From IMG/VR virus record IMGVR_UViG_3300034031_000001, positions 1 through 64,000 of that record: a DNA stretch of 64,000 nt, one strand, 5' to 3'. A model generated the notes under the pieces. The model was not told the DNA's origin, searched no databases, and was given only the letters and a program-made list of their open reading frames with translations. The stretch comes from a virus. A program made the translations under genes and the position numbers. Positions 1-64,000 of this stretch are shown here, in pieces (position 1 is the first letter of the stretch; the number at the start of each line of letters is the position of its first letter).

Positions 1-47
1 CCTAATAGTATGAAGAATGCAATGATTAAAGGAATTACTACTCTCAT
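1..47 (-). CDS. 5' end of a small membrane or secreted protein (partial)
   Basis: Only the first fifteen or so codons lie in the window; the rest is beyond the left edge. They read MRVVIPLIIAFFILL, an uncleaved signal or transmembrane helix. The ATG at 47 is preceded by the same CACCCCAA leader found before three other N-terminally anchored genes of this block, which supports the start. Function cannot be assigned. Confidence 0.5.
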   Translation of the reverse strand, partial: MRVVIPLIIAFFILL

Positions 48-131
48 TTGGGGTGTTTTATTATTTGTTCACTCTGTATTTACTAGGGCTTGTGACCTAT
101 ACCCTCAACTGAGGCGTAGCTACATTAAACA

Positions 132-151
132 AGGAGTGTGAACACACTCCT
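132..151 (-). terminator. Hairpin terminator downstream of the leftward gene at 189-503
   Basis: AGGAGTGTG and CACACTCCT form a perfect 9-bp stem with a 2-nt loop. Read leftwards it is followed by TGTTTAAT, a modest T-rich tail. It lies between two leftward genes, which fits an intrinsic terminator or attenuator. The stem is symmetrical, so rightward action cannot be excluded. Confidence 0.55.
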
Positions 152-188
152 ATACGTTTCATCACATATCAACTACATACCGAACTAC

Positions 189-503
189 TCAGTATAAGTT
201 TTCGCTATACAGTGTTGTCACATCTTGTGCACACTGATTATTTCGTTTAGCTATAATAGCTCCTTCAGTCCTATCTACAAACCTATTCTTAGATGTTAAG
301 AAGCCTTGCTCCTCTATTATCATACCCAATAATTCCCTACGCTCTCTAACAAGCATAGTAGTTTGTTCAAAGATGCAACCATGTCTATGCCCACACATTA
401 CCACACCAGTAGCTATGTTTCTAGGCTGATGTACATAACTCTTACCGTCATTAAACCATATAGCTGCGCATAGTATAATTTCAGGCTTATTGCGAGGCTC
501 CAT
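189..503 (-). CDS. Conserved small phage protein of unknown function
   Basis: A 104-residue soluble protein. The segments CAAIWFNDGKSYVHQPRNI and QGFLTSKNRFVDRTEGA match, from memory, a widespread but uncharacterised family in tailed phages, with a conserved Cys/His patch (CGHRHGC, residues 37-43) and a C-terminal GFLTSxNRFVDRxE box. The Cys/His patch could bind a metal, but this is inference. It overlaps the next upstream gene by 17 nt, suggesting translational coupling in the leftward operon, and a hairpin terminator follows it. Confidence 0.7.
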   Translation of the reverse strand: MEPRNKPEIILCAAIWFNDGKSYVHQPRNIATGVVMCGHRHGCIFEQTTMLVRERRELLGMIIEEQGFLTSKNRFVDRTEGAIIAKRNNQCAQDVTTLYSENLY

Positions 504-906
504 GCTTATTTAGGTTTAGTTTGCTATTAATGGAGGCTTTAGTAGCTTGTTCCATTAACTCCTTAGTGATTACATCCTTATAAGCATCTAGACTGTCTAG
601 ATAGTCTATAGATACATCCCGTGTGTAAAGGTACTCTACAGGCTTCTCATTGGCCTGTACAATCCTTCGCTTGGTCTTGTACCTAACGAGTACTCTAGGG
701 GCAAATAGAGGCCCTCCGTCAGCATCACTAATCTCTACTGATTTCTCGTAGATACAGTAACGATTAACATCCTTGTCCTCTATATCAAGGCTCCATACCT
801 TTATAGGGTGAGGAGCATTGGGATACAACATATTCCACACATTAGCGTAGATATTATGTGCCATGATTACTTGCAATATTATTTGCTTACGTATCTCTGT
901 ATACAT
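487..906 (-). CDS. Hypothetical protein, 139 aa
   Basis: Not recognised. It is a soluble mixed alpha/beta protein with a basic central segment (RYKTKRRIVQANEKP) and no membrane helix. The start at 906 lies 6 nt after the stop of the upstream gene; an internal Met at residue 15 is an alternative start. It overlaps the following gene by 17 nt, so it is probably co-transcribed and coupled with it. Confidence 0.6.
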   Translation of the reverse strand: MYTEIRKQIILQVIMAHNIYANVWNMLYPNAPHPIKVWSLDIEDKDVNRYCIYEKSVEISDADGGPLFAPRVLVRYKTKRRIVQANEKPVEYLYTRDVSIDYLDSLDAYKDVITKELMEQATKASINSKLNLNKHGASQ

Positions 907-912
907 GGCTCA

Positions 913-1224
913 TTAATTTACATTACCAACCCACATACTATCAGCATTTCCAGTTACTTCTAACACAACTAGATTATCTCCTTTAGCAGGCACTTCTTCC
1001 CTAGATTGTGTATAGATTACTACTACATGTTCAGAGGGTTGCTCATCACGTGCAGCTTGTAATGGATTATATTGATACAGAGCACTTTCATAAATGAGTC
1101 TAGCTCTTTTATCAATAGTGCTTGCCTTAACAGTACCAGAACCTTGTTCTAGTCTATTACCTACTACCCATATTATGGATAGTATCATCATAGCCACAAA
1201 GGCTAGTAATATACCTTGTCTCAT
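913..1224 (-). CDS. Small membrane-anchored protein, 103 aa
   Basis: Residues 4-22 form a hydrophobic helix (ILLAFVAMMILSIIWVVG) followed by a hydrophilic domain, so the protein is probably anchored in the inner membrane with its C-terminus outside. Function unknown. The start is preceded by the repeated leader TTAAAACACCCCAAACAAA. The stop of the upstream gene (1221-1691) overlaps the start by 4 nt. Confidence 0.65.
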   Translation of the reverse strand: MRQGILLAFVAMMILSIIWVVGNRLEQGSGTVKASTIDKRARLIYESALYQYNPLQAARDEQPSEHVVVIYTQSREEVPAKGDNLVVLEVTGNADSMWVGNVN

Positions 1225-1691
1225 TTTGTTTGGGGTGTTTTAATATCAATTTGTTTACAACAATTTGGATTCATTATAAATACACTCTCAACATCCCAAC
1301 CATATAGATTAGGCTCTGAGTAACGTGTAGTACTCTCACCACGTTGAGTCAGCCATATGACATCATGTGACTTTGACACTGACTCGAAATCAATGAACCT
1401 CATACTAGGCAAAAAAGGATGGTGAATAAGAGGTAATCTTATTAGGTCAATTAAAGAGTCAATAATATATATCCTAGCTTCCTTATTCAACTCTAGTTTA
1501 AAGCTATTAACTTTATCAATATGCCTAACACCCTCTGATGTACACCAATCCTTCCAACCCCATTCAGAGTTAATAGGTGATGTCCATAGTCCACCATATG
1601 GTTTTATCCACTGTCTATTGACAATTTTACCTACTCGTTCAGGAATGTATTCAGTATGTCCATAATGTATTAGTGTGCCCGGATGTCTCAT
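1221..1691 (-). CDS. Conserved hypothetical protein with KPxGGLW-type motif, 156 aa
   Basis: The N-terminal half contains HYGHTEYIP and, at about residues 30-50, KPYGGLWTSPINSEWGWKDW. The aromatic KP-x-G-LW-x-SP / W-x-x-W pattern recurs in uncharacterised bacterial and phage proteins, but I cannot name the family with confidence. A nucleotide-modifying or ADP-ribosyltransferase-like fold is conceivable, though not shown here. No membrane segment. It overlaps both neighbours by 4 nt, typical of coupled genes. Confidence 0.6.
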   Translation of the reverse strand: MRHPGTLIHYGHTEYIPERVGKIVNRQWIKPYGGLWTSPINSEWGWKDWCTSEGVRHIDKVNSFKLELNKEARIYIIDSLIDLIRLPLIHHPFLPSMRFIDFESVSKSHDVIWLTQRGESTTRYSEPNLYGWDVESVFIMNPNCCKQIDIKTPQTK

Positions 1692-1936
1692 AAATTATCA
1701 TAATCCATTAGACTATCGAGAGTAGGATTCTCACCATACTTAATACTACCAATAGGCTCCATACTCTCATCGAATATGTTATAACCTACCGTGTCTACAT
1801 TCATGTGATACTCTGTTGGAGCTACCACAACCTTAATAGTTGGTGTATGTGTTATCGAATAGATACCAATAGCACCTAGAGATATGCCAATGAGCATAAT
1901 AGCCAATGCGCATATTAATAAAGAGATATTTTTCAT
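1688..1936 (-). CDS. Small membrane-anchored protein, 82 aa
   Basis: Starting at ATG 1936, the protein opens with MKNISLLICALAIMLIGIS, a typical signal-anchor, followed by a short acidic extracytoplasmic tail. The reading frame extends 29 codons further upstream to 2023, but I prefer 1936. The CACCCC leader shared with other anchored genes sits directly upstream of this ATG, and the hydrophobic segment then lies at the N-terminus. Function unknown. Confidence 0.6.
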   Translation of the reverse strand: MKNISLLICALAIMLIGISLGAIGIYSITHTPTIKVVVAPTEYHMNVDTVGYNIFDESMEPIGSIKYGENPTLDSLMDYDNL

Positions 1937-2044
1937 TTGTTTTTGGGGTGTTTTAAGATTAATGGAGCATCTCACTCCTTTACATAACTGTGCCTTGTGA
2001 GCTACGTCAATGTGGCTGTTCATAAACTAGCTTAAGTAGTACTC

Positions 2045-2308
2045 TTATTTACGTTTATTTGCTTTCTTACGTGCATTCTTCTCATTGAGGGCGTATATTA
2101 TTACACCATCAATGTTAAATGGCTTGTGACCATTAGGTATTGGTTTCTCAGGCATATGACTGGTAATCTGTGATGAGTGTATGCCACCATTAATTGATGA
2201 TGTACCCATCATAGCTAAGCCTGCTAGTACACCTAATAGGCCAAGCCCACGACGCATACTAGGTGCAGGCTGTAACATACCATCTATTTCAGGAATATAT
2301 TCTTTCAT
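2045..2308 (-). CDS. Small protein with one hydrophobic segment, 87 aa
   Basis: Residues 20-37 (GLGLLGVLAGLAMMGTSS) form a glycine-rich hydrophobic helix, flanked by a basic RR upstream and a very basic C-terminus (KNARKKANKRK). This suggests a membrane-associated protein with nucleic-acid- or membrane-binding ends. No family recognised. It lies 2 nt downstream of the P-loop-like gene 2311-2697. Confidence 0.55.
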   Translation of the reverse strand: MKEYIPEIDGMLQPAPSMRRGLGLLGVLAGLAMMGTSSINGGIHSSQITSHMPEKPIPNGHKPFNIDGVIIYALNEKNARKKANKRK

Positions 2309-2310
2309 AG

Positions 2311-2697
2311 CTATTTAAGATTAGCTCTTGTTCTGTGAACTGATTTGTTTACTTTAGTACACTGTTTAGTGAACTTGTTATTCCACGCATTATACTGTGG
2401 CTTAGGATACTCTTGTGTAAAGTATTGAGCGGTAGTTAATTCAGGTATATCAAAATCATAATGTCTCTTAAACTCATACCTTTCAACAATAGCATCTAAC
2501 TGCTCTGTAACAGTAGGTGGTACACCCTCTTCATCAGTAATAACCATTATTGTAGAGTGAGTGTCCATAGCCAATGCAAGTAGTGCGTGATGTAACATAG
2601 CAGTCTTACCCATTACACCAGCAGATATGATTACAATACCACGTTCCCTTTCTGGTGCGTCGCCAATTAGTTCTATATGTGCATCTATTGATTCCAT
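2311..2697 (-). CDS. Small P-loop-like NTPase fragment, 128 aa
   Basis: Residues 20-36 read GIVIISAGVMGKTAMLH. The hydrophobic strand followed by xxGVMGKT resembles a Walker A loop, although the first glycine/alanine position is a serine. STIMVITDEE (residues 48-57) resembles a Walker B strand with DE. The protein ends soon after, so it is much shorter than normal P-loop ATPases and lacks recognisable sensor motifs. It could be a truncated ATPase or a stand-alone nucleotide-binding module. It sits 6 nt after the lipoprotein gene in the leftward operon. Confidence 0.5.
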   Translation of the reverse strand: MESIDAHIELIGDAPERERGIVIISAGVMGKTAMLHHALLALAMDTHSTIMVITDEEGVPPTVTEQLDAIVERYEFKRHYDFDIPELTTAQYFTQEYPKPQYNAWNNKFTKQCTKVNKSVHRTRANLK

Positions 2698-2703
2698 GAT
2701 AAA

Positions 2704-2952
2704 CTATTTAACACGCTCTAAGAGAATATAATATCTGTTATTCCATCCATCACGTACAGTATCGCCCACTCTATAACTAGAGTCCAAATGGTTAAGATGT
2801 ATACCATCTTCAAAGAGATATCCACCTGAACTCATTTGTGTTGCCTGTCTAGTCCTAAATTTAACCTCTCCCTTATCAGGGGATGAACCACATGCATGTA
2901 GCATGATAATAGCCATTACAGCTAAGATGAGTAATCTAATATTATGTGTCAT
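2704..2952 (-). CDS. Small lipoprotein, 82 aa
   Basis: The N-terminus has a positively charged start, a hydrophobic core (LLILAVMAIIML) and a lipobox LHAC with Cys at residue 21, followed by GSSPDKGE. This is a type II signal peptide, so the mature protein should be lipidated and exported by the host. The 60-residue mature part is unrecognised. Phage lipoproteins often alter the host surface or block superinfection, but that role is inference. The start is preceded by the shared CACCCC leader. Confidence 0.65.
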   Translation of the reverse strand: MTHNIRLLILAVMAIIMLHACGSSPDKGEVKFRTRQATQMSSGGYLFEDGIHLNHLDSSYRVGDTVRDGWNNRYYILLERVK

Positions 2953-2976
2953 TGTTTTGGGGTGTTTAAATGATAT

Positions 2977-3123
2977 TTAACAGGCATCAATACTCACTAT
3001 ATCAGCTATAGGAATAGGCCATTCTGAGTTGTCAATAAGCCTGATAGAAGCTATATCTCCACTAAAGTCAATAGGGAGTATAGCTTCTAATTCAGCTGTT
3101 TTTGTCTTAATTATTACATTCAT
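2977..3123 (-). CDS. Very small hypothetical protein, 48 aa
   Basis: An open frame beginning MNVIIKTKTAELEAILPID and ending SIDAC. Its start lies 1 nt after the stop of the upstream gene 3125-3463, which supports a coupled gene in the leftward operon. It fills what would otherwise be a 170-nt gap. The protein is acidic and soluble with no recognised domain. Confidence 0.5.
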   Translation of the reverse strand: MNVIIKTKTAELEAILPIDFSGDIASIRLIDNSEWPIPIADIVSIDAC

Positions 3124-3124
3124 A

Positions 3125-3463
3125 TTATCCAGCTCTAAATGAGAAATTAGGTGGACTAGTCATCCCCTTATATCCATTGGTGAACTTAATACGTATCCTT
3201 GGTCTTGTCTCACCGTATATATGGCCTATACTGACATAGTCCTCTACTTTAGTGGATTCCTTATTAAGATTGAATTTCTCAGTTATAATCTTTACTGTTT
3301 CTTCAACCTTACTGTCGTCTAACAAGCTAAATCCTATAGTGTTTGATGATTTCGCATCATTATAGTCATACCCATCGGTACTACCATAAAATGAGAATGT
3401 AGATATGTCAATACCTTCGATATTGAGCGTTTTAAAGCTGTTTACTTGAATATTAAGTATCAT
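3125..3463 (-). CDS. Hypothetical protein, 112 aa
   Basis: Not recognised. The protein appears beta-rich in its N-terminal half (MILNIQVNSFKTLNIEGID) with a conserved-looking C-terminal segment RPRIRIKFTNGYKGMTSPP. Its start is immediately downstream of the structured RNA at 3499-3637, so that RNA would form its 5' untranslated region if co-transcribed. The downstream 48-aa gene starts 1 nt after its stop. Confidence 0.55.
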   Translation of the reverse strand: MILNIQVNSFKTLNIEGIDISTFSFYGSTDGYDYNDAKSSNTIGFSLLDDSKVEETVKIITEKFNLNKESTKVEDYVSIGHIYGETRPRIRIKFTNGYKGMTSPPNFSFRAG

Positions 3464-3498
3464 GTTTAAGATTTAATATGTGACCCCATAATGGACGC

Positions 3499-3637
3499 TT
3501 GCAGCCTAACACCTGTTTATACTCCCTGCAAGGAGTTATTAAAAGACTACCACACCAAGTCCTGTTCAGTGGTAACTAGTATTTCTACCCACCTTGGACG
3601 TGTGCTCGACACAATGGAGGTGTAGTAGCCTTTTAAT
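3499..3637 (-). ncRNA. Structured RNA with 19-bp closing stem, internal hairpins and candidate pseudoknot
   Basis: Bases 3538-3556 pair with 3619-3637 over 19 bp. Two positions are A·C mismatches in + strand RNA but become G·U wobbles in - strand RNA, so only the leftward transcript forms the stem without interruption. Inside the closing stem the - strand RNA forms GUGU/ACAC (loop CGAGC), GUCC/GGAC, GGUGG/CCACU and GUA-GAAA-UAC with a GNRA tetraloop. Just 3' of the stem, ACUCC/GGAGU (3521-3536) exposes loop UUGCAG, which can pair with CUGCAA (3499-3504). No known riboswitch or ribozyme core was recognised. It could be the cis-acting leader of gene 3125-3463 or a free small RNA. Confidence 0.6.
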
Positions 3638-3656
3638 CGTTCATCTTTAATGTTAT

Positions 3657-3962
3657 TTAAGCAGCTACTGATATATCATCTGCTATATCATCACTGGATT
3701 GACCTATTACTTGATTAATTAGATTTGTTGGTAAGGCTAGTGGATACAATGTCTGTATCTCATTCAACTCCCTTAATCCATCTTCATCTAACTCTCTACA
3801 CAAATCTAATAGACACTCAACCCTAATGTGTGCAGTATTTATCTGCTCCAACTTACTAGCGTCTGCGTGTCCTTGTGAAGTCATTAGGTCAATAACAGCC
3901 TGCTTGGCTCGTGCTGCACCCGATAGTCTGGATAACAGTAATGCTTGCAATTGTGCTGACAT
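3657..3962 (-). CDS. Small helical hypothetical protein, 101 aa
   Basis: Predominantly alpha-helical by composition (MSAQLQALLLSRLSGAARAK at the start, then Leu/Glu-rich helices) with an acidic C-terminus (DDIADDISVAA). No domain recognised and no membrane segment. It is flanked by the structured RNA on its 3' side and an almost 800-nt non-coding, hairpin-rich region on its 5' side, so it is isolated from the other leftward genes. Confidence 0.55.
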   Translation of the reverse strand: MSAQLQALLLSRLSGAARAKQAVIDLMTSQGHADASKLEQINTAHIRVECLLDLCRELDEDGLRELNEIQTLYPLALPTNLINQVIGQSSDDIADDISVAA

Positions 3963-4201
3963 GACTAATGTGTTTTAAATTGTTAATGCTATATATACCC
4001 TTAATATTATACTGTGAGCCAGCGTTAATAGCCCACAGTATAACATATAAACCTCACAATTCCGACCTAATGTGAGTAAATACACAGGATATTCGTGTAT
4101 TTGTGCCCGCTCCTCATCCCATCTTGCGTGATGCTGAGCTTATATATAACACAGTACTTGTCGAAGGTATTGCGCAAATATGCATAGTTTATATCAATAT
4201 T

Positions 4202-4285
4202 ATTACACACTACGCTAATAGAGAGGTGTGCCGACACCTTGTTTAGGTTAATGCCCTAGCTTTACTATTAAGCACAGTGTGTAAT
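4202..4285. ncRNA. Candidate three-way-junction RNA
   Basis: ATTACACACT (4202-4211) pairs perfectly with AGTGTGTAAT (4276-4285). An inner stem GCTAATAG/CTATTAAGC (4214-4221/4265-4273) follows, with a one-base bulge. It encloses two hairpins: AGGTGT-GCCG-ACACCT (4224-4239) and TAGG/CCTA (4244-4258). The fold is cloverleaf-like but lacks tRNA signatures (no T-loop, no anticodon arm). The strand cannot be fixed because the pairs are all Watson-Crick. Confidence 0.45.
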
Positions 4286-4332
4286 CATATTGCCCCACTA
4301 TTATGTGAGTATGTGTAGCCATTTGACTACGT

Positions 4333-4347
4333 GTTAATGCGATGTAT
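4333..4347. repeat. Copy 1 of the TTAATGCGATGTAT repeat
   Basis: GTTAATGCGATGTAT occurs here in the non-coding region. The 14-nt core recurs at 4485, 17766 and 62124 in the same orientation. Confidence 0.75.
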
Positions 4348-4429
4348 ATCAAGTAGAGTAATGCAAATTATAGTAGTTAAGAATGTGATGAAAACATCCC
4401 ATAACTACTAGCTCATATAACTCTCAAAC

Positions 4430-4461
4430 ATTTATAAATCAATATTAAACGTTTATAAACG
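4430..4461. repeat. Pair of AT-rich palindromes
   Basis: ATTTATAAAT (4430-4439) and CGTTTATAAACG (4450-4461) are two related palindromes in a very AT-rich stretch lying between the two local copies of the TTAATGCGATGTAT repeat. An AT-rich palindromic core flanked by direct repeats is a common origin layout, but this is inference. Confidence 0.45.
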
Positions 4462-4483
4462 ATTATTAGTTAATTAAATGCTT

Positions 4484-4506
4484 GTTAATGCGATGTATTG
4501 TCTAAA
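4484..4506. repeat. Copy 2 of the TTAATGCGATGTAT repeat (long form)
   Basis: Here the core is extended at both ends; a 23-nt block is identical to 17765-17787. The extension beyond the core reads TGTCTAAA. Confidence 0.8.
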
Positions 4507-4758
4507 TGAAGAAATAAATTTGGAAGTATGCTCCAAAACCACTATCTTCGCAGTAGCTATGTGAGTAGCACCTTAATGCAAACGTACTACGCCTTCGGCT
4601 AACCGCTACACTCCGTTCCGCTAAGCACAAAAAAGCTTCTTAAAACAAAGAGTTTGCTACTTACTAACACTCACTGATAGCGGATGCTGTGTCTTGTTCC
4701 GAAATACTATCTTACTCCAATCAATATCTATATGTTGTGAACCCAAGAATTAACCAGC

Positions 4759-5121
4759 TTATTGCTGGTCATTTCTGTTACTATTAGCTCTAGCTTCCAT
4801 TCTCATCTTATCTGCTTCCTTCCAGAACTCCTCTTGGCACTTATGTGATTCCTTCATAGACTCTGTGTTACGTGCTTGCATGAAGCGAGCAGTATCTAAG
4901 TCTGATGCACTTAGCCCACCAATAAGAACTTCCTCACCTTCAGGATTATACTCATTAGGATTACCTTTAGTTGCATCTCCTATAGGGTTCATAACAAATC
5001 CCCCAATTGGTTGAACATCAGGTAGTTGGAATGTAAATACAGCATTGCTGGCATTACTCTCTTGCATTTGGCGTAGCATTTCAAACACTACAGCTTGATT
5101 TAAATTAAGGGAAACTAGCAT
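4759..5121 (-). CDS. Hypothetical protein, 120 aa
   Basis: Not recognised. The N-terminus MLVSLNLNQAVVFEMLRQM is helical, the centre is Gly/Pro/Asn-rich, and the C-terminus is a charged helix (EEFWKEADKMRMEARAN). The frame extends 24 codons upstream to 5193, but I prefer ATG 5121. It is preceded by the A-rich leader ATCTAAATACA like other starts here, and the upstream extension has a phenylalanine run. A 6-bp hairpin (4754-4769) overlaps the stop and could end transcription, although its T-tail is poor. Confidence 0.6.
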   Translation of the reverse strand: MLVSLNLNQAVVFEMLRQMQESNASNAVFTFQLPDVQPIGGFVMNPIGDATKGNPNEYNPEGEEVLIGGLSASDLDTARFMQARNTESMKESHKCQEEFWKEADKMRMEARANSNRNDQQ

Positions 5122-5219
5122 TGTATTTAGATTTAGTTGATTACGTGAGAAAAAGAAAGAGGAGTGTATCATTATAATACACTCCCTTTTCATTTAGTCC
5201 TAGTTCAATTTACGAACTA

Positions 5220-5873
5220 TTACTTACCATCTTGAGCTGGAGTCTGTCCTCCACCACCGGGCTGTTCACCAGCACCAGCTGTGACATTGTCCATACGTGC
5301 AGCCTCAATCTGAGCTTGCAGTTGTTCAGGACTCAGTTCAGACTCATCGTTCTGGTTGTTATTACCACGAACAAGAGCTAGACGGCCAATCTTACCAACA
5401 CCACGTGCAGCGATAAGCTTGGCACGCTCTTGGTTAATCATGGTATTCTGCTCTGCACTACCACGTGCCAGCGCATCCATGTCATTCGGTACGAAGCGTC
5501 CAAGAGGATTCTTGCCCGGAGCACCTGATGTCCAAGCAATCTCGAAAGAATTGCCCTGCCATACTGGTGATGCAAACAACACCTGCTGTGTAACAGGGTC
5601 TTGGATTAGTGCAGTTCTTGGCGTACCATCTGCACCGTCAACACGCACGTTATCCATAACGTCTGCATACGCTTCGTATTCATCCTGATTGTTGAAGTTA
5701 ACAACATACAAGAAGAATACACTACCACCCGCTCGCCTGATAGGCTTAGGGTTACTACATAAGAACTTCAGCATACCAAACTTGGCAGCTGCTTCTCTTG
5801 CGGCGACTACGCCTGCATCATTTGGGTCAACTCCACGTAGCTGTGGGATGAAACCTTTGTTTGTACTTGCCAT
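5220..5873 (-). CDS. Abundant-type hypothetical protein, 217 aa
   Basis: A soluble protein with a compact N-terminal domain (FLCSNPKPIRRAGGSVFFLY around residues 37-56) and a disordered Gly/Pro/Gln tail (GEQPGGGGQTPAQDGK). The DNA is visibly more GC-rich and uses more C-ending codons than its neighbours, a common mark of a highly expressed gene. It is the first leftward gene of the divergent control region, with its own candidate -7 box. Single-strand DNA-binding or virion-associated roles are possible but unsupported by any motif I recognise. Confidence 0.6.
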   Translation of the reverse strand: MASTNKGFIPQLRGVDPNDAGVVAAREAAAKFGMLKFLCSNPKPIRRAGGSVFFLYVVNFNNQDEYEAYADVMDNVRVDGADGTPRTALIQDPVTQQVLFASPVWQGNSFEIAWTSGAPGKNPLGRFVPNDMDALARGSAEQNTMINQERAKLIAARGVGKIGRLALVRGNNNQNDESELSPEQLQAQIEAARMDNVTAGAGEQPGGGGQTPAQDGK

Positions 5874-5898
5874 AACATTTGTTTTAAGGCGTTAACGA

Positions 5899-5906
5899 TA
5901 AATATA
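5899..5906 (-). promoter_or_regulatory. Candidate leftward promoter -7 box
   Basis: Read leftwards this is TATATTTA, a one-mismatch match to TAnnTTTG, about 25 nt before the ATG of gene 5220-5873. No TTTG box is present 19 nt upstream, so the assignment is weak. Confidence 0.35.
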
Positions 5907-6105
5907 ACTACTTCCATAACGGATAGAAGCCTAGTGTTGGTTGCGCGCTGACATCTGTCTCGATGGACTGTTACTATTCCATTCTGAGCTGTGCCACGAT
6001 ACCGGGCACACCCCCACGCGCACAATCTAGTCCGGGCTAACTACACAGGGTGGTAAGCCCTCATATAGATATGTTGAACTTTGTAGGTTTTTTCCGGGGA
6101 AAATT

Positions 6106-6136
6106 TTTGGAAAATTCATCAAATAGACTATCTTTA
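6106..6136 (+). promoter_or_regulatory. Bacteroidota-type promoter of the rightward block
   Basis: TTTG (6106-6109), a 19-nt spacer, then TATCTTTA (6129-6136), matching TTTG-N19-TAnnTTTG with one change. The ATG of the first rightward gene begins 5 nt after the box, so the predicted transcript has almost no leader. Confidence 0.65.
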
Positions 6137-6140
6137 CGTT

Positions 6141-7376
6141 ATGAATTGGATACCTAGTCACGAGAAGGCAATACTAGATACTTTATGGGGCTATCCTAAT
6201 AGGGATGCTATACTAATACAAGGCAGGCAGATGGGGCGCACAAGTCTCATAGAAAGAATGCGTACACAGCAAATACAATATAACATAGCTATGGCATCAG
6301 CCCAAAGCTTAATAAATGATGCACAAATGGATACAGAACAAGAGAGATTATTGCAACAGCAGATACGTCAATTAGAGGAGAGAGTTGGTGTACATATAGT
6401 TGAGGGTCAAGTAAGTGGACAACCTACTAGTGGATTCTATCCTGAGGGGTCAGTAGATACAGGAGAACATACAGGCCCATCATCAAACTATATACATTGG
6501 AATAGTGCCCCAGCTCTAGGCCCAGTATATATAGATAACAATACAGCTAGGAACTATCTTAATGGGGAAATAAGTATTGGGAACACCTCCCCTAATGAAC
6601 AAATGGTGGGGCGCTTCACTAGTCAAGCAGCGATAAACAGTCTTAGTGGAGTGGTAAATCCATATAATGGTACTACAGTTCGCCCATACATAGTAGATGA
6701 GATAGGGCAAATGCCAATGACAGATAGAGCAGAAACATGGGCAAATGCTACAATAGCAGCTAACCCATTAGCTCAGATGATGCCAGTAGGAGATGGTAGC
6801 GCACAATATCATTATGATGAGACTACCAATGGATGGACATGGCAGGCACCAGTTAATACACCTATGCCATATGTTGTAGGAGTAGACCCTGTTAGTGCAC
6901 CGGGAATAGATGGTCAACCCTTTACAGTAAGACTAGATAGAGATGCCTTTGATTACCATACGGTAAATAGGGGAGGTGGTTTATATGAGACTATAAGGAA
7001 TTCAAGTGAACCTACTACTCCCTTAACTGCTGAAACAATTAGAGACACAATGCATCAGGTATTTAATGTACCTAGACCTCAGCGTAGGGTTCAAGTATTC
7101 ACTAATGAGGCAGGTATGCGCACCTTTAATGACGCCATGAGAGTAGATGCACGTACATCTTATGACTCTTTAACAAATAAAGTGGAGTATGGGATGCCAT
7201 TTGCACTTAGAGGTGACAACAGAATCTGGACAGCTAACTTCCCAGAAGCTAATAGTGCACATTTATGGTTCTGCTCATGCTTAGATGAGACAAAGATTAT
7301 AGCTGATTGGGATATGATACCTATAACTATAGTTCCAGATGAAGAAAAATTTGGAAATATGGATAAAAATACATAG
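6141..7376 (+). CDS. Unknown protein with terminase-like motifs, 411 aa
   Basis: First gene of the rightward block. Residues 24-35 (ILIQGRQMGRTS) resemble the terminase-style Walker A xRQxGKT with Lys replaced by Arg. YIVDEIGQMP around D186-E187 resembles a Walker B and echoes IIDEIGKIP of the TerL encoded at 12457. YVVGVDPVS near D249 resembles a nuclease motif. Two other segments (APGIDGQPFTVRL and RRVQVFTNEAGMRTF) echo the capsid protein at 19059. The centre (residues 40-90) is Gln/Glu-rich and helical. These echoes are short and their spacing differs from TerL, so I do not assign a function. The start follows a strong promoter by 5 nt. Confidence 0.6.
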   Translation: MNWIPSHEKAILDTLWGYPNRDAILIQGRQMGRTSLIERMRTQQIQYNIAMASAQSLINDAQMDTEQERLLQQQIRQLEERVGVHIVEGQVSGQPTSGFYPEGSVDTGEHTGPSSNYIHWNSAPALGPVYIDNNTARNYLNGEISIGNTSPNEQMVGRFTSQAAINSLSGVVNPYNGTTVRPYIVDEIGQMPMTDRAETWANATIAANPLAQMMPVGDGSAQYHYDETTNGWTWQAPVNTPMPYVVGVDPVSAPGIDGQPFTVRLDRDAFDYHTVNRGGGLYETIRNSSEPTTPLTAETIRDTMHQVFNVPRPQRRVQVFTNEAGMRTFNDAMRVDARTSYDSLTNKVEYGMPFALRGDNRIWTANFPEANSAHLWFCSCLDETKIIADWDMIPITIVPDEEKFGNMDKNT

Positions 7377-7397
7377 GTTTGCATCAAACCAGCACCA

Positions 7398-7736
7398 ATG
7401 CAAATACTAAAGTTACGTAAAGAGACAGTGAGTAAGGTAGAATTAGCTAATCTAATGCTACATACTTACTGTCTTTTTCAGAATATAAAGATTAACAAGA
7501 CAGAGTTAGATATTCTGTCATATTTTGCTGTATATGGATTTAAAAAGTCCACTAAAGATATCATCTTGCGCAGTAAAATCCTCAACTCCCCTAACTCCCT
7601 AGAGAATACTATTACAAAATTGCGTAAGCTCCGTCTTCTTGAGAAGAATAGGGATGGGGAAACTGTGCTTATCAAAGAGTTACAGTTCACAGTTGAGAAT
7701 AAGATGGGTATGATAATAAAACTGGAGAATGTATGA
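7398..7736 (+). CDS. Winged-helix-like DNA-binding protein, 112 aa
   Basis: Residues 30-80 (KTELDILSYFAVYG, then SPNSLENTITKLRKLRLLEK) have the pattern of a winged helix-turn-helix: a helix that begins KTELDIL, a recognition-type helix NSLENTITKLRK, then a turn and a short beta wing. It could be a phage transcription regulator. The next gene (IHF-like) starts 4 nt inside its end, so the two DNA-binding genes are coupled. A 6-bp hairpin (GGTTTG-cat-CAAACC, 7377-7391) precedes its start. Confidence 0.6.
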   Translation: MQILKLRKETVSKVELANLMLHTYCLFQNIKINKTELDILSYFAVYGFKKSTKDIILRSKILNSPNSLENTITKLRKLRLLEKNRDGETVLIKELQFTVENKMGMIIKLENV

Positions 7737-8122
7737 TAGATACTATTAACAATGTTAACAAAGAGGTGGCGCGTGAGCTAGGTATAGATGAAGCCATTGT
7801 TAAAAAGATTAATGCATTCTACTGGAAGGGAGTTAAAGGAGCAATAGCTAGTGGGGAACACACCTCCATTTACTTAAAGAATATTGGAACACTCTCCATT
7901 TCTCGTAACAAGCTGAATAAGAACATACTATATCTTATCAAGCAGTTAAGATTCTTTAAGAACACTACAGAGGAGTTCAAGAAGAAGACAAGGGAGGAGT
8001 ATATTGCTGAATTAAGTGAACAATTAAGAAAGATGCTAGCTAGACGCAATGATATAGCTAAGCTCTATAGAGAAACAGAGATTAAGATTAAAACTAAGAG
8101 AAGAAATGCTACCCAACATTAA
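7733..8122 (+). CDS. IHF/HU-like DNA-bending protein
   Basis: Residues 5-60 resemble the IHF/HU fold: helix VNKEVARELGIDEAIVKKI, then FYWKGVKGAIASGE, then the beta segment IYLKNIGTLSISRN, comparable to the I-x-L-x-x-F/I-G-T/S-F motif of HU. A long basic coiled helix (residues 75-129) replaces the usual DNA-binding arms. An IHF-like subunit upstream of TerL is part of the conserved core of crAss-like phages, probably acting in DNA compaction or packaging. It overlaps both neighbours. Confidence 0.75.
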   Translation: MIDTINNVNKEVARELGIDEAIVKKINAFYWKGVKGAIASGEHTSIYLKNIGTLSISRNKLNKNILYLIKQLRFFKNTTEEFKKKTREEYIAELSEQLRKMLARRNDIAKLYRETEIKIKTKRRNATQH

Positions 8123-8360
8123 ACAGATATGGGAGAATAAACATCTGATAGCTACAGGGCTAGTCAATAGATTCTTCTCCCCAAGAGAGATTAAAGAATT
8201 AGCTAATAAGAGATTGGCCATATGTAATGTATGTCCAGACAATAGCAAGAATACAGTGAGTGGATACAATGTACCATATAGACACTGTACATTATGCGGA
8301 TGCTCATTAGCACTTAAACCATATGCTAAACAATCTAAATGCCCGGTAAACAAATGGTAA
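8106..8360 (+). CDS. Zinc-ribbon-like protein, 84 aa
   Basis: The C-terminal half carries ICNVCPDN at about residue 39 and CTLCGCSL followed by KCPVNKW at the end. This CxxC / CxxCxC / CP-x-x-KW pattern is typical of a small treble-clef or zinc-ribbon protein common in phages and recalls DUF6171-like proteins. The N-terminus is an amphipathic helix. Function unknown, probably nucleic-acid or protein binding. It overlaps the IHF-like gene by 17 nt. Confidence 0.65.
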   Translation: MLPNIKQIWENKHLIATGLVNRFFSPREIKELANKRLAICNVCPDNSKNTVSGYNVPYRHCTLCGCSLALKPYAKQSKCPVNKW

Positions 8361-8596
8361 AGGTAGGTGACATGATAACCTCTAACTATAGAGAAGGTAG
8401 AATATTCTATGTTGAGGAGATTCGTAACGATGATGAATTATGGGGAAGACATGTTGAAAACAATCCAACTCCCTTTGAGCAATACTTTGAACCAGAATAT
8501 TTCATCATTAGAAACACCTGTGGGGAATTTGATACTATAGGGGGTTGTAATAAGGTAGAGTCATATAAAAACAAACATACAAATGGAAACATGTAA
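8354..8596 (+). CDS. Hypothetical protein, 80 aa
   Basis: A small acidic protein beginning MVKVGDMITSN, with a beta-rich start and an acidic aromatic centre (PFEQYFEPEYFII). The ATG at 8354 overlaps the stop of the previous gene; an in-frame ATG at 8339 would add five residues. No domain recognised. Confidence 0.55.
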   Translation: MVKVGDMITSNYREGRIFYVEEIRNDDELWGRHVENNPTPFEQYFEPEYFIIRNTCGEFDTIGGCNKVESYKNKHTNGNM

Positions 8597-9137
8597 TCGC
8601 GCACAATGCGTATGTAGAGAAAGAGAGGCCACCGTTGAACAGTTAACAAGCTTATCTCACCTAGTAGCTAATCCTTTCTTAAGTGATAGTATTAAGACTT
8701 CAATAGAGAACCTTATGGATACATTAATCTATAAGATGGAACAGGAGTTAGATATTGATAGGTATGAGGACTTCTCATTGAATTATCCTGAGAATATATC
8801 ACATACACCTCCTCTAATTGACGACCTAGTAGAGTTGGACATGAAGAATGTTAGTAAGACTGAGATTGATGCAGCCATTGATGTAGCATCACAGAAGAAG
8901 GTTAATACTTACACATGGGAACAGGTAATCAGTAGGAGTATTATAACTCCGGGTGAGAAGTATGCACGCATAGATTGGGATAATGGGTTCAATCAAGAAT
9001 ACATTATGCTATTAGATAATGTAGGTTGGGTAAAATATTTTCGCACAGTTAAGGTGGATAAATTCAAAAATGTCGTACATTCGTTTGAACCTAGAGAAGA
9101 AGATGCTGATGCAGACTGGGTTATACTAAATGACTAA
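8583..9137 (+). CDS. Hypothetical protein, 184 aa
   Basis: Begins METCNRAQCVCRERE, a Cys cluster, followed by a helical region and a C-terminal domain containing WEQVISRSIITPGEKYARID and an acidic end. Not recognised. It overlaps the previous gene by 14 nt, and the next gene starts 2 nt after its stop, so it is part of the same operon. Confidence 0.55.
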   Translation: METCNRAQCVCREREATVEQLTSLSHLVANPFLSDSIKTSIENLMDTLIYKMEQELDIDRYEDFSLNYPENISHTPPLIDDLVELDMKNVSKTEIDAAIDVASQKKVNTYTWEQVISRSIITPGEKYARIDWDNGFNQEYIMLLDNVGWVKYFRTVKVDKFKNVVHSFEPREEDADADWVILND

Positions 9138-9139
9138 CT

Positions 9140-9370
9140 ATGGGCGCTAAAGTAGAGAACACATTTTACAGTGACAAAGAGATTAGGACAGTATTGGAAA
9201 GAAAGGGATATGTATTCCCATACTTACAATCACCATTATGTACACCAAAATATAAGGAGCACCTTATTGCGGAACCAGACTTTAAGTTTGAGGATATGTA
9301 CAAACTGTTCAAGAGCATAGTTAACAAGAGATTGAATCAAAGTAAACAACAATTTTTAGATAGCTTATGA
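9140..9370 (+). CDS. Hypothetical protein, 76 aa
   Basis: A small, slightly basic soluble protein (MGAKVENTFYSDKEIRTVL at the start, then a helix FEDMYKLFKSIVNKRL). No domain recognised. Its stop overlaps the start of the DUF4031-like gene by 4 nt. Confidence 0.5.
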   Translation: MGAKVENTFYSDKEIRTVLERKGYVFPYLQSPLCTPKYKEHLIAEPDFKFEDMYKLFKSIVNKRLNQSKQQFLDSL

Positions 9371-9612
9371 TATACTACTGTGATACAGCCAGACACTTAG
9401 TCTGTATCCCATACTCTATAGAGAATCTACATACGATGGCTAAGGACTTGAATATTAAGAGATGTTGGTTCCATAAGAATCACTATGATATTCCCCTCAG
9501 ACGAATTCAGGAGATTACTAGTAAGTGTTTGGTTGTATCAAGTAGAGATATTTTGAGGATAATAAAACCAGATGAGCAAGCAAACACAAATAAAGACTAT
9601 AAAGGACTATAG
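9367..9612 (+). CDS. DUF4031-like protein, 81 aa
   Basis: The sequence ENLHTMAKDLNIKRCWFHKN followed by HYDIPLRRIQEI and SRDILRI matches the layout I associate with DUF4031: a short helix containing LH, then LG-x-x-R-x-WF, then HYD, then a helix and a beta strand. The biochemical role of that family is not established. It overlaps the next gene by 41 nt in another frame. Confidence 0.6.
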   Translation: MIYYCDTARHLVCIPYSIENLHTMAKDLNIKRCWFHKNHYDIPLRRIQEITSKCLVVSSRDILRIIKPDEQANTNKDYKGL

Positions 9613-9997
9613 GGAGTATGTTGATACTCTACCACCAAACAGCCTATGTAAAGTCGAGGGTAATCCTCATAACATAAAAGTATCAGGACTATTGAGTAAG
9701 GTGGATGCAATGATAGACCTCCAGTTCCGTTGGGCAAAGAATGAGGAACTTCCAATGGATGTAACTCTGGAAGCACCTAAGGATACTATTGAAACTATAT
9801 TAAAGGAGATGCGTAAAGCTAATGATGCAGATACATATCCCTCCTCTTACTTAAGAAATAATATCTTCTATAATCAGGAGTATTATGTGTATACAGGAAC
9901 GGCTCGTATAAAGCTAGTGGAAGCTGATGTATTTAAACTAACCGTACATAAGGAACCTATTAAACGTGAACCAGTGAATTTAGAGGAGGCAATATGA
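9572..9997 (+). CDS. Hypothetical protein, 141 aa
   Basis: Soluble, mixed alpha/beta, with a central helical segment (LEAPKDTIETILKEMRKAN) and a C-terminal beta region. Not recognised. The ATG at 9572 lies inside the end of the previous gene. Its stop overlaps the next start by 4 nt (ATGA). Confidence 0.55.
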   Translation: MSKQTQIKTIKDYREYVDTLPPNSLCKVEGNPHNIKVSGLLSKVDAMIDLQFRWAKNEELPMDVTLEAPKDTIETILKEMRKANDADTYPSSYLRNNIFYNQEYYVYTGTARIKLVEADVFKLTVHKEPIKREPVNLEEAI

Positions 9998-10302
9998 TAA
10001 ACCAAGAGATACTAAAAGAAGCTGGATGGATACTAGGTAAAGTAGTGACTGATAATAACAGTGTTGAGGAGAGAGTTAATTATTTCTTTTTCAAAAAGGA
10101 TGTGCGCGATGTGGAACTCAAACTATATAAGGGTTGGAGAGAAAACATACAAATCTATATTAAGACTACATCTATTCAGGATGATTGTATAAGTGAGAAG
10201 AAGACGATGTTATTTAGAGGTAAGGTAGAGACATTATCTGAGGTAGAAGCAATAACTAACTGTTGTCTCAGAGATTTCAAGAAAATTAATTTGGATTCTT
10301 AA
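9994..10302 (+). CDS. Hypothetical protein, 102 aa
   Basis: A compact protein with a beta-rich centre (VNYFFFKKDVRDVELKLYKG) ending in a Cys-containing helix (EAITNCCLRDFKKINLD). No family recognised. The 3' end of the gene contains the TTTG box of the next promoter. Confidence 0.5.
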   Translation: MINQEILKEAGWILGKVVTDNNSVEERVNYFFFKKDVRDVELKLYKGWRENIQIYIKTTSIQDDCISEKKTMLFRGKVETLSEVEAITNCCLRDFKKINLDS

Positions 10303-10320
10303 TAGAAACACTTATCTTTG
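10290..10320 (+). promoter_or_regulatory. Bacteroidota-type promoter, best match in the window
   Basis: TTTG (10290-10293), exactly 19 nt, then TATCTTTG (10313-10320), a perfect fit to TTTG-N19-TAnnTTTG. The ATG at 10325 follows 5 nt later, the same spacing as at 6141, predicting a leaderless or nearly leaderless transcript. Confidence 0.75.
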
Positions 10321-10324
10321 TCAC

Positions 10325-10603
10325 ATGATAAACAAGGCATTAAGATTATGTTACAACACTGATACTGGTGAGCTGCTCTATTCAGGCTTTAATAAGGATA
10401 GACAGATGGCAATCTATGAGAAGAATACTCAGAAGGTTTACATGGTAACTCATGCAATGGCATTTGTGGATGAGCAAGTTATTAATGATGACACTAACAT
10501 CTCCTCTTTCCTTATCAAGAACATTGGCATAAGAGAGAAGATAAGACGCTCAATTAAAGAACAGCTATTAAAGAACCTTAGACAACCAGAGTTTGATGAC
10601 TAA
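10325..10603 (+). CDS. Hypothetical protein, 92 aa
   Basis: Not recognised. The N-terminal half is beta-rich (LRLCYNTDTGELLYSGFNKD) and the C-terminal half is basic and helical (IREKIRRSIKEQLLKNLRQP). It is the first gene after an internal promoter and may therefore be expressed differently from the upstream genes. Confidence 0.55.
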   Translation: MINKALRLCYNTDTGELLYSGFNKDRQMAIYEKNTQKVYMVTHAMAFVDEQVINDDTNISSFLIKNIGIREKIRRSIKEQLLKNLRQPEFDD

Positions 10604-10904
10604 CAAAGTGATTAATGAAAAGGGAGAGATTTATTTAACTCCACAAATGATACATGAATGGGACATTCACCTGTTGAGGGCACTAGTGGATAACTACAAG
10701 GTTATCACGAATCAACAGGGAATGCAGATGTTACAACAAAAAGATATAGAAGCTACTATGGCACCTAACACAAACAATCAACTAAGTGAGGACTTGATTA
10801 AGACTATGGTCGTTAATGAGTTAAATGACCCTAAGCCCACTAAGTCAAGCAAAGGTAAACACCCAACCAACAGAACTCCACCTAAAAGAAAAAGGAGAAG
10901 ATAA
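10596..10904 (+). CDS. Hypothetical protein with basic tail, 102 aa
   Basis: Starts MTNKVINEKGEIYLT; the frame also allows a TTG one codon earlier, but ATG is preferred. The C-terminus (residues 80-102) is strongly basic and proline-rich, ending PPKRKRRR, suggesting RNA, DNA or membrane interaction. No domain recognised. It overlaps the previous gene by 8 nt, and its stop overlaps the next ATG (TAATG). Confidence 0.55.
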   Translation: MTNKVINEKGEIYLTPQMIHEWDIHLLRALVDNYKVITNQQGMQMLQQKDIEATMAPNTNNQLSEDLIKTMVVNELNDPKPTKSSKGKHPTNRTPPKRKRRR

Positions 10905-11065
10905 TGAATGACATTATAACAGAATTGGAAAGAGCTGTAGAATTACATAGAGACCTACAGCTCGACCCAAATGACCTATCAATCATAAGTGACTTCATAC
11001 ATTCAATGAATGCAGTACAGTTACTGGTTGATGAACAAATAACAATAGCACTAGACAAACTTTAA
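10904..11065 (+). CDS. Small helical protein, 53 aa
   Basis: A complete frame starting MNDIITELERAVELHRDLQL and ending ALDKL. It begins in the TAATG overlap with the previous stop and ends 1 nt before the next ATG, so it fits exactly between two genes. It is acidic and all-helical, probably a small coiled-coil or hairpin protein of unknown function. Confidence 0.6.
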   Translation: MNDIITELERAVELHRDLQLDPNDLSIISDFIHSMNAVQLLVDEQITIALDKL

Positions 11066-11066
11066 T

Positions 11067-11297
11067 ATGCAAATAACAGCTAAATTAACATGTACAAATG
11101 TGAGTCTCTTCAATGAGACAACTAAGTCAGTAAAATTGGAAGCTAAGTATGACCCTCAGAATAGTCCTGAGGATAACAGCTTCTCCCTTTATACACCTTA
11201 CGGAGAGCTTAATATGAGTATTACAAACCCTGCAATACTTGACCAATTTCAAGAAGGAGTAATATTTGATGTAGTACTAACCCCAAGAACAAAATAA
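11067..11297 (+). CDS. Conserved small beta-rich phage protein, 76 aa
   Basis: The pattern ENxFSxYTPxGELxMxITNPA near residues 35-57, followed by an F-x-x-G-x-x-F-x-V strand, recalls a widespread small phage protein often found near structural genes. Its function is not known. The protein is soluble and mainly beta-strand. It lies 3 nt upstream of the Acb2-like gene. Confidence 0.6.
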   Translation: MQITAKLTCTNVSLFNETTKSVKLEAKYDPQNSPEDNSFSLYTPYGELNMSITNPAILDQFQEGVIFDVVLTPRTK

Positions 11298-11300
11298 AAT

Positions 11301-11588
11301 ATGGCAAACCAAACATTAGGACAAGAGATTATAAGAGTAGACTTCGCTAAGGATGGTGAAGTAAAGGATATGAAGATTGCATTTGCTGCACTATTAGACA
11401 GACTAATCAATCGCTCACAGGATGCGCAAAAGGCTATGGACACACCTCCAACTATACTAGCACCAGAAGCTATCCAATCCCATATGGAAGTTATCCGTAA
11501 GAATGAAGAGTTAATGCGCTGCATGAGTGAAGCAGGGAAGCTATTAGAAGTTGCGGCAATGTGGGCAGTTAAAGGACTCACTGCATAG
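11301..11588 (+). CDS. Candidate Acb2/Tad1-hairpin-type cyclic-nucleotide sponge, 95 aa
   Basis: The size (95 aa), the N-terminal RVDFAKDGEVKDMKIAFAAL helix and the C-terminal LLEVAAMWAVKGLT are characteristic, from memory, of the phage helical-hairpin family that includes T4 Acb2 (Vs.4), which binds cyclic oligonucleotide signals of CBASS and Thoeris-type immunity. The usual C-terminal LEEAxMWAxKxxT signature is recognisable here. If the assignment holds, the protein would act in the host cytoplasm to blunt anti-phage signalling. Individual ligand-binding residues cannot be verified from this sequence alone. It sits among small genes upstream of TerL. Confidence 0.5.
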   Translation: MANQTLGQEIIRVDFAKDGEVKDMKIAFAALLDRLINRSQDAQKAMDTPPTILAPEAIQSHMEVIRKNEELMRCMSEAGKLLEVAAMWAVKGLTA

Positions 11589-11678
11589 GTGGCACTAACT
11601 AGCGTTAAGAAGGATTTAAACTCACTCATTTATGTCCAACGAATGCAAGGTCACTGTAAAAACATAACTTTAAAGACA

Positions 11679-11870
11679 ATGAAAACCAAACAATTAGTTC
11701 TTAGAGAACTACTAGAGATTATAGAATTGTGGCCCGAGATTAGCATTGCACAACATCTGTGCACAGCTATGCGCCCATACAAGGATGCTTACCACTGGAC
11801 AGATGAAATGCTGTTGAAGAAGATTGATAAGTATCGTGATGAACTTGAAACTGAAACTAATGGAGGATAG
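11679..11870 (+). CDS. Hypothetical protein, 63 aa
   Basis: Starts MKTKQLVLRELLEIIELWP and contains SIAQHLCTAMRP and YHWTDEMLLKKIDKY, a helical pattern I have seen in uncharacterised phage proteins. The frame is open back to a GTG at 11589, but I prefer ATG 11679. It is preceded by an AACTTTAAAGACA leader, and the additional 30 residues look unstructured. The 3' end overlaps the next gene by 11 nt. Confidence 0.55.
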   Translation: MKTKQLVLRELLEIIELWPEISIAQHLCTAMRPYKDAYHWTDEMLLKKIDKYRDELETETNGG

Positions 11871-12117
11871 TACTAAGAATAAAGTAACAGAGCAGATTAA
11901 CTCAGCAGTTCCCCTGCTTGAGAAGATGCTTGCAACAGGATTCCCCATTGATGTTAAGCAGACATCACCGGGAGTTGTAGAATTTACGAAGGATAATAAA
12001 CCACTTAATTTAGAAGTAATGGATGTGGAGGCGCTAAAGTTCTACATCAATACTATGATATTTTTTACTTATGGCACGGGAGAAGAAACTGGAGATAAAG
12101 GAAGTACCTCAACATAA
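11860..12117 (+). CDS. Hypothetical protein, 85 aa
   Basis: The chosen start (MEDSTKNKVTEQINS) overlaps the preceding gene by 11 nt; an upstream ATG at 11824 would add 12 residues. The N-terminal helix is amphipathic and the middle is beta-like (VVEFTKDNKPLNLEVMDVEA). No family recognised. Confidence 0.5.
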   Translation: MEDSTKNKVTEQINSAVPLLEKMLATGFPIDVKQTSPGVVEFTKDNKPLNLEVMDVEALKFYINTMIFFTYGTGEETGDKGSTST

Positions 12118-12409
12118 CACATCTCCCCTAATTGACGAACAGACTAGTTCAATTGCTCCAGAGCAGAGAAGACTAGAGGACATGGTTAGGAAGATATTAG
12201 ACTCAATGGACTCCATTGACCCAATGGAAGCTGAGGATTTAGAGGAACAATTAAAGTTAACACTAGGGTTACAGAAACTAGCAGAGAACATGCCTAAGTT
12301 ATTAATGGCACTGGAGGAACTACGTAATAAGCATAAACTAAAGAAGGAAGATATTAAAGGTAACAAGAGTCTATCACCACTAGAAGATGGTACACTGGAC
12401 GATGATTAG
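12071..12409 (+). CDS. Acidic coiled-coil protein upstream of TerL, 112 aa
   Basis: Highly charged, with a long helical segment (residues 33-95; ILDSMDSIDPMEAEDLEEQL and AENMPKLLMALEELRNKHK) and an acidic end. Its position immediately before TerL and its size would suit a small terminase subunit, but there is no recognisable DNA-binding motif, so that role is only a possibility. It overlaps the previous gene by 47 nt in a different frame. A hairpin with a T-run follows. Confidence 0.5.
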   Translation: MAREKKLEIKEVPQHNTSPLIDEQTSSIAPEQRRLEDMVRKILDSMDSIDPMEAEDLEEQLKLTLGLQKLAENMPKLLMALEELRNKHKLKKEDIKGNKSLSPLEDGTLDDD

Positions 12410-12410
12410 A

Positions 12411-12437
12411 GCTTAGGTATTTATACCTAGGCTTTTG
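12411..12437 (+). terminator. Hairpin terminator before TerL
   Basis: GCTTAGGTAT and ATACCTAGGC form a 10-bp stem with one mismatch and a 2-nt loop, followed directly by TTTTG. It could terminate or attenuate transcription of the small-gene block before TerL. Confidence 0.55.
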
Positions 12438-12456
12438 TATTTAAACTACAAACCAA

Positions 12457-14541
12457 ATGAGTAAGAAGATTAGTTACAAGCAACCCACCAAGAACATATG
12501 GTTCCCAGAACAAGTAGAACCAGATAAAGATGACAAAGAAGCTTTCAGAGCTTATTGGAAAAGGGAGAGAGATAGAATAAGATTTGGATTCAGAATAGCC
12601 AATGACCAAATCTACATATCAGGATGGCTATATTGGTACACAGTCTACTGGATAATTGAGTTAGATACTAAGCTAGCAGATGGACGTGACTTTAAAGGTA
12701 AGGGAGTACCTCTATTCAGAGATATCGAGTGGGAGGTTGGTGATGATATTGAACGAGCAGAAAGGGAGAAGAAGTTATATGTCCTAGTAGGGTCGCGTGG
12801 ATTTGGTAAATCTAATGTATGTGCCTCTATAGTTGGACGTATCTATAATTTCTTTGATGATACTGAATCAGTTATATCTGGTGGGTTCGCAAATGACATT
12901 AAACTACTAGCAGATAAGATTAACCTAGGACTATCTAATTGCCACCCCATATGGCACAAACAGAGGCTACTTAATAACTGGAAGCAGGAAGTTAAGGCTG
13001 GCTGGAAGGATAGTGAATCAGGCCTAGATAGAGGCTCTAATAGCCGTATATCTGTACGTAACTATGAAGAGGGTAATAATACAATGGCCGCGAATGGTAC
13101 GCGTCCAAAGGTGCAGATTATAGATGAGATAGGTAAGATACCTAACTTAGCTAGATGTGTACTTGATACTGTACCATGTTGGAATACAGCCTCTGGTGAA
13201 CAGTTCTCAATTCCTATCCTTGCAGGAACAGGAGGAGATATGGAGAAGGGTGCTGATGCAGCCAAAATTTTCAGAGAGACTAAACCATATAATGTACTTG
13301 AGTTTGACGACGAGTGGGAAGGTACTGGTAAAATTGGGAAGTTTGTTCCTGTAACTAAGGCCTTGAATAAGTATAAGGAACCTTGGACTCTATTTGACTA
13401 CTTAACCAAGGTGCGTAAAATGGACTTGCAACCTCACCCGGAATTACAGCGAATCATTATTCTTGTATCTAACGAGGAGAGAGTAAAGGAGGAGTTTGTT
13501 AAGCCTAGGAGAGAAGCTGCATTAAGGTCTAGTACTGGTAATGAGATTATCAAGGAGAAGGCCTACTATCCATTAGTACCTAGTGAATCATTCCTTACTA
13601 TTGATGCAAATGACTTCCCACAAGAAGCTTGTAAGGAGCATAGAAACAATCTTATATCTAATGGGTTCAAGAGCTTTAGGGTAGAGCTATTCCTCAATGC
13701 TGAAGGAGAGACTGCGTTCAAGGCTTCAGATAAGCACCCGGTAAGTGAGTTCCCAGTGAAGTCAGATACTAAGAAAGAGGGCGTTGTAGAGATAGTGGAG
13801 TTCCCTATAAGCAATGCACCTTACGGGCTGTATGTGGCTGGAATTGACCCTTATAAGCAATCTGAATCAGACTATTCAGACTCACTAGGTTCTGTCTATA
13901 TCTTTAAACGTATGACAGATAATATGGGAGAGACATTCCAGTACATGCCAGTAGCTTGGTATAATGGTAGGCCTAAGTCTATACATGACTGGTATGAGAA
14001 TGTACGCCTCCTCTTAAAGATGTACAATGCTATAGCTATGTGTGAGAACGCTGACTATGGGTTTATTCAATACATGATTGAGAAGAATGAGACATATTAT
14101 CTAGCAGAAGGTATGTCATTCCTTAAGGAGCTTAATCCTAACACTAGACACAGGTCTACATATGGATTGCCACCAACCACAGCTACCATAACACACTGGA
14201 ATAATACAGCTGTTATCTATACAAAGGAGATGGTAGCTAAGGAGCGTGATGAGAAAGGTAAAGTGACTAGAGAAGTACTGGGTGTAACTAGAATACTAGA
14301 CCCAATGCTATTAGAGGAGATGATGAAATTTAATAAGAATGAGGGTAACTTTGACCGTATAAGGGCATTCTCTATAGCCTTAGCGTATGCTAAGCAGTTA
14401 GATGCAACTATACCTAAGATAGCCATTACAGAAGAGAGAGAAGAAGCTAAAAAGAAATCAATGCGTAGTCCATTCATGATGGGAGGCTCCCTAGGATTCA
14501 AAGGAAAGGGCCCAAACAGGTCACCATTTATGATGAGGTAA
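12457..14541 (+). CDS. terL: Terminase large subunit (DNA-packaging ATPase/nuclease)
   Basis: 694 residues, normal for TerL of crAss-like phages. The ATPase domain shows Walker A GSRGFGKS (112-119), Walker B QIIDEIG (D223-E224) and a following coupling-type segment containing AGTGG. The RNase-H-like nuclease domain begins with YVAGIDPYKQ (D464), with further acidic residues downstream. The protein translocates DNA into the prohead through the portal encoded next and cuts the concatemer. The C-terminal PFMMGG / PFMMR tail is basic and flexible. The start has the A/C-rich leader CTACAAACCAA and no SD. Confidence 0.93.
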   Translation: MSKKISYKQPTKNIWFPEQVEPDKDDKEAFRAYWKRERDRIRFGFRIANDQIYISGWLYWYTVYWIIELDTKLADGRDFKGKGVPLFRDIEWEVGDDIERAEREKKLYVLVGSRGFGKSNVCASIVGRIYNFFDDTESVISGGFANDIKLLADKINLGLSNCHPIWHKQRLLNNWKQEVKAGWKDSESGLDRGSNSRISVRNYEEGNNTMAANGTRPKVQIIDEIGKIPNLARCVLDTVPCWNTASGEQFSIPILAGTGGDMEKGADAAKIFRETKPYNVLEFDDEWEGTGKIGKFVPVTKALNKYKEPWTLFDYLTKVRKMDLQPHPELQRIIILVSNEERVKEEFVKPRREAALRSSTGNEIIKEKAYYPLVPSESFLTIDANDFPQEACKEHRNNLISNGFKSFRVELFLNAEGETAFKASDKHPVSEFPVKSDTKKEGVVEIVEFPISNAPYGLYVAGIDPYKQSESDYSDSLGSVYIFKRMTDNMGETFQYMPVAWYNGRPKSIHDWYENVRLLLKMYNAIAMCENADYGFIQYMIEKNETYYLAEGMSFLKELNPNTRHRSTYGLPPTTATITHWNNTAVIYTKEMVAKERDEKGKVTREVLGVTRILDPMLLEEMMKFNKNEGNFDRIRAFSIALAYAKQLDATIPKIAITEEREEAKKKSMRSPFMMGGSLGFKGKGPNRSPFMMR

Positions 14542-14563
14542 TCACCTCCTTTGATTATGTATC

Positions 14564-14594
14564 TTTTTTAATCTGCTAAATCTTAGTATATTTG
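14564..14594 (+). promoter_or_regulatory. Bacteroidota-type promoter before the portal gene
   Basis: TTTT (14564-14567), 19 nt, then TATATTTG (14587-14594), a perfect -7 box with an imperfect upstream box. The ATG follows about 20 nt later. Confidence 0.55.
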
Positions 14595-14614
14595 GCACTT
14601 CATAACAAAACTTA

Positions 14615-17338
14615 ATGATTGTAAGCTCGTCAAGTCTATCATTACCTCCTCAAATGCTTCCCCTTAGTCAAAAGACTGAGAAGTGGAGGCAGGATTGCAT
14701 GGATGCACTAGAGGCAATAGGTAGACATCAGATAAATCAGAATACCAAGCTTATAGAGAACTATGAGATGGTACGCGGTAAGTTTATATACAGCCACTAT
14801 ATTGAACGTGAGGAATACGGGGACTTAATGACTCAGCTAACTAATGAGTTTGAAATGCCCTCTCACCTCCGTCACTATGATATTGTTTCTCAAGTAATTA
14901 ATACACTCTCCGGTGAGTATCAGAAGAGACCAGACATATTCCGTGTAAGGTCTAGAGATGAGAACGCCAAGAACAACTATAGTCGTAAGAAGACTGAGTT
15001 GCTAATGGAGTATGTGATGCAAGAGATTAATGGAGGTATAGAAGCTCAACTAGCTAAAGAGGGCTTAGACCCTAATAAACAAGACTTTGCCTCACAGGAG
15101 GAACAACAACAATACCAGCAACAAATAGAACAGAGACGAGGTGCTTTAACCCCACCTGAGGTGGAACGTTACATGCAGACTCAGTGGATGGACGCTGCTG
15201 AAATTTGGGCAGAACATCAGTTAGAGCATGATAAAGACCAGTTCAACTTACCGGAAAAGGAGAAGGTTGAATTTGAAGATATGCTAATAGCTGATAGATG
15301 CTTTAGACACTTTTATCTCACTCCCTTTGGACACAGTCAAGAGACTTGGAACACTATACACACATTCTATCATAAGTCACCTGAGGTAACATATATAGAG
15401 AATGGTGATTATGTAGGTAGGATACTATATGTATCTCTTCCTGACATTATCAACAGATATGGTCATAAGATGACTGAGAGTGATATACTCTTGCTAGAAG
15501 CCTTTAAGAATGAATCCTACAAGGCTAAGCAAGGCTTTGGTTCAGGAGAAGCAACATACTCAGGACTAACAGCAGGAACAGGTATGCCTCATCAGAATTA
15601 CGATGAGCAAAAGTTTGTAAGTGGACACTTAGGGTTTGACCCTAATAATCCTGAATCTACCAACCATAATATTGACATTGCGTTAGGTAGTGGAGATGCT
15701 ATCAACAACATGAATAAGTATGGGCTCTATGAGGTCACAGAGGCCTACTGGATGTCCCAACGTAAGATTGGTAAGTATGTCTACAATGACTACGAGACTG
15801 GGGAAGTAATGGTAATGCTTGTGGACGAAACGTTCAGCTTACCGGGTGTAAAAGAAAGGGAGAACTCATTTCTAGAATTAGGTAATGACCTAGAACCTAA
15901 CACTATTACTTGGACTTGGGTTAACGAAGTATACAAGGGTATCAAGATAAACAACAGATATAACAACCTAGCTAAACCTCTCTATATTGATGTAGGTGTA
16001 GCTGAGTTCCAATTTAGAGGAGACCTGAATATATATGGGGCTAAGCTTCCTGTATGTGGTCAGATATTCAACAACAGAAATGCAGAGTCAATGTCTCTAG
16101 TAGACTTGATGAAGCCACACCAGATTGGCTACAATGTAGCTATGAATCAGCTGTATGAGATTATGCAGCGTGAGATTGGTAGGTTCATGTTGATGGATAT
16201 GAACTTTATCCCGTCAGGTAAAGATTGGGGTGGTGAGCATAATTTTGAAAAATTAATGTTGGTTGCTAAGCAGTTAGGTATAGCCCCACTAGATGGTAGC
16301 CCTGCCAATACTAAGCAATCAAGCTTCTCACATTTCCAAGAGATTGACTTGGATGAATCCGCAAGGATGATATCTAGGCTCAAAATAGCTGAGGCATTTG
16401 AGAACTTTGCACTTAAGCAAGTAGGTATCACACCACAGAGACTAGGTGCAACAACTGCGTCAGAATCTGCAACAGGTGTACAACAGGCTGTTAATCAGTC
16501 CTATGCACAGACAGAGAGTCACTTCACTAACTTCTCCAATTATAAGAGGAGATGCTTACAGATGAACTTAGAGATAGCTCAGTACGTACAATCCAAAAAG
16601 GAGAATGTACAACTAGCTTATGTTAAGTCTGACATGTCCCGTGCATTTGTAGAAATAGCTGGAACAGACCTCCTCTTATCTGAGTTCGGGGTAAGAGTAG
16701 CTAATAGTGCAGAAGAAGTAAGGAAGCTAGAGATGATGAGACAACTGTTCCTTGAGAACAATACTACTGGTGCTAATCCAACAGACCTAGCTACAGTTAT
16801 CATGTCTAATAGTCCTGCTGAGATTAAGGCACAACTGGCTGCATCTTGGAAAGCTCAACAAGCTCAACAACAACAACAAATGCAATCTGAACAGCAAGGT
16901 ATGCAAGCACAAATACAAGCTGCTGCTGAAGAGGCTGAAAAGAAACGTCAGTTTGAAGCTGAACAAGCTGAACTTGATAGAGCTAATGAAAGGTATATTA
17001 CTGAAGTTAGAGCACTTGGTAGTGTGGGCTTAGGTGGTAACCCAGACATAGATGGAAGTGGAGTACCTGATGTACTTGAGGTACAGAAGCTAAACATGGA
17101 AATGGGTAAGCATACTGAGGATATACTATTCAAGAGACAAGAGGCTCGTATGAAGCTTAATGAGCAGAAGACTAAGGCTGATATCGAGAAGGATAAGGTT
17201 AAACTTGAAAAGGAGAGAATGAGCCATGAGAAAGAGGAGAATGAGAAAGATAGACAGGTTGAGCGTGAGAACATGGTCAATGACCTAGCTATTGAGAAAC
17301 AACGTGCTAAGAACAAACCTAAACCTTCAAGTAAATAA
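14615..17338 (+). CDS. Portal protein
   Basis: 907 residues directly after TerL. The N-terminal third contains the typical crAss-like portal pattern (HYDIVSQVINTLSGEYQKRP around residues 88-107), followed by the Gln-rich insertion 150-185, the wing and stem region, and a long charged Gln/Glu/Lys coiled coil from about 740 to the end that would form the barrel. Twelve copies would form the channel at one capsid vertex and dock TerL. The stop codon overlaps the start of the next gene by one base. Confidence 0.9.
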   Translation: MIVSSSSLSLPPQMLPLSQKTEKWRQDCMDALEAIGRHQINQNTKLIENYEMVRGKFIYSHYIEREEYGDLMTQLTNEFEMPSHLRHYDIVSQVINTLSGEYQKRPDIFRVRSRDENAKNNYSRKKTELLMEYVMQEINGGIEAQLAKEGLDPNKQDFASQEEQQQYQQQIEQRRGALTPPEVERYMQTQWMDAAEIWAEHQLEHDKDQFNLPEKEKVEFEDMLIADRCFRHFYLTPFGHSQETWNTIHTFYHKSPEVTYIENGDYVGRILYVSLPDIINRYGHKMTESDILLLEAFKNESYKAKQGFGSGEATYSGLTAGTGMPHQNYDEQKFVSGHLGFDPNNPESTNHNIDIALGSGDAINNMNKYGLYEVTEAYWMSQRKIGKYVYNDYETGEVMVMLVDETFSLPGVKERENSFLELGNDLEPNTITWTWVNEVYKGIKINNRYNNLAKPLYIDVGVAEFQFRGDLNIYGAKLPVCGQIFNNRNAESMSLVDLMKPHQIGYNVAMNQLYEIMQREIGRFMLMDMNFIPSGKDWGGEHNFEKLMLVAKQLGIAPLDGSPANTKQSSFSHFQEIDLDESARMISRLKIAEAFENFALKQVGITPQRLGATTASESATGVQQAVNQSYAQTESHFTNFSNYKRRCLQMNLEIAQYVQSKKENVQLAYVKSDMSRAFVEIAGTDLLLSEFGVRVANSAEEVRKLEMMRQLFLENNTTGANPTDLATVIMSNSPAEIKAQLAASWKAQQAQQQQQMQSEQQGMQAQIQAAAEEAEKKRQFEAEQAELDRANERYITEVRALGSVGLGGNPDIDGSGVPDVLEVQKLNMEMGKHTEDILFKRQEARMKLNEQKTKADIEKDKVKLEKERMSHEKEENEKDRQVERENMVNDLAIEKQRAKNKPKPSSK

Positions 17339-17769
17339 TGGCTAAGAGAACCGCCCAGACTATATCAGTATTTTCAAGATGTTATGGAGATATATTCCCA
17401 TATAACATGGTATTAGTCTATAAGAAGGATGGAGACTTTAGAGATATGGTAGATGAAGCAAAGAAGGGATTCCCTGACCTAAAGAGGCTCGATAGTGAGC
17501 CCTTTGGTGATGGAGTCTCTGCCTTTGTATTCAGTGATGATACCTCCCCTAGTGGAAATATCTACTTATTCTTTACTGACTCCCTTACCATAGATGTGTT
17601 AGTACACGAATGTGTCCATGTGACATCCAGAGTATTTGACAAGCTAGACTCCGAACTAAACCCTAGTACAGAGGAGATATTTGCCTACACAATGGAGTTC
17701 ATGTTTAGAGACATTTATTACATGATTACCGATAAAATGAAGGTTGACCTAAGCAAAATATCTCGTTAA
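17338..17769 (+). CDS. Zincin-like metallopeptidase, 143 aa
   Basis: VLVHECVHVTSR places an HExxH motif at H90-E91-H94, with a third-ligand candidate in EEIFAYTMEF (E112-E113). This is the layout of a small zinc metallopeptidase. It lies between portal and scaffold genes, where phages usually encode a prohead protease, so a maturation role is attractive but is inference; the family in phages is otherwise uncharacterised. Its stop codon is embedded in copy 3 of the TTAATGCGATGTAT repeat. Confidence 0.65.
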   Translation: MAKRTAQTISVFSRCYGDIFPYNMVLVYKKDGDFRDMVDEAKKGFPDLKRLDSEPFGDGVSAFVFSDDTSPSGNIYLFFTDSLTIDVLVHECVHVTSRVFDKLDSELNPSTEEIFAYTMEFMFRDIYYMITDKMKVDLSKISR

Positions 17770-17787
17770 TGCGATGTATTGTCTAAA
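17765..17787. repeat. Copy 3 of the TTAATGCGATGTAT repeat (long form)
   Basis: Identical over 23 nt to 4484-4506. The TAA stop of the zincin gene (17767-17769) lies inside the repeat. It is followed by a 76-nt gap before the scaffold gene. Confidence 0.8.
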
Positions 17788-17863
17788 CCTCATGTATAGA
17801 TTTTAACGATAGAGAATTATTCCTTAATATTGCATTCAATACGTAATAAAAACCAACCAAAAT

Positions 17864-19033
17864 ATGGCAGATAATACCACTGAGGTAAACTTAGAAGTTA
17901 TCTCCGAAGATATCTTTAATCAGTTGATGGATGATGCTCCTGTAAAGACAGATGCACCCACAAAGGTTGACCCTAAAGTTGACCTTGAACCTGAGAAAAA
18001 GATTCCTACACGGAGAGAGAAAGCTCCTGAAGGTGATGATACTGATAAAGTAGAGCCTCCTACCAAGACTGATGATGAAGTTAGTAAAGATATCGACGGT
18101 ACATTTGATGATACATTAGATGGTGACGATGAAGGTAATGGAGATGCTGATACTAGTATTTTAGAGGCTAAATACAAGGGTCTCGTAGAGAGAGGTATAT
18201 GGCAAGAGATTGAGTTACCGGCAGACTTTGAATGGTCTGATGAAACATACGGTGAGATAGCATCAACTCAGGCCCAATGGAAAGCAGAGGAGATGTTTAA
18301 TGAGATGCTAGACCAGAGCGGTGACTATGGTAAGGCAATCTTTAATCACATCAAGAATGGTGGTAATCCAGATGAGATTATAACACTGTTCAAAGAATCT
18401 AAGAAACTTGAAGGTTTAGACATCACAACTGAGGATGGACAACAACAAGCTGTTAGAGACTACTATACAAAAGTAATGGGCTGGTCAGAAGCTAAGACTA
18501 CCCGTTTCATAAATAGCGCCATTGACCGCAAGGAATTAAAGACTGAAGCTGAGGAAGTGAAAGGTCTGATGGACAAAGAAATTAAGAAACAACTTCAGGA
18601 AACTGAAAAAGAACAAGCTGCCAAGGTAGAGGCACAGAAAGCTGCTAATGAACAATTTGCTAAGAGTATGGAACAGGCCATCGCGTCTCGTGAAGACTTT
18701 AGTGCAAAAGAACAGAAGCAACTAATGCAAAATCTACTAGTGTTCGACCAAAAACTTTCTGATGGAAGAGTAGCCAACAAGTTCACAATGGACTATATGG
18801 CACTAAAGTCTGACCCTGCTAAATTTGTTGACCTAATTGCATTCGTATCTAACCCTGAAAAATACATCGAGAAAGTATCCAAGAAAGCAGAAACAAATAC
18901 AGCAAAGAAGACTTGGGAGTTTATCAAGAATAGTGGCTCCCTTAATAGAGCAACAGGTACAACACACTCAAGTAGTAAGAATAGCAAGGAGAAAGACCTT
19001 GTAATTGATTATAGAACTTTAAGTAGAGACTAA
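17864..19033 (+). CDS. Scaffolding-like protein
   Basis: 389 residues with an acidic, disordered N-terminus (Asp/Glu/Lys/Thr-rich, residues 1-105), a helical centre and a charged coiled coil (about 225-275; KEIKKQLQETEKEQAAKVEA). Its position immediately before the major capsid gene and its composition are those of a scaffold that guides capsid assembly and is removed on maturation. The start is preceded by the A/C-rich leader AAAACCAACCAAAAT. No sequence motif proves the role. Confidence 0.7.
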   Translation: MADNTTEVNLEVISEDIFNQLMDDAPVKTDAPTKVDPKVDLEPEKKIPTRREKAPEGDDTDKVEPPTKTDDEVSKDIDGTFDDTLDGDDEGNGDADTSILEAKYKGLVERGIWQEIELPADFEWSDETYGEIASTQAQWKAEEMFNEMLDQSGDYGKAIFNHIKNGGNPDEIITLFKESKKLEGLDITTEDGQQQAVRDYYTKVMGWSEAKTTRFINSAIDRKELKTEAEEVKGLMDKEIKKQLQETEKEQAAKVEAQKAANEQFAKSMEQAIASREDFSAKEQKQLMQNLLVFDQKLSDGRVANKFTMDYMALKSDPAKFVDLIAFVSNPEKYIEKVSKKAETNTAKKTWEFIKNSGSLNRATGTTHSSSKNSKEKDLVIDYRTLSRD

Positions 19034-19058
19034 CAAACAATAAAAATAGAACAGATAA

Positions 19059-20657
19059 ATGGCATCCTTAACAACTTTTAATAACTCACTGGTAGTAAGT
19101 CAGTCTGAGTTTAAAGCAGGCAAGTATACCGATACCAATACAATTTATTCTTGGTATAAGAAAGATACCTTTACAAATTATAAGGGTATGCTTGCACTTT
19201 GGAACCAGCGCAGACTGGTTAACACTCCACTATTGAACATGACTGAGTTGAAGAACAACGTCGTATATGTTAATGGTGCTGAGGGTAAATTCTCCTACAG
19301 TGTTCCTTACGAAATTGGCTTGCCAGTTATGGTAGAGAACATGGTATCTGGTAACTCAACTCCGGGTATTGATGGTCAGAAATTCAAAATTAAGCTGAGT
19401 GAAGATTGCTTCACTAATACAGACAGAATCACTTATGATTATCGTGATGGTATCGAACTTTACGTTACCGAAGACGAAATCTATCATGAGAATGGGGGTT
19501 ATGTATACACCGTGCAAGTAGTATCTTTCGACAGAAAGAATGCCTATTTCCCACCTGCAAAGCTTGCACCCGGTACTCCATTCATGAAGATATCTAACTC
19601 TAACCATGAGTATGATACACAGAAGTCTAGCATCACTACTAAGTTTGGTAGCTTGAAGCTTGAGAATCAGATTGGTGGTGCACGTTCAGTTTACCACTGG
19701 ATTACAGCATATGCTGACATGTTGAAGGTTAGTGACCCTAACATGGCGTGGATATCATCTGTATATGGTGACCTGAAGAATTCCAACTCTACAATGGTTA
19801 TGTATAACCTTGATGAAGCTGGTAAACCTAAGAAGGGTTCTCTCCGCTGGATGAGCATGGTTGAGGCTATGTTATGGGCAGAGATGAAGAAGATGGAAGA
19901 AATGGACTTGATGTGGTCTAAAGGTGGTGTGGTTGAAGGTTCTGGTAGAACTCCAGTGCGTGTAGGTATGGGCTTGTATGAGCAAATGCGTAATGGTACA
20001 CGTCTGAAATACACAACTCTTTCTAAGGCAATGTTGGATGGTCTGTTTGGACAGTTATTCTACAACTCAGGTATTCCAATTGAGAAGCGTAGAGTTAAGG
20101 TACAAGTAGGTACTGGCGCAATGATTGAGGTTCAGAAATTAATTGAGAATGAATTTGGTAAGACTCCATTTACAGTTAACGCTAGTGATGTAGGATTACT
20201 TAAGGGAGATTCTCAGAATCTGAAATTTGGTTACAGATTTACATCAATGCAGTTCCCTACAGCGGGATGGGTTGAATTCGAAATTAACCCTGCATTTGAC
20301 AACTTATATAACAGAGTAGCTGATGGACTTATCGGAGAGTTCCCAGTACACTCTTACACGCTTGCAATCTTTGACGTAACAAACGACAGAGAGACTAATG
20401 CAGCTGCTAAGATGGATACTCAGTTCCGTTATGAGCAAGGTGCAAACAATGGCTCTAACATAACACTAGTTAAACCTGAAGGTATGGATGGCATTGTATG
20501 GGGTTATGAACTCGGTACACACGCACCAAACTGGATGAGTAGCGGCCCAATCTACTCTACTTCACAAAGAGATGGTTATGCTATCTGGATGAAGAGTATG
20601 AGTGCAATATGGCTGAAAGATGCTTCTAGAAGTATCCTGCTTGAAAAGAATGTATAA
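19059..20657 (+). CDS. Major capsid protein, HK97-type
   Basis: 532 residues, the usual size for crAss-like capsid proteins, located after the scaffold-like gene. The sequence has the family look: N-terminal arm with WNQRRLVNTPLL, STPGIDGQKFKIKLSEDCF near residue 100, EKRRVKVQVGTGAMIEVQKL near 345, and a C-terminal GYELGTHAPNWMSSGPIYS. It would form the hexamers and pentamers of the head. Codon use is more regular and C/G-richer than in neighbours, as expected for the most abundant virion protein. A hairpin follows the stop. Confidence 0.88.
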   Translation: MASLTTFNNSLVVSQSEFKAGKYTDTNTIYSWYKKDTFTNYKGMLALWNQRRLVNTPLLNMTELKNNVVYVNGAEGKFSYSVPYEIGLPVMVENMVSGNSTPGIDGQKFKIKLSEDCFTNTDRITYDYRDGIELYVTEDEIYHENGGYVYTVQVVSFDRKNAYFPPAKLAPGTPFMKISNSNHEYDTQKSSITTKFGSLKLENQIGGARSVYHWITAYADMLKVSDPNMAWISSVYGDLKNSNSTMVMYNLDEAGKPKKGSLRWMSMVEAMLWAEMKKMEEMDLMWSKGGVVEGSGRTPVRVGMGLYEQMRNGTRLKYTTLSKAMLDGLFGQLFYNSGIPIEKRRVKVQVGTGAMIEVQKLIENEFGKTPFTVNASDVGLLKGDSQNLKFGYRFTSMQFPTAGWVEFEINPAFDNLYNRVADGLIGEFPVHSYTLAIFDVTNDRETNAAAKMDTQFRYEQGANNGSNITLVKPEGMDGIVWGYELGTHAPNWMSSGPIYSTSQRDGYAIWMKSMSAIWLKDASRSILLEKNV

Positions 20658-20666
20658 TGAAATTGT

Positions 20667-20696
20667 GGGGTGCTATTAAATACTTAGTAGCACCTC
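20667..20696 (+). terminator. Hairpin after the capsid gene
   Basis: GGGGTGCTA (20667-20675) pairs with TAGCACCTC (20688-20696) over 9 bp including one G·U, with a 12-nt loop. The following CCCTTTATA is only partly T-rich, so partial termination or mRNA end protection is more likely than full termination. Confidence 0.5.
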
Positions 20697-20735
20697 CCTT
20701 TATACCTTCCAAACTAATAACAAAACCAACATATA

Positions 20736-21623
20736 ATGAGTAGCAATTTCGTAAGGTTCAAAGAGAACGCGAGTAAATCTAGGCCTAACCTCGGATTAGA
20801 GGCTGATGGCAGAAGTAAATTCCCTAATTGTGTAGACTTGTATCAACCAGCCTTAGGCCCTGATGGCAGATGGTTAACTGGTATGGACGAGAACGCACAC
20901 TCAGTATTGATTATACAAGACGCGACAGAAAGGGAAGCTAAGAGAGAGGCATTGAAAAAGGAGAGAGAGTCATTAGAGTCTCTGACTAATATTGACCTTT
21001 CAGGTAAGAGTGCATTTTGGAATACATATTGGGTTGAAGTTAACCCAAACAAACCTCTTAATCTAACTAATCCTCTTGACCGTATTAAGTATAATGTACT
21101 ATTAGTATCTGATGTAGTTGCCCCAACTCTCAAGGATGCAAATAGAGCTGAATACAAAAATGCAAAATACTACATTGCTCGTGAATTCGAGGATGTGACT
21201 GATAGACTAGAGAAAAGGAGAAACAAGGATGAAGCTAGTGCAGCTCTACTTGAGTTACTGAAGGTGCCTAATAGGGCAGTATTAGTTGCCAAGTATTTAG
21301 AGTTACCTATTAATGAGTCCACACCTCCTGAGAATGTATACGATATATTCGGTACATATCTCGACAATGATGAGAAATTAGATTCAGTTAATAAGTTTCT
21401 TTCTGCTGTGAGGAAATCTCCTGAAGAAATCAACATTAAGCTAATCTTCGCTGATGCTGTAAAATGGAATGTTATTAGACGTAGAGATAATCTATATCAA
21501 AGAGGTAACATCACATTAGGTAGAGAGCCTAAGGAAGTTATTACTTTCTTAACTGATGTGAAGAATAGTGGAGAGTTGTTATCTATACAGGAGGAAGTAG
21601 AAATGAAGCGCAAGTTCGGATAA
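20736..21623 (+). CDS. Conserved crAss-like head protein, 295 aa
   Basis: Directly downstream of the capsid gene. Its charged helical middle (EREAKREALKKERESLES), followed by NIDLSGKSAFWNTYWVEVNP and LDRIKYNVLLVSDVVAPTL, matches a protein conserved at this position in crAss-like genomes. Its exact virion location is not something I can assign; a head-associated or assembly role is likely from context. The next gene starts 3 nt after its stop. Confidence 0.65.
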   Translation: MSSNFVRFKENASKSRPNLGLEADGRSKFPNCVDLYQPALGPDGRWLTGMDENAHSVLIIQDATEREAKREALKKERESLESLTNIDLSGKSAFWNTYWVEVNPNKPLNLTNPLDRIKYNVLLVSDVVAPTLKDANRAEYKNAKYYIAREFEDVTDRLEKRRNKDEASAALLELLKVPNRAVLVAKYLELPINESTPPENVYDIFGTYLDNDEKLDSVNKFLSAVRKSPEEINIKLIFADAVKWNVIRRRDNLYQRGNITLGREPKEVITFLTDVKNSGELLSIQEEVEMKRKFG

Positions 21624-21626
21624 TAA

Positions 21627-22298
21627 ATGACAGCACTAGAGGCTTATAAAGAGTTTGAACTAAAGATAAATGGTCTGGACAACTCTAGTAATGTAGATAT
21701 ATCTCCGGGTGAGTTCATAATGTTATACAATGAACAACAGCCCAAATGGTTCTCAAGTAAGTTTGAAGAGAGAAGTTCAAGGTATGCGATAGATGAAGTT
21801 GAGGGTCTAGTTGAACTAGATAAAACCCTAGAGATTGAGTCGATAACTGGAAGGTATGTTAATTGTAAACTACCTTCCAATTATTTTGACCATATCAAGA
21901 CTCATATATTAGCATCAAGAGCCTCCTGTACTGAGAAGTTACTTAAGACACATGAGGTAAAATTATTAGAGCTTGAGTCCTATCTAGGTGACCACTTTAA
22001 TTCACCTTCATTTGATTACAGAGAAACTGTAATTACTTTTGCAGGAAACAAAATACAAGTATATAAGACAGACTTTGAAGTAAAGTCCGTGCTTATGACA
22101 TATTATAGATACCCGGTTAAGATTGATATCGCCGGGTATAAACATGTAGATGGTACAGACTCCTCTAATGTCAACCCAGAGCTTCCAGATGAAGCGGTAA
22201 GGGAGGTGTTAGATATGTGTGCACTAGAAGTACAGAGAACTTTTCAAAACGTTGAAGGATTTCAACTATCAACAGATAGAGTAAACAGAAACAAATAG
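21627..22298 (+). CDS. Head-tail connector (ring-type) protein, 223 aa
   Basis: The segment MTYYRYPVKIDIAGYKHVDG followed by NPELPDEAVREVLDMCALE is typical of the connector or ring proteins that stack below the portal in crAss-like virions. The N-terminus (LEAYKEFELKINGLDNSSN) resembles other phage adaptors. It is co-directional with the head gene cluster and separated by 3 nt from the gene upstream. Confidence 0.7.
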   Translation: MTALEAYKEFELKINGLDNSSNVDISPGEFIMLYNEQQPKWFSSKFEERSSRYAIDEVEGLVELDKTLEIESITGRYVNCKLPSNYFDHIKTHILASRASCTEKLLKTHEVKLLELESYLGDHFNSPSFDYRETVITFAGNKIQVYKTDFEVKSVLMTYYRYPVKIDIAGYKHVDGTDSSNVNPELPDEAVREVLDMCALEVQRTFQNVEGFQLSTDRVNRNK

Positions 22299-22324
22299 AT
22301 TAACAACAACAAAACAATAGAATA

Positions 22325-23446
22325 ATGGTAGGTTTGAATCAAAATTTTACAAAGGTATTCGTAACCAATAACAATACCTTACTCGCTGCTGGTACTACCA
22401 CTGCCCTCGCAGATGGTCAATTGGGTATCTTCAATGCGGACACTTATGTAGCTGATGCTACACCAACTTGGGCTGAGGAAAAGGCAATTATAATTGCTCA
22501 AGGTACTCCTGATTACAGTGGATTCCCTAGTGGAGCTGGTATCAGAAATGAGACTGATAAGTCCAAGATTATAGTTGGTAAGAAGATTACTGGCTGGAGA
22601 AGAAAAGACTATAGTGCTGGTGCTAATCACATCATGACTATTGGTTGGGATGGTGTTAATGGTAACAAAGACACTAAGAACATGGATATCAAGTGTGATG
22701 AGGTTAAACACCTGTACATCAGACTGACTGGTAAACCTATCGAAGATTTGTTTCCGGGTGGTTATATGTTACACGTAGAAGCTCAAGGCCCTTGTTGCGA
22801 GACATGCGGTGACAACTGTGCTGATGTTGACCCAACAATGCTGAGAGACCAATTCTATGATAGAATCGTTGAACACGAATTCTTAGGTGGTATCTCAATA
22901 CTTAAGTACATCACAGTAACTAAGTTGACATCTACTAACACAGCTGGTGACCCAGTAGTAGGTTTGAAGTTTGAAAGTGCATTTGTTGATAGAGTTACAT
23001 CAGCATGTTACTACAACTTATTCCCTTACAATGCTGACCCAATCCATATCCAATTAAGCGAATACAATCCTGATTGGCATGGTACTCCTGAAAGATGTAT
23101 CAGCACATTCCCTGTAACTGAAATACAAGCAGTAGCCTATCCATTTGGTTCTGGCGAATATGTAATCCGTTACGAAGAGAATGCTAAGAAGTGGGATGGT
23201 CAGTACTATTCTGATGACATGGCTACGAGAGCAGCTTATGGTCAAAGATTACTGGCAGTGCCTACAACTAACTATGACCAATATACTCTAAGCTTTGACT
23301 TTGATTATAAGGTACTTGGTTGGTCTGATACATACAGAGATAGCTACAACATTGAAGTATTTGTACCTACGGGTCAAACAGCTTTCAGAACTGCTATCAA
23401 TACATATGTAAATAGTGTAACAGGGCTTGGTATAGCTACAGTATAA
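22325..23446 (+). CDS. Virion structural protein, candidate auxiliary capsid protein, 373 aa
   Basis: Beta-rich throughout, with no coiled coil and with a Cys cluster CCETCGDNCADVD at about residues 158-170. C/G-ending codons are enriched, as in the capsid gene, suggesting abundance. The position after the connector gene and the composition agree with a decoration or auxiliary capsid protein, but the specific role is inference. It has an A/C-rich leader and is followed by a strong hairpin. Confidence 0.6.
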   Translation: MVGLNQNFTKVFVTNNNTLLAAGTTTALADGQLGIFNADTYVADATPTWAEEKAIIIAQGTPDYSGFPSGAGIRNETDKSKIIVGKKITGWRRKDYSAGANHIMTIGWDGVNGNKDTKNMDIKCDEVKHLYIRLTGKPIEDLFPGGYMLHVEAQGPCCETCGDNCADVDPTMLRDQFYDRIVEHEFLGGISILKYITVTKLTSTNTAGDPVVGLKFESAFVDRVTSACYYNLFPYNADPIHIQLSEYNPDWHGTPERCISTFPVTEIQAVAYPFGSGEYVIRYEENAKKWDGQYYSDDMATRAAYGQRLLAVPTTNYDQYTLSFDFDYKVLGWSDTYRDSYNIEVFVPTGQTAFRTAINTYVNSVTGLGIATV

Positions 23447-23460
23447 TTCTAACAATAACT

Positions 23461-23486
23461 TGGTGGGAGGGGAAACTCTCCCATCA
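23461..23486 (+). terminator. Hairpin terminator after the 373-aa structural gene
   Basis: TGGTGGGAG (23461-23469) pairs with CTCCCATCA (23478-23486) with one G·U pair and an 8-nt loop, followed by CTTTATTAA. Confidence 0.6.
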
Positions 23487-23506
23487 CTTTATTAACTAAT
23501 GCATAA

Positions 23507-24040
23507 ATGGATACTAATTTAGACTTCTCTATTATTGAAAATGGTAATTGCAAGACAATTACTATAGTTGATGGCTCAATTTATGCTAGTGGTCAGACAA
23601 TCTCTGAACCCAAGTTTACTGTATATATACCCGGATTTACTGACCCAGTGGTTGTGAATATGGTTCCCAAGATAATTAATGTAATCAACAGTAATAATCT
23701 GAACCTGACATGCACTACAGATGTTAATGCATTGACGGTACTACCTGATGGAATATACAAGGCAACTTATAGTATAAAGCCATCTGCAACTTACTCCATA
23801 GAAAAGATGTTTCTTAGGACGTGTAAGTTGGAGTGTAAGTTTGACAATGCACTTTTAAAGTTAGATATGCTCAACTGTTTCGACGGTAACATACCTAACA
23901 AAATTGTCAAGTTAAGGGAGATTGAATTCCTAATAATGAGTGCTAAGGCAGCAGCTAATGCGTGTAACCCTAAGCTAGCCTTAGAGCTTTATATGAGAGC
24001 AGATAAGGAACTAAATAAAATTGAGGCTAAGTGTCTCTAA
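23507..24040 (+). CDS. Virion-associated hypothetical protein, 177 aa
   Basis: The N-terminal half is beta-rich (KTITIVDGSIYASGQTI, then PKFTVYIPGF), resembling a small jelly-roll or Ig-like domain. The C-terminal half is helical with several cysteines (CKLECKFDN, KLDMLNCFDG). This two-part structure just before the fibre genes suggests a fibre-attachment or chaperone-like protein, which is inference. Confidence 0.55.
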   Translation: MDTNLDFSIIENGNCKTITIVDGSIYASGQTISEPKFTVYIPGFTDPVVVNMVPKIINVINSNNLNLTCTTDVNALTVLPDGIYKATYSIKPSATYSIEKMFLRTCKLECKFDNALLKLDMLNCFDGNIPNKIVKLREIEFLIMSAKAAANACNPKLALELYMRADKELNKIEAKCL

Positions 24041-24055
24041 CAAAACCCAAACAAT

Positions 24056-24196
24056 ATGGCACAGTGTAAAACTTGTGGAAAAGAAGTAGGTTGCCCATGT
24101 AACCTTGATAAAAATGGAAATTGCAGTAAATGCGCTAGTAACGCCACTAAACAAGTAAATGTTACTACCCCAACTGTAAAAAATACTAAGCAATAA
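24056..24196 (+). CDS. Cys-rich mini-protein, 46 aa
   Basis: Starts MAQCKTCGKEVGCPCNLDK and continues NGNCSKCAS, giving CxxC, CxC and CxxC pairs that could bind one zinc ion, then a Thr/Asn/Lys tail. The A/C-rich leader CAAAACCCAAACAAT and exact TAATG coupling to the next gene support a real gene. Function unknown. Confidence 0.6.
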   Translation: MAQCKTCGKEVGCPCNLDKNGNCSKCASNATKQVNVTTPTVKNTKQ

Positions 24197-24474
24197 TGCT
24201 CAATCAATCAACAGGAAAGTCTAATTGTCCGTGCGGTGCAGATAAAGTATCAGTAATGCTATCTAAAATTGATGGTAAGCTGGTAGGTTATGCTAACAAG
24301 CATCTTAATTATCTTAAGTATGACACTGACTCTCCCTTTGATATGGACGAGGTATCTATGCTCATGTCCCTTAAAAGGATGTTTGTAGCTAAATCTACCT
24401 TGTGTACAGAGTGCTTTGCTGGACTACCTTTAGAAAATATTTGTTCAAAAATACTTAGGATAATTAGTAAATGA
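24196..24474 (+). CDS. Hypothetical protein, 92 aa
   Basis: Contains an N-terminal NCPCGADK and a later CTECFAGLPLENIC, so it is Cys-rich like its neighbours, with a helical centre. It overlaps both neighbours by 1-4 nt, meaning translational coupling. It probably works with the adjacent fibre-type genes. Confidence 0.55.
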   Translation: MLNQSTGKSNCPCGADKVSVMLSKIDGKLVGYANKHLNYLKYDTDSPFDMDEVSMLMSLKRMFVAKSTLCTECFAGLPLENICSKILRIISK

Positions 24475-25595
24475 GCTGCGTAACAGATTACTCTACATTA
24501 TGTTCTGGTGAAGTAGTCTCTACCAACTGTATCAGCTGGCAAGGAATTAATCTTCCTTGTTTGGGTATAGTTAAGGGAGATGCTTTAACTAAATTAGAGG
24601 AGGCAATAGCAAGTAAGCTTTGTGCATTGGATGTGGCAGTTGATATGTCTACAGCTACTCTATGCCCTGACTTAGTGGCTCTTATAGGCACTCAGGACAG
24701 GAATGCAGGCAACTTACTGAAGATATTACTTACATATAGCTGTACCCTTAAAGGGCTTATAGACAGCTTAACAACACAAGTAGGGGAGACACAGAGCCTT
24801 AACTTAGACTTCAAGTGTATAGAGATAGGAGCTACTGGTGACCCTTGTGACCCAACTTATGGCGCATACACAGTTAATACAGTATTGCAAATACTTATTG
24901 ATAACATATGTGACCTCAAAGTTGCTATCGACCAAATTAATAGTACAATTAGTACTACTGTAACTGACGGTATAGGAACTGCATTAGCCAACATGTTGTC
25001 CTCTTGTATGACTAACAGGATAACACCTGTAGGCTCAGGAGCTTCAACTAAAATAATGTTCAGTGGTTTCGTACCACCTTTTGTAGCACTCCCTTACTTT
25101 GGCCCACTGACACACTTTGATGCTTCAGGTAAAGGAGCAGATAATAGTCCTTACTGTGGATTCTATCTGTGTAATGGGCTTAATGGTACACCTGATATGA
25201 GAGGTAGAGTACCAGTAGGTGCCGTTAATGGTGTAGGTGGTGGAGCACTTCATCAACAAGTTGACCCTAGTCTACCACATAATAGTGGTGCAGGATATAG
25301 TATCAATGACATTGGTGGTGAGGTTAGACATAAGAATACAATAAATGAAATGCCTGACCACGGTCACACAGCTAGTACTCAACCTCACTCACATAGTGCT
25401 GGTAAAGTTGTCGCTGACAAACCTATAGTATATCCTAACATGATTATGTTACAGGGTAATACTGACATAGGATTACGTAACGTACAGGGTGACTCTGCTA
25501 CAGTACAGGTAACAATAGGAAATACTGGGGGTGATGCGTTCCATGAGAATAGAATGCCTTACAGAGCCTGTGCTTTCATAATGATGATAAACTAA
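24471..25595 (+). CDS. Tail-collar-type fibre protein, 374 aa
   Basis: The N-terminus (residues 1-50) is Cys-rich and contains LPCLGIVKGDALTKLEEAI with KLC, shared with the next gene; it is likely the virion-attachment domain. The C-terminal 170 residues carry a phage tail-collar domain: GFYLCNGLNGTPDMRGRVPVG, then NEMPDHGHTAS and PHSHSAG, the His-rich metal-binding pattern of T4 gp12-like short fibres. It is therefore a receptor-binding or short-fibre candidate. Confidence 0.78.
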   Translation: MSCVTDYSTLCSGEVVSTNCISWQGINLPCLGIVKGDALTKLEEAIASKLCALDVAVDMSTATLCPDLVALIGTQDRNAGNLLKILLTYSCTLKGLIDSLTTQVGETQSLNLDFKCIEIGATGDPCDPTYGAYTVNTVLQILIDNICDLKVAIDQINSTISTTVTDGIGTALANMLSSCMTNRITPVGSGASTKIMFSGFVPPFVALPYFGPLTHFDASGKGADNSPYCGFYLCNGLNGTPDMRGRVPVGAVNGVGGGALHQQVDPSLPHNSGAGYSINDIGGEVRHKNTINEMPDHGHTASTQPHSHSAGKVVADKPIVYPNMIMLQGNTDIGLRNVQGDSATVQVTIGNTGGDAFHENRMPYRACAFIMMIN

Positions 25596-25599
25596 TAAT

Positions 25600-27177
25600 A
25601 TGAGCTGTACATCTTGTAACGAATCTAATCCAACTTTAAACTATGTCCCTTGTGAGACAACTCCTGCTCAAGTAGGTTGCTTAAACATTATTGATGCTCA
25701 GTGTGTCGTATATTTAGGTGATGACCTCACTTGCTTAGGTGTGGGCACAGGTACTAGACTTGAAGCTATCTTACAGCTTATAGATACTAAGTTGTGTGGT
25801 GCTGATGGGGAGAGCCCATACAGTAACTACAATACTTACTGCTTACTTACAGGTGAAGATGAGTCTCCTGCTACTCAACAAGAGTTTGTAGAGACTATCT
25901 CTGAGTATGTATGTAATACACAGACACAACTTAATACCTTTGTTAATAGTACCTATGCAGGCAACTATGCTTCACAAAATACAAGAATAACTAATGTTGA
26001 GAAGCCTGTAGGATTACACAGTAACTCATATATTACAATACCAGAGGCTGCCACACAGACACAGATGTTACAATTACATACTGATAAGTTGGCTGACCTT
26101 AACACTAGAACCTCCCTTAATGGAGTTACGTGGAACTCATGTTACACAGTTGACCCATTACCTACAAGTATAGCACAGGGTTTTAATACTGTCCTGACAC
26201 AAATATGCACTCTTAGGAATCAGGTTAGTGGAGCTGGTGATACATATAAGATTAAGACTAGGAATACGGATACTAATCCTGACTACTTATACAATAAGTT
26301 TAAATCTACAGCTAGTGTGGCATTCTACACTATGACTGAGACTAATGGAGTAGAGAAGATATTTGCTGAGATTCCTACAATGGAGAAGCATATCTTTGAT
26401 ATGAATCAGTTTGATATCAATCAGGTATCTGCTGATGCAACCAGTGTAACTAAGTTAGTCTCTATTAAACCTAGTGCATTCCCTACACCCGAGAATACAG
26501 TTGACTGTACCTCAGTAATGGGAGTATACAGCAACTATACAACAGGTGCCTTACCCGGTGTGTTAGTGGGTAGTAATGCTGAAACAGGTGAATGTCAGAG
26601 GTTTGAAATACCTGCCATCAAGAATGCAATGTTTACAGGGTACACTACAGGTGACTATGTAATCATGTATGATGCTGATGCAACAGTAGAGAGTGCTAAG
26701 ATTCAGCTTAAAACATACACTCCCGTAACTAACACTGATACTAACATATACAATTCAGATGGTACTGTGTCTGGTAATAGAGTCATAACAGGTGACCCCG
26801 CTAATACTATCAGATTTGCTGGATTCAATGATTTCACTATCGGTGCAGATGTAGATTTTAATGCTGGAGGACAGGGTTATATAGGTGGATTTGGAATGGC
26901 TATTAATGTAGTTCCTAAGACATCTGACTACTCTGCTACTAAGAATGATAGCACTATTGTAGTGGATACCACTGGTGGAAACGTTATGATTACTCTACCA
27001 ACCACAGGTATAACAGGTGGTAAGATATTCATAATCAAAAAGATTGCAGCATCTAACAACGTTATAATTGATGTTACAGGAGAAGCTACTATAGATGGAG
27101 CTTCTACTAAGACTATTACAACACAATGGGATTTGCTCAGATTACAATTTAATGGTACTGGTTACTACATAATATAA
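25600..27177 (+). CDS. Fibre-type protein, paralogous N-terminus, 525 aa
   Basis: Starts MSCTSCNESN and repeats the attachment motif of the previous protein (LTCLGVGTGTRLEAILQLID and KLC, residues 45-70), so the two genes share an N-terminal module. The central part is Thr/Asn-rich and repetitive. The C-terminal 80 residues (GGNVMITLPTTGITGGKIFI through NGTGYYII) resemble fibre-tip beta domains. A strong terminator follows, closing the head/fibre transcription unit. Confidence 0.72.
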   Translation: MSCTSCNESNPTLNYVPCETTPAQVGCLNIIDAQCVVYLGDDLTCLGVGTGTRLEAILQLIDTKLCGADGESPYSNYNTYCLLTGEDESPATQQEFVETISEYVCNTQTQLNTFVNSTYAGNYASQNTRITNVEKPVGLHSNSYITIPEAATQTQMLQLHTDKLADLNTRTSLNGVTWNSCYTVDPLPTSIAQGFNTVLTQICTLRNQVSGAGDTYKIKTRNTDTNPDYLYNKFKSTASVAFYTMTETNGVEKIFAEIPTMEKHIFDMNQFDINQVSADATSVTKLVSIKPSAFPTPENTVDCTSVMGVYSNYTTGALPGVLVGSNAETGECQRFEIPAIKNAMFTGYTTGDYVIMYDADATVESAKIQLKTYTPVTNTDTNIYNSDGTVSGNRVITGDPANTIRFAGFNDFTIGADVDFNAGGQGYIGGFGMAINVVPKTSDYSATKNDSTIVVDTTGGNVMITLPTTGITGGKIFIIKKIAASNNVIIDVTGEATIDGASTKTITTQWDLLRLQFNGTGYYII

Positions 27178-27210
27178 TACCCGCGTTTTTGTTTGGTTTT
27201 ACGCAATGGG

Positions 27211-27243
27211 GGCTCGGATGTATCTACATCGCGGGCCTTTTTT
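27211..27243 (+). terminator. Strong intrinsic terminator
   Basis: A stem of roughly 12 bp with a single bulge (GGCTCG/CGCGGGCC outer, GATGTA-TC-TACATC inner) followed by TTTTTT (27238-27243). Confidence 0.8.
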
Positions 27244-27334
27244 ATGTCCCTATAGCAAAAGTTTATTAGGAAATGCAAAAAATACGCTGTAACTTCGCCA
27301 TACGAAATTGATAACAATTAAAAACTAAACAAAG

Positions 27335-28516
27335 ATGTCAAAACAAACATTAATTCAGGACGTACAAAAGAATGGTAAATATGCTGATTGGGCTACTCTA
27401 GCTAGAAAGCATGGATTAGTATCAGCAGATAGTGCACGTAAGACTTGGAGAAATGGTAAGGTTCCTTCATACGAACAATTATCTAGAGAGATAGGTATAG
27501 TACCAGAATTAAAATCTGTTGAACAGGACAATTACATTATTGACCTAGAGAATCAAATAGTAGAGTTAGTAAAGAAGTTAAAGGAGATGCCTAAAGCAAG
27601 TCCTGCAACTGCATTTAACATAGGGCACAACCCATTAGACTTCTCCCTTGAATTACAGAAGGAGACTATCCTTAATGAGATGAGAAGAAACTCTCCTAAG
27701 GTTAGTCCTATACGTACAGGAAGAGTTCCCGCTGAAAGAAACTGTTTACTAGAGCTATCAATATTTGACCTACACATAGGTAAGTTAGCTTGGGATAAAG
27801 AAACAGGAGAAGATTATGATATTGAAATAGCTGTTGCTAGATATAATGAGGCTATTGAGGAACTCCTTAGTAGAACCAATCTTGCAACTATTGATAGAAT
27901 ATTGTTACCTATAGGTAATGATATGATTAATGTTGATGGCAAGACTAACATGACTACCTCAGGCACTCCACAATCTTGTGACAGTAGATTTGGTAAGATG
28001 TTCAGAACTGCTAAGGAACTGCTTGTAAACACCATTAATAACCTATCTAGTGTAGCGCCAGTAGATGTAGTTGTGATTCCGGGTAATCATGATGAGGTTA
28101 CTATGTTCTCATTAGGGGAGGTGTTAGATGCATGGTTCCATAACGACGCAAATGTTGCGGTGCATAATGAGCCTAAACTCCGCAAATACTATCAGTATGG
28201 TGCTAACATGATTATGTTCACGCACGGTGATAAAGAGAAACATACTGACCTTGGTATGATAGCTGCAAATGAACAAGCACAAATGTGGGCTAATACAAAG
28301 TATCGTGAGGTACACCTTGGTCACTTTCATAAGAGCAAGGTTCTTAACTTCTTAGGGGTTGATGAACATGCTGGATTTAAAATTAGGATTCTTCCTAGCC
28401 TTAGTGGAACAGATGCTTGGCACCACGGTAAAGGCTATATATCAATGAAGGCTGCTAAAGGCTTTATATGGCACAGAGAGAAGGGCCTAATTACAGAACA
28501 CACTTACAATTTGTAG
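27335..28516 (+). CDS. Calcineurin-like metallophosphoesterase with N-terminal HTH-like region
   Basis: 393 residues. The metal-binding motifs are in order: D-x-H in FDLHIGK (D145, H147), GND near 194, GNHDE (250-254), HGDK near 297 and GHFHK near 329. This is the calcineurin/MRE11-type phosphoesterase fold. Residues 1-60 (WATLARKHGLVSADSARKTW) look like a helix-turn-helix. Substrate unknown; DNA, RNA or nucleotide phosphodiesters are possible. The gene is bounded by terminators on both sides, like a moron. A weak box TAACTTCG lies about 37 nt before the start. Confidence 0.82.
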   Translation: MSKQTLIQDVQKNGKYADWATLARKHGLVSADSARKTWRNGKVPSYEQLSREIGIVPELKSVEQDNYIIDLENQIVELVKKLKEMPKASPATAFNIGHNPLDFSLELQKETILNEMRRNSPKVSPIRTGRVPAERNCLLELSIFDLHIGKLAWDKETGEDYDIEIAVARYNEAIEELLSRTNLATIDRILLPIGNDMINVDGKTNMTTSGTPQSCDSRFGKMFRTAKELLVNTINNLSSVAPVDVVVIPGNHDEVTMFSLGEVLDAWFHNDANVAVHNEPKLRKYYQYGANMIMFTHGDKEKHTDLGMIAANEQAQMWANTKYREVHLGHFHKSKVLNFLGVDEHAGFKIRILPSLSGTDAWHHGKGYISMKAAKGFIWHREKGLITEHTYNL

Positions 28517-28540
28517 TTTAATTGTTATATTTCGTCTACA

Positions 28541-28568
28541 GCCTCCTTTTTCTAAGGGAGGCTTTTTT
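28541..28568 (+). terminator. Intrinsic terminator after the phosphoesterase gene
   Basis: GCCTCC (28541-28546) and GGAGGC (28557-28562) form the stem, followed by six T residues. Confidence 0.82.
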
Positions 28569-28593
28569 GTTTCAAATACTTTCCGTATATTTG
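28563..28593 (+). promoter_or_regulatory. Candidate promoter of the 98-aa gene
   Basis: TATATTTG (28586-28593) is a perfect -7 box. TTTT lies 19 nt upstream; a TTTG at 28566-28569 gives only a 16-nt spacer. The promoter partly overlaps the T-run of the preceding terminator. Confidence 0.5.
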
Positions 28594-28637
28594 CACTGTG
28601 ACCATATGGCACATATTCATTCATTAAACAAACATTT

Positions 28638-28934
28638 ATGAGAAGTACAATCAAGATTGACATGGATTCTGAGAATCAACCCTACATTGCAGTAGTGCTA
28701 GACTATGCAAGTGATGACCTAAGAGACAAGATGTTAAAGAGGTTCTTTGAGAAACTAAATTATTCTAGCAACCTAGCTCTAATTGAGTTCGTTAATCCCT
28801 CTAGTGAGGGTAAACAGTTCATCTCTATTGAGCCAATTGCTCCCGGCTCATTACAAGGTATAATAGATAGGGATACTCTACCTATCTCAATTCCACAGGT
28901 GACAGAGATGTCTAATGTTCGCAGACCAATATAA
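28638..28934 (+). CDS. Small hypothetical protein in its own transcription unit, 98 aa
   Basis: Begins MRSTIKIDMDSENQPYIAVV, with a beta strand followed by a helix (DLRDKMLKRFFEKL) and a C-terminal segment rich in Ile/Pro. No family recognised. It has a separate promoter candidate and lies between two terminators, so it is regulated apart from the virion genes on either side. Confidence 0.6.
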   Translation: MRSTIKIDMDSENQPYIAVVLDYASDDLRDKMLKRFFEKLNYSSNLALIEFVNPSSEGKQFISIEPIAPGSLQGIIDRDTLPISIPQVTEMSNVRRPI

Positions 28935-28942
28935 ATGATAAG

Positions 28943-28964
28943 GCCCCACAAGTTGGGGCTTTTT
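28943..28964 (+). terminator. Intrinsic terminator after the 98-aa gene
   Basis: GCCCCA (28943-28948) pairs with TGGGGC (28954-28959) around a 5-nt loop, followed by TTTTT. Confidence 0.85.
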
Positions 28965-28985
28965 CATGTAGATACGTTAGATATT

Positions 28986-29016
28986 TTTGATAGTTCACAG
29001 ATTAGTAGTATATTTA
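28986..29016 (+). promoter_or_regulatory. Bacteroidota-type promoter of the tail gene block
   Basis: TTTG (28986-28989), exactly 19 nt, then TATATTTA (29009-29016). The predicted leader to the ATG at 29043 is about 20 nt. It restarts transcription for connector and muzzle genes right after a terminator. Confidence 0.7.
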
Positions 29017-29042
29017 CCTCATTTTATAACACTTATTAGTTA

Positions 29043-29753
29043 ATGACTAAGAGAGAGGTAGTTTCAGAAATAATAAATGACCTAAGAGCCCATCAGGTAG
29101 ATGATAGGGTGTCAGAGAGGTATGTATTGTCAAAACTGACATACTATAATGGACTCTTCCTCAAGAGGGAAAATGACCAATTAAAGCTATTCTACGATAA
29201 TAACATATGGACTCCTGTAGATTGCATTAAACTAGAGACAGTGGATAATTCAGAATGTACAGATGTTAGAATCCCATTATACATCTCCCTTTCTCGTTCA
29301 GTTGAACCAATCCCAGAGATATACAGTTACAGTCACGGGCCCATCATAAGAGAGGTATCTCCAGTAGCAGGTAATAAGACTTACTTACCAACGACGCCTA
29401 ATGACTATCTAAAGATACTTAAGCGTGAATATAGAGACCCTAGGCAAAAATACTACTGGTTCCAAGGGCAACACTTAATTATACCAGATTCTAATCTAAC
29501 CACAGTCAACTTAACAGCATGTTTCGTAGACTCATTAGTAGCCAAGAGATTAAGCTCCTGTACCGAGACATCTGCATGTGCAGAGTCATTAGATGAACAG
29601 TTTCCTTGTCCAGCACACTTAGCTGCTATAGTTAAACAAGAGACCATTAAGGACTTATTTAACTTCTATAAGCGCAATATACGTGATGAAGTAGCTGACC
29701 TAGATACTAATAACAAGACAGAGAAGGGAGGCTCTCCACGTAATGGCCAATAA
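29043..29753 (+). CDS. Connector/ring-type tail protein, 236 aa
   Basis: The N-terminus (VSEIINDLRAHQVDDRVSER) and the central PTTPNDYLKILKREYRDPRQ with YYWFQGQHLIIPDS follow the pattern of crAss-like ring proteins that link portal and tail. The C-terminal helix ends in a charged tail. It shares operon position and 11-nt overlap with the next tail gene. Confidence 0.65.
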   Translation: MTKREVVSEIINDLRAHQVDDRVSERYVLSKLTYYNGLFLKRENDQLKLFYDNNIWTPVDCIKLETVDNSECTDVRIPLYISLSRSVEPIPEIYSYSHGPIIREVSPVAGNKTYLPTTPNDYLKILKREYRDPRQKYYWFQGQHLIIPDSNLTTVNLTACFVDSLVAKRLSSCTETSACAESLDEQFPCPAHLAAIVKQETIKDLFNFYKRNIRDEVADLDTNNKTEKGGSPRNGQ

Positions 29754-30258
29754 GTCAAGAGGATTAAAGAATGGAGATAGGCTAAAGTTACTCAACAAGA
29801 CATTTTGGGCTAGATTCAAAAGAGAAAGTGGAGTAGAGATATCATATCTAGACTTCTTAAAAGTTATTCAAGAGAGTAATCTTAAGATACAAGATAGAAT
29901 TCTTAGTAATATCAGTGGCTTCAAGTTCCCAGAAGCACTAGGTTTCTCTGCTGTAAGTAGATATAAGCCTGCTGTGTCAACTAGTTTCAAACAGATTGAC
30001 TGGAAGAAGACTAAGGAGCATAACACTATAGTATATCATACTAACTTCCATTCCTTTGGTTACAAGGCTAGGGTATTATGGTTAACAGATAAGCTATCTA
30101 GCTGTAAGAACATTAATGTATACAAGCTAACAGCTGAGCGCAAGATGGTGCGCAAGTTATCTAAGAACTTATTTGATGGAAAGGTTTATACTGAATACAA
30201 GTATGATGACTTTAAAACAAGAAAGATTCGTATAAATCTTGACAAATTTATGAAATAA
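29743..30258 (+). CDS. Basic tail-module protein, 171 aa
   Basis: Strongly basic, with many Lys/Arg, beginning MANKSRGLKNGDRLKLLNK and including DFLKVIQESNLKIQDRILS. Members of this type are conserved between the two connector genes of crAss-like phages. A hub or connector role is likely from position only. The stop overlaps the next start by one base. Confidence 0.6.
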   Translation: MANKSRGLKNGDRLKLLNKTFWARFKRESGVEISYLDFLKVIQESNLKIQDRILSNISGFKFPEALGFSAVSRYKPAVSTSFKQIDWKKTKEHNTIVYHTNFHSFGYKARVLWLTDKLSSCKNINVYKLTAERKMVRKLSKNLFDGKVYTEYKYDDFKTRKIRINLDKFMK

Positions 30259-31124
30259 TGGATAGACATTCATTCAGAAGTACGGACGCAATGTTCGCTA
30301 GAATACGAGAAGACCTATATACATTTGATAATGCAGGCATGATTGATGAAGGTAGATTCTACAAGCAAGTAGTCTACATTATCAACCTATTAGGTATTAA
30401 CTGGTACATTGACGCTGAAGAAATAATTGACGTATGTAACTATACAGCAGACTTACCTGATGACTTCAAACTACTTGAAGTAGCATTCAAGTGTAGTAAG
30501 TCTGTGGAGCAAGAGAATGCGGATGGTGTATTACTTAAGAGGAGAGTATTTGATTACTATCCTGAGATTGCCAACCCAAGTACACACTCATACGTATGTA
30601 AGGACTGTCCAGACTTCTGGAAACTCCCACCTACATGTCAGTTCAATAGACAAGAAGAGATATTAGTACCTAGGGGCTCAACCATACTTAGATATTCTTC
30701 TCCTCTTCTCTTAAAATTGGGCAATGTAGACACAAAGAAATGCTGTGTTACCAACTGTACTAACATGTTCAGTAGGGCAACAGATGAGATAACAATAACT
30801 AACAATAGAGTATTTACAAACTTCAAGGATGGTAGTATATACTTAATGTACAATGCATTTCCCCTTGATGAAGAAACACACCTCCCTTTAATACCAGATG
30901 ACCCTATCATTGAGAAGTGTATAGAGGACTACATCAAGTACAATTTGATGAAGAATATGGTGACTAATGGAGATGGTGATGTGTCAAGATTATTACAACT
31001 GTATAGAGATGATTATAAAGAGTCTCTGTCACAAGCTATATATCTTACCAAGCTACCTACCTTCAAGTCTATGACGGACATGATACGTAGAAACAAGAAG
31101 AGTCTTAACCTTTACCAACTGTAA
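30258..31124 (+). CDS. Connector/ring-type tail protein, 288 aa
   Basis: Contains NLLGINWYIDAEEIIDVCNY, a tyrosine-rich centre with a Cys-pair region (VCKDCPDFWKLPP), and FPLDEETHLPLIPDDPIIEK near 210-230, typical of tail-tube or connector proteins of podovirus-type phages. The following muzzle gene starts in the TAATG overlap with its stop. Confidence 0.65.
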   Translation: MDRHSFRSTDAMFARIREDLYTFDNAGMIDEGRFYKQVVYIINLLGINWYIDAEEIIDVCNYTADLPDDFKLLEVAFKCSKSVEQENADGVLLKRRVFDYYPEIANPSTHSYVCKDCPDFWKLPPTCQFNRQEEILVPRGSTILRYSSPLLLKLGNVDTKKCCVTNCTNMFSRATDEITITNNRVFTNFKDGSIYLMYNAFPLDEETHLPLIPDDPIIEKCIEDYIKYNLMKNMVTNGDGDVSRLLQLYRDDYKESLSQAIYLTKLPTFKSMTDMIRRNKKSLNLYQL

Positions 31125-34100
31125 TGGATAACAAAGAATTGAATCAACCCATTAAGGGACTTAATACAGATGTTCACCCAATCAATCTTGATGGTAAGAG
31201 TGCATATACTTATGCCCTCAATGCACGTCAAGAGAGTGAGGATGGTGGGCAAATGAGTCTAACTAATGAACCTAGTAATACTATAGCGGAGTTATTCCCT
31301 AAGGGTTATAAGGTCATTGGTAGGATTAACATTGTTGAGGTTGGACGTACCATGTATTGGCTTGTTAACCCTGAAACAGGTGGCTCTGAGATAGGTTATA
31401 TTGAGAATGATGCATCTAAGTGTATAGATACTATTAATCTGGTTGACCCTGATAATACTAACTATTGTGCTGAGTGCCCTCAGAATGAGCCAACAGAAGC
31501 TGTATTTGGTGAGGAGACAGAGAGTACTGGTAACCCATGCATGGTATACGTGAAGATGGTTAATGACCCGTGCCTTAACTTCTCTTATGACCATCCTATA
31601 CACAAAGCTGAATATGAGATAACTAATAAGACTATACGCCTCTATTGGACTGATAACTACAATCCAATGAAGTGGTTAGATACTAATAACATACCATACC
31701 TTTCAAATGGTGCACTTAACTGCAACTTGACTAAGGTATTCCCTGACTTCGAAGTACCTACTATTAAGGTAGTAGATGAGTTAGATACAGGCTCTCTCAA
31801 GGTTGGTACATACCAATTCCTTGTAGCCTATGCTAATAGTAAGGGAGAAGAGTTATCACAGTACTATTCTGTGACTAACCCTGCTGGTGTGTGGGAAAAT
31901 AAGATAGATGATAAACCTTCATTTGTCACATCACGCTCCATTAAAATACACATAGACCACCTAGATGAGAACTTTAAGTACTTCAATATAGCTGTAATCA
32001 AGACTATTGAGGGTGTACAAAGTTATGACCTAGTTGGTACATACGACATTATAAATGACCACTTTGAGTATGTTTATACAGGTAATGATAAGTCTCCTAG
32101 AGAGCTTACATTAAATGAGATATACTTCAGGTCTCCTTCATATAAGAGGTCTGGTACTGTTGAAGCTCAGAATAATATTCTTATGTGGGGTAATCTCCAT
32201 AGTAAGAAGAGAGTTAACTATCAGTCAGTAGCTAATAGAATCAAACTTCAGTGGGAGACATGGACACTACCAGTGAACAAGTTCCAAGCTTATAACAACA
32301 TAGCTAACACAGCTGAGTTGAGGGGTTATATGCGTGATGAAGTTTATGCATTTGACTTCGTACCTCTATTTAAGGATGGTACAATGGGTGATAGATTCCC
32401 TATACCGGGCCCACAAGCAGGGCCTACTGATTGGGATGCTATCACTAATGACGATGCTGTAAACTCTGATGTAGACAAATGTAAGCCCGGAGAAGATAAA
32501 TACAGATGGCAAGTATACAATACTGCTAAAGAAATAGACTATTCACCTGAGTATGTAGCTTCTGGTGGGGATAATTGTGTCGATATAGTAGTACCGGGTA
32601 CATCTGTAAATACAGGAACTACTACAGTAACACCGCTTACAGGTACTGTTAATCAGCTTATTAGTGGTGTAATTACCATAGAGAAGACAGGTACTATCAG
32701 CAAGATTACTATAGATGTAGCTCAACCTTATCCAGACGATATAGTAGTAGAGCTTGGTTATACTGTTCCGGGTGCAACACCTAACGCATTACCACAAGCA
32801 CATAGCTATGCAGGACTGTTTGTACCTGCTAGTATTCCAGCTATACCAACTACATATTCTGCTCCATTTAAGGTAACTATACCTGCTGGACAGACAACTG
32901 TAGTCAGTTTTGGTAATATGAATACTCCTGCCCCTTGGGATTATCACGATACATACGAGGAGATATATGCCCGTATCAAGTGTAATAACATGGACTTTGA
33001 GGTCTATGCTGAGGATAACACAGGTACATTGCAGAATGTAAGTGGACTAAGTTATCTAATGGATGACACAGGATGTCAGCCTACAGTTACTATTACTCCA
33101 AGTGCAGGCAGTGGTGCAGTAACAGGCACACTAAATTTTGTGGACACCTTAAATAATGGTGGTGGTACAGGAGACCCACTCACAGCTGTAGTAACACTAA
33201 ACTCTCCCTTAACTTATGACCTAACTCTAGAGATAGGCTACATAAGTCTTAATACAGATGGTAACTACCGTTCAAGAGGATTTGATATAATTCCTCCAGC
33301 TAACATGCCATCAAACACAATAGGTTATAACTTATACCCTATTGCAGGTTTTGGTATACCGGGAACTATTGTCATTCCAGCTGGACAGACAACTGTTACT
33401 GTACCTAATTTTGGCAGTAACTCATCTTGGTATATATTACCAGATATGGATAACTGGTATACAGACATTTATATCAAGGCATCTCCTTGTCAGGCAGTTA
33501 ATTTTGACTTCACTACACAAAGTCTTGAAGGAGAGAATCAACCTCCTATTAATGTACACAATATAGGTGATGCATGTTCTAGTGATACTATCACAGTGTG
33601 TTCACCTAATAAGTGTTATATAGGCCCATATAAGTATGGTGAGTTTGGATTCTGGCAGAGTACTGAGAGATACCCTAATGACCCTGATGTATGGGGTGAA
33701 TTAGCTGGTCAGCTCATCAGACACCATAGATTCCCTGACTGTGCTATATCCCCTATACACGATAACAATATCACTGGAGATATCAACTATGAACATACTA
33801 TATTTCCTATAGGTGTTAAGGTTGATGAATTCAACATAATGGAGGCTATAAAGAACTCCAGTTTAAGTCAAGAGGAGAAAGATGACATAATAGGTATCAA
33901 GATACTTAGGTCTTACCGTGGTCGTAATAGAAGTATTGTGGCTAAAGGTATGGTGTTTAATGTTGGTCAGTATGAGAAGGATAAACAAAAGTTCTTATAT
34001 CCTAACTATCCATTCAATGACTTAAGAAGTGACCCATTCTTATCTGCAACTGAGGTAGAGAGGACTATTGAAATGGTTCCGGGCATTCCGGGTCAGAAGG

Positions 34101-37100
34101 AAGATACTAGACTAGATGGCTTCAATAATGATGTATCTCAGAGTAGATATACCTTCATGTCACCAGATACTTCCTTTAAGAGGAAGCCTATTTCTGGTAA
34201 GCTGAAACTTGAGACTGTTGAATATGGTAAAGCTAATACACACTTAGTCAAGGTACAGGATAATGCTAAGTATACCATTGGTACACAGAAGGGTGTTAAG
34301 ATGGCGCTTACACTAGCTATAACTACCTGTATGAACTATACTATTGAAGGTGGCTTCAGTGGTGTAGGAGGAGGTATGAATATTGACTTAAGTCAATTCA
34401 CCAACTCATTCCAAGTAGCCTTTGACTTAATTAAGAAACTAATCCCATTCAGGGAGTATGGATATGCTTATCACGCTGTAGGTAACTATAGTATGAGTGC
34501 ACCAGTTCCTGATAATGGTAATAAGATAAGAAGCATTGAACTTGCCGGATACTTAGATTCAGGTATATATGACATTGGTGATGTAGCCCCTGTCAATAAC
34601 TATCAGAGAGAATCATCAGTATTCCTCAAAGTTAATGGTGACCTCCCTTTCTCTCACACTGTAGCTGGCCCACAAGATAACACACGTTATACTTTTGGTT
34701 CATACAGACAAGAGACTGGACAGAACTTAGATTCTGATGTACGCGTAATGAGAGATGTTAATGCATATTACGCTTCCATTAAGCAGATACGTAATGACCA
34801 ATATGGTCAGATATACTCTTATGAGTCTATTGACACAGGTTCACTCCTCTACTTTGGAGAGAAGTTTACTACTGTATTTGGTGGAGACATCTTCATCAAT
34901 AGATTCGCTGATAAGAGAAAGTTACCATTCTTCCTTACTAATACTGTAGGACAACAGGATGATACGGATGTATTCTACAACGAATTACATAATGTAGCCT
35001 ATCCTATATTCTTCCTGTCCACAGGGCCAGTTAAGTATGAACTGACACAAGAGGTTAAGGATGCATTTGATAAGGCATACAAGAGAATAACTGCCACTGA
35101 CTTCTTAACGGGACTTGGTGCAGCTGTATCTGGTGGTATGTCAAGGTTCACTCCAGCTATGAAAGCAATGTTTGCACTAGTATTGGATGTGTTCAAATTC
35201 CTTGGTATCAAGAACATTAACCTAGATAAGTACGTCGATAGAGGATACTTTGAAGAGGGTGTTATGTACTTGTTTGCTTATGGTATACCTTACTTCTTTG
35301 TAGAGTCCGATGTTAATGTAGACTATAGACAAGCTGAGAATACATTAGATAAGAATTTCTTCCCTAATGTAGGTACTAATATACCAGACCTATGGTTACA
35401 GGAAAAGACTGTATCTATTACTAATGATAACTACCATTCATATAACTGGGACTTATCGCGCAATAACTTACAGAACTTCTTCACCCATCTACCTAAGGAC
35501 TATAAGGTTAATGAAACTAACATTAATCATCATAAGACTAGGGTAATATACTCTGAGCCATCCAACTTAGAGGAGAAGCAGAATAACTGGTTAGTATACA
35601 AAGCTAACAACTATAAGGATTATGACCTCACTAATGGTGAGCTAATAGATATTAATGCACTTGAGTCACAGAAGTTCCTGTTAAGATTCGAGAATAACAT
35701 GGCAGTTGGTAATGCTTACATTAAGCTTGCAACTGACAACAAGTCTGCTATTATTGGAGATGGTAATATGTTTGCTAACCCAGAACAGAGCTATAGTCAG
35801 ACTGACGTAGGTTATGCTGGTACACAACATAAGGCCTTCTGTAGTACAAAGTATGGTCACTTCTGGGCAGATGCCAAGAGAGGTGAGGTATTCTTATTAC
35901 AGAATGGAGGTACACCAAGTGAGATATCTCGTAAGGGTATGCGCAATTGGTTAAAAGAGAACCTCCCTTTCAATATAAGCAAGTATATTAAGAATGTACC
36001 AGTTGATAATTCCTATAAAGATATAGGATTATGTATGACATGGGACAATAGGTTTGAGCGTCTATTCATTACTAAGAGAGATGTTCTGCCTAGAGATAAG
36101 AGTATAGTATATCAAGATGGACAGTTCTATACTACCACTACAGAAACAGTAGAGGAGTGTGAACTAATAAACTGTTGTCCTGAAGGATATGAGTTAATCA
36201 ACGGAAGATGTGTGCAAGAAGCCTTAACACCTGCCGTACTCATTGAAGATTCACTCCCTTTTGAGGCAGCTAAGAAGAGTGACGGTAACTATACAAGGTG
36301 GTATACTGCACTGTATGATTCTTTCAATCCAGATGGTACAGGTGTCTACACAATCATGACTGACCCTTACTGGCAGAATCAAAATGGTGTAAACAATAAT
36401 ACAGCTGGCCCATTAAATAGGACAGCTATATGGAATAGTACAGGAGATAATCCAATAGGTGTTTGGGTAGGCCTACTACTTAGAGTAGATATACCTACCA
36501 CTAAGACTTACTATATTGGTATAGGCGCTGATGATAGGGCTCGTATTATACTTGACTGTGAGACTATACTAGAGTATGACTTACAGGCAATGGCTAATCA
36601 GCACTTCCCTGATGTAGAGGCTAACACTAATTTCAACCCAATTGTTAATAGTGAAGTATCCTATAAGATATGGCATATCTTCCCTATAACAATACCACAA
36701 GGTCAACACTTTATTGAGATTCAATGTATGAATACAGGTGGGCCCGCAGGTTTTGGTGTACAAGTATATGAGAATACTGAGGCTGAGATACTTGCTGCTA
36801 CACAAGATGGTGACCTTACAGTACTATTAGATAGTGCAGATTATGTTGGTGAGGTTATAGAGGCGCATAGATATGAGTGTCCGGGTCAAGGATGTCACGT
36901 AGTTGTGGAACAAGATGGCGCATACTGGTGTACAGGTATCAATGAGTTACCAACCTCATGTGAGACTGTATGTAAGACTGTAGAGAAGACTACATATCAT
37001 CCAATTGATATTAGCGACCCTAAGTACTTCTGTGATAGCTCATGGACTTTAGCATACTCTCCTCTAACTGAGTCATGGGTATCATACTACTCCTTTATAC

Positions 37101-37744
37101 CTAACTACTATGTGGAGCAACAGAACTTCTTCCAGTCAGGTATAAATAGTGGAGATGCTAGTTTATGGAATCACCTGTTAACTAATAAGGGTTATCAGAC
37201 ATTCTATGGTGTATTCCACCCATTTGATGTAGAGACAATTACCAAGACTGACCCACAGACTAAGGTATTAACTAATGTGTCATATAGGTTAGATGTATTA
37301 AGATATACTAACTCCTATGACTGGAAGTTAATGAAAGATGTTACCTTTACAGAAGCTGTAATACATAGTACACAGCAGACTAGTGGTAACCTTAAATTGA
37401 ATGTACGCGATAAGAATGACATGTCTAGTGGACTTCTTACAACAATAGATAGTGATGGTATTAACATTCCAGTATCTCAGACAGATGATATATGGAGATT
37501 TAATAAGTTTAGTGATGTCACTAGAGACCACAATAGTCTCATGCCAGTGATGGTATATGGATGTGGTAATGTAAATAGGAAGGTTAACCCTAAGGCTGTA
37601 GATTATAATAAGACCAGTAACATGCTCACTCGTATGAGACTGAGAAGTGATTGGTTCAAGATTAAACTCTCAAATACCCAACACTCAAGATATAAGTTTA
37701 TCTTCAAATGGGTTATGAACAAATCAATTAACAGTGGCAGATAG
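31124..37744 (+). CDS. Muzzle-like tail tip protein with inserted beta domains, 2206 aa
   Basis: The first 150 residues (GLNTDVHPINLDGKSAYTYA) and the C-terminal 300 (WVSYYSFIPNYYVEQQNFFQ, then FHPFDVETITK) have the pattern of the large distal tail protein of crAss-like phages, called muzzle in the crAss001 virion. Residues 485-630 and 651-795 are two similar Ig/Calx-beta-like modules; each ends with IPAGQTTV. Residues about 1700-1890 (YYIGIGADDRARIILDCETI, then GQHFIEIQCMNTGGPAGFGV) resemble a PA14/GLEYA carbohydrate-binding domain. At 2206 residues it is larger than typical relatives, mainly through these insertions. Confidence 0.78.
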   Translation: MDNKELNQPIKGLNTDVHPINLDGKSAYTYALNARQESEDGGQMSLTNEPSNTIAELFPKGYKVIGRINIVEVGRTMYWLVNPETGGSEIGYIENDASKCIDTINLVDPDNTNYCAECPQNEPTEAVFGEETESTGNPCMVYVKMVNDPCLNFSYDHPIHKAEYEITNKTIRLYWTDNYNPMKWLDTNNIPYLSNGALNCNLTKVFPDFEVPTIKVVDELDTGSLKVGTYQFLVAYANSKGEELSQYYSVTNPAGVWENKIDDKPSFVTSRSIKIHIDHLDENFKYFNIAVIKTIEGVQSYDLVGTYDIINDHFEYVYTGNDKSPRELTLNEIYFRSPSYKRSGTVEAQNNILMWGNLHSKKRVNYQSVANRIKLQWETWTLPVNKFQAYNNIANTAELRGYMRDEVYAFDFVPLFKDGTMGDRFPIPGPQAGPTDWDAITNDDAVNSDVDKCKPGEDKYRWQVYNTAKEIDYSPEYVASGGDNCVDIVVPGTSVNTGTTTVTPLTGTVNQLISGVITIEKTGTISKITIDVAQPYPDDIVVELGYTVPGATPNALPQAHSYAGLFVPASIPAIPTTYSAPFKVTIPAGQTTVVSFGNMNTPAPWDYHDTYEEIYARIKCNNMDFEVYAEDNTGTLQNVSGLSYLMDDTGCQPTVTITPSAGSGAVTGTLNFVDTLNNGGGTGDPLTAVVTLNSPLTYDLTLEIGYISLNTDGNYRSRGFDIIPPANMPSNTIGYNLYPIAGFGIPGTIVIPAGQTTVTVPNFGSNSSWYILPDMDNWYTDIYIKASPCQAVNFDFTTQSLEGENQPPINVHNIGDACSSDTITVCSPNKCYIGPYKYGEFGFWQSTERYPNDPDVWGELAGQLIRHHRFPDCAISPIHDNNITGDINYEHTIFPIGVKVDEFNIMEAIKNSSLSQEEKDDIIGIKILRSYRGRNRSIVAKGMVFNVGQYEKDKQKFLYPNYPFNDLRSDPFLSATEVERTIEMVPGIPGQKEDTRLDGFNNDVSQSRYTFMSPDTSFKRKPISGKLKLETVEYGKANTHLVKVQDNAKYTIGTQKGVKMALTLAITTCMNYTIEGGFSGVGGGMNIDLSQFTNSFQVAFDLIKKLIPFREYGYAYHAVGNYSMSAPVPDNGNKIRSIELAGYLDSGIYDIGDVAPVNNYQRESSVFLKVNGDLPFSHTVAGPQDNTRYTFGSYRQETGQNLDSDVRVMRDVNAYYASIKQIRNDQYGQIYSYESIDTGSLLYFGEKFTTVFGGDIFINRFADKRKLPFFLTNTVGQQDDTDVFYNELHNVAYPIFFLSTGPVKYELTQEVKDAFDKAYKRITATDFLTGLGAAVSGGMSRFTPAMKAMFALVLDVFKFLGIKNINLDKYVDRGYFEEGVMYLFAYGIPYFFVESDVNVDYRQAENTLDKNFFPNVGTNIPDLWLQEKTVSITNDNYHSYNWDLSRNNLQNFFTHLPKDYKVNETNINHHKTRVIYSEPSNLEEKQNNWLVYKANNYKDYDLTNGELIDINALESQKFLLRFENNMAVGNAYIKLATDNKSAIIGDGNMFANPEQSYSQTDVGYAGTQHKAFCSTKYGHFWADAKRGEVFLLQNGGTPSEISRKGMRNWLKENLPFNISKYIKNVPVDNSYKDIGLCMTWDNRFERLFITKRDVLPRDKSIVYQDGQFYTTTTETVEECELINCCPEGYELINGRCVQEALTPAVLIEDSLPFEAAKKSDGNYTRWYTALYDSFNPDGTGVYTIMTDPYWQNQNGVNNNTAGPLNRTAIWNSTGDNPIGVWVGLLLRVDIPTTKTYYIGIGADDRARIILDCETILEYDLQAMANQHFPDVEANTNFNPIVNSEVSYKIWHIFPITIPQGQHFIEIQCMNTGGPAGFGVQVYENTEAEILAATQDGDLTVLLDSADYVGEVIEAHRYECPGQGCHVVVEQDGAYWCTGINELPTSCETVCKTVEKTTYHPIDISDPKYFCDSSWTLAYSPLTESWVSYYSFIPNYYVEQQNFFQSGINSGDASLWNHLLTNKGYQTFYGVFHPFDVETITKTDPQTKVLTNVSYRLDVLRYTNSYDWKLMKDVTFTEAVIHSTQQTSGNLKLNVRDKNDMSSGLLTTIDSDGINIPVSQTDDIWRFNKFSDVTRDHNSLMPVMVYGCGNVNRKVNPKAVDYNKTSNMLTRMRLRSDWFKIKLSNTQHSRYKFIFKWVMNKSINSGR

Positions 37745-38243
37745 AGGATATATCTATAAGATAACTAACCCAGTAGGGCAAATCTATATAGGTCAAACTA
37801 AGAATCTTGAGAGACGCATGGAGAGCTATAGGAAGCTTGATTGTATTAAGCAGAAGCTTATCTATGCGTCTCTGAGGAGATATGGATTCAATACACATAG
37901 AGTAGAAATACTTAAGAGATGTGCACACAGTAGAATGGATTATTGGGAGCTTAAATTCATCAATGAACATAGAAGCTGTTATAGGGACGATAGGGAGCTT
38001 GGATTGAACATCCTGAAGGAATCCTACGAAGACTATTGTAAGCTCCGTGGTGAGGCTAAAACACAGGTTAAAATACCTATAGCCCAATACTCAATGTCAG
38101 GTAACTTAATGAAGGTCTGGGACACTATGGCTCAGGCTACAAAGAAACTTAAAATTAAATCAGGTAATATAGCCAAAGCTATTAGAGGAGACTTTGATAG
38201 TGCTGGTGGTTACAAATGGAGATACTATGCCTCAAAAGCTTAA
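37734..38243 (+). CDS. GIY-YIG homing-type endonuclease with NUMOD1-like domain
   Basis: 169 residues. The N-terminal nuclease domain shows YIYKITNP (residues 6-13), IYIGQT (17-22) and LERRMESY with the catalytic-type Arg. The C-terminus (IAQYSMSGNLMKVWDTMAQA and GGYKWRY) matches a NUMOD1/IENR-type DNA-binding module. The start is a GTG at 37734 overlapping the muzzle stop by 11 nt, and the 3' end overlaps the next virion gene by 17 nt. Free-standing genes of this kind spread by cutting neighbouring alleles. Confidence 0.85.
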   Translation: MADRGYIYKITNPVGQIYIGQTKNLERRMESYRKLDCIKQKLIYASLRRYGFNTHRVEILKRCAHSRMDYWELKFINEHRSCYRDDRELGLNILKESYEDYCKLRGEAKTQVKIPIAQYSMSGNLMKVWDTMAQATKKLKIKSGNIAKAIRGDFDSAGGYKWRYYASKA

Positions 38244-41200
38244 GAAGAAAACAACCCCTCCTACTAAGTCACCAGAGGAGTTAAAGAATGAAGCCTCTAA
38301 GAATGAGATACTTCAGTTCATGAAACTGCTTGAAAAAAGTGGTGTTGACCCTTATACTATGGTCAATCAGGAAACTATGAAGTTTAACATAGCTGATAAG
38401 AGGAAGATTAGAGCAACCACTGGTAAACCTATGGAGGATAATAGGGATAAGAAGGAGGGTGACTATCACGTAGGGACTGTATACAAACTTATTAAAGCTG
38501 CTAAATCTGCTGGTATTAACCCTTATACAGCTGTTGCTGTAGGTCTAGCTGAAACTAGATTGGGCTCTACAGATGAGAATGTGGGCCACGTAACAGGTGA
38601 CCAATGGAAAGAGGGTGATTTAATGGATACCACTGTAGAGGAGGGTCTAGCAATAACTCTTAAGAAGAAGATGGAGTATGCTAAGAAACTAGGTTTCACC
38701 AGTCCTGAATTACAATTACAAGCCTATAATGGATTGGGTAAGGTGTTTCCTAGTACAGAAGCTGATTATCATGGTTATCAAATGAAGTCAATATATGGCG
38801 TACCTTTGGATAAGAATGGTATAGACATGAAGAAGAATCCCTTATATGGGAAAGAAGTGTTAGATTTACAGAACAATGTTATTAAACAAAACCCTCTGAT
38901 AAATGGTATGGTTAAGGCCATGTATTTAGATGAGAAAATACCAGAGTTCAGTGAAGGTGGTACTGTAAAAGATAAGAAGACATTCATACCTAAAGGATAT
39001 AAAGAAGCTAAGGGTAAGGCTCGTCCCCTAACTAAGGAGGAAGAGAAAGAAATTGAGGTAGAGAAGTTAAGGGAGAAGAAAGCTAATGAGCAGAGACTAA
39101 ATGCTGTAAATTTAAAGGCAGATAATACTACTCAGAATACTCGCAAGAGAGAGGAGATATCTGACTCTATCATAGAGAATATTGCAGAAATGATTGACCC
39201 CACTGGTATATTGTCTTATGATGATGTAAAGAGGGGTTGGGCTGATAATAAATTTACAAGTGACGATGTAAAGAATATGATAGGTGCATTACCTATGACA
39301 GGACTTCTTGGTAAGTTTGGAAGAGTCAGCACTGGTATTAAAAAGGCTGACAGGTCATTGAAGATGTTATCTATGCTCCCTGATGCACTCAATGTGACAG
39401 AAGGATTAAGTGATATTATAGAAGATAATGGTCGGGAACTTAGTGAGGTATCTCTAGAGAAAACTATCAGTGGTCTCGATAAACAATATGAAAAAGGATT
39501 TCAACAACTAGAACAATACGCTATGGGCGGTAAGATAAAAAAGAAATTACCTAAGTTTGATGTTGGTGGTATAGCAGGACTCGCTAGTAGATATACTAAG
39601 GAGCAACTTGCAAAGATGCATCCAGAACAACTGGAGATGTATAGTGCTATGCATAATGCTGGTGGTCAACTAGTTAGTAGAACTATGGAGCCACTAACCC
39701 CAGAGGAACTACAACAAGATGGGTTATTAAAACCTAACTACAACTTTAGCAATGACTTCGTTGGTCAGGGTGCTAGTCCACAGGCTAATATGGATGATGT
39801 TATTATGACTGGTGGGCCTAACATTAAAGGTGAACCTGCTCCTCTAACTGCATCAGATGCTGCACTTACTAAAGATGAAGCATCTAAACCTAAGCAGGGT
39901 GGGTCTAATGCCAAGATAGGAATGAATATAAGCACTGCTCCTCTAATTGCTGGAGCTAATGCATTGGTTACTAACTTCGTATATAACCCTCAGCTTAAAC
40001 GCAGGGAAATGGAGATGATGCGTAATCAGATAGCTCCTATACAGAGTCCGGGTAACTTCAATGGTAACGACGATATGGAGATGTATGCTAAGGGTGGTAT
40101 GGTAGTATCATATGATGACCCTGAAGGTGTTATGTCACAACCTATACGTAGGCAGCCTACACAGATGAATCCTATATCTATGTATAAGACTAGTGGTAGG
40201 CCTGCACCAAGAATGCCACAACCTATACCAGTACCTCAGACTAGTGTTCCGGGTTCAATAGAATTCGAACAATTACTTGATGAGAATGGTTCACCTGTAG
40301 GTTACAACCCAATATTCCACGGTAATTACAGCCCGTCTCAGATAAGAGATACACTACCTAATCTACCTAAGGAGTTTGGTGGAGTACCTGTAGTTAGGTC
40401 ATTCAATGAATATAGAGAAATGAATCAGTATCAACCTAAGACAAATAAGTGGACTCAACCTAGTGACCCTAGTTTGGTAATTAAGCCTATGAGAGGTAAG
40501 TCTGGAATGGTAGCATCATCATTTGCTAATGGAGGTGAGGTTGATGAACAGTTTGAAGTATCTCCCTTAACTGCCAATGCCGAAGTAGAGGGTGGAGAAT
40601 TCATGCAAACTCCTCACGGACAGACTGACATGATTGATGGTAAGTCTCACGCTGAGGGTGGTGAACCTAGGAACTATCCTGATGGTACACGTATCTTCTC
40701 TAAGAAACTTAAGGCTGATAAAGAAGTAGCCTCAACTATAATGGGTAAGAACATAACTAAGAAGATGCCTATATCTAAGCTTGCTGCCAAGTTTGACACT
40801 AAAAAGGAAGATGAGATATTAAAGAATACTACCTCTGATAAGATAGCTATGGATACAGCTAAACTTATGAAGGGACATAAGGAAGCTAAGCTTGACCAAT
40901 TGTTCCAGTATCAGGAAGCTATGAAAGGGCCTGTTGTAGACCCTGAAATGATGGCCCAAGGGGGTAGTGTAGGTAATAAGATATTGAAGGGTGTTGGTAA
41001 TGTTACTAGTCAATTAGGGGAGATGATGCCTGAGATGGTAGGTATGATTCAAGCTATGACAGATAGTCCTATATGGACACAAAAGTTCCAGCCTACTTAT
41101 ATGCCACAAGCTCCTCAGTTAAACATTGAGGGACAGCTTGCCAAGAACTATTCACAGGTTAAGCCTTTCCTAGATAGTAATTCTGGTAATGCCTCTGTTG

Positions 41201-41688
41201 ATAGCGCACGTGCTTTACAGGCTCTTGCTAGTGTACAGGATGCTAACAATCAAGTATATCAGCAGAAGTATAATGTAGATACTAGGTCTAAGCAAATGGT
41301 TGACCAGAGCAATGTACAGATTAAGAATCAGGCTGACCTAGAGAATTATAAGAGAATGAGTGACTTTAGTGATAAGTCTAACATGCGTCAGTTCAATAAG
41401 GAGACTGCAATTAACCAAATTGCTCAGAGTACTTATGAGAAGTCTAAAGGTAAGCAACTTGAGCAAAGGTCTCAACAGTTGATTAACCAGATGTATAATA
41501 ACTATCAGTATGACCCTGAGACAGGTATGTCATTTATTCCGGGCCAAGGTGCAGCATTCAGAAGCTCTAGTAAATATATGACGGGTAATAATGGATTCGA
41601 CCCTAATGATAATGCTCAAACTACATATACCGAAATAATTGATAGTAAGGGAAATAAGAAATATGTTAAGAGACTAAGAGAGTCCTAA
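38227..41688 (+). CDS. Virion cargo protein with transglycosylase-like domain, 1153 aa
   Basis: The ATG at 38227 is preferred over 38194 because the following MPQKLKKKTTPPTKSPEELK is a normal basic N-terminus. Residues about 80-220 (AAKSAGINPYTAVAVGLAET) resemble a lytic-transglycosylase fold with the active-site Glu in GLAETRLG. Residues about 780-850 (SPLTANAEVEGGEFMQTP, then SHAEGGEPRNYPDGTRIFS) carry a motif typical of crAss-like internal virion proteins. The C-terminus is Gln/Asn-rich and helical. It probably travels in the virion and helps pass the peptidoglycan. A perfect terminator overlaps its stop codon. Confidence 0.72.
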   Translation: MPQKLKKKTTPPTKSPEELKNEASKNEILQFMKLLEKSGVDPYTMVNQETMKFNIADKRKIRATTGKPMEDNRDKKEGDYHVGTVYKLIKAAKSAGINPYTAVAVGLAETRLGSTDENVGHVTGDQWKEGDLMDTTVEEGLAITLKKKMEYAKKLGFTSPELQLQAYNGLGKVFPSTEADYHGYQMKSIYGVPLDKNGIDMKKNPLYGKEVLDLQNNVIKQNPLINGMVKAMYLDEKIPEFSEGGTVKDKKTFIPKGYKEAKGKARPLTKEEEKEIEVEKLREKKANEQRLNAVNLKADNTTQNTRKREEISDSIIENIAEMIDPTGILSYDDVKRGWADNKFTSDDVKNMIGALPMTGLLGKFGRVSTGIKKADRSLKMLSMLPDALNVTEGLSDIIEDNGRELSEVSLEKTISGLDKQYEKGFQQLEQYAMGGKIKKKLPKFDVGGIAGLASRYTKEQLAKMHPEQLEMYSAMHNAGGQLVSRTMEPLTPEELQQDGLLKPNYNFSNDFVGQGASPQANMDDVIMTGGPNIKGEPAPLTASDAALTKDEASKPKQGGSNAKIGMNISTAPLIAGANALVTNFVYNPQLKRREMEMMRNQIAPIQSPGNFNGNDDMEMYAKGGMVVSYDDPEGVMSQPIRRQPTQMNPISMYKTSGRPAPRMPQPIPVPQTSVPGSIEFEQLLDENGSPVGYNPIFHGNYSPSQIRDTLPNLPKEFGGVPVVRSFNEYREMNQYQPKTNKWTQPSDPSLVIKPMRGKSGMVASSFANGGEVDEQFEVSPLTANAEVEGGEFMQTPHGQTDMIDGKSHAEGGEPRNYPDGTRIFSKKLKADKEVASTIMGKNITKKMPISKLAAKFDTKKEDEILKNTTSDKIAMDTAKLMKGHKEAKLDQLFQYQEAMKGPVVDPEMMAQGGSVGNKILKGVGNVTSQLGEMMPEMVGMIQAMTDSPIWTQKFQPTYMPQAPQLNIEGQLAKNYSQVKPFLDSNSGNASVDSARALQALASVQDANNQVYQQKYNVDTRSKQMVDQSNVQIKNQADLENYKRMSDFSDKSNMRQFNKETAINQIAQSTYEKSKGKQLEQRSQQLINQMYNNYQYDPETGMSFIPGQGAAFRSSSKYMTGNNGFDPNDNAQTTYTEIIDSKGNKKYVKRLRES

Positions 41689-41713
41689 TCTTTATAGATT
41701 AGGTTTCTTTTTT
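41684..41713 (+). terminator. Intrinsic terminator overlapping the stop codon
   Basis: CCTAATCT and AGATTAGG form a perfect 8-bp stem with a TTAT loop, followed by TTTCTTTTTT. The TAA stop (41686-41688) is inside the stem. Confidence 0.88.
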
Positions 41714-41729
41714 GTATCACTTATTTTAG

Positions 41730-41737
41730 TAATTTTG
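41730..41737 (+). promoter_or_regulatory. Candidate -7 box before the second cargo gene
   Basis: TAATTTTG matches TAnnTTTG. The nearest TTTG upstream gives only a 15-nt spacer, so the -33 element is uncertain. Position after a terminator supports it. Confidence 0.5.
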
Positions 41738-41751
41738 CATAATAGACACAG

Positions 41752-44601
41752 ATGAGCACATACGCAGGTAATAGTTATCAGAAGGGGCACTTTGTATCAG
41801 GTATACCACTAGATTTAGTTATGCAGGTTGCAGGAGCTAAACAGGCTAAGTATGACAAGGCACAAGCTAACCTACAGTCTGAATTAGATAGACTGAGTAA
41901 CTATCAGATAATCAAGGACTCAGACAAGGAAGTTATAGGTGGAAAGATGAATCAATTGGTTGACAGGATGAATAAATTCTCCGGTCAAGACCTTTCAGAT
42001 AGTCGTGTCTATAACCAGTTGTTAGGTGAGACCAGCTCCTTTTATAACGATAAAGATGTATATAGTAGAATCTCCGCTAATGCTAAAGCAGTGGCAGCTA
42101 CTAACAAATACCAAGAGACAGTGGAGAAACACCCTGAACTCTATAGTGCAGCCAATGAATGGAAGTTCCAGAAGGAATTACAAGACTGGCAGAGTGACCC
42201 TAACAAGATAGATTTCAATGGGTCATATACTCCATATCATGACAGCAGTAAGAAATACCAGCCAGTAATTGATAAGATGATGGCGCATCCTGATGTCAGA
42301 TATGAGATTGAATGGTATACTAATCCTGAGACAGGAGAGACTATTAAGCGTGGTGAGCGTGAGGTTAAAGAATTGACTGCTAATAAGATTAAGCAAACAT
42401 TAAAGGGATTAATGGACGGTAAGGACATGTCCCAAGCAATGATTGATTATGAATACAAGATGGCCAACACTAGTCTCGAAGATGCTCAAAAGGAGATACA
42501 GGATGATATGACTCTGATTGATAATCAAATAGCTGCACTAAAGGATAATGTAAATGCAGGTATTAGAGTTGATGAGAGTAGTGACTTGATTGACCAGTTT
42601 GAGCAAGATAGAGCCAAGTATGAGTTGAAGTATCAACAGGTAACTGCAAGCGGTGACCCTTCATCCTATTATACTAGGGACAAATATATAGATGATAACC
42701 TTACAGCTTTTGCTAATGGTTATGCATTTAAAGATAGAGGTAAGCTGGAAGATGACTTCTTATTTACTGAAGAATACAAGTTTGGTAATGCTATGAAGCT
42801 TGCCAAGTTCAATAGTGATTTGAATGTAGATGAAGCTATAAGGAAGCAAAAGGCTGGTGTTGGTACTGGTAGTAAGACTACTAAGGCTGGTGCTCCAGTT
42901 GATGCTGAAGGTAAGCCTTTAGTAGCCAATCCATTTGAAGATGATATATGGAGCATATTTGAGAAAGGTGAGGGACAGATATCTAGTCCTGAAAGAATGG
43001 CTGCTACATATACCAACTCAGGTCAGGTTGACCCTCAGACAGGGACATTCATGATTAACCTGAGTAATATGAAAGTACACCTTGACTTGAAACCATCACT
43101 TAACAGTGTTGGAATTCAAGAAAGTACTAAGCGTGCCACTGGATATAGAACACTACAATCAGCGTATGATAAGTGGACTACCACTAAGGAAGGTATGCAA
43201 GCAGCTGGCCCTAAGGTAGGTGCCACTGGTAGAGCAGGTTCCATGACTCAGCCTAGGTTTGAGAAGAAATCTGTAAATGACTTCTTAAGAAGTGAAGCTG
43301 GTAAACAAGTAGCTGCATCTATTAGAAAAGATTATGGGTTAGATGTTGCCAACAAGGAAGACATGGATAAGGTTCTCAAGTTCATGGAATCAGCTGATAC
43401 TCAGACACTTACAGGCCTACTTGGTACTATGTTAGAGGAGAAGAAGATTTCAGGTAATGTCCGTGTTAAACCTGCTGGTGGAACAAATGCTTATGTTGAT
43501 AATGAGGGTAACCTAGTAACTAACGTTGTGGTTACTGCTACACATGATGAGTTTGCTAATATACTTGGTTCAGGTACATTCTTTGGTGCTAGTGGTGTGG
43601 ACTTACTCATTAAGAAGGGTATAATTAATCCTACACTAGAATCCAATGCCAAAACTGATGATGAGGGTAAGCAACTATATGAGATGCCTATCATTACTAG
43701 AGTAACTAAGGATTTGGCAGTTGCCAATATGGACTACCTAGCAACTAAGGGTAATACATTCTTCCCTGAACATATGCCAGCATATGACCAATCATTTAGA
43801 CAACTATATGACGGTATACAGAAGACTAAGAGTATTGAGAAGAACCCCGAGAGGCTAGCTAAGATAACTACTGACAATGTCAGTAAGATTCTTAACGCTG
43901 TTAATCCTCCAGAAGATAAGAAGAAAGCAGTTATGGACTTGATTAAGTATCATGAAGGTGTTCTTAAGACTGGTGATAAGGCTGGTGTAATTGACTCTAG
44001 AAAGGCTTTATCAGAACTATCAACAGCAACATTAGCAGAACTACAAGAACTTATGAAAGGTAATCAAGCAGCACAGACTGATGGTGTAGTAAATGTATCT
44101 GCCCCTGCTAATTTACGTGGACAGATAAATGACTATATGCAGGAGAACTATCCTGCTGACCAGTTCCAGAAGGAGATACCTAATATTAAGAAGGCCTTTA
44201 CTGGCCCTGAAGTAGCAGGTAAGAAAGGTGCAGAAGTATATACAATGAGGAATCCTCAGAGTGGAGCTTATGGTAAGTATCAATTCTTACCTAGTACACT
44301 AAGAGGGTTATGGGAGAGTAAATATAAGTCTGAATATTCTACAGCAAGTGGATTCATTGACGCATTCAAGAAGACTCCTGCACTACAGGAACAAGTAATG
44401 GATGAGTGGATTATGGATAGAGCTAAAGCTGTAGGTTATAATCCATATAAAGTTGCCTTAGCTCACTTCTTAGGTGATGAAGGGTTCAGAGAACTTGCTG
44501 CTGGTAAGAAGAGTTGGGAGTCCAACCCTACTGCTAGTAGAGGAATTAGAAACATGAGCCCTCTGGCTTATCTGAGAAGTTTCGAGGAAAATTACCAATA
44601 A
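41752..44601 (+). CDS. Virion cargo protein with C-terminal lysozyme-like domain, 949 aa
   Basis: Mostly helical and charged (residues 20-800), with the opening GNSYQKGHFVSGIPLDLVMQ typical of crAss-like cargo proteins. Residues about 819-949 form a transglycosylase/lysozyme-like domain: MRNPQSGAYGKYQFLPSTL, a QVMDEWIMDRAKAVGYNP segment and a final Ser/Pro-rich SPLAYLRSF. It likely degrades peptidoglycan during DNA ejection. It follows a terminator and a promoter candidate. Confidence 0.72.
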   Translation: MSTYAGNSYQKGHFVSGIPLDLVMQVAGAKQAKYDKAQANLQSELDRLSNYQIIKDSDKEVIGGKMNQLVDRMNKFSGQDLSDSRVYNQLLGETSSFYNDKDVYSRISANAKAVAATNKYQETVEKHPELYSAANEWKFQKELQDWQSDPNKIDFNGSYTPYHDSSKKYQPVIDKMMAHPDVRYEIEWYTNPETGETIKRGEREVKELTANKIKQTLKGLMDGKDMSQAMIDYEYKMANTSLEDAQKEIQDDMTLIDNQIAALKDNVNAGIRVDESSDLIDQFEQDRAKYELKYQQVTASGDPSSYYTRDKYIDDNLTAFANGYAFKDRGKLEDDFLFTEEYKFGNAMKLAKFNSDLNVDEAIRKQKAGVGTGSKTTKAGAPVDAEGKPLVANPFEDDIWSIFEKGEGQISSPERMAATYTNSGQVDPQTGTFMINLSNMKVHLDLKPSLNSVGIQESTKRATGYRTLQSAYDKWTTTKEGMQAAGPKVGATGRAGSMTQPRFEKKSVNDFLRSEAGKQVAASIRKDYGLDVANKEDMDKVLKFMESADTQTLTGLLGTMLEEKKISGNVRVKPAGGTNAYVDNEGNLVTNVVVTATHDEFANILGSGTFFGASGVDLLIKKGIINPTLESNAKTDDEGKQLYEMPIITRVTKDLAVANMDYLATKGNTFFPEHMPAYDQSFRQLYDGIQKTKSIEKNPERLAKITTDNVSKILNAVNPPEDKKKAVMDLIKYHEGVLKTGDKAGVIDSRKALSELSTATLAELQELMKGNQAAQTDGVVNVSAPANLRGQINDYMQENYPADQFQKEIPNIKKAFTGPEVAGKKGAEVYTMRNPQSGAYGKYQFLPSTLRGLWESKYKSEYSTASGFIDAFKKTPALQEQVMDEWIMDRAKAVGYNPYKVALAHFLGDEGFRELAAGKKSWESNPTASRGIRNMSPLAYLRSFEENYQ

Positions 44602-44606
44602 GTAAC

Positions 44607-44614
44607 TATCTTTA
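44607..44614 (+). promoter_or_regulatory. Candidate -7 box before the RNA polymerase gene
   Basis: TATCTTTA is the same variant box as at 6129, with 14 nt to the ATG at 44629. No TTTG is present at 19 nt, so support is partial. Confidence 0.35.
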
Positions 44615-44628
44615 CAAAAAGGAAATAA

Positions 44629-47600
44629 ATGGGAGATGCCCTTAAGAAATTAGCTGACATATTAGCTAGTAAGCAAGTTGAAAGTACTGAACCAGTTATA
44701 CCCACCCCAGTTGAAGGTGGGTATAATCCTAATTTGACTAATGACATTACAGATGTTATTATGCAAAAGTATGGGCCTAAGGTTCCCTACCGTGTGTCTA
44801 CCGACCCCACAGTAGTTACTCCGGGTATGCCCAATCCAAAGTATAATACTACTGACATGTCTAGTATTAATGTGGATGATGAGGCACTTAATAGTACATG
44901 GACTAATGCTTGGAATAACTTTAAGCAGGGTATTGATTCTATCCAGATTGCTACTGAGTTCGGTAAGATGAACTTAAATGGTGTGTTTGGTGATGCCCCA
45001 TACAAGATACTTGACGAGTATGACAAGAATAAGGCTACACTTGATAACCTTAGAGATAAGGGTAAGCTGAGTGCTGAGCAATACAATAGTCAGTTAGAGG
45101 AGTTAGATAAGAATAGAGAGAATGCTAGACGTAGTGTAGGTAAGAGTTTTGCTGACATACGTGCTAATGAGGTAGAGATTGCTAATGAACCTGTAGCTAA
45201 GGACTATAAGATTAAGTCATATCTTACACAATTACAGGGTGACCAATCCTCATTGTCTGATAGGTTTGTCTATACAATGCCTCAGGTGTTAGGTAGCTCT
45301 ATGTCACTTGTTGCTCCACAGATTGCAGCTACATTTGGTTCTAATATTACTAAGGCTGTAATTGAAACTGCTGCTGCATCTCTCTTTACTGAGGGTATAG
45401 CTACCGCCGTGGGTGTTATTGGTGCTATAGGTATGTCAGTTGCTGAGGTGGCTTATGGTAGATATCAAGAGTCTTATGGTGAAGTAGGTTCTACTATAAT
45501 GGCTGCTCAGGAGAAAATGATGAATCAATACATGAGTGACAATGGTCTCTCATCAGTTGATGACATCCCCGAAGAAATTAAAAAGGAGATTCGCATACAA
45601 TCTCGTAAGGGAGCTGATATGCAATTCAAGGAAAATATGGCTCTAGCTGCTGTGGATATTGCACAAGCTATCCTAATGCCTCTCTCCTCTTTGGGTGGAA
45701 CAGTTTCCATGTTAGGTAAGACTACTCAAAAGGTAGCTGATGTGGCTGAGGCTGCACGTAACTATAACAAGATTACTCGCGTATTGAGTACTGTTGGTAA
45801 GTTCGGGGCTAATGCTATGGCTGAGAAGTTTGAGGAAGGCTTCCAATATGCTGCCGGTAAAAGAGCTGAAGATACTATTGATGGTACAGGAGAGTTTGAT
45901 AGTAAGGGTTTCATAGGTAATGTGTTTGCAGATGGTTATGATACTGCTGCCTCCCTTAACTACTCATTAATACCCGGTATTGACTTAAGAGGTTCTGGTA
46001 AGTACTCCCAAGATAAGGAGTTCCAGTTCTCTGAGAATAGTGGTGCTATGCTAGGTGCACTTATGGGTGCAGTTCCTACAGGTATCTCTCTATACAAAGA
46101 TATTAAAGGTTACATAGACACTAAGAAAGCTGTATCTAATAATGGTCTTGAAGATGTTGAGGGTAGACTTAAGGGGCTCAAAGCTTCTATACTTAAGACT
46201 TACTTTGATAAAGACCAAGCACATCACCTTGAACAAGCTGTATTATCTCTTGTAGGTAAGAAGGATGAACAGGGTAATGAGATACTGAGTAAAGAGAATG
46301 CTACAGAGATTGTTCAGGATATGAGACAATCCTTTGTAATGTATAACTCCATTACTCGTAACATAGAAAGAAATATAGGTAAGGATACTAGGATGGGACT
46401 GAAGAGTAGCCCACAGTTACTTGCTGCTAAGGAGATGCTTAAAGAGGATGCTCTTAAGTTATCCATGAATATAGTTGCTAAGGAGAAGCTTCTTGCTAAG
46501 ATAGGTTCTAGCAGGGAGGCCCAATTCCAGTCTGAATATAATGCTAAGAATCCTAGGTTCATTAGAGAGAATGAATACGGTGACAGAGTTAGTCAACTAG
46601 AAGCTATCAATGAGATGCTGGATGAACACTCTAATGACACCTCCTCTTCTCTTACACCTGAGGAGAAGCGTAGTCATATCCAATTCCTAAATGATGCCAA
46701 GAAAGGTATTGAGGAAGAGTTGGCTGAGATTAAGTCTGGTTTCGAGAGTTTGAAGTCAGCAGGCTCTGATATGAATAGCCTAGTTGAACCTTCTGCTGAC
46801 TTAATAGAACTTGATAAGCAAATCTATGCTCAGACAATGTATGAGTTGGATGCTCGTGTGAAGTATGCTAAGCTCTCTAAGATTAAGACTAGAGAAGCAT
46901 TAGATGCTTATGTTAATGAGGCTAAGTCTAAACCTATTGATAGGAACTCTCCTCTTAAGACTCAGATGAATACTCCTGAGCCTACAGAAGTTCCTGTACC
47001 TGAACCAGTTGAAGAGACTGAAGTTAAGGATAATGTATCTACAACTCCTACACAGACTCCTAAGTCTACTCAAACAGTTACAGGCGACCCTGTAGATAAT
47101 GTTGATAAGGGTGAGGGAGAGCTTGATAAAGAGTATGAACAGGCCTTAATGGAAGCTGGTCAAGAGGCTAAAGCTATTATAGAAACTAAACAGGGAGCAC
47201 CTGCATTCGAGGAATGGAGAGCTTTATACTTCCCTGACTATATAACTATACCTGATATTATAGGTCTGCTTAGGTTTATATTACCTAATGATGAAGACTT
47301 CATTAAGAATAATTTTGATGAAATACAAAGTTTAGTTAAAGCTAATGACCCATCCGTTGAAACATACGAGATGGATAAAGTTGATATGTCATTATATCAA
47401 CCAACTAATATACCTCCAACACAAGGTGATGCAGAGAATGTTGATAACCTTAACCAAGGTATCATTGACATGGTTGAGGAAATTGAGGATACTAAAGGTA
47501 CTCCTCTCAAGATAACCTCCTCCCTTACTCTGGCTAATGCTAATGTTGCAGGCTATCTTAATCCATCTACTAACAGATGGTATAATCAATTAGATGATAA

Positions 47601-50600
47601 TGGTAAGATTATCTTTTCAGAGAATGACCACCAGCAACTAGTTAATACTAACTTGGTTAATGTAGGAGATACCATCTACTTTAAACTGGAGGATGTTCCT
47701 GAGAACTTTAATCCTGCTGATACTTCATATGAAAACTACGATAAGCTAGTTATAGGTATGTATGCAAGAGTATCCGGTGACGGAGTTACTCAGAACTTAC
47801 GTATTGGTGCTGTCCATGAGATTAAGTCTCTAGACAGATTATTATCTCAGTATGAAAATGCTGACCAGATTAACATTGAAGAAGAAAGGGAGAGACTCCA
47901 ATCTATTAGGACTACAGTATTCAGTGGTGGTAAAGATGCCACATTTGAAACTACTGTGACTAAGAAAGGATTTGGTTATCTCAATAAGAACTCTCCACTA
48001 TTACAAACTACCGTAGCTAATGCTATAGGTAAGGATACTAGACCTTTCATTACAGTACTTAACAAGGAGAAGGTTCCTTCCCTTGTAGATAGAGACATTA
48101 CACCAAGGTACTCCACTTCAGATAAAATGAAGGCTGGAGCTACAATGATTATGCTCCCTAATGAAACTGCTGAGGGAACTGTCTATATGCCATTCTACCT
48201 TAAGAAAGGTAAGATAGGTGCTGACACTGCTATACTGGATAAGGTATATGATTCAATAGTAGCATTCCTAGGTAGTGCAGACTCTAGCCAATTAAACGTG
48301 GCAAGAGATTATGTCCACATATCCAGAAGTGACTCTGATAAGGCTGCATTAGGTAAGGGTGGTATCTTCGTGGGATATAAGGGTGATAATACAGACATTT
48401 CTAAGGGCGTTCAACATAACGCTACAGTAATGGTTAACAACCAGATATTCGACGGTGGTAAGATTGAGGGACTGAGAGAGGCACTAGCAGAGACATATTT
48501 TACTGCAAGAGGTAGAAGACTCACTGACCCAACCTATCAGGCTGAGTTAATGAACTCTCCTATCTTAACAACTAATATTACACAGAACACAGTACTTAGA
48601 GATAGGGCAGATGATTATACATTCCTTGAGCCCAATCAACAATACTCTTACTTTTCACAACACTCCATTTACTATGAGGGTATTACCCAGTCATTAGAGA
48701 AGGTGGAGGCTAAGAGAACTACTAGGCGTACTCCTACACCTGAGGCTCCAGAGGTTGTTATTAATACTTCAGTTGAAGCTATTGAGGCTAAGAGACGTGA
48801 GGAACTAGAGGCTAATGGTCTATACAACAGATTATTTCCACTAAGCCTAGATGCATCAGATGCTGAATTTAAGGACATAGTAAGGTTAAAGGAGCTACAA
48901 GAAAACATCAATACTAAGTATGATGCTGAATTGGCTGCTTTGAATCCATCACGTTCCTCTGAATATAAGGATGAGGTTCACTTTAACAAGAGAGAATTCT
49001 TTGTTATAGCTCCTGCCGCTGCTGTACGTTACGATAGTGAAACCTTCAATACTACTCAGAAGATACTTGAGTATGCTACTAGTGAGCGTGATAGAGAAGG
49101 TGCGGGTGAGTCTCGTAAGGCTGAGATGCAAGAGGTTATCGACCAGATTGAGAAGTATAGAAACTATGCTATCAGCAAGAATGACATAGATGACTACGAG
49201 AAGAATATGAGTGAGCTTGCACAATCACCTGAGTATCAGGAATGGGAGGCTGCTCAACGTGAGGATAGTATTCGTCGTCAGATAGAGGAGGGCCCTGAGG
49301 AAGATGATACTCCTACTAAGAGTCAAGAAGACATTGACAGAGAGTTGAATGATAGTGGATGGGACTTTGGTGATGACATCAGTGATGACTTACCACAGGA
49401 GAACCCCCTTGATATGGCTGCAATGGTTAGAGACCTGTTAGGCCTTGAAGTAGGTAAGAGATATACTGAGGAAGAGGTAAATGCTATTAGAGCAGCATTA
49501 GCTGAACTTAATGCAGATACAGGTAAATTCCATACACTGATTACCGCTAGAGATAGTTCAGGTAGATATGCTGTACACATACACATACAAAGAGACTTCT
49601 TACTAGATGACCTAGAGGAGGGTAATATAAGCCCAGATATACCACTGTCTATACAAAGACAAATGGTTGAGAGTGTGGCATATATGTTACTCAACAATGA
49701 GCGTCCTGATAGTACTGACACTGAGAAGTTAAAGAATGAGGATAGGGTTCGCGCACACATACAGAAAGGTGTGGACGGGATGAGAGACTGGATTAAACTT
49801 GAGTCTGCTAAACCTAACCTTACTCAAGAAGACCTTGAGCGTATAGATAATAGAAGGAGAATAATGTCTCTGAATCAACTCCTCTTAGATAACTATGATG
49901 GGGTAATAGCTGGTGCAAGAGGATTCCTTGAGAACCTTGGATTCACACTAGGTGAAGAAGATGACTACTATGAGAGATTAGAGGAGGTTATTGATGGTAA
50001 TGACTTCCAAGAATTTGGTGATGAGGCTTCGCGTACTCGTAACCATACTGAGGACTTGAGCCCTGAGGTGAAGAAACTAATATACTTCATACCTCAATTA
50101 AGAGCTATCGACCCAGATAGTAAGGTTGACCAGAAGTGGTTGGAGCAACAGAAGAAGTTGAACCCTACTGCTGAACCTAAGAATTATAGACAAGAGTCTA
50201 ATGACTTAGGCCTCCCTTACTTTAATAACTTTAATGATACGTGGGAGAAAGTATTGTACGTAGTTTCTGGAGCACACTATCCACCAGATAAATCTGGATT
50301 TGATAAGATGGTGAATAGACTTCGCCAGAAGGATAACTTCTTTGTGGTAAGATACTTAGGAGACTTACTAGCTAAGAAGGAAACTTCTGAGCAGATTAAG
50401 CGTGCATTCTTTAGAAGGGCTAACTTACAGAATCAGAGGAATGTAACTATGTTATATAACCTGATAGATGTTAAGAAAACTCCTACAGAAGAAGAGTTAG
50501 CACTTGACCCATTCTTGGATGCTAGACCCACATATATGGGTACTAAGAAGACTGCAAGTATTACTCAGGCTGATAGAAGACAAGCTGAGAGAAATGTGCT

Positions 50601-53600
50601 TGACCAATTAGAGAATGAGTTCAGAATATATGGTGTAAAGACTGGTATACTTAGCTCCTCTATTGATACAATCACTGGTAAGAACATAGTTACTGTTAAC
50701 CTAGATAAGGCTAAACAAATAACTGATGGCATACTTGCTATCCTTGATAATGATGCCAGTTACAAGCAGCTAATTAAAGAAGGTACTAACATGGCTCCAG
50801 TTAGGGGTAAGCTCCTAGAAGAGTCTATTAAGGCTATCTATGAGCATGTACTTGATACTGGTATCAACATGTCATACTCTGCATTCTCAGATTTCGCTAA
50901 TAGTCACACTATTAATGATAAGAGGGATGCTGCACTTAACATACGTTCAGTATTCGTTAATGGTATCTTAGCTACACTTAGAGGGGACAGAAATGTTGAT
51001 TCTAATGAAGGTAACTTCGTATCATATAAGCAACATAATCCATTCAGTAAGGATAGGCAAACTATGCTACTGTTGGCTAAGTTTGAACACAAGTATAGAA
51101 TACAGAGACAAGCTGGTTCATATAGATTAGAAGGTAAGTCCTACTATTCTTATACCAGACATAACATGTTGTCTAGCATCTTTACTCAGATAAGGGAGAT
51201 GCATGAGACTAAGGGTAAAGAAGATACCTTTGCTATGTCCAAGTTAGTGAATGATAGATTCGCGTCACATAGTAAGTATCTTAAGTTACTTAAGACTAGT
51301 TCTGCATTTAGGAAGGACTTTGTACTATCATATGAGTTAGGTGCTCGTAACACCTCCTCTGATAACCCTATCAAGCTATTGAAAGATATGACTGATAGAG
51401 AGCACGAGATAACTAAGTTGTCTTGGTATCAAAATAATGGTAAGCAGTTTGCAGCTTATATGTATGATACTTTATCTGATAAGTCTACTAAACCTATGAT
51501 TGAGGCTAAGAGATATTCTTTTGGATTCACATTTGTTGAGGGTAGAAAGATTGGTAAATATGATATGGTTAAGCTTGCTGAGGAAAGTATGGCTGAATTA
51601 TATACATACTATCAAGCTGAGTTTGACCGTATCAATGATGTACGCAAACAGAATGCTACACTACCTAAACATGAGCTTATTAAGGGCTATCATGATATAG
51701 GTAATAAAGAAGGTATGGGTAAATACTTCAACATCTTTTACTTCCTTAATAAGGCTATATTGGATGGTGAGAAGAATCCTCTATCTGGTATCATGTATAA
51801 TGAAGATGGTAGCTTTAAACCTGTAACAGAGGATGTTAAGAAGGGTATTGAAGCTGAGATTAATCTTAACTTCAATTTAATCTTTGCTAAGGTTAGAGGT
51901 GACTTTGAGAGACTTAAGTTATATACTATAGATGATACTCTTGAGGGTGCTAGTGCTGCTGATAAAACTGTAATAGAGAAGTATGGTTTCAAAGCAGACC
52001 TTACTGACTTAATGGATGCTAAGTATTTCTCTGGTACTTATGACCGTGAGTTTGGTGGATTCCAACATGGTGTTGTTGAGGCCCTAGGTCTTAATGGTGA
52101 CCCTATGTTATGGGAAGCTGTAAACAATGGTAGATACGAAGCTCTAGGCCCAGATGTAGTAGCTAATATAGTTGACTATGTTATTGGTGATTATCTGTTC
52201 AATACAATGATATTCTCTAATGAGATGCTTATGCTTACAGGTGACCCTGCACAGGCAGGTAAGTTAGCTGGTAAGGGAGAGATAAAAGCTATCGAGGAGA
52301 AGCATAAAGATGCTCCACTAGTTGCTGCCAAAGAGAAGCTTATAGCTAATATCAAGTCTACCTTTGTTAACTTAGGTAAGCGTAATGCTGCATTCCTCGC
52401 CTCTGGTGAGAGTGCAATGTTTGACACAGCAGAATATAATGTATCCATAGCTAATGATATTAAGATTAACTCCCCTCAACTTGATGAGTATAAGGAGAGA
52501 TTTAAAGGTAGTGAGTCTAGTATTCAGAAAGCTTATGGTGATGGTGACTTAACAGATGCCCAAGAGGTTACAACTGTTAGAGAGCACTTACACGTAATGA
52601 AAGCTTATGGTGATATAAGCCCTATGCAATATAAGAAGGCCTTATATATCTATGATGAAGCTGACTATAGGAAAGAATTTGGTGATGAAGATGTTGTTAT
52701 AACAGCACAGGATAAGGTTAACATGATGAAGATAATCATGCAGCCTATGAAACCTGTGCAGCGTACATATGTAATTGATGGAGACTTAAAGATATCTAAG
52801 CAATACTATATCAAGACCTCCTCTTACCCTATCATTCCTGCATTAGTTAGGGGTACTCCTCTTGAGGATTTACTCAATGACATGAAGAAGAATGAGGTAC
52901 AGAGGATAGCATTTGAGTCTGGTGTTAAGCAAGGTGTTGCTGGCTCTAAAGATATGTTCGATGAGAATGGTCAATACAATACCAAGTTCTTTGAGAACAA
53001 TGTAAACACTCTTAACAGGTCTGGATTCAGAATCCAGTTACAAGTACCTTACAAGGCTACTAAGGGTGCTATCAGAGAGGGTACTCAGATGTCTAAGCTA
53101 TTGTTCGTGGATATCAATGATAACCTTGAGGTTAGCTTCCAAGGTAAGACTGCTAAGATAAGTGAGCTACGTGAGAAGTTTGTTCAATACCACGGAGCTA
53201 TAATTGATATACAGCGCAAAAAACTGTTAGAGGAGATTGGTATACTTGAGGGAGTTGAGGAGATTACCTTTGAGTCCTACAAGAAACTGTCTGACATACT
53301 TCGTAAGGAAGCTATGGGTAGAGGTTATGCGGGTAACTCTGTTAGAGGTCTTGAATTAGCTAACAATGGTAGATTCAAAATTCCATTAACATTCTTACCT
53401 AATGCTGGACAGATTGAACCAGTTATCACAGCTATTGTTTCTAACCGTATTGCTAGACTCAAGATGCCGGGTAAGTCTTATGTACAGGGCTCTGAGTTCG
53501 TACTTAATAGTAAGGGTAAAGTAGCTGAGGGAACTGAGCTTGATAAGAGAGGTATAGTATGGACTAAGGCTGAGTACTCAGGTACACCTAAGCTTAAGTA

Positions 53601-56600
53601 CATGCGAGTAGAAAATGGAGAGGTTAAACCTGCTCAGATTGTAATGCCATTTTACTTCATTAATGGTGAAGAAAGAGTTGACCTTACACAATACACTGTG
53701 TCTCAGGAAGGTAAGACTGTTCTTAATACTGAGAAGATTGACCCTGAGTTATTAGCTTTAATGGGATTCCGTATTCCATTCCAAGGTCATAACTCTGGTA
53801 TGTGGTTCGAGGTAGTAGGATTCTTACCTGAGGTAGCTGGTGACTTGATATTAGTACCGGGTGAAATTGCTGGTCAGATGGGTTCTGACTATGATGTGGA
53901 TAAGCTATACTCTTATATGTATGCACATTCTGTGGATGATAAGGGAGTGATTAGTAAAGTTAAGTCTACTGAACCTAGTACAATTGAGCAGTATCAGAAT
54001 GCACTTATTGATATACACAAGTCAATATTTACATCAAATGACCCTGAGCTTATTAAAGCTATCCTGTTACCATTAGCATTCGATGACATTGAAGATGCGA
54101 TACAGCACCACGGCCCTATGGGTACTTCAACATTCTATGGTGCTTATGACCCTATCTATCAGAGAGATACATACTTCTCTAACCTGATGGGTAAGGGAGG
54201 TACTGCGATATCAGCTAATGCTAATACCTCACATGCTTTGGCACAACAGTCTAATCTCTTTATTAAGGGACAAGGTGTTATGTTCAGAGATGAGAATGGT
54301 AGTAGATATGATGATAGTGTAGATAATGCAAGTGAGATAGATGACAATGGAGTTAATGAGCGCACACTGGAGACTTATGAATATGAGCAAAATGTTCCGG
54401 GTGGTGGTATGGATATCGTTGACCAAAATATAAGTGGTACTGGTGCATGGAGATTGGATAAGATATATACATTCCCTAATCCAGTAACTGGTAAGAGGTA
54501 TGTTATATCTAACATCATCTCTCAGATACTTGGTATCTCTGTGGATAATGCGAAGGAACAGAAGCTTGGTGCATTTGGTATCAACAGACATAACTTCAAT
54601 ACCACATTAACTATTATACGTACAGGCTTTGACCATTTCTGGGCAATGGCATTCATCAATCAACCTATCCTTAGAGAATACTATAAGAGAATAGGTGAGA
54701 CTGAGGATATGTACAATGTACAGTATGTTCCTAATAAAAAGGAGAAGGTAGTTGAAGACTTATATGATGAATATGCTGCTGACTATGGTATATCTGAAAT
54801 GGATATGAAGATGGTTAAGGGCACACCTGATGTAGAGGCATTCAACTTTAAAGAGCTTAGTGAGAATATGCGTGCTAAGGTTACATCTAATAATGCATTG
54901 ATGCAAGTACAAGTACTTAAAGCATTCCTGCGTTACAAGGCTATATCTGATGCGCTACAGAATATAACATCTACATTCAATGTGGACGTTAAGGGATTAC
55001 CTAAGAATATATCTGAGACTGCTGAGAAGGAGATTGAGATATTACAGGCTCTTGAAACTAATAGTATTGGTAACATACGTAACTATGTCTCCTCCACTAT
55101 TCCGGGTCTGTTCCTAGATGTACCAACGCTGGCAACTGATATGTTCCTTAGAGGTAACAATCCAGTGTTTGCATATAAGTCTGCTGCATATCAGCAGGCT
55201 ATATACAATGTTAGCCAGTACTCTGGTAGAATGGAACTGAATCAAGAGAGACTTGATACTATCCATAACAATATCAAGCAGTTCATATACTCAGGATTTG
55301 CATTCCCAAATGTAGATAAGTTTGATGTTGAAAGTGAACGCGCACGCCTAGTATTTGATTACGAAGCATTAGGTACTAAGTCAGTACAAACTAGAGTCCT
55401 TGAACTTAAGGCTGACCCTAGATACTCCCGTAATGAGTTACTTGGAGCTATTAATGTCATCTCCTCTAAATTCACTGATGACCCTAAGTTAGTGGAGATA
55501 CAGATGTCTAATGAGGATGATTATGTACAGAAGGTATCTGAACACTGGGAACATGCACTATATAGTGATGATGAACCAGAGTTACAATCAGTTGCTAGAG
55601 ACCTAGTAAAGTATGCCTTGTATATAATGCCACAGGAGTTTGGTACAACTAACATTATCAAGTACATTCCTTTTGGATATCTTGAAGAGATAGGTTTCAC
55701 TGAACATCTGGATAACATTAATACTGAGGTACAATACTCTCATGACTTACTTGAGAACTTTGGTAAGCAATTCTTACAGCATGATGTTGACTTCTTGTTA
55801 ACTGCAAGAGAGAAGCGTGACATGATTCCGGGTAGCATTATCACAAATAGTGCTGGTGTAATAGAGAAGTTTACACTTCCTGTTATTGACCCTAAGAACT
55901 TGGGCACTGCTAGGGCATCTAGTCTTGTTAGAACTAGAGAGGTTGGTGGACAGACTCAATACTTCTACCCTAGATTCCTTGCTGTATATATCAATGAAGC
56001 TCTAGGTAAGCAAATATATGAACAGACTATTGTAGCTGGAGTACCTACATTCTACAGAATTGAGAAGTTAAGTAGCAATGGTATGTCTCAGTATGCGATG
56101 GATAAGGCTGATGTACGTACAATTGTAGTGAGTGATTATGTTGAGGAGAAGAATATAGGAGCCTCAGCTAATGCTATCATTGCAGCTACCAATGCTAAGA
56201 GTGATTCTGTAATACAGGAGAAGAGAGATAGTAGAGATTATCTGACTGAGGGTATGAGCCCTTATGATATGCTCCACAAGATTATTACAGTTAATGATGA
56301 TATAGTTATGAGAAAGACTGTATCACCAACTAACTTGAGATATGCTGAGCTATTCTCTTGGTTAGCTAAGGAGATACAGGCTACTAATGCAATCAATACT
56401 AGGATTATTATTGACCCTGAACATCAGACTACTGCAACTACAGCAAGTGATGGTTCAAGCATTACCTTTAATCCTACCAAGATTAAGACTGGTAGAACTG
56501 GATTGTTAACTGAGCTAGAGAAGCAACGTAGTGTACTCCATGAGTTCCTACACGTAGCTGTCTATAAGGGAGATAAGCGCACTAAAGAATGGGCTGATAT

Positions 56601-56631
56601 AGTTGAAGTATGGAATACATATAGGAAATAA
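44629..56631 (+). CDS. Giant virion RNA polymerase fused to cargo and zincin regions, 4000 aa
   Basis: The catalytic signature GQMGSDYDVDKLYSYMY lies at residues 3083-3099, with Asp at 3087, 3089 and 3091. It is preceded by GMWFEVVGFLPEVAGDLILV, the usual context of the crAss-like DxDxD RNA polymerase. Residues 217-285 are hydrophobic and Ala/Gly-rich (TEGIATAVGVIGAIGMSVAE), as in ejected proteins that may insert in membranes. Residues 3967-3979 (RSVLHEFLHVAVY) carry HExxH (H3971, E3972, H3975). The frame stops 25 residues later, and the protein appears to continue at 56649. In other crAss-like phages these regions are usually on separate proteins. Confidence 0.85.
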   Translation: MGDALKKLADILASKQVESTEPVIPTPVEGGYNPNLTNDITDVIMQKYGPKVPYRVSTDPTVVTPGMPNPKYNTTDMSSINVDDEALNSTWTNAWNNFKQGIDSIQIATEFGKMNLNGVFGDAPYKILDEYDKNKATLDNLRDKGKLSAEQYNSQLEELDKNRENARRSVGKSFADIRANEVEIANEPVAKDYKIKSYLTQLQGDQSSLSDRFVYTMPQVLGSSMSLVAPQIAATFGSNITKAVIETAAASLFTEGIATAVGVIGAIGMSVAEVAYGRYQESYGEVGSTIMAAQEKMMNQYMSDNGLSSVDDIPEEIKKEIRIQSRKGADMQFKENMALAAVDIAQAILMPLSSLGGTVSMLGKTTQKVADVAEAARNYNKITRVLSTVGKFGANAMAEKFEEGFQYAAGKRAEDTIDGTGEFDSKGFIGNVFADGYDTAASLNYSLIPGIDLRGSGKYSQDKEFQFSENSGAMLGALMGAVPTGISLYKDIKGYIDTKKAVSNNGLEDVEGRLKGLKASILKTYFDKDQAHHLEQAVLSLVGKKDEQGNEILSKENATEIVQDMRQSFVMYNSITRNIERNIGKDTRMGLKSSPQLLAAKEMLKEDALKLSMNIVAKEKLLAKIGSSREAQFQSEYNAKNPRFIRENEYGDRVSQLEAINEMLDEHSNDTSSSLTPEEKRSHIQFLNDAKKGIEEELAEIKSGFESLKSAGSDMNSLVEPSADLIELDKQIYAQTMYELDARVKYAKLSKIKTREALDAYVNEAKSKPIDRNSPLKTQMNTPEPTEVPVPEPVEETEVKDNVSTTPTQTPKSTQTVTGDPVDNVDKGEGELDKEYEQALMEAGQEAKAIIETKQGAPAFEEWRALYFPDYITIPDIIGLLRFILPNDEDFIKNNFDEIQSLVKANDPSVETYEMDKVDMSLYQPTNIPPTQGDAENVDNLNQGIIDMVEEIEDTKGTPLKITSSLTLANANVAGYLNPSTNRWYNQLDDNGKIIFSENDHQQLVNTNLVNVGDTIYFKLEDVPENFNPADTSYENYDKLVIGMYARVSGDGVTQNLRIGAVHEIKSLDRLLSQYENADQINIEEERERLQSIRTTVFSGGKDATFETTVTKKGFGYLNKNSPLLQTTVANAIGKDTRPFITVLNKEKVPSLVDRDITPRYSTSDKMKAGATMIMLPNETAEGTVYMPFYLKKGKIGADTAILDKVYDSIVAFLGSADSSQLNVARDYVHISRSDSDKAALGKGGIFVGYKGDNTDISKGVQHNATVMVNNQIFDGGKIEGLREALAETYFTARGRRLTDPTYQAELMNSPILTTNITQNTVLRDRADDYTFLEPNQQYSYFSQHSIYYEGITQSLEKVEAKRTTRRTPTPEAPEVVINTSVEAIEAKRREELEANGLYNRLFPLSLDASDAEFKDIVRLKELQENINTKYDAELAALNPSRSSEYKDEVHFNKREFFVIAPAAAVRYDSETFNTTQKILEYATSERDREGAGESRKAEMQEVIDQIEKYRNYAISKNDIDDYEKNMSELAQSPEYQEWEAAQREDSIRRQIEEGPEEDDTPTKSQEDIDRELNDSGWDFGDDISDDLPQENPLDMAAMVRDLLGLEVGKRYTEEEVNAIRAALAELNADTGKFHTLITARDSSGRYAVHIHIQRDFLLDDLEEGNISPDIPLSIQRQMVESVAYMLLNNERPDSTDTEKLKNEDRVRAHIQKGVDGMRDWIKLESAKPNLTQEDLERIDNRRRIMSLNQLLLDNYDGVIAGARGFLENLGFTLGEEDDYYERLEEVIDGNDFQEFGDEASRTRNHTEDLSPEVKKLIYFIPQLRAIDPDSKVDQKWLEQQKKLNPTAEPKNYRQESNDLGLPYFNNFNDTWEKVLYVVSGAHYPPDKSGFDKMVNRLRQKDNFFVVRYLGDLLAKKETSEQIKRAFFRRANLQNQRNVTMLYNLIDVKKTPTEEELALDPFLDARPTYMGTKKTASITQADRRQAERNVLDQLENEFRIYGVKTGILSSSIDTITGKNIVTVNLDKAKQITDGILAILDNDASYKQLIKEGTNMAPVRGKLLEESIKAIYEHVLDTGINMSYSAFSDFANSHTINDKRDAALNIRSVFVNGILATLRGDRNVDSNEGNFVSYKQHNPFSKDRQTMLLLAKFEHKYRIQRQAGSYRLEGKSYYSYTRHNMLSSIFTQIREMHETKGKEDTFAMSKLVNDRFASHSKYLKLLKTSSAFRKDFVLSYELGARNTSSDNPIKLLKDMTDREHEITKLSWYQNNGKQFAAYMYDTLSDKSTKPMIEAKRYSFGFTFVEGRKIGKYDMVKLAEESMAELYTYYQAEFDRINDVRKQNATLPKHELIKGYHDIGNKEGMGKYFNIFYFLNKAILDGEKNPLSGIMYNEDGSFKPVTEDVKKGIEAEINLNFNLIFAKVRGDFERLKLYTIDDTLEGASAADKTVIEKYGFKADLTDLMDAKYFSGTYDREFGGFQHGVVEALGLNGDPMLWEAVNNGRYEALGPDVVANIVDYVIGDYLFNTMIFSNEMLMLTGDPAQAGKLAGKGEIKAIEEKHKDAPLVAAKEKLIANIKSTFVNLGKRNAAFLASGESAMFDTAEYNVSIANDIKINSPQLDEYKERFKGSESSIQKAYGDGDLTDAQEVTTVREHLHVMKAYGDISPMQYKKALYIYDEADYRKEFGDEDVVITAQDKVNMMKIIMQPMKPVQRTYVIDGDLKISKQYYIKTSSYPIIPALVRGTPLEDLLNDMKKNEVQRIAFESGVKQGVAGSKDMFDENGQYNTKFFENNVNTLNRSGFRIQLQVPYKATKGAIREGTQMSKLLFVDINDNLEVSFQGKTAKISELREKFVQYHGAIIDIQRKKLLEEIGILEGVEEITFESYKKLSDILRKEAMGRGYAGNSVRGLELANNGRFKIPLTFLPNAGQIEPVITAIVSNRIARLKMPGKSYVQGSEFVLNSKGKVAEGTELDKRGIVWTKAEYSGTPKLKYMRVENGEVKPAQIVMPFYFINGEERVDLTQYTVSQEGKTVLNTEKIDPELLALMGFRIPFQGHNSGMWFEVVGFLPEVAGDLILVPGEIAGQMGSDYDVDKLYSYMYAHSVDDKGVISKVKSTEPSTIEQYQNALIDIHKSIFTSNDPELIKAILLPLAFDDIEDAIQHHGPMGTSTFYGAYDPIYQRDTYFSNLMGKGGTAISANANTSHALAQQSNLFIKGQGVMFRDENGSRYDDSVDNASEIDDNGVNERTLETYEYEQNVPGGGMDIVDQNISGTGAWRLDKIYTFPNPVTGKRYVISNIISQILGISVDNAKEQKLGAFGINRHNFNTTLTIIRTGFDHFWAMAFINQPILREYYKRIGETEDMYNVQYVPNKKEKVVEDLYDEYAADYGISEMDMKMVKGTPDVEAFNFKELSENMRAKVTSNNALMQVQVLKAFLRYKAISDALQNITSTFNVDVKGLPKNISETAEKEIEILQALETNSIGNIRNYVSSTIPGLFLDVPTLATDMFLRGNNPVFAYKSAAYQQAIYNVSQYSGRMELNQERLDTIHNNIKQFIYSGFAFPNVDKFDVESERARLVFDYEALGTKSVQTRVLELKADPRYSRNELLGAINVISSKFTDDPKLVEIQMSNEDDYVQKVSEHWEHALYSDDEPELQSVARDLVKYALYIMPQEFGTTNIIKYIPFGYLEEIGFTEHLDNINTEVQYSHDLLENFGKQFLQHDVDFLLTAREKRDMIPGSIITNSAGVIEKFTLPVIDPKNLGTARASSLVRTREVGGQTQYFYPRFLAVYINEALGKQIYEQTIVAGVPTFYRIEKLSSNGMSQYAMDKADVRTIVVSDYVEEKNIGASANAIIAATNAKSDSVIQEKRDSRDYLTEGMSPYDMLHKIITVNDDIVMRKTVSPTNLRYAELFSWLAKEIQATNAINTRIIIDPEHQTTATTASDGSSITFNPTKIKTGRTGLLTELEKQRSVLHEFLHVAVYKGDKRTKEWADIVEVWNTYRK

Positions 56632-56648
56632 GAGGTATTCCAGTAGAT

Positions 56649-57302
56649 GTGTTTGATGCTGAATTGTTCTCCCTGTTGAAGTCAGATTATGATAGGGCTC
56701 GTATAAAGGATGGAGTTACAGATTCCTTTGCTTCATATGTTAGAGGACTAGTTGTTGATGAACAGAACCTAACTAACCTCCTCTTAGATATGGGTAATAG
56801 TTTATCTGCACTTGCTGCTGAGGGACTTATAAAGGATAGAAACTTTGACTTCGTAACTAATGAGGGTCGTCGTAATGATATGAGAAGACATATCTTGGAT
56901 AGTTTCTTAGGTGACCTACGTGGTATGATTAACAAGTATTATGGATACCACTCTGTTGATGAGTTCGTTGTAGAGACATTAACTAATAAGGTACTACAAG
57001 GTATGCTTATGAAGTTACCTAGTATCTGGGATAGAATGGTATCAGCCATCAAGAACTTTATACATAAGGTACTTGGTGTTGAGAGTGAGGATAGGAACCT
57101 ATTAGATGATGCTGTGGATGCAGTGATGACATTCTTGAAACAAGGGCCAGCTACTGGTGCACCAGTTAGAGAGGATATTGACCCCGCTGACCCAGTAATA
57201 CCTAATAACTCAAATGGAGGAAATATTCTAGATGACCTTTCAGGTTCGGGAATAATTGATTATCTTGCATCCTTAGGCGTACTAAAGAAAAACTGTAAAT
57301 AA
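56649..57302 (+). pseudogene. Frame-shifted continuation of the zincin domain of the polymerase giant
   Basis: 217 residues from a weak GTG start; the same frame is open from 56625, just before the TAA of the giant gene. The text YYGYHSVDEFVVETLTNKVL followed by PSIWDRMVSAIKNFIHKVLG is the usual downstream half of phage zincins that begin HExLH. Adding one base in the AAA at 56626-56628 would give TYRKIRGIPVDVFDAELF as an uninterrupted junction. So this is either a one-base deletion (natural or sequencing), a programmed frameshift, or a recently split gene. The C-terminus is Gly/Asp/Leu-rich. Confidence 0.62.
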
Positions 57303-57874
57303 TGAGTTGTAACTATGGAGTATGTGGGATATACTCCCTAATAAATAAGAACAATGGGCACTGTTACATAGGTAGCAGTGTCAACATTGGCTTAAGATTC
57401 AATGCACATAAAAGTGAATTAAATAGAGGTAAGCATCCTAATATGATTCTCAGGAAAGCTTGGGACAAATATGGGGAGAATGCCTTTGAGATTAAGGTTG
57501 TAGCTATCTGCCCAAAGGAGTATCTGCTTAAAATGGAACAATGGTTTATAGATAACGTTAAACCTAGATATAACTATTCCAGAATAGCTGGTCGAGCAGT
57601 CACGACACACTCTGAGGAATCTAAGAGGAAGATGTCTGCTAGTAGAACTGGTAAGAGTAGAGCTTATAACCCAAAAGAAATGGATAAATTTAAGAGGCTT
57701 TGTCACGGGGAGAATCATCCACACAGGAAACTTACTTGGGAACAAGTAGTAGAAATAAGGGAGAGGTACTCTAAAGGTGAGAAGCAACATAAGTTAGCCA
57801 AGGAATTTGGCGTTAGACAAGATAATATTTCATTAATCGTTAACAATAAGATATGGCAAACTGCAACAGTTTAA
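57302..57874 (+). CDS. GIY-YIG homing-type endonuclease with NUMOD3 and HTH regions
   Basis: 190 residues. GIY at 9-11 and YIG at 22-24 (GIYSLINKNNGHCYIGSS), the expected Arg in GLRFNAH, and WDKYGENAFEIKV complete the nuclease domain. HSEESKRKMSASRTGKS (about 103-119) is a NUMOD3-type element. The end (WEQVVEIRERYSKGEKQHKL and EFGVRQDNISLI) is a helix-turn-helix. It starts in TAATG with the previous gene and overlaps the following cargo gene by 22 nt. It sits between two virion genes of the polymerase module. Confidence 0.88.
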   Translation: MSCNYGVCGIYSLINKNNGHCYIGSSVNIGLRFNAHKSELNRGKHPNMILRKAWDKYGENAFEIKVVAICPKEYLLKMEQWFIDNVKPRYNYSRIAGRAVTTHSEESKRKMSASRTGKSRAYNPKEMDKFKRLCHGENHPHRKLTWEQVVEIRERYSKGEKQHKLAKEFGVRQDNISLIVNNKIWQTATV

Positions 57875-60800
57875 ATTACAAGGGTCAAACCTACACACAA
57901 GATGAATTCCTCAGGTATGTTAAAGAGCATCCTGAGGAGTTCTCTCAATATAATACCTCCGACAGTGATATGAGCGTAGGGCAAGAAGCTGATATAATCC
58001 TGCCTATAGGAACTTCCGGTAGTGGTAAATCTACTTGGATTAAAAGTATTAATGCAACAGGTAAGTTTACAGTCATTTCCCCTGATGAAATGCGAGTTGA
58101 ATTTACAGGAGATATAAATGATAAGAGTAAAGATGATGAGATATATCAGGCTGTAAATGAGAGGGTTATTAGTGCAGTAAGAGATGGTAGACAAGTGATA
58201 GTTGATACTACTAACCTTAAAAAGGATAGGAGGAGATTCTTTATAGAAGAGGTGAAGAGAGCATTACCTGATGCTAAGATTCAATATAAGCTTATGCCTC
58301 TGAATGCAGAGTTGGCAAAACAAAGGATTAGAGCTGATATTAAAGCTGGTGTTAATCGGGCTGATGTGCCAGATTCTACAATAGACAGACATGCTGAGTC
58401 TTATAGGGAAATGTTAGAGGATATTAAGTCTGAAGATATGACTAATTATGATGACTCTATACATATATCAGATGATATATCCGATGACTTATCTGAGGAT
58501 GACCTTAATAATGTCAAACCTCTCCCTTTCAAGATACCGTTAGCTAAAGTTCTAGCTGGTACTAAGAGATTACTGGTACTACCTATGAAGTATGACCTAG
58601 GTACATACAGAGTTAAGAATAAGCTTATTAATCTAGTTCCTATGAATAGGAATAAACTTACCTTACCTGAGTATTTGGATATACTCAATATGGGTAGGTC
58701 TAGCTTTGTTAAGACCTTTATTAGTTCCGACGAGACTGAGTCTGATGAGGTTAAGGCCTTCTTAGCTGGTAACTTAGAAATGTATCTCTATGGATTAGAG
58801 CACGTTACTGAGGCTGATAGTATACTTCCTACAATGGATGATAAGAGGTTCTTGAATGTATATGACAGCAAGAAGCGCCTCATAGAAAAGACTGAGCAAC
58901 AGTTACGTAATGAGCCTGACCCAACTAAAAGGGAGGTGCTTAATGATAGAATATTCCTATTACAGCAACAGATGCGCGCATTAGAGGATGATGAAAATAG
59001 AACTATCAATACTATTACTGCATTCATGGATAATGATATCCAGACAGTGGAGCATGTATTGAACAATAATCCAGACTTAGCTAGCCTAGAGTATGCTCAA
59101 CACCTCCTCTTCAACTATGTCAATCTGGTAACAGTAGACTTCAGAGACCTAGTAGACACATTACCTGTTGAGACTAGGGCTAATATAACTAGGTTCGTAA
59201 GCAATGTTACAGACTTAATGCAACGTATTAAGACAGAGTTCTTAACTAGACCTGCTAGATTAGTAAAGGAGTTAACAGGTACTGAGGTACTGTTGGACGG
59301 TATGGTGATTGAGGATAAGGAGACTATTGGTAAGATTGGTAGGTTCACTAAAGATACTACTGAGAATGTCAATGACATAGTACAGACTTTAACTAAGACT
59401 ATTAAGACTGCTATTGAGCACCTTAACCTTAGGTATACATCCTTCTTATCTAAACATCAGAAGCTTGTAAAGGACTTATTAAAGTACCAGAATGATAACG
59501 GAGTCAAGAAAGCTAATGCTTATGACTTCATGGTACAGGTAGATGACGCTGGACTTAAGACTGGTTTCGTAGTAGATAGAAACTCTGCTGCATATTATAG
59601 AGAGAGATTAGATACCCACGCTTCAGAAGAAGTGGAGGCTATCCTAAACTTCTATGCACAAGACCATAACCTTAAGATTAATGACAAGGCTTGGGATGTA
59701 CGTGAGAAGAGTCTTATTGAGTATTTTAAGACCCATAGATACGATGAAGTTATCCTCAGTGAGTCTGATATGGCTAAGGGAATAGAGTTCTCAGAGAAGC
59801 TTGAAAAGGCTGCACAAGCCTATGCCTTAAAGAGGAACCCTTATACAGCCAAGAGAATAATTGAGAAGTACAGAACTGACCCTACATCTGTTGATGTCAG
59901 AGAGAAAGGTTCATTCATGACCTTTGTGAAGTCAGGTATGTACTATGAGAAAGTGGATGGTGTTAAGATGCAACCATTGGAGTTAATTCCAACTGGTAGA
60001 TGGATTGACCCTAAGTATAGTGAGATTCAAAGTATGAGTGCCACTGACCCACGCAAAGTATTCTATGACCACTTCATGGCTAACCTAGTTAAAGGGAGAG
60101 AAGCTGTATCTATTGAAGACTTCTACTTACCTTGGAACTATATTCCTGAGAAGAGTAAGAGACTACCTATTGGAGGTAACTTAAAGGAGTGGTTGAAGGA
60201 TAGGAGTAGCCAGTTCATTACTGACAACTTTGCGCAATCAATCTCTGAGAATGAACAAGTTGACCCATTCACATTAGAAGTATCTAAGAAGATACCTAGA
60301 TATATGACTGCGGGTAACTTACATCCAGATGATAAGTCATATGATTTAGGTGATGTACTAGGTGACTTCATGAGAGAGGTTATGAACTTTGAGGAAAAGA
60401 AAGCTATTGAGGATGACACTAACCTCCTCTTAATGCTACTCAAGGAACAACCCATTGTAGAACTTGCTCCAGATGGTAGTAAGAAGGTTAATCCTGATGG
60501 CTCATATAGAGTTAAGGAAGGATTATCCGTTAACTACTTAATGAGTTTGTATAGAGTTAATGCTCAGCTGTATGATGAGAAACAAGATAGAGAGAGTGTA
60601 AGTAAGTTTAAAAGAATGGATGTGGCCACTAAAAAGAGAGTCACTGAGATTGAAGCTAAGCTTGCTGCCATTGAGATATCTCCTGAGGATAAGGAGAAAG
60701 CACTTGAGCTATTCCATGAGGATATGCCATATGTAGGTAACAAGCTTGAGATAGCTGACTACATATCTCTACTAAATCAGCGTAAGGCTATTAAGGGTAA

Positions 60801-62127
60801 TGTTAAGTACTTATCTGGTAATAAGGCTGCTAACAGTTTAATGTTCTACACCTCCATTAAAGCACTAGGTTTCAATATATTTGGTGGTATTGCGGAGATG
60901 TTACAAGGTCTCACCTCCCTTTTCATGGAGTCTGCGTCAAGAACATTCTTTACTGACAATGATGCTATGAGTTCATTTGGAGAGATGATAATGAATCTTA
61001 ATCCATTCAGTGATGGGCCTAGGGAGATTAGAAACTTCTCTAAGTACTTTGGTGCACAGGGTAAAGTATATCAGGATAGTGACCAGAGTAATGGATTATC
61101 TAAATTAGCATTCCTTCAATATGAAAAGGCTGGTTACTTTATCAATACTACATTCTTACTATCGTTCCTACGTGGACAGAGGATAAAGGATGTTGATGGT
61201 AAGGAACATACTCTAAGAGATGCATTGACTATTGATGACTATGGTAACTTCTCTTGGAAGGATGGGTTCAATATTGCAGAGAAGCTACACGAAGAGAATG
61301 GTAGACACTCCCAATATCTAATTGACCTCATTCATAGGTTCAAGGAAGTGATTAAGAATAATAGGGATAGACAGGCCTCTGATGACCCTATTGAAATGGA
61401 GAAGAGTATGATAGGTAGGATGCTAGGTCAGTTTAAAAAGAACTGGTTATTTAGAGCATACACTATCAGATTTGGTGAAGCAAGGAAGGCTGATAAATTC
61501 TCAGGGCAAGAAGCTAAGGGTTTCTATAGAAGCTTCTGGGATATGATACTAGACTCAGTACCTACTAAGATTAATGAGTTCGGAGAAGAGGAGAGAGATA
61601 TGCGCAAGGCCTTAACAGCTGTACCATATGCTCTACTCAGTAACTTTATTAAGTTCAGTGTATTTGGTAAGATGCTTGGTTATACTCCTAAGGAAGGAGA
61701 GTTCAGCAAGATAGATGAAGCTAATCTCCGTAGATTTATGAGAGAGACCTCCTTTATCATTACCCTAATGATTACTGTACTTATATTAACTAGCGGAGAT
61801 GGGGATGATGATAGAGATGGGGCACGTAGATACTTTACTAACCAGCTTATTAGGTTACAGAGGGATATGACTACGTACATGTCACCTAACTCATTTGCCT
61901 CCCTTTTCAAGAATCCTGCTCCAGTAATAGGAACCTTCACTGACTTGTTCAGAATAGGAGATGCTATGGTTAAGAGTACTGTATTAGGTGACCCATACAT
62001 ATATGAGGGAACTGATAGACAAGCTCTTAGAATATGGCAGGCTACTGAGAAGAATATTCCTATCATTAATCAGATTGATAAGATAAGGAATAAGATTGAT
62101 AAGATAACTATGTATAATACTTATTAA
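57853..62127 (+). CDS. Large virion cargo protein with polynucleotide-kinase-like domain, 1424 aa
   Basis: Residues 50-210 form a kinase domain: GTSGSGKSTW Walker A (53-62), SPDEMRVEF resembling the D-x-x-R of T4 Pnkp-like kinases, VIVDTTNLKKDRR and a lid segment with several Arg. The rest is a long, mostly helical cargo protein (NSLMFYTSIKALGFNIFGGI near 995) with a hydrophobic helix near residues 1297-1316 (SFIITLMITVLILTS). It probably enters the cell with the genome; kinase action on nicked or cleaved nucleic acid ends is inference. The stop codon lies within copy 4 of the repeated 14-mer. Confidence 0.7.
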   Translation: MANCNSLNYKGQTYTQDEFLRYVKEHPEEFSQYNTSDSDMSVGQEADIILPIGTSGSGKSTWIKSINATGKFTVISPDEMRVEFTGDINDKSKDDEIYQAVNERVISAVRDGRQVIVDTTNLKKDRRRFFIEEVKRALPDAKIQYKLMPLNAELAKQRIRADIKAGVNRADVPDSTIDRHAESYREMLEDIKSEDMTNYDDSIHISDDISDDLSEDDLNNVKPLPFKIPLAKVLAGTKRLLVLPMKYDLGTYRVKNKLINLVPMNRNKLTLPEYLDILNMGRSSFVKTFISSDETESDEVKAFLAGNLEMYLYGLEHVTEADSILPTMDDKRFLNVYDSKKRLIEKTEQQLRNEPDPTKREVLNDRIFLLQQQMRALEDDENRTINTITAFMDNDIQTVEHVLNNNPDLASLEYAQHLLFNYVNLVTVDFRDLVDTLPVETRANITRFVSNVTDLMQRIKTEFLTRPARLVKELTGTEVLLDGMVIEDKETIGKIGRFTKDTTENVNDIVQTLTKTIKTAIEHLNLRYTSFLSKHQKLVKDLLKYQNDNGVKKANAYDFMVQVDDAGLKTGFVVDRNSAAYYRERLDTHASEEVEAILNFYAQDHNLKINDKAWDVREKSLIEYFKTHRYDEVILSESDMAKGIEFSEKLEKAAQAYALKRNPYTAKRIIEKYRTDPTSVDVREKGSFMTFVKSGMYYEKVDGVKMQPLELIPTGRWIDPKYSEIQSMSATDPRKVFYDHFMANLVKGREAVSIEDFYLPWNYIPEKSKRLPIGGNLKEWLKDRSSQFITDNFAQSISENEQVDPFTLEVSKKIPRYMTAGNLHPDDKSYDLGDVLGDFMREVMNFEEKKAIEDDTNLLLMLLKEQPIVELAPDGSKKVNPDGSYRVKEGLSVNYLMSLYRVNAQLYDEKQDRESVSKFKRMDVATKKRVTEIEAKLAAIEISPEDKEKALELFHEDMPYVGNKLEIADYISLLNQRKAIKGNVKYLSGNKAANSLMFYTSIKALGFNIFGGIAEMLQGLTSLFMESASRTFFTDNDAMSSFGEMIMNLNPFSDGPREIRNFSKYFGAQGKVYQDSDQSNGLSKLAFLQYEKAGYFINTTFLLSFLRGQRIKDVDGKEHTLRDALTIDDYGNFSWKDGFNIAEKLHEENGRHSQYLIDLIHRFKEVIKNNRDRQASDDPIEMEKSMIGRMLGQFKKNWLFRAYTIRFGEARKADKFSGQEAKGFYRSFWDMILDSVPTKINEFGEEERDMRKALTAVPYALLSNFIKFSVFGKMLGYTPKEGEFSKIDEANLRRFMRETSFIITLMITVLILTSGDGDDDRDGARRYFTNQLIRLQRDMTTYMSPNSFASLFKNPAPVIGTFTDLFRIGDAMVKSTVLGDPYIYEGTDRQALRIWQATEKNIPIINQIDKIRNKIDKITMYNTY

Positions 62128-62137
62128 TGCGATGTAT
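62124..62137. repeat. Copy 4 of the TTAATGCGATGTAT repeat (core only)
   Basis: The 14-nt core again includes the TAA stop of the preceding gene (62125-62127), as at 17765, and is followed by a terminator hairpin. Confidence 0.75.
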
Positions 62138-62144
62138 AGGTCAG

Positions 62145-62169
62145 AATTCCTACCAGTTAGGAATTTTGG
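62145..62169 (+). terminator. Hairpin terminator after the cargo block
   Basis: AATTCCTA (62145-62152) and TAGGAATT (62158-62165) form a perfect 8-bp stem with loop CCAGT, ending in TTTT then GG. The T-run is short. Confidence 0.65.
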
Positions 62170-62171
62170 CT

Positions 62172-62179
62172 TATATTTG
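62172..62179 (+). promoter_or_regulatory. Candidate promoter -7 box of the tail-fibre block
   Basis: TATATTTG is a perfect -7 box placed directly after a terminator. No TTTG lies 19 nt upstream. The leader to the next gene would be about 70 nt. Confidence 0.5.
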
Positions 62180-62219
62180 CACAAGGCTTCCTTGAAGCTG
62201 CAAACAACCCTAAATTTTA

Positions 62220-62243
62220 ATGGATAACAAGCTACACGAATAA
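62220..62243 (+). CDS. Possible leader peptide, 7 aa
   Basis: ATG GAT AAC AAG CTA CAC GAA TAA (MDNKLHE) is preceded by an A-rich leader (CCTAAATTTTA) like genuine genes here, and ends 2 nt before the SD sequence of the next gene. It may be a translated upstream reading frame or a relic; evidence is only positional. Confidence 0.35.
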   Translation: MDNKLHE

Positions 62244-62245
62244 AA

Positions 62246-62250
62246 GGAGG
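62246..62250 (+). promoter_or_regulatory. Shine-Dalgarno sequence, unusual in this genome
   Basis: AAAAGGAGG ends 4 nt before the ATG at 62255. Nearly all other genes have A/C-rich leaders with no SD, so this site stands out. Confidence 0.65.
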
Positions 62251-62254
62251 TACT

Positions 62255-62809
62255 ATGAGCAAGGAGAAAAACTGTGGTACTGGTGCTTGTACTACTCCAA
62301 CGCCACCTAGTTGCCTTGATGTATGTAGATGTATATCTGTAGCTTCCCCAAATAAGACTATTCGTGTAGCTAGACATGGTTGTAGATTCGAGTATGAAGT
62401 CAACAAGGGTCTTATAGGAGATGCTACAAAGATAATTTCAGGTGACGGTATACATATTACTGGTACTGGTTTAGACATAACACCTTATATAATATCCAAC
62501 GTAGGAGTTTTAAGTGTCAATGGTCAGGTAGGAGATATTACTATTAATGCTGATGTAGCAGGTATAGACATAGACGCTACAGATTATATATATGACCTAC
62601 AACTAGCATTAGTACCGGGTGGGATAATAGCAACACTTACTGAAGAATATAGGACTGGCTCAGTTAAAGTATACTTCAATGGAATAAGATTAACACCGGG
62701 ACAAGATTACGATTATATTGAACTTACAGCCGATACAGTGAAAATATTCACACCCGCCCAAGACTTGGACGACATTAACATCACAATAGATTACAAAAAA
62801 GACATATAA
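62255..62809 (+). CDS. Tail-fibre-associated protein, 184 aa
   Basis: The N-terminus is Cys-rich (NCGTGACTTPTPPSCLDVCR), recalling the other fibre-type proteins. The middle (VLSVNGQVGDITINADVAGI) resembles fibre beta-helix or coil domains. The C-terminus (VKVYFNGIRLTPGQDYDYIE) has the NG-x-x-L-x-x-G-x-DY pattern common at the tips of phage fibre proteins. It probably joins or caps the large fibre encoded next. The start uses a true SD. Confidence 0.65.
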   Translation: MSKEKNCGTGACTTPTPPSCLDVCRCISVASPNKTIRVARHGCRFEYEVNKGLIGDATKIISGDGIHITGTGLDITPYIISNVGVLSVNGQVGDITINADVAGIDIDATDYIYDLQLALVPGGIIATLTEEYRTGSVKVYFNGIRLTPGQDYDYIELTADTVKIFTPAQDLDDINITIDYKKDI

Positions 62810-62812
62810 ACT

Positions 62813-64000
62813 ATGCCAGTTACAACAATAAAAAAGTATCAGATAGATTACACTGGTACTAACGCAATCACCAATACAGAGATAGCTGCTGCTGCTGCAA
62901 TAGCTACCACTAAGCTGGCTGATGGTGCAGAGTTCTTTAAAAGAGATGGCTCTGTCACAGCCACAGGTAACCACAACCAAGGTGGATTTAGAATTACTAA
63001 CTTAGGAGATGGTGTTGCCGCAACAGATGCTGTTACAGTACAACAACTCCAGAATGCTCAATTAGGTATTGATTATAAAGAATCAGTACGTGCAGCCACA
63101 ACTGCCAATATTGCCCTTACAGGTACACAAACTGTTGATGGTGTTGTACTGGTAGCTGGTAATAGAATATTGGTTAAAGACCAGACTACTGGTTCTGCAA
63201 ACGGTATCTATGTAGTAGCTGCTGGTGCGTGGACGAGAGCAACTGATGCTGACTCTTCTGCTGATGTTACATCAGGTATGATTACCTATGTTGAAGAAGG
63301 TACTACAAATGGTCAGAGCCAGTGGGTATTATCCAACTCTGGTGCCATAGTACTAAATACTACTGCATTAGTCTTTGTACAGTTCTCAGGAGCTGGTCAG
63401 ATTACAGCAGGTGCGGGTATGACCAAGAATGGTAACACATTAGATGTGGTAACAGCCTCAACTTCTCGTATCGTAGTAAATGCAAATGACATTGACCTTG
63501 CGACCACAGGTGTTGCTGCTTCCACTTATAGAAGTGTTACAGTGGATGTCTATGGTAGAGTAACAGCAGGTACTAACCCTACCACATTGGCAGGTTATGG
63601 TATCACTGATGCTCAAGGATTAGATGCTGACCTTACCGCTATTGCAGGTGTATCTACTACAGGTATCCTCGTGAGAACTGGTGCTGGTACTGCAACTACT
63701 CGTACATTGTCTACGGCATCTTCTGCTCGTATTACAGTAACAAATGGTGATGGTGTATCAGGTAACCCTACATTAGACCTCGCCACAACGGTAACTGCTG
63801 GTACAGCAATGAAGATTACCTATGACGTGTATGGTCGGGTAACTGCTGGTGCAACTGCATCATTAAGTGACTTATCTAACGTAGTACTTACTACTCCTAC
63901 TAACGGGCAACTGTTACAGTACAATGGTACTAACTGGGTAAATGCCTCCCTTAATACAGTTGTATCCTCTGCATACGTAACAAGAGAAACACCTTCAGGT
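62813..64000 (+). CDS. Tail fibre protein (3' end outside the window)
   Basis: Open from ATG 62813 to the window edge, 396 codons visible. The N-terminal part contains GGFRITNLGDGVAATDAVT and QTVDGVVLVAGNRILVKDQT then GIYVVAAGAWTRATDAD, a module shared by many phage fibre proteins. Later parts carry GRVTAGT repeats (two copies, about residues 250 and 345) and YGITDAQGLDADLTAIAG. The full length and receptor-binding tip are not visible. Confidence 0.8.
   Translation, partial: MPVTTIKKYQIDYTGTNAITNTEIAAAAAIATTKLADGAEFFKRDGSVTATGNHNQGGFRITNLGDGVAATDAVTVQQLQNAQLGIDYKESVRAATTANIALTGTQTVDGVVLVAGNRILVKDQTTGSANGIYVVAAGAWTRATDADSSADVTSGMITYVEEGTTNGQSQWVLSNSGAIVLNTTALVFVQFSGAGQITAGAGMTKNGNTLDVVTASTSRIVVNANDIDLATTGVAASTYRSVTVDVYGRVTAGTNPTTLAGYGITDAQGLDADLTAIAGVSTTGILVRTGAGTATTRTLSTASSARITVTNGDGVSGNPTLDLATTVTAGTAMKITYDVYGRVTAGATASLSDLSNVVLTTPTNGQLLQYNGTNWVNASLNTVVSSAYVTRETPSG

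Follow-up and report, generated by a model that had tools for sequence, protein, structure and literature searches.

A candidate pistol ribozyme abutting a long hairpin in the genome of a crAss-like phage

What is the structured RNA that lies between two short leftward genes of this virus, and what might it do there? The window analysed here comprises 64,000 nucleotides of IMG/VR record IMGVR_UViG_3300034031_000001, which is 64,486 bases long. An earlier note on this DNA had taken the phage to be crAss-like, and had described the interval 3499-3637 as an RNA under selection, read leftward and placed just before gene 3125-3463, in which no known ribozyme class was recognised. The first assignment agrees with the terminase and portal, which are nearest to those of Leptolyngbya phage Lbo-JY46 and then to crAss-like references; judged by these two genes, the phage is crAss-like. 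The leftward structure is real as well. Nonetheless, its class had been overlooked, and the genes around it are as follows:

3125 to 3463, minus strand: downstream gene, 112 aa, no family match
3657 to 3962, minus strand: upstream gene, 101 aa, no family match

The Rfam covariance search that the earlier note had proposed places a pistol self-cleaving ribozyme (RF02679) at 3536-3479 on the minus strand, with a score of 44.6 bits against a gathering score of 34.5 (E 6.6e-5 for the whole window and all families, 1.5e-8 for that family alone in the window's record). This is the single above-threshold Rfam match in the 64 kb. A match to snR31 at 2973-3120 was rejected, being below threshold, and the stretch is a 48-aa ORF. 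The interval originally described ends in the middle of the ribozyme, which extends 20 nt beyond it to 3479; the class was probably missed because the interval stops there, at the pseudoknot. The elements are as follows:

3479 to 3536, minus strand: candidate pistol self-cleaving ribozyme (RF02679), from the Rfam covariance model
3521 to 3536, minus strand: P1 hairpin ACUCC-UUGCAG-GGAGU, 5 bp, 3536-3532 pairing with 3525-3521, from the Rfam alignment
3531 to 3526, minus strand: pseudoknot strand 1, the P1 loop UUGCAG, from the Rfam alignment
3499 to 3504, minus strand: pseudoknot strand 2, CUGCAA, pairing with 3531-3526, from the Rfam alignment and covariation
3512-3510 with 3482-3480, minus strand: P2, three standard pairs plus G.A
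3495-3492 with 3488-3485, minus strand: P3, four pairs with a 3-nt loop
3483 to 3484, minus strand: predicted cleavage site G3484/U3483, in the GU junction between P3 and P2, from the alignment and the rule of PMC4604425

The six-pair pseudoknot noticed earlier thus stands as a pairing of UUGCAG with CUGCAA, but it is the P1-loop pseudoknot of a pistol and not part of an unknown RNA. Its covariation, which the earlier note had suggested checking, was followed in 81 distinct pattern matches unfiltered for pairing: all six pairs form in 60 of them and five of six in another 15 (at least five in 75 of 81), and several standard pair types occur at positions 2-5, indicating covariation. Pistol cleavage falls within the GU junction between P3 and P2 (PMC4604425), and the predicted cut at G3484/U3483 is well supported by the sequence. 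When the Rfam alignment is matched to env25 numbering, with roles taken from PMC6154101, the catalytic positions of the window copy read G40, C41, G42 and G33, with a purine (G) at position 32; an A32G mutant of the studied pistol remains active (PMC6154101). Given a score above gathering, P1 with its pseudoknot, P2 and P3 with the GU junction, and the catalytic core, the 3' part of the RNA is almost certainly a pistol ribozyme.

The P2 and P3 of this copy are weaker than average, its 44.6 bits lie below most phage pistols scored here, and a nested-fold model, which cannot represent the pseudoknot, gives P2 almost no probability. With such short P2 and P3 helices the ribozyme could be slow. 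To our knowledge, the biological job of pistol ribozymes has not been established. A full-text literature search for Crassvirales together with ribozymes led to a Crassvirales review which uses the word 'ribozyme' for self-splicing introns only.

On its 5' side, 1 nt away, the pistol is preceded by a long hairpin, which in turn begins 19 nt after the stop codon of the upstream gene 3657-3962:

3538 to 3637, minus strand: long hairpin, a 19-bp closing stem round 62 nt of interior, in which two inner helices have weak support
3619 to 3637 and 3538 to 3556, minus strand: the two arms of the 19-bp closing stem, from folding

The arms were recovered as the earlier note had described them, and the two non-Watson-Crick positions are indeed G3629.U3546 and U3624.G3551 on the minus strand, hence A.C on the plus strand. 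The minus-strand fold of the 139-nt interval 3499-3637 reaches -48.7 kcal/mol (z -3.9), which none of 200 shuffles equalled, against a weaker z of -2.5 for the plus strand. The stem region alone gives z -4.67 on the minus strand (1 of 1000 shuffles as stable) and z -2.88 on the plus strand (11 of 1000). The 19-bp stem is real and non-random. Its contents fared worse: the 62-nt interior has z -0.57, 262 of 1000 shuffles were as stable and pair probabilities are about 0.5-0.8, while the proposed GAAA tetraloop caps 3 bp only (GUA-GAAA-UAC) and is missing from the minimum-energy fold. Neither the helices within the stem nor the tetraloop is supported beyond chance. An Rfam search with the stem gave no family match, only a meaningless 8-bit match (E 9.4). 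A search through the neighbouring genes returned no relatives in viral_contigs or phages, and hence no homologue with which the hairpin could be aligned; sequence comparison of the hairpin with the fetched loci gave no convincing similarity.

The stretch from the upstream gene 3657-3962 to the stem yielded no promoter. On the plus strand the motif TTGTTAATGCGATGTAT occurs at 3980, 4331, 4482, 17763 and 62121, with 6 matches against 0.21 expected, and TTAATGCTATAT is found again in many crAss-like relatives, at two set distances from the terminase; the TTGTTAATGCGATGTAT/TTAATGCTATAT motif is probably a phage promoter, one copy standing about 85 nt before gene 17864. Three copies of this rightward motif fall in 3981-4758, about 780 nt with neither a convincing gene nor an Rfam match. 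Several long leftward hairpins lie in the same stretch (4004-4046, 4195-4292 and 4375-4412); they were considered as copies of the hairpin described above and rejected. Further on, a strong terminator-like hairpin at 5160-5186 (-) occupies the start of ORF 4759-5193, which suggests that the gene of this ORF starts later, near 5122.

How common is such an arrangement? Pattern scans with 5 or 4 bases before TTAGGC, the 4-base form fitting the window type and finding more, left 114 pistol-like sites after a filter on P1 and pseudoknot pairing, the window's own included. The scan of genome_contigs contributed 44 matches, one of which (L133) passed the pistol filter. Among 50 pistol records searched for a portal, nine had a match; eight of the nine have a pistol by the Rfam model, L174 among them below the family cut-off. 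The window and these eight crAss-like records agree in the placing of the pistol, which is on the strand opposite to the portal gene and 6-16 kb upstream of it, or about 27 kb in L149 if that record is circular. No pistol above the cut-off was found in the 80 records of terminase-based relatives (closest 40% identical), nor in five named reference phages. Some phages carry several pistols, with five in G005 (L006) and three in L175. In L229 (5714-5776, +), L215 (7387-7448, +) and L286 (2664-2725, -; overlap read by eye) the start codon lies inside P2, and the predicted cut, 1 nt before the AUG, would leave a nearly leaderless mRNA. In L229 and L261 alike, a shared non-coding block is followed by the gene MDIYYDNQRLFCEQ...; a pistol stands between the two in L229 but not in L261, where it lies one gene further on.

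The long hairpin is a rarer companion. Stems of at least 16 bp abut 2 of the 113 phage pistols (those of the window and L159), with 0.017 expected from shuffles, and the crAss-like pistols of L149 and L249 sit close behind a coding gene, leaving no room for a long hairpin. In more general terms, the 45 nt immediately 5' of phage pistols carry more structure than do matched gene ends of those contigs, with a mean z of -0.80 against -0.12 (p 2.5e-5), and more than windows farther upstream (p 6e-4), both p values being optimistic as they ignore contig relatedness. The locus of L159, also crAss-like, is the closest analogue of the window's: a terminator-like hairpin is followed by a 98-nt hairpin (a 22-bp stem with one bulge, z -4.8), a 7-nt linker, the pistol and a 21-nt leader. 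The L159 pistol shares the P1 loop TTGCAG with the window, and its P2 is nearly identical. The two hairpins are alike in architecture and length and not in sequence, so that common descent does not follow from the resemblance. Of the close kin of L159 (L291-L294), three contigs end short of the region and L294 has no pistol.

Other structured RNAs also lie beside pistols. A gap of 5 nt separates the L152 pistol from a GOLLD RNA on its 5' side (116.9 bits, under the gathering score of 150 but with E 2e-33). In L249 and L185 the order is reversed, GOLLD following directly 3' of the pistol, and in all three phages the two RNAs share a strand. Entries in which GOLLD stands beside a pistol on the same strand come from three phages, L249 (1867-2616, -), L380 and L381. 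L235 has a pistol ahead of an array of 20 tRNA matches (2857-6178, +), and L197 one ahead of a tmRNA match (2724-3201, -), on the same strand in both. The literature searched makes no mention of GOLLD together with a pistol or another self-cleaving RNA. In the window itself, searches for GOLLD and ROOL came up empty, a GOLLD covariance search of the record returned nothing at E 0.01, and there is no tRNA.

Taken together, the sequence supports the identity of the pistol, its cleavage site, the strand and the non-random stem. That the cut takes place during infection, and that the hairpin serves to protect the 3' end, is what we infer. As the leftward transcript emerges, the pistol would fold and cut itself between G3484 and U3483, 20 nt ahead of the AUG of gene 3125-3463. 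The 3' product would be the mRNA of that gene, its leader 20 nt long and its first nucleotide carrying a 5'-OH. A 2',3'-cyclic phosphate would terminate the 5' product, and the long hairpin may block 3' exonucleases, leaving the upstream mRNA, or the hairpin RNA, with a stable 3' end. We give even chances to this reading, in which the pistol cuts a leftward transcript into a short-leadered downstream mRNA and a hairpin-protected upstream 3' end.

Its main rival takes the hairpin to be what the cut releases, a structured non-coding RNA that exists separately and owes its 3' end to the pistol; in other phages pistols appear to play this part for GOLLD and perhaps for further RNAs. The GOLLD RNAs of L152, L249 and L185 each adjoin a pistol on their own strand, and the tRNA array of L235 and the tmRNA match of L197 stand behind pistols too. 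Moreover, L159 has a terminator-like hairpin ahead of its stem, which suggests that the stem forms a unit of its own in that phage; as this hairpin already splits the long hairpin from the upstream gene, mRNA protection is unlikely there. In the window, however, neither GOLLD nor ROOL is found, the stem matches no Rfam family, its interior is structured at chance level and no promoter precedes it, and here we regard a discrete RNA as unlikely. A broader form of the idea, in which the pistols of crAss-like and some other phages excise structured non-coding RNAs (GOLLD, this hairpin and possibly others) from polycistronic transcripts, the window hairpin being one such RNA, so far undescribed, whose 3' end a ribozyme makes, seems to us possible but doubtful.

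The stem might also have other roles. RNase III might process it, as it does the stems between T7 genes, the pistol then being a second, independent cut. The stems of the window (19 bp) and L159 (22 bp with one bulge) have roughly the length that this enzyme requires; yet with less than 150 nt between them the two cuts would be redundant, and we consider this role quite improbable. As for an intrinsic terminator or attenuator limiting read-through to the pistol and the next gene, the A-rich start, the G+C stem and UCUUUUAAU do recall one, and the sequence can be read as AAAA-GGCUACUACACC ... GGUGUGGUAGUC-UUUU. Yet the 62-nt interior takes the place of a short loop, the U-tract is weak, the L159 stem has none, and the stem is missing from the list of a terminator scan that allows loops of 3-8 only; we consider termination very unlikely. 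Finally, the stem could act as an insulator, shielding the pistol against upstream sequence and making its folding reliable. It does abut P1, and without it P1 pairing is 0.57-0.74 in two short contexts, but in most contexts its removal changes P1 little and P2 and P3 hardly at all, so that we give insulation scant credence. The main result is the identification: the RNA described as unknown contains half of a known ribozyme. The shared place of pistols upstream of the portal, their tendency to follow a hairpin and their abutment with GOLLD provide testable ideas on the job of these ribozymes, namely that they make mRNA ends and free structured RNAs.

Among known systems, the theta ribozymes of gut phages (HDV-like) are also self-cleaving and have been proposed to process structured phage RNA (PMC10879173); they differ in class from pistol and are tied to tRNAs, whereas the window has no tRNA. 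GOLLD (RF02032), the structured phage RNA that neighbours pistols in L152, L249 and L185, is ornate and hundreds of nucleotides long, and the window genome has no match to it. The RNase III sites of phage T7 are intergenic stems on polycistronic phage mRNA; at the window, in contrast, the predicted cut would be made by an adjoining ribozyme. The closest likeness is to RF02679 itself, with which the window RNA shares P1, P2, P3, the P1-loop pseudoknot, the conserved core and the GU junction, in a phage setting like that in PMC4604425. It departs from a typical member in its short P2 and P3, in its position behind a 19-bp hairpin and in being carried by a crAss-like phage.
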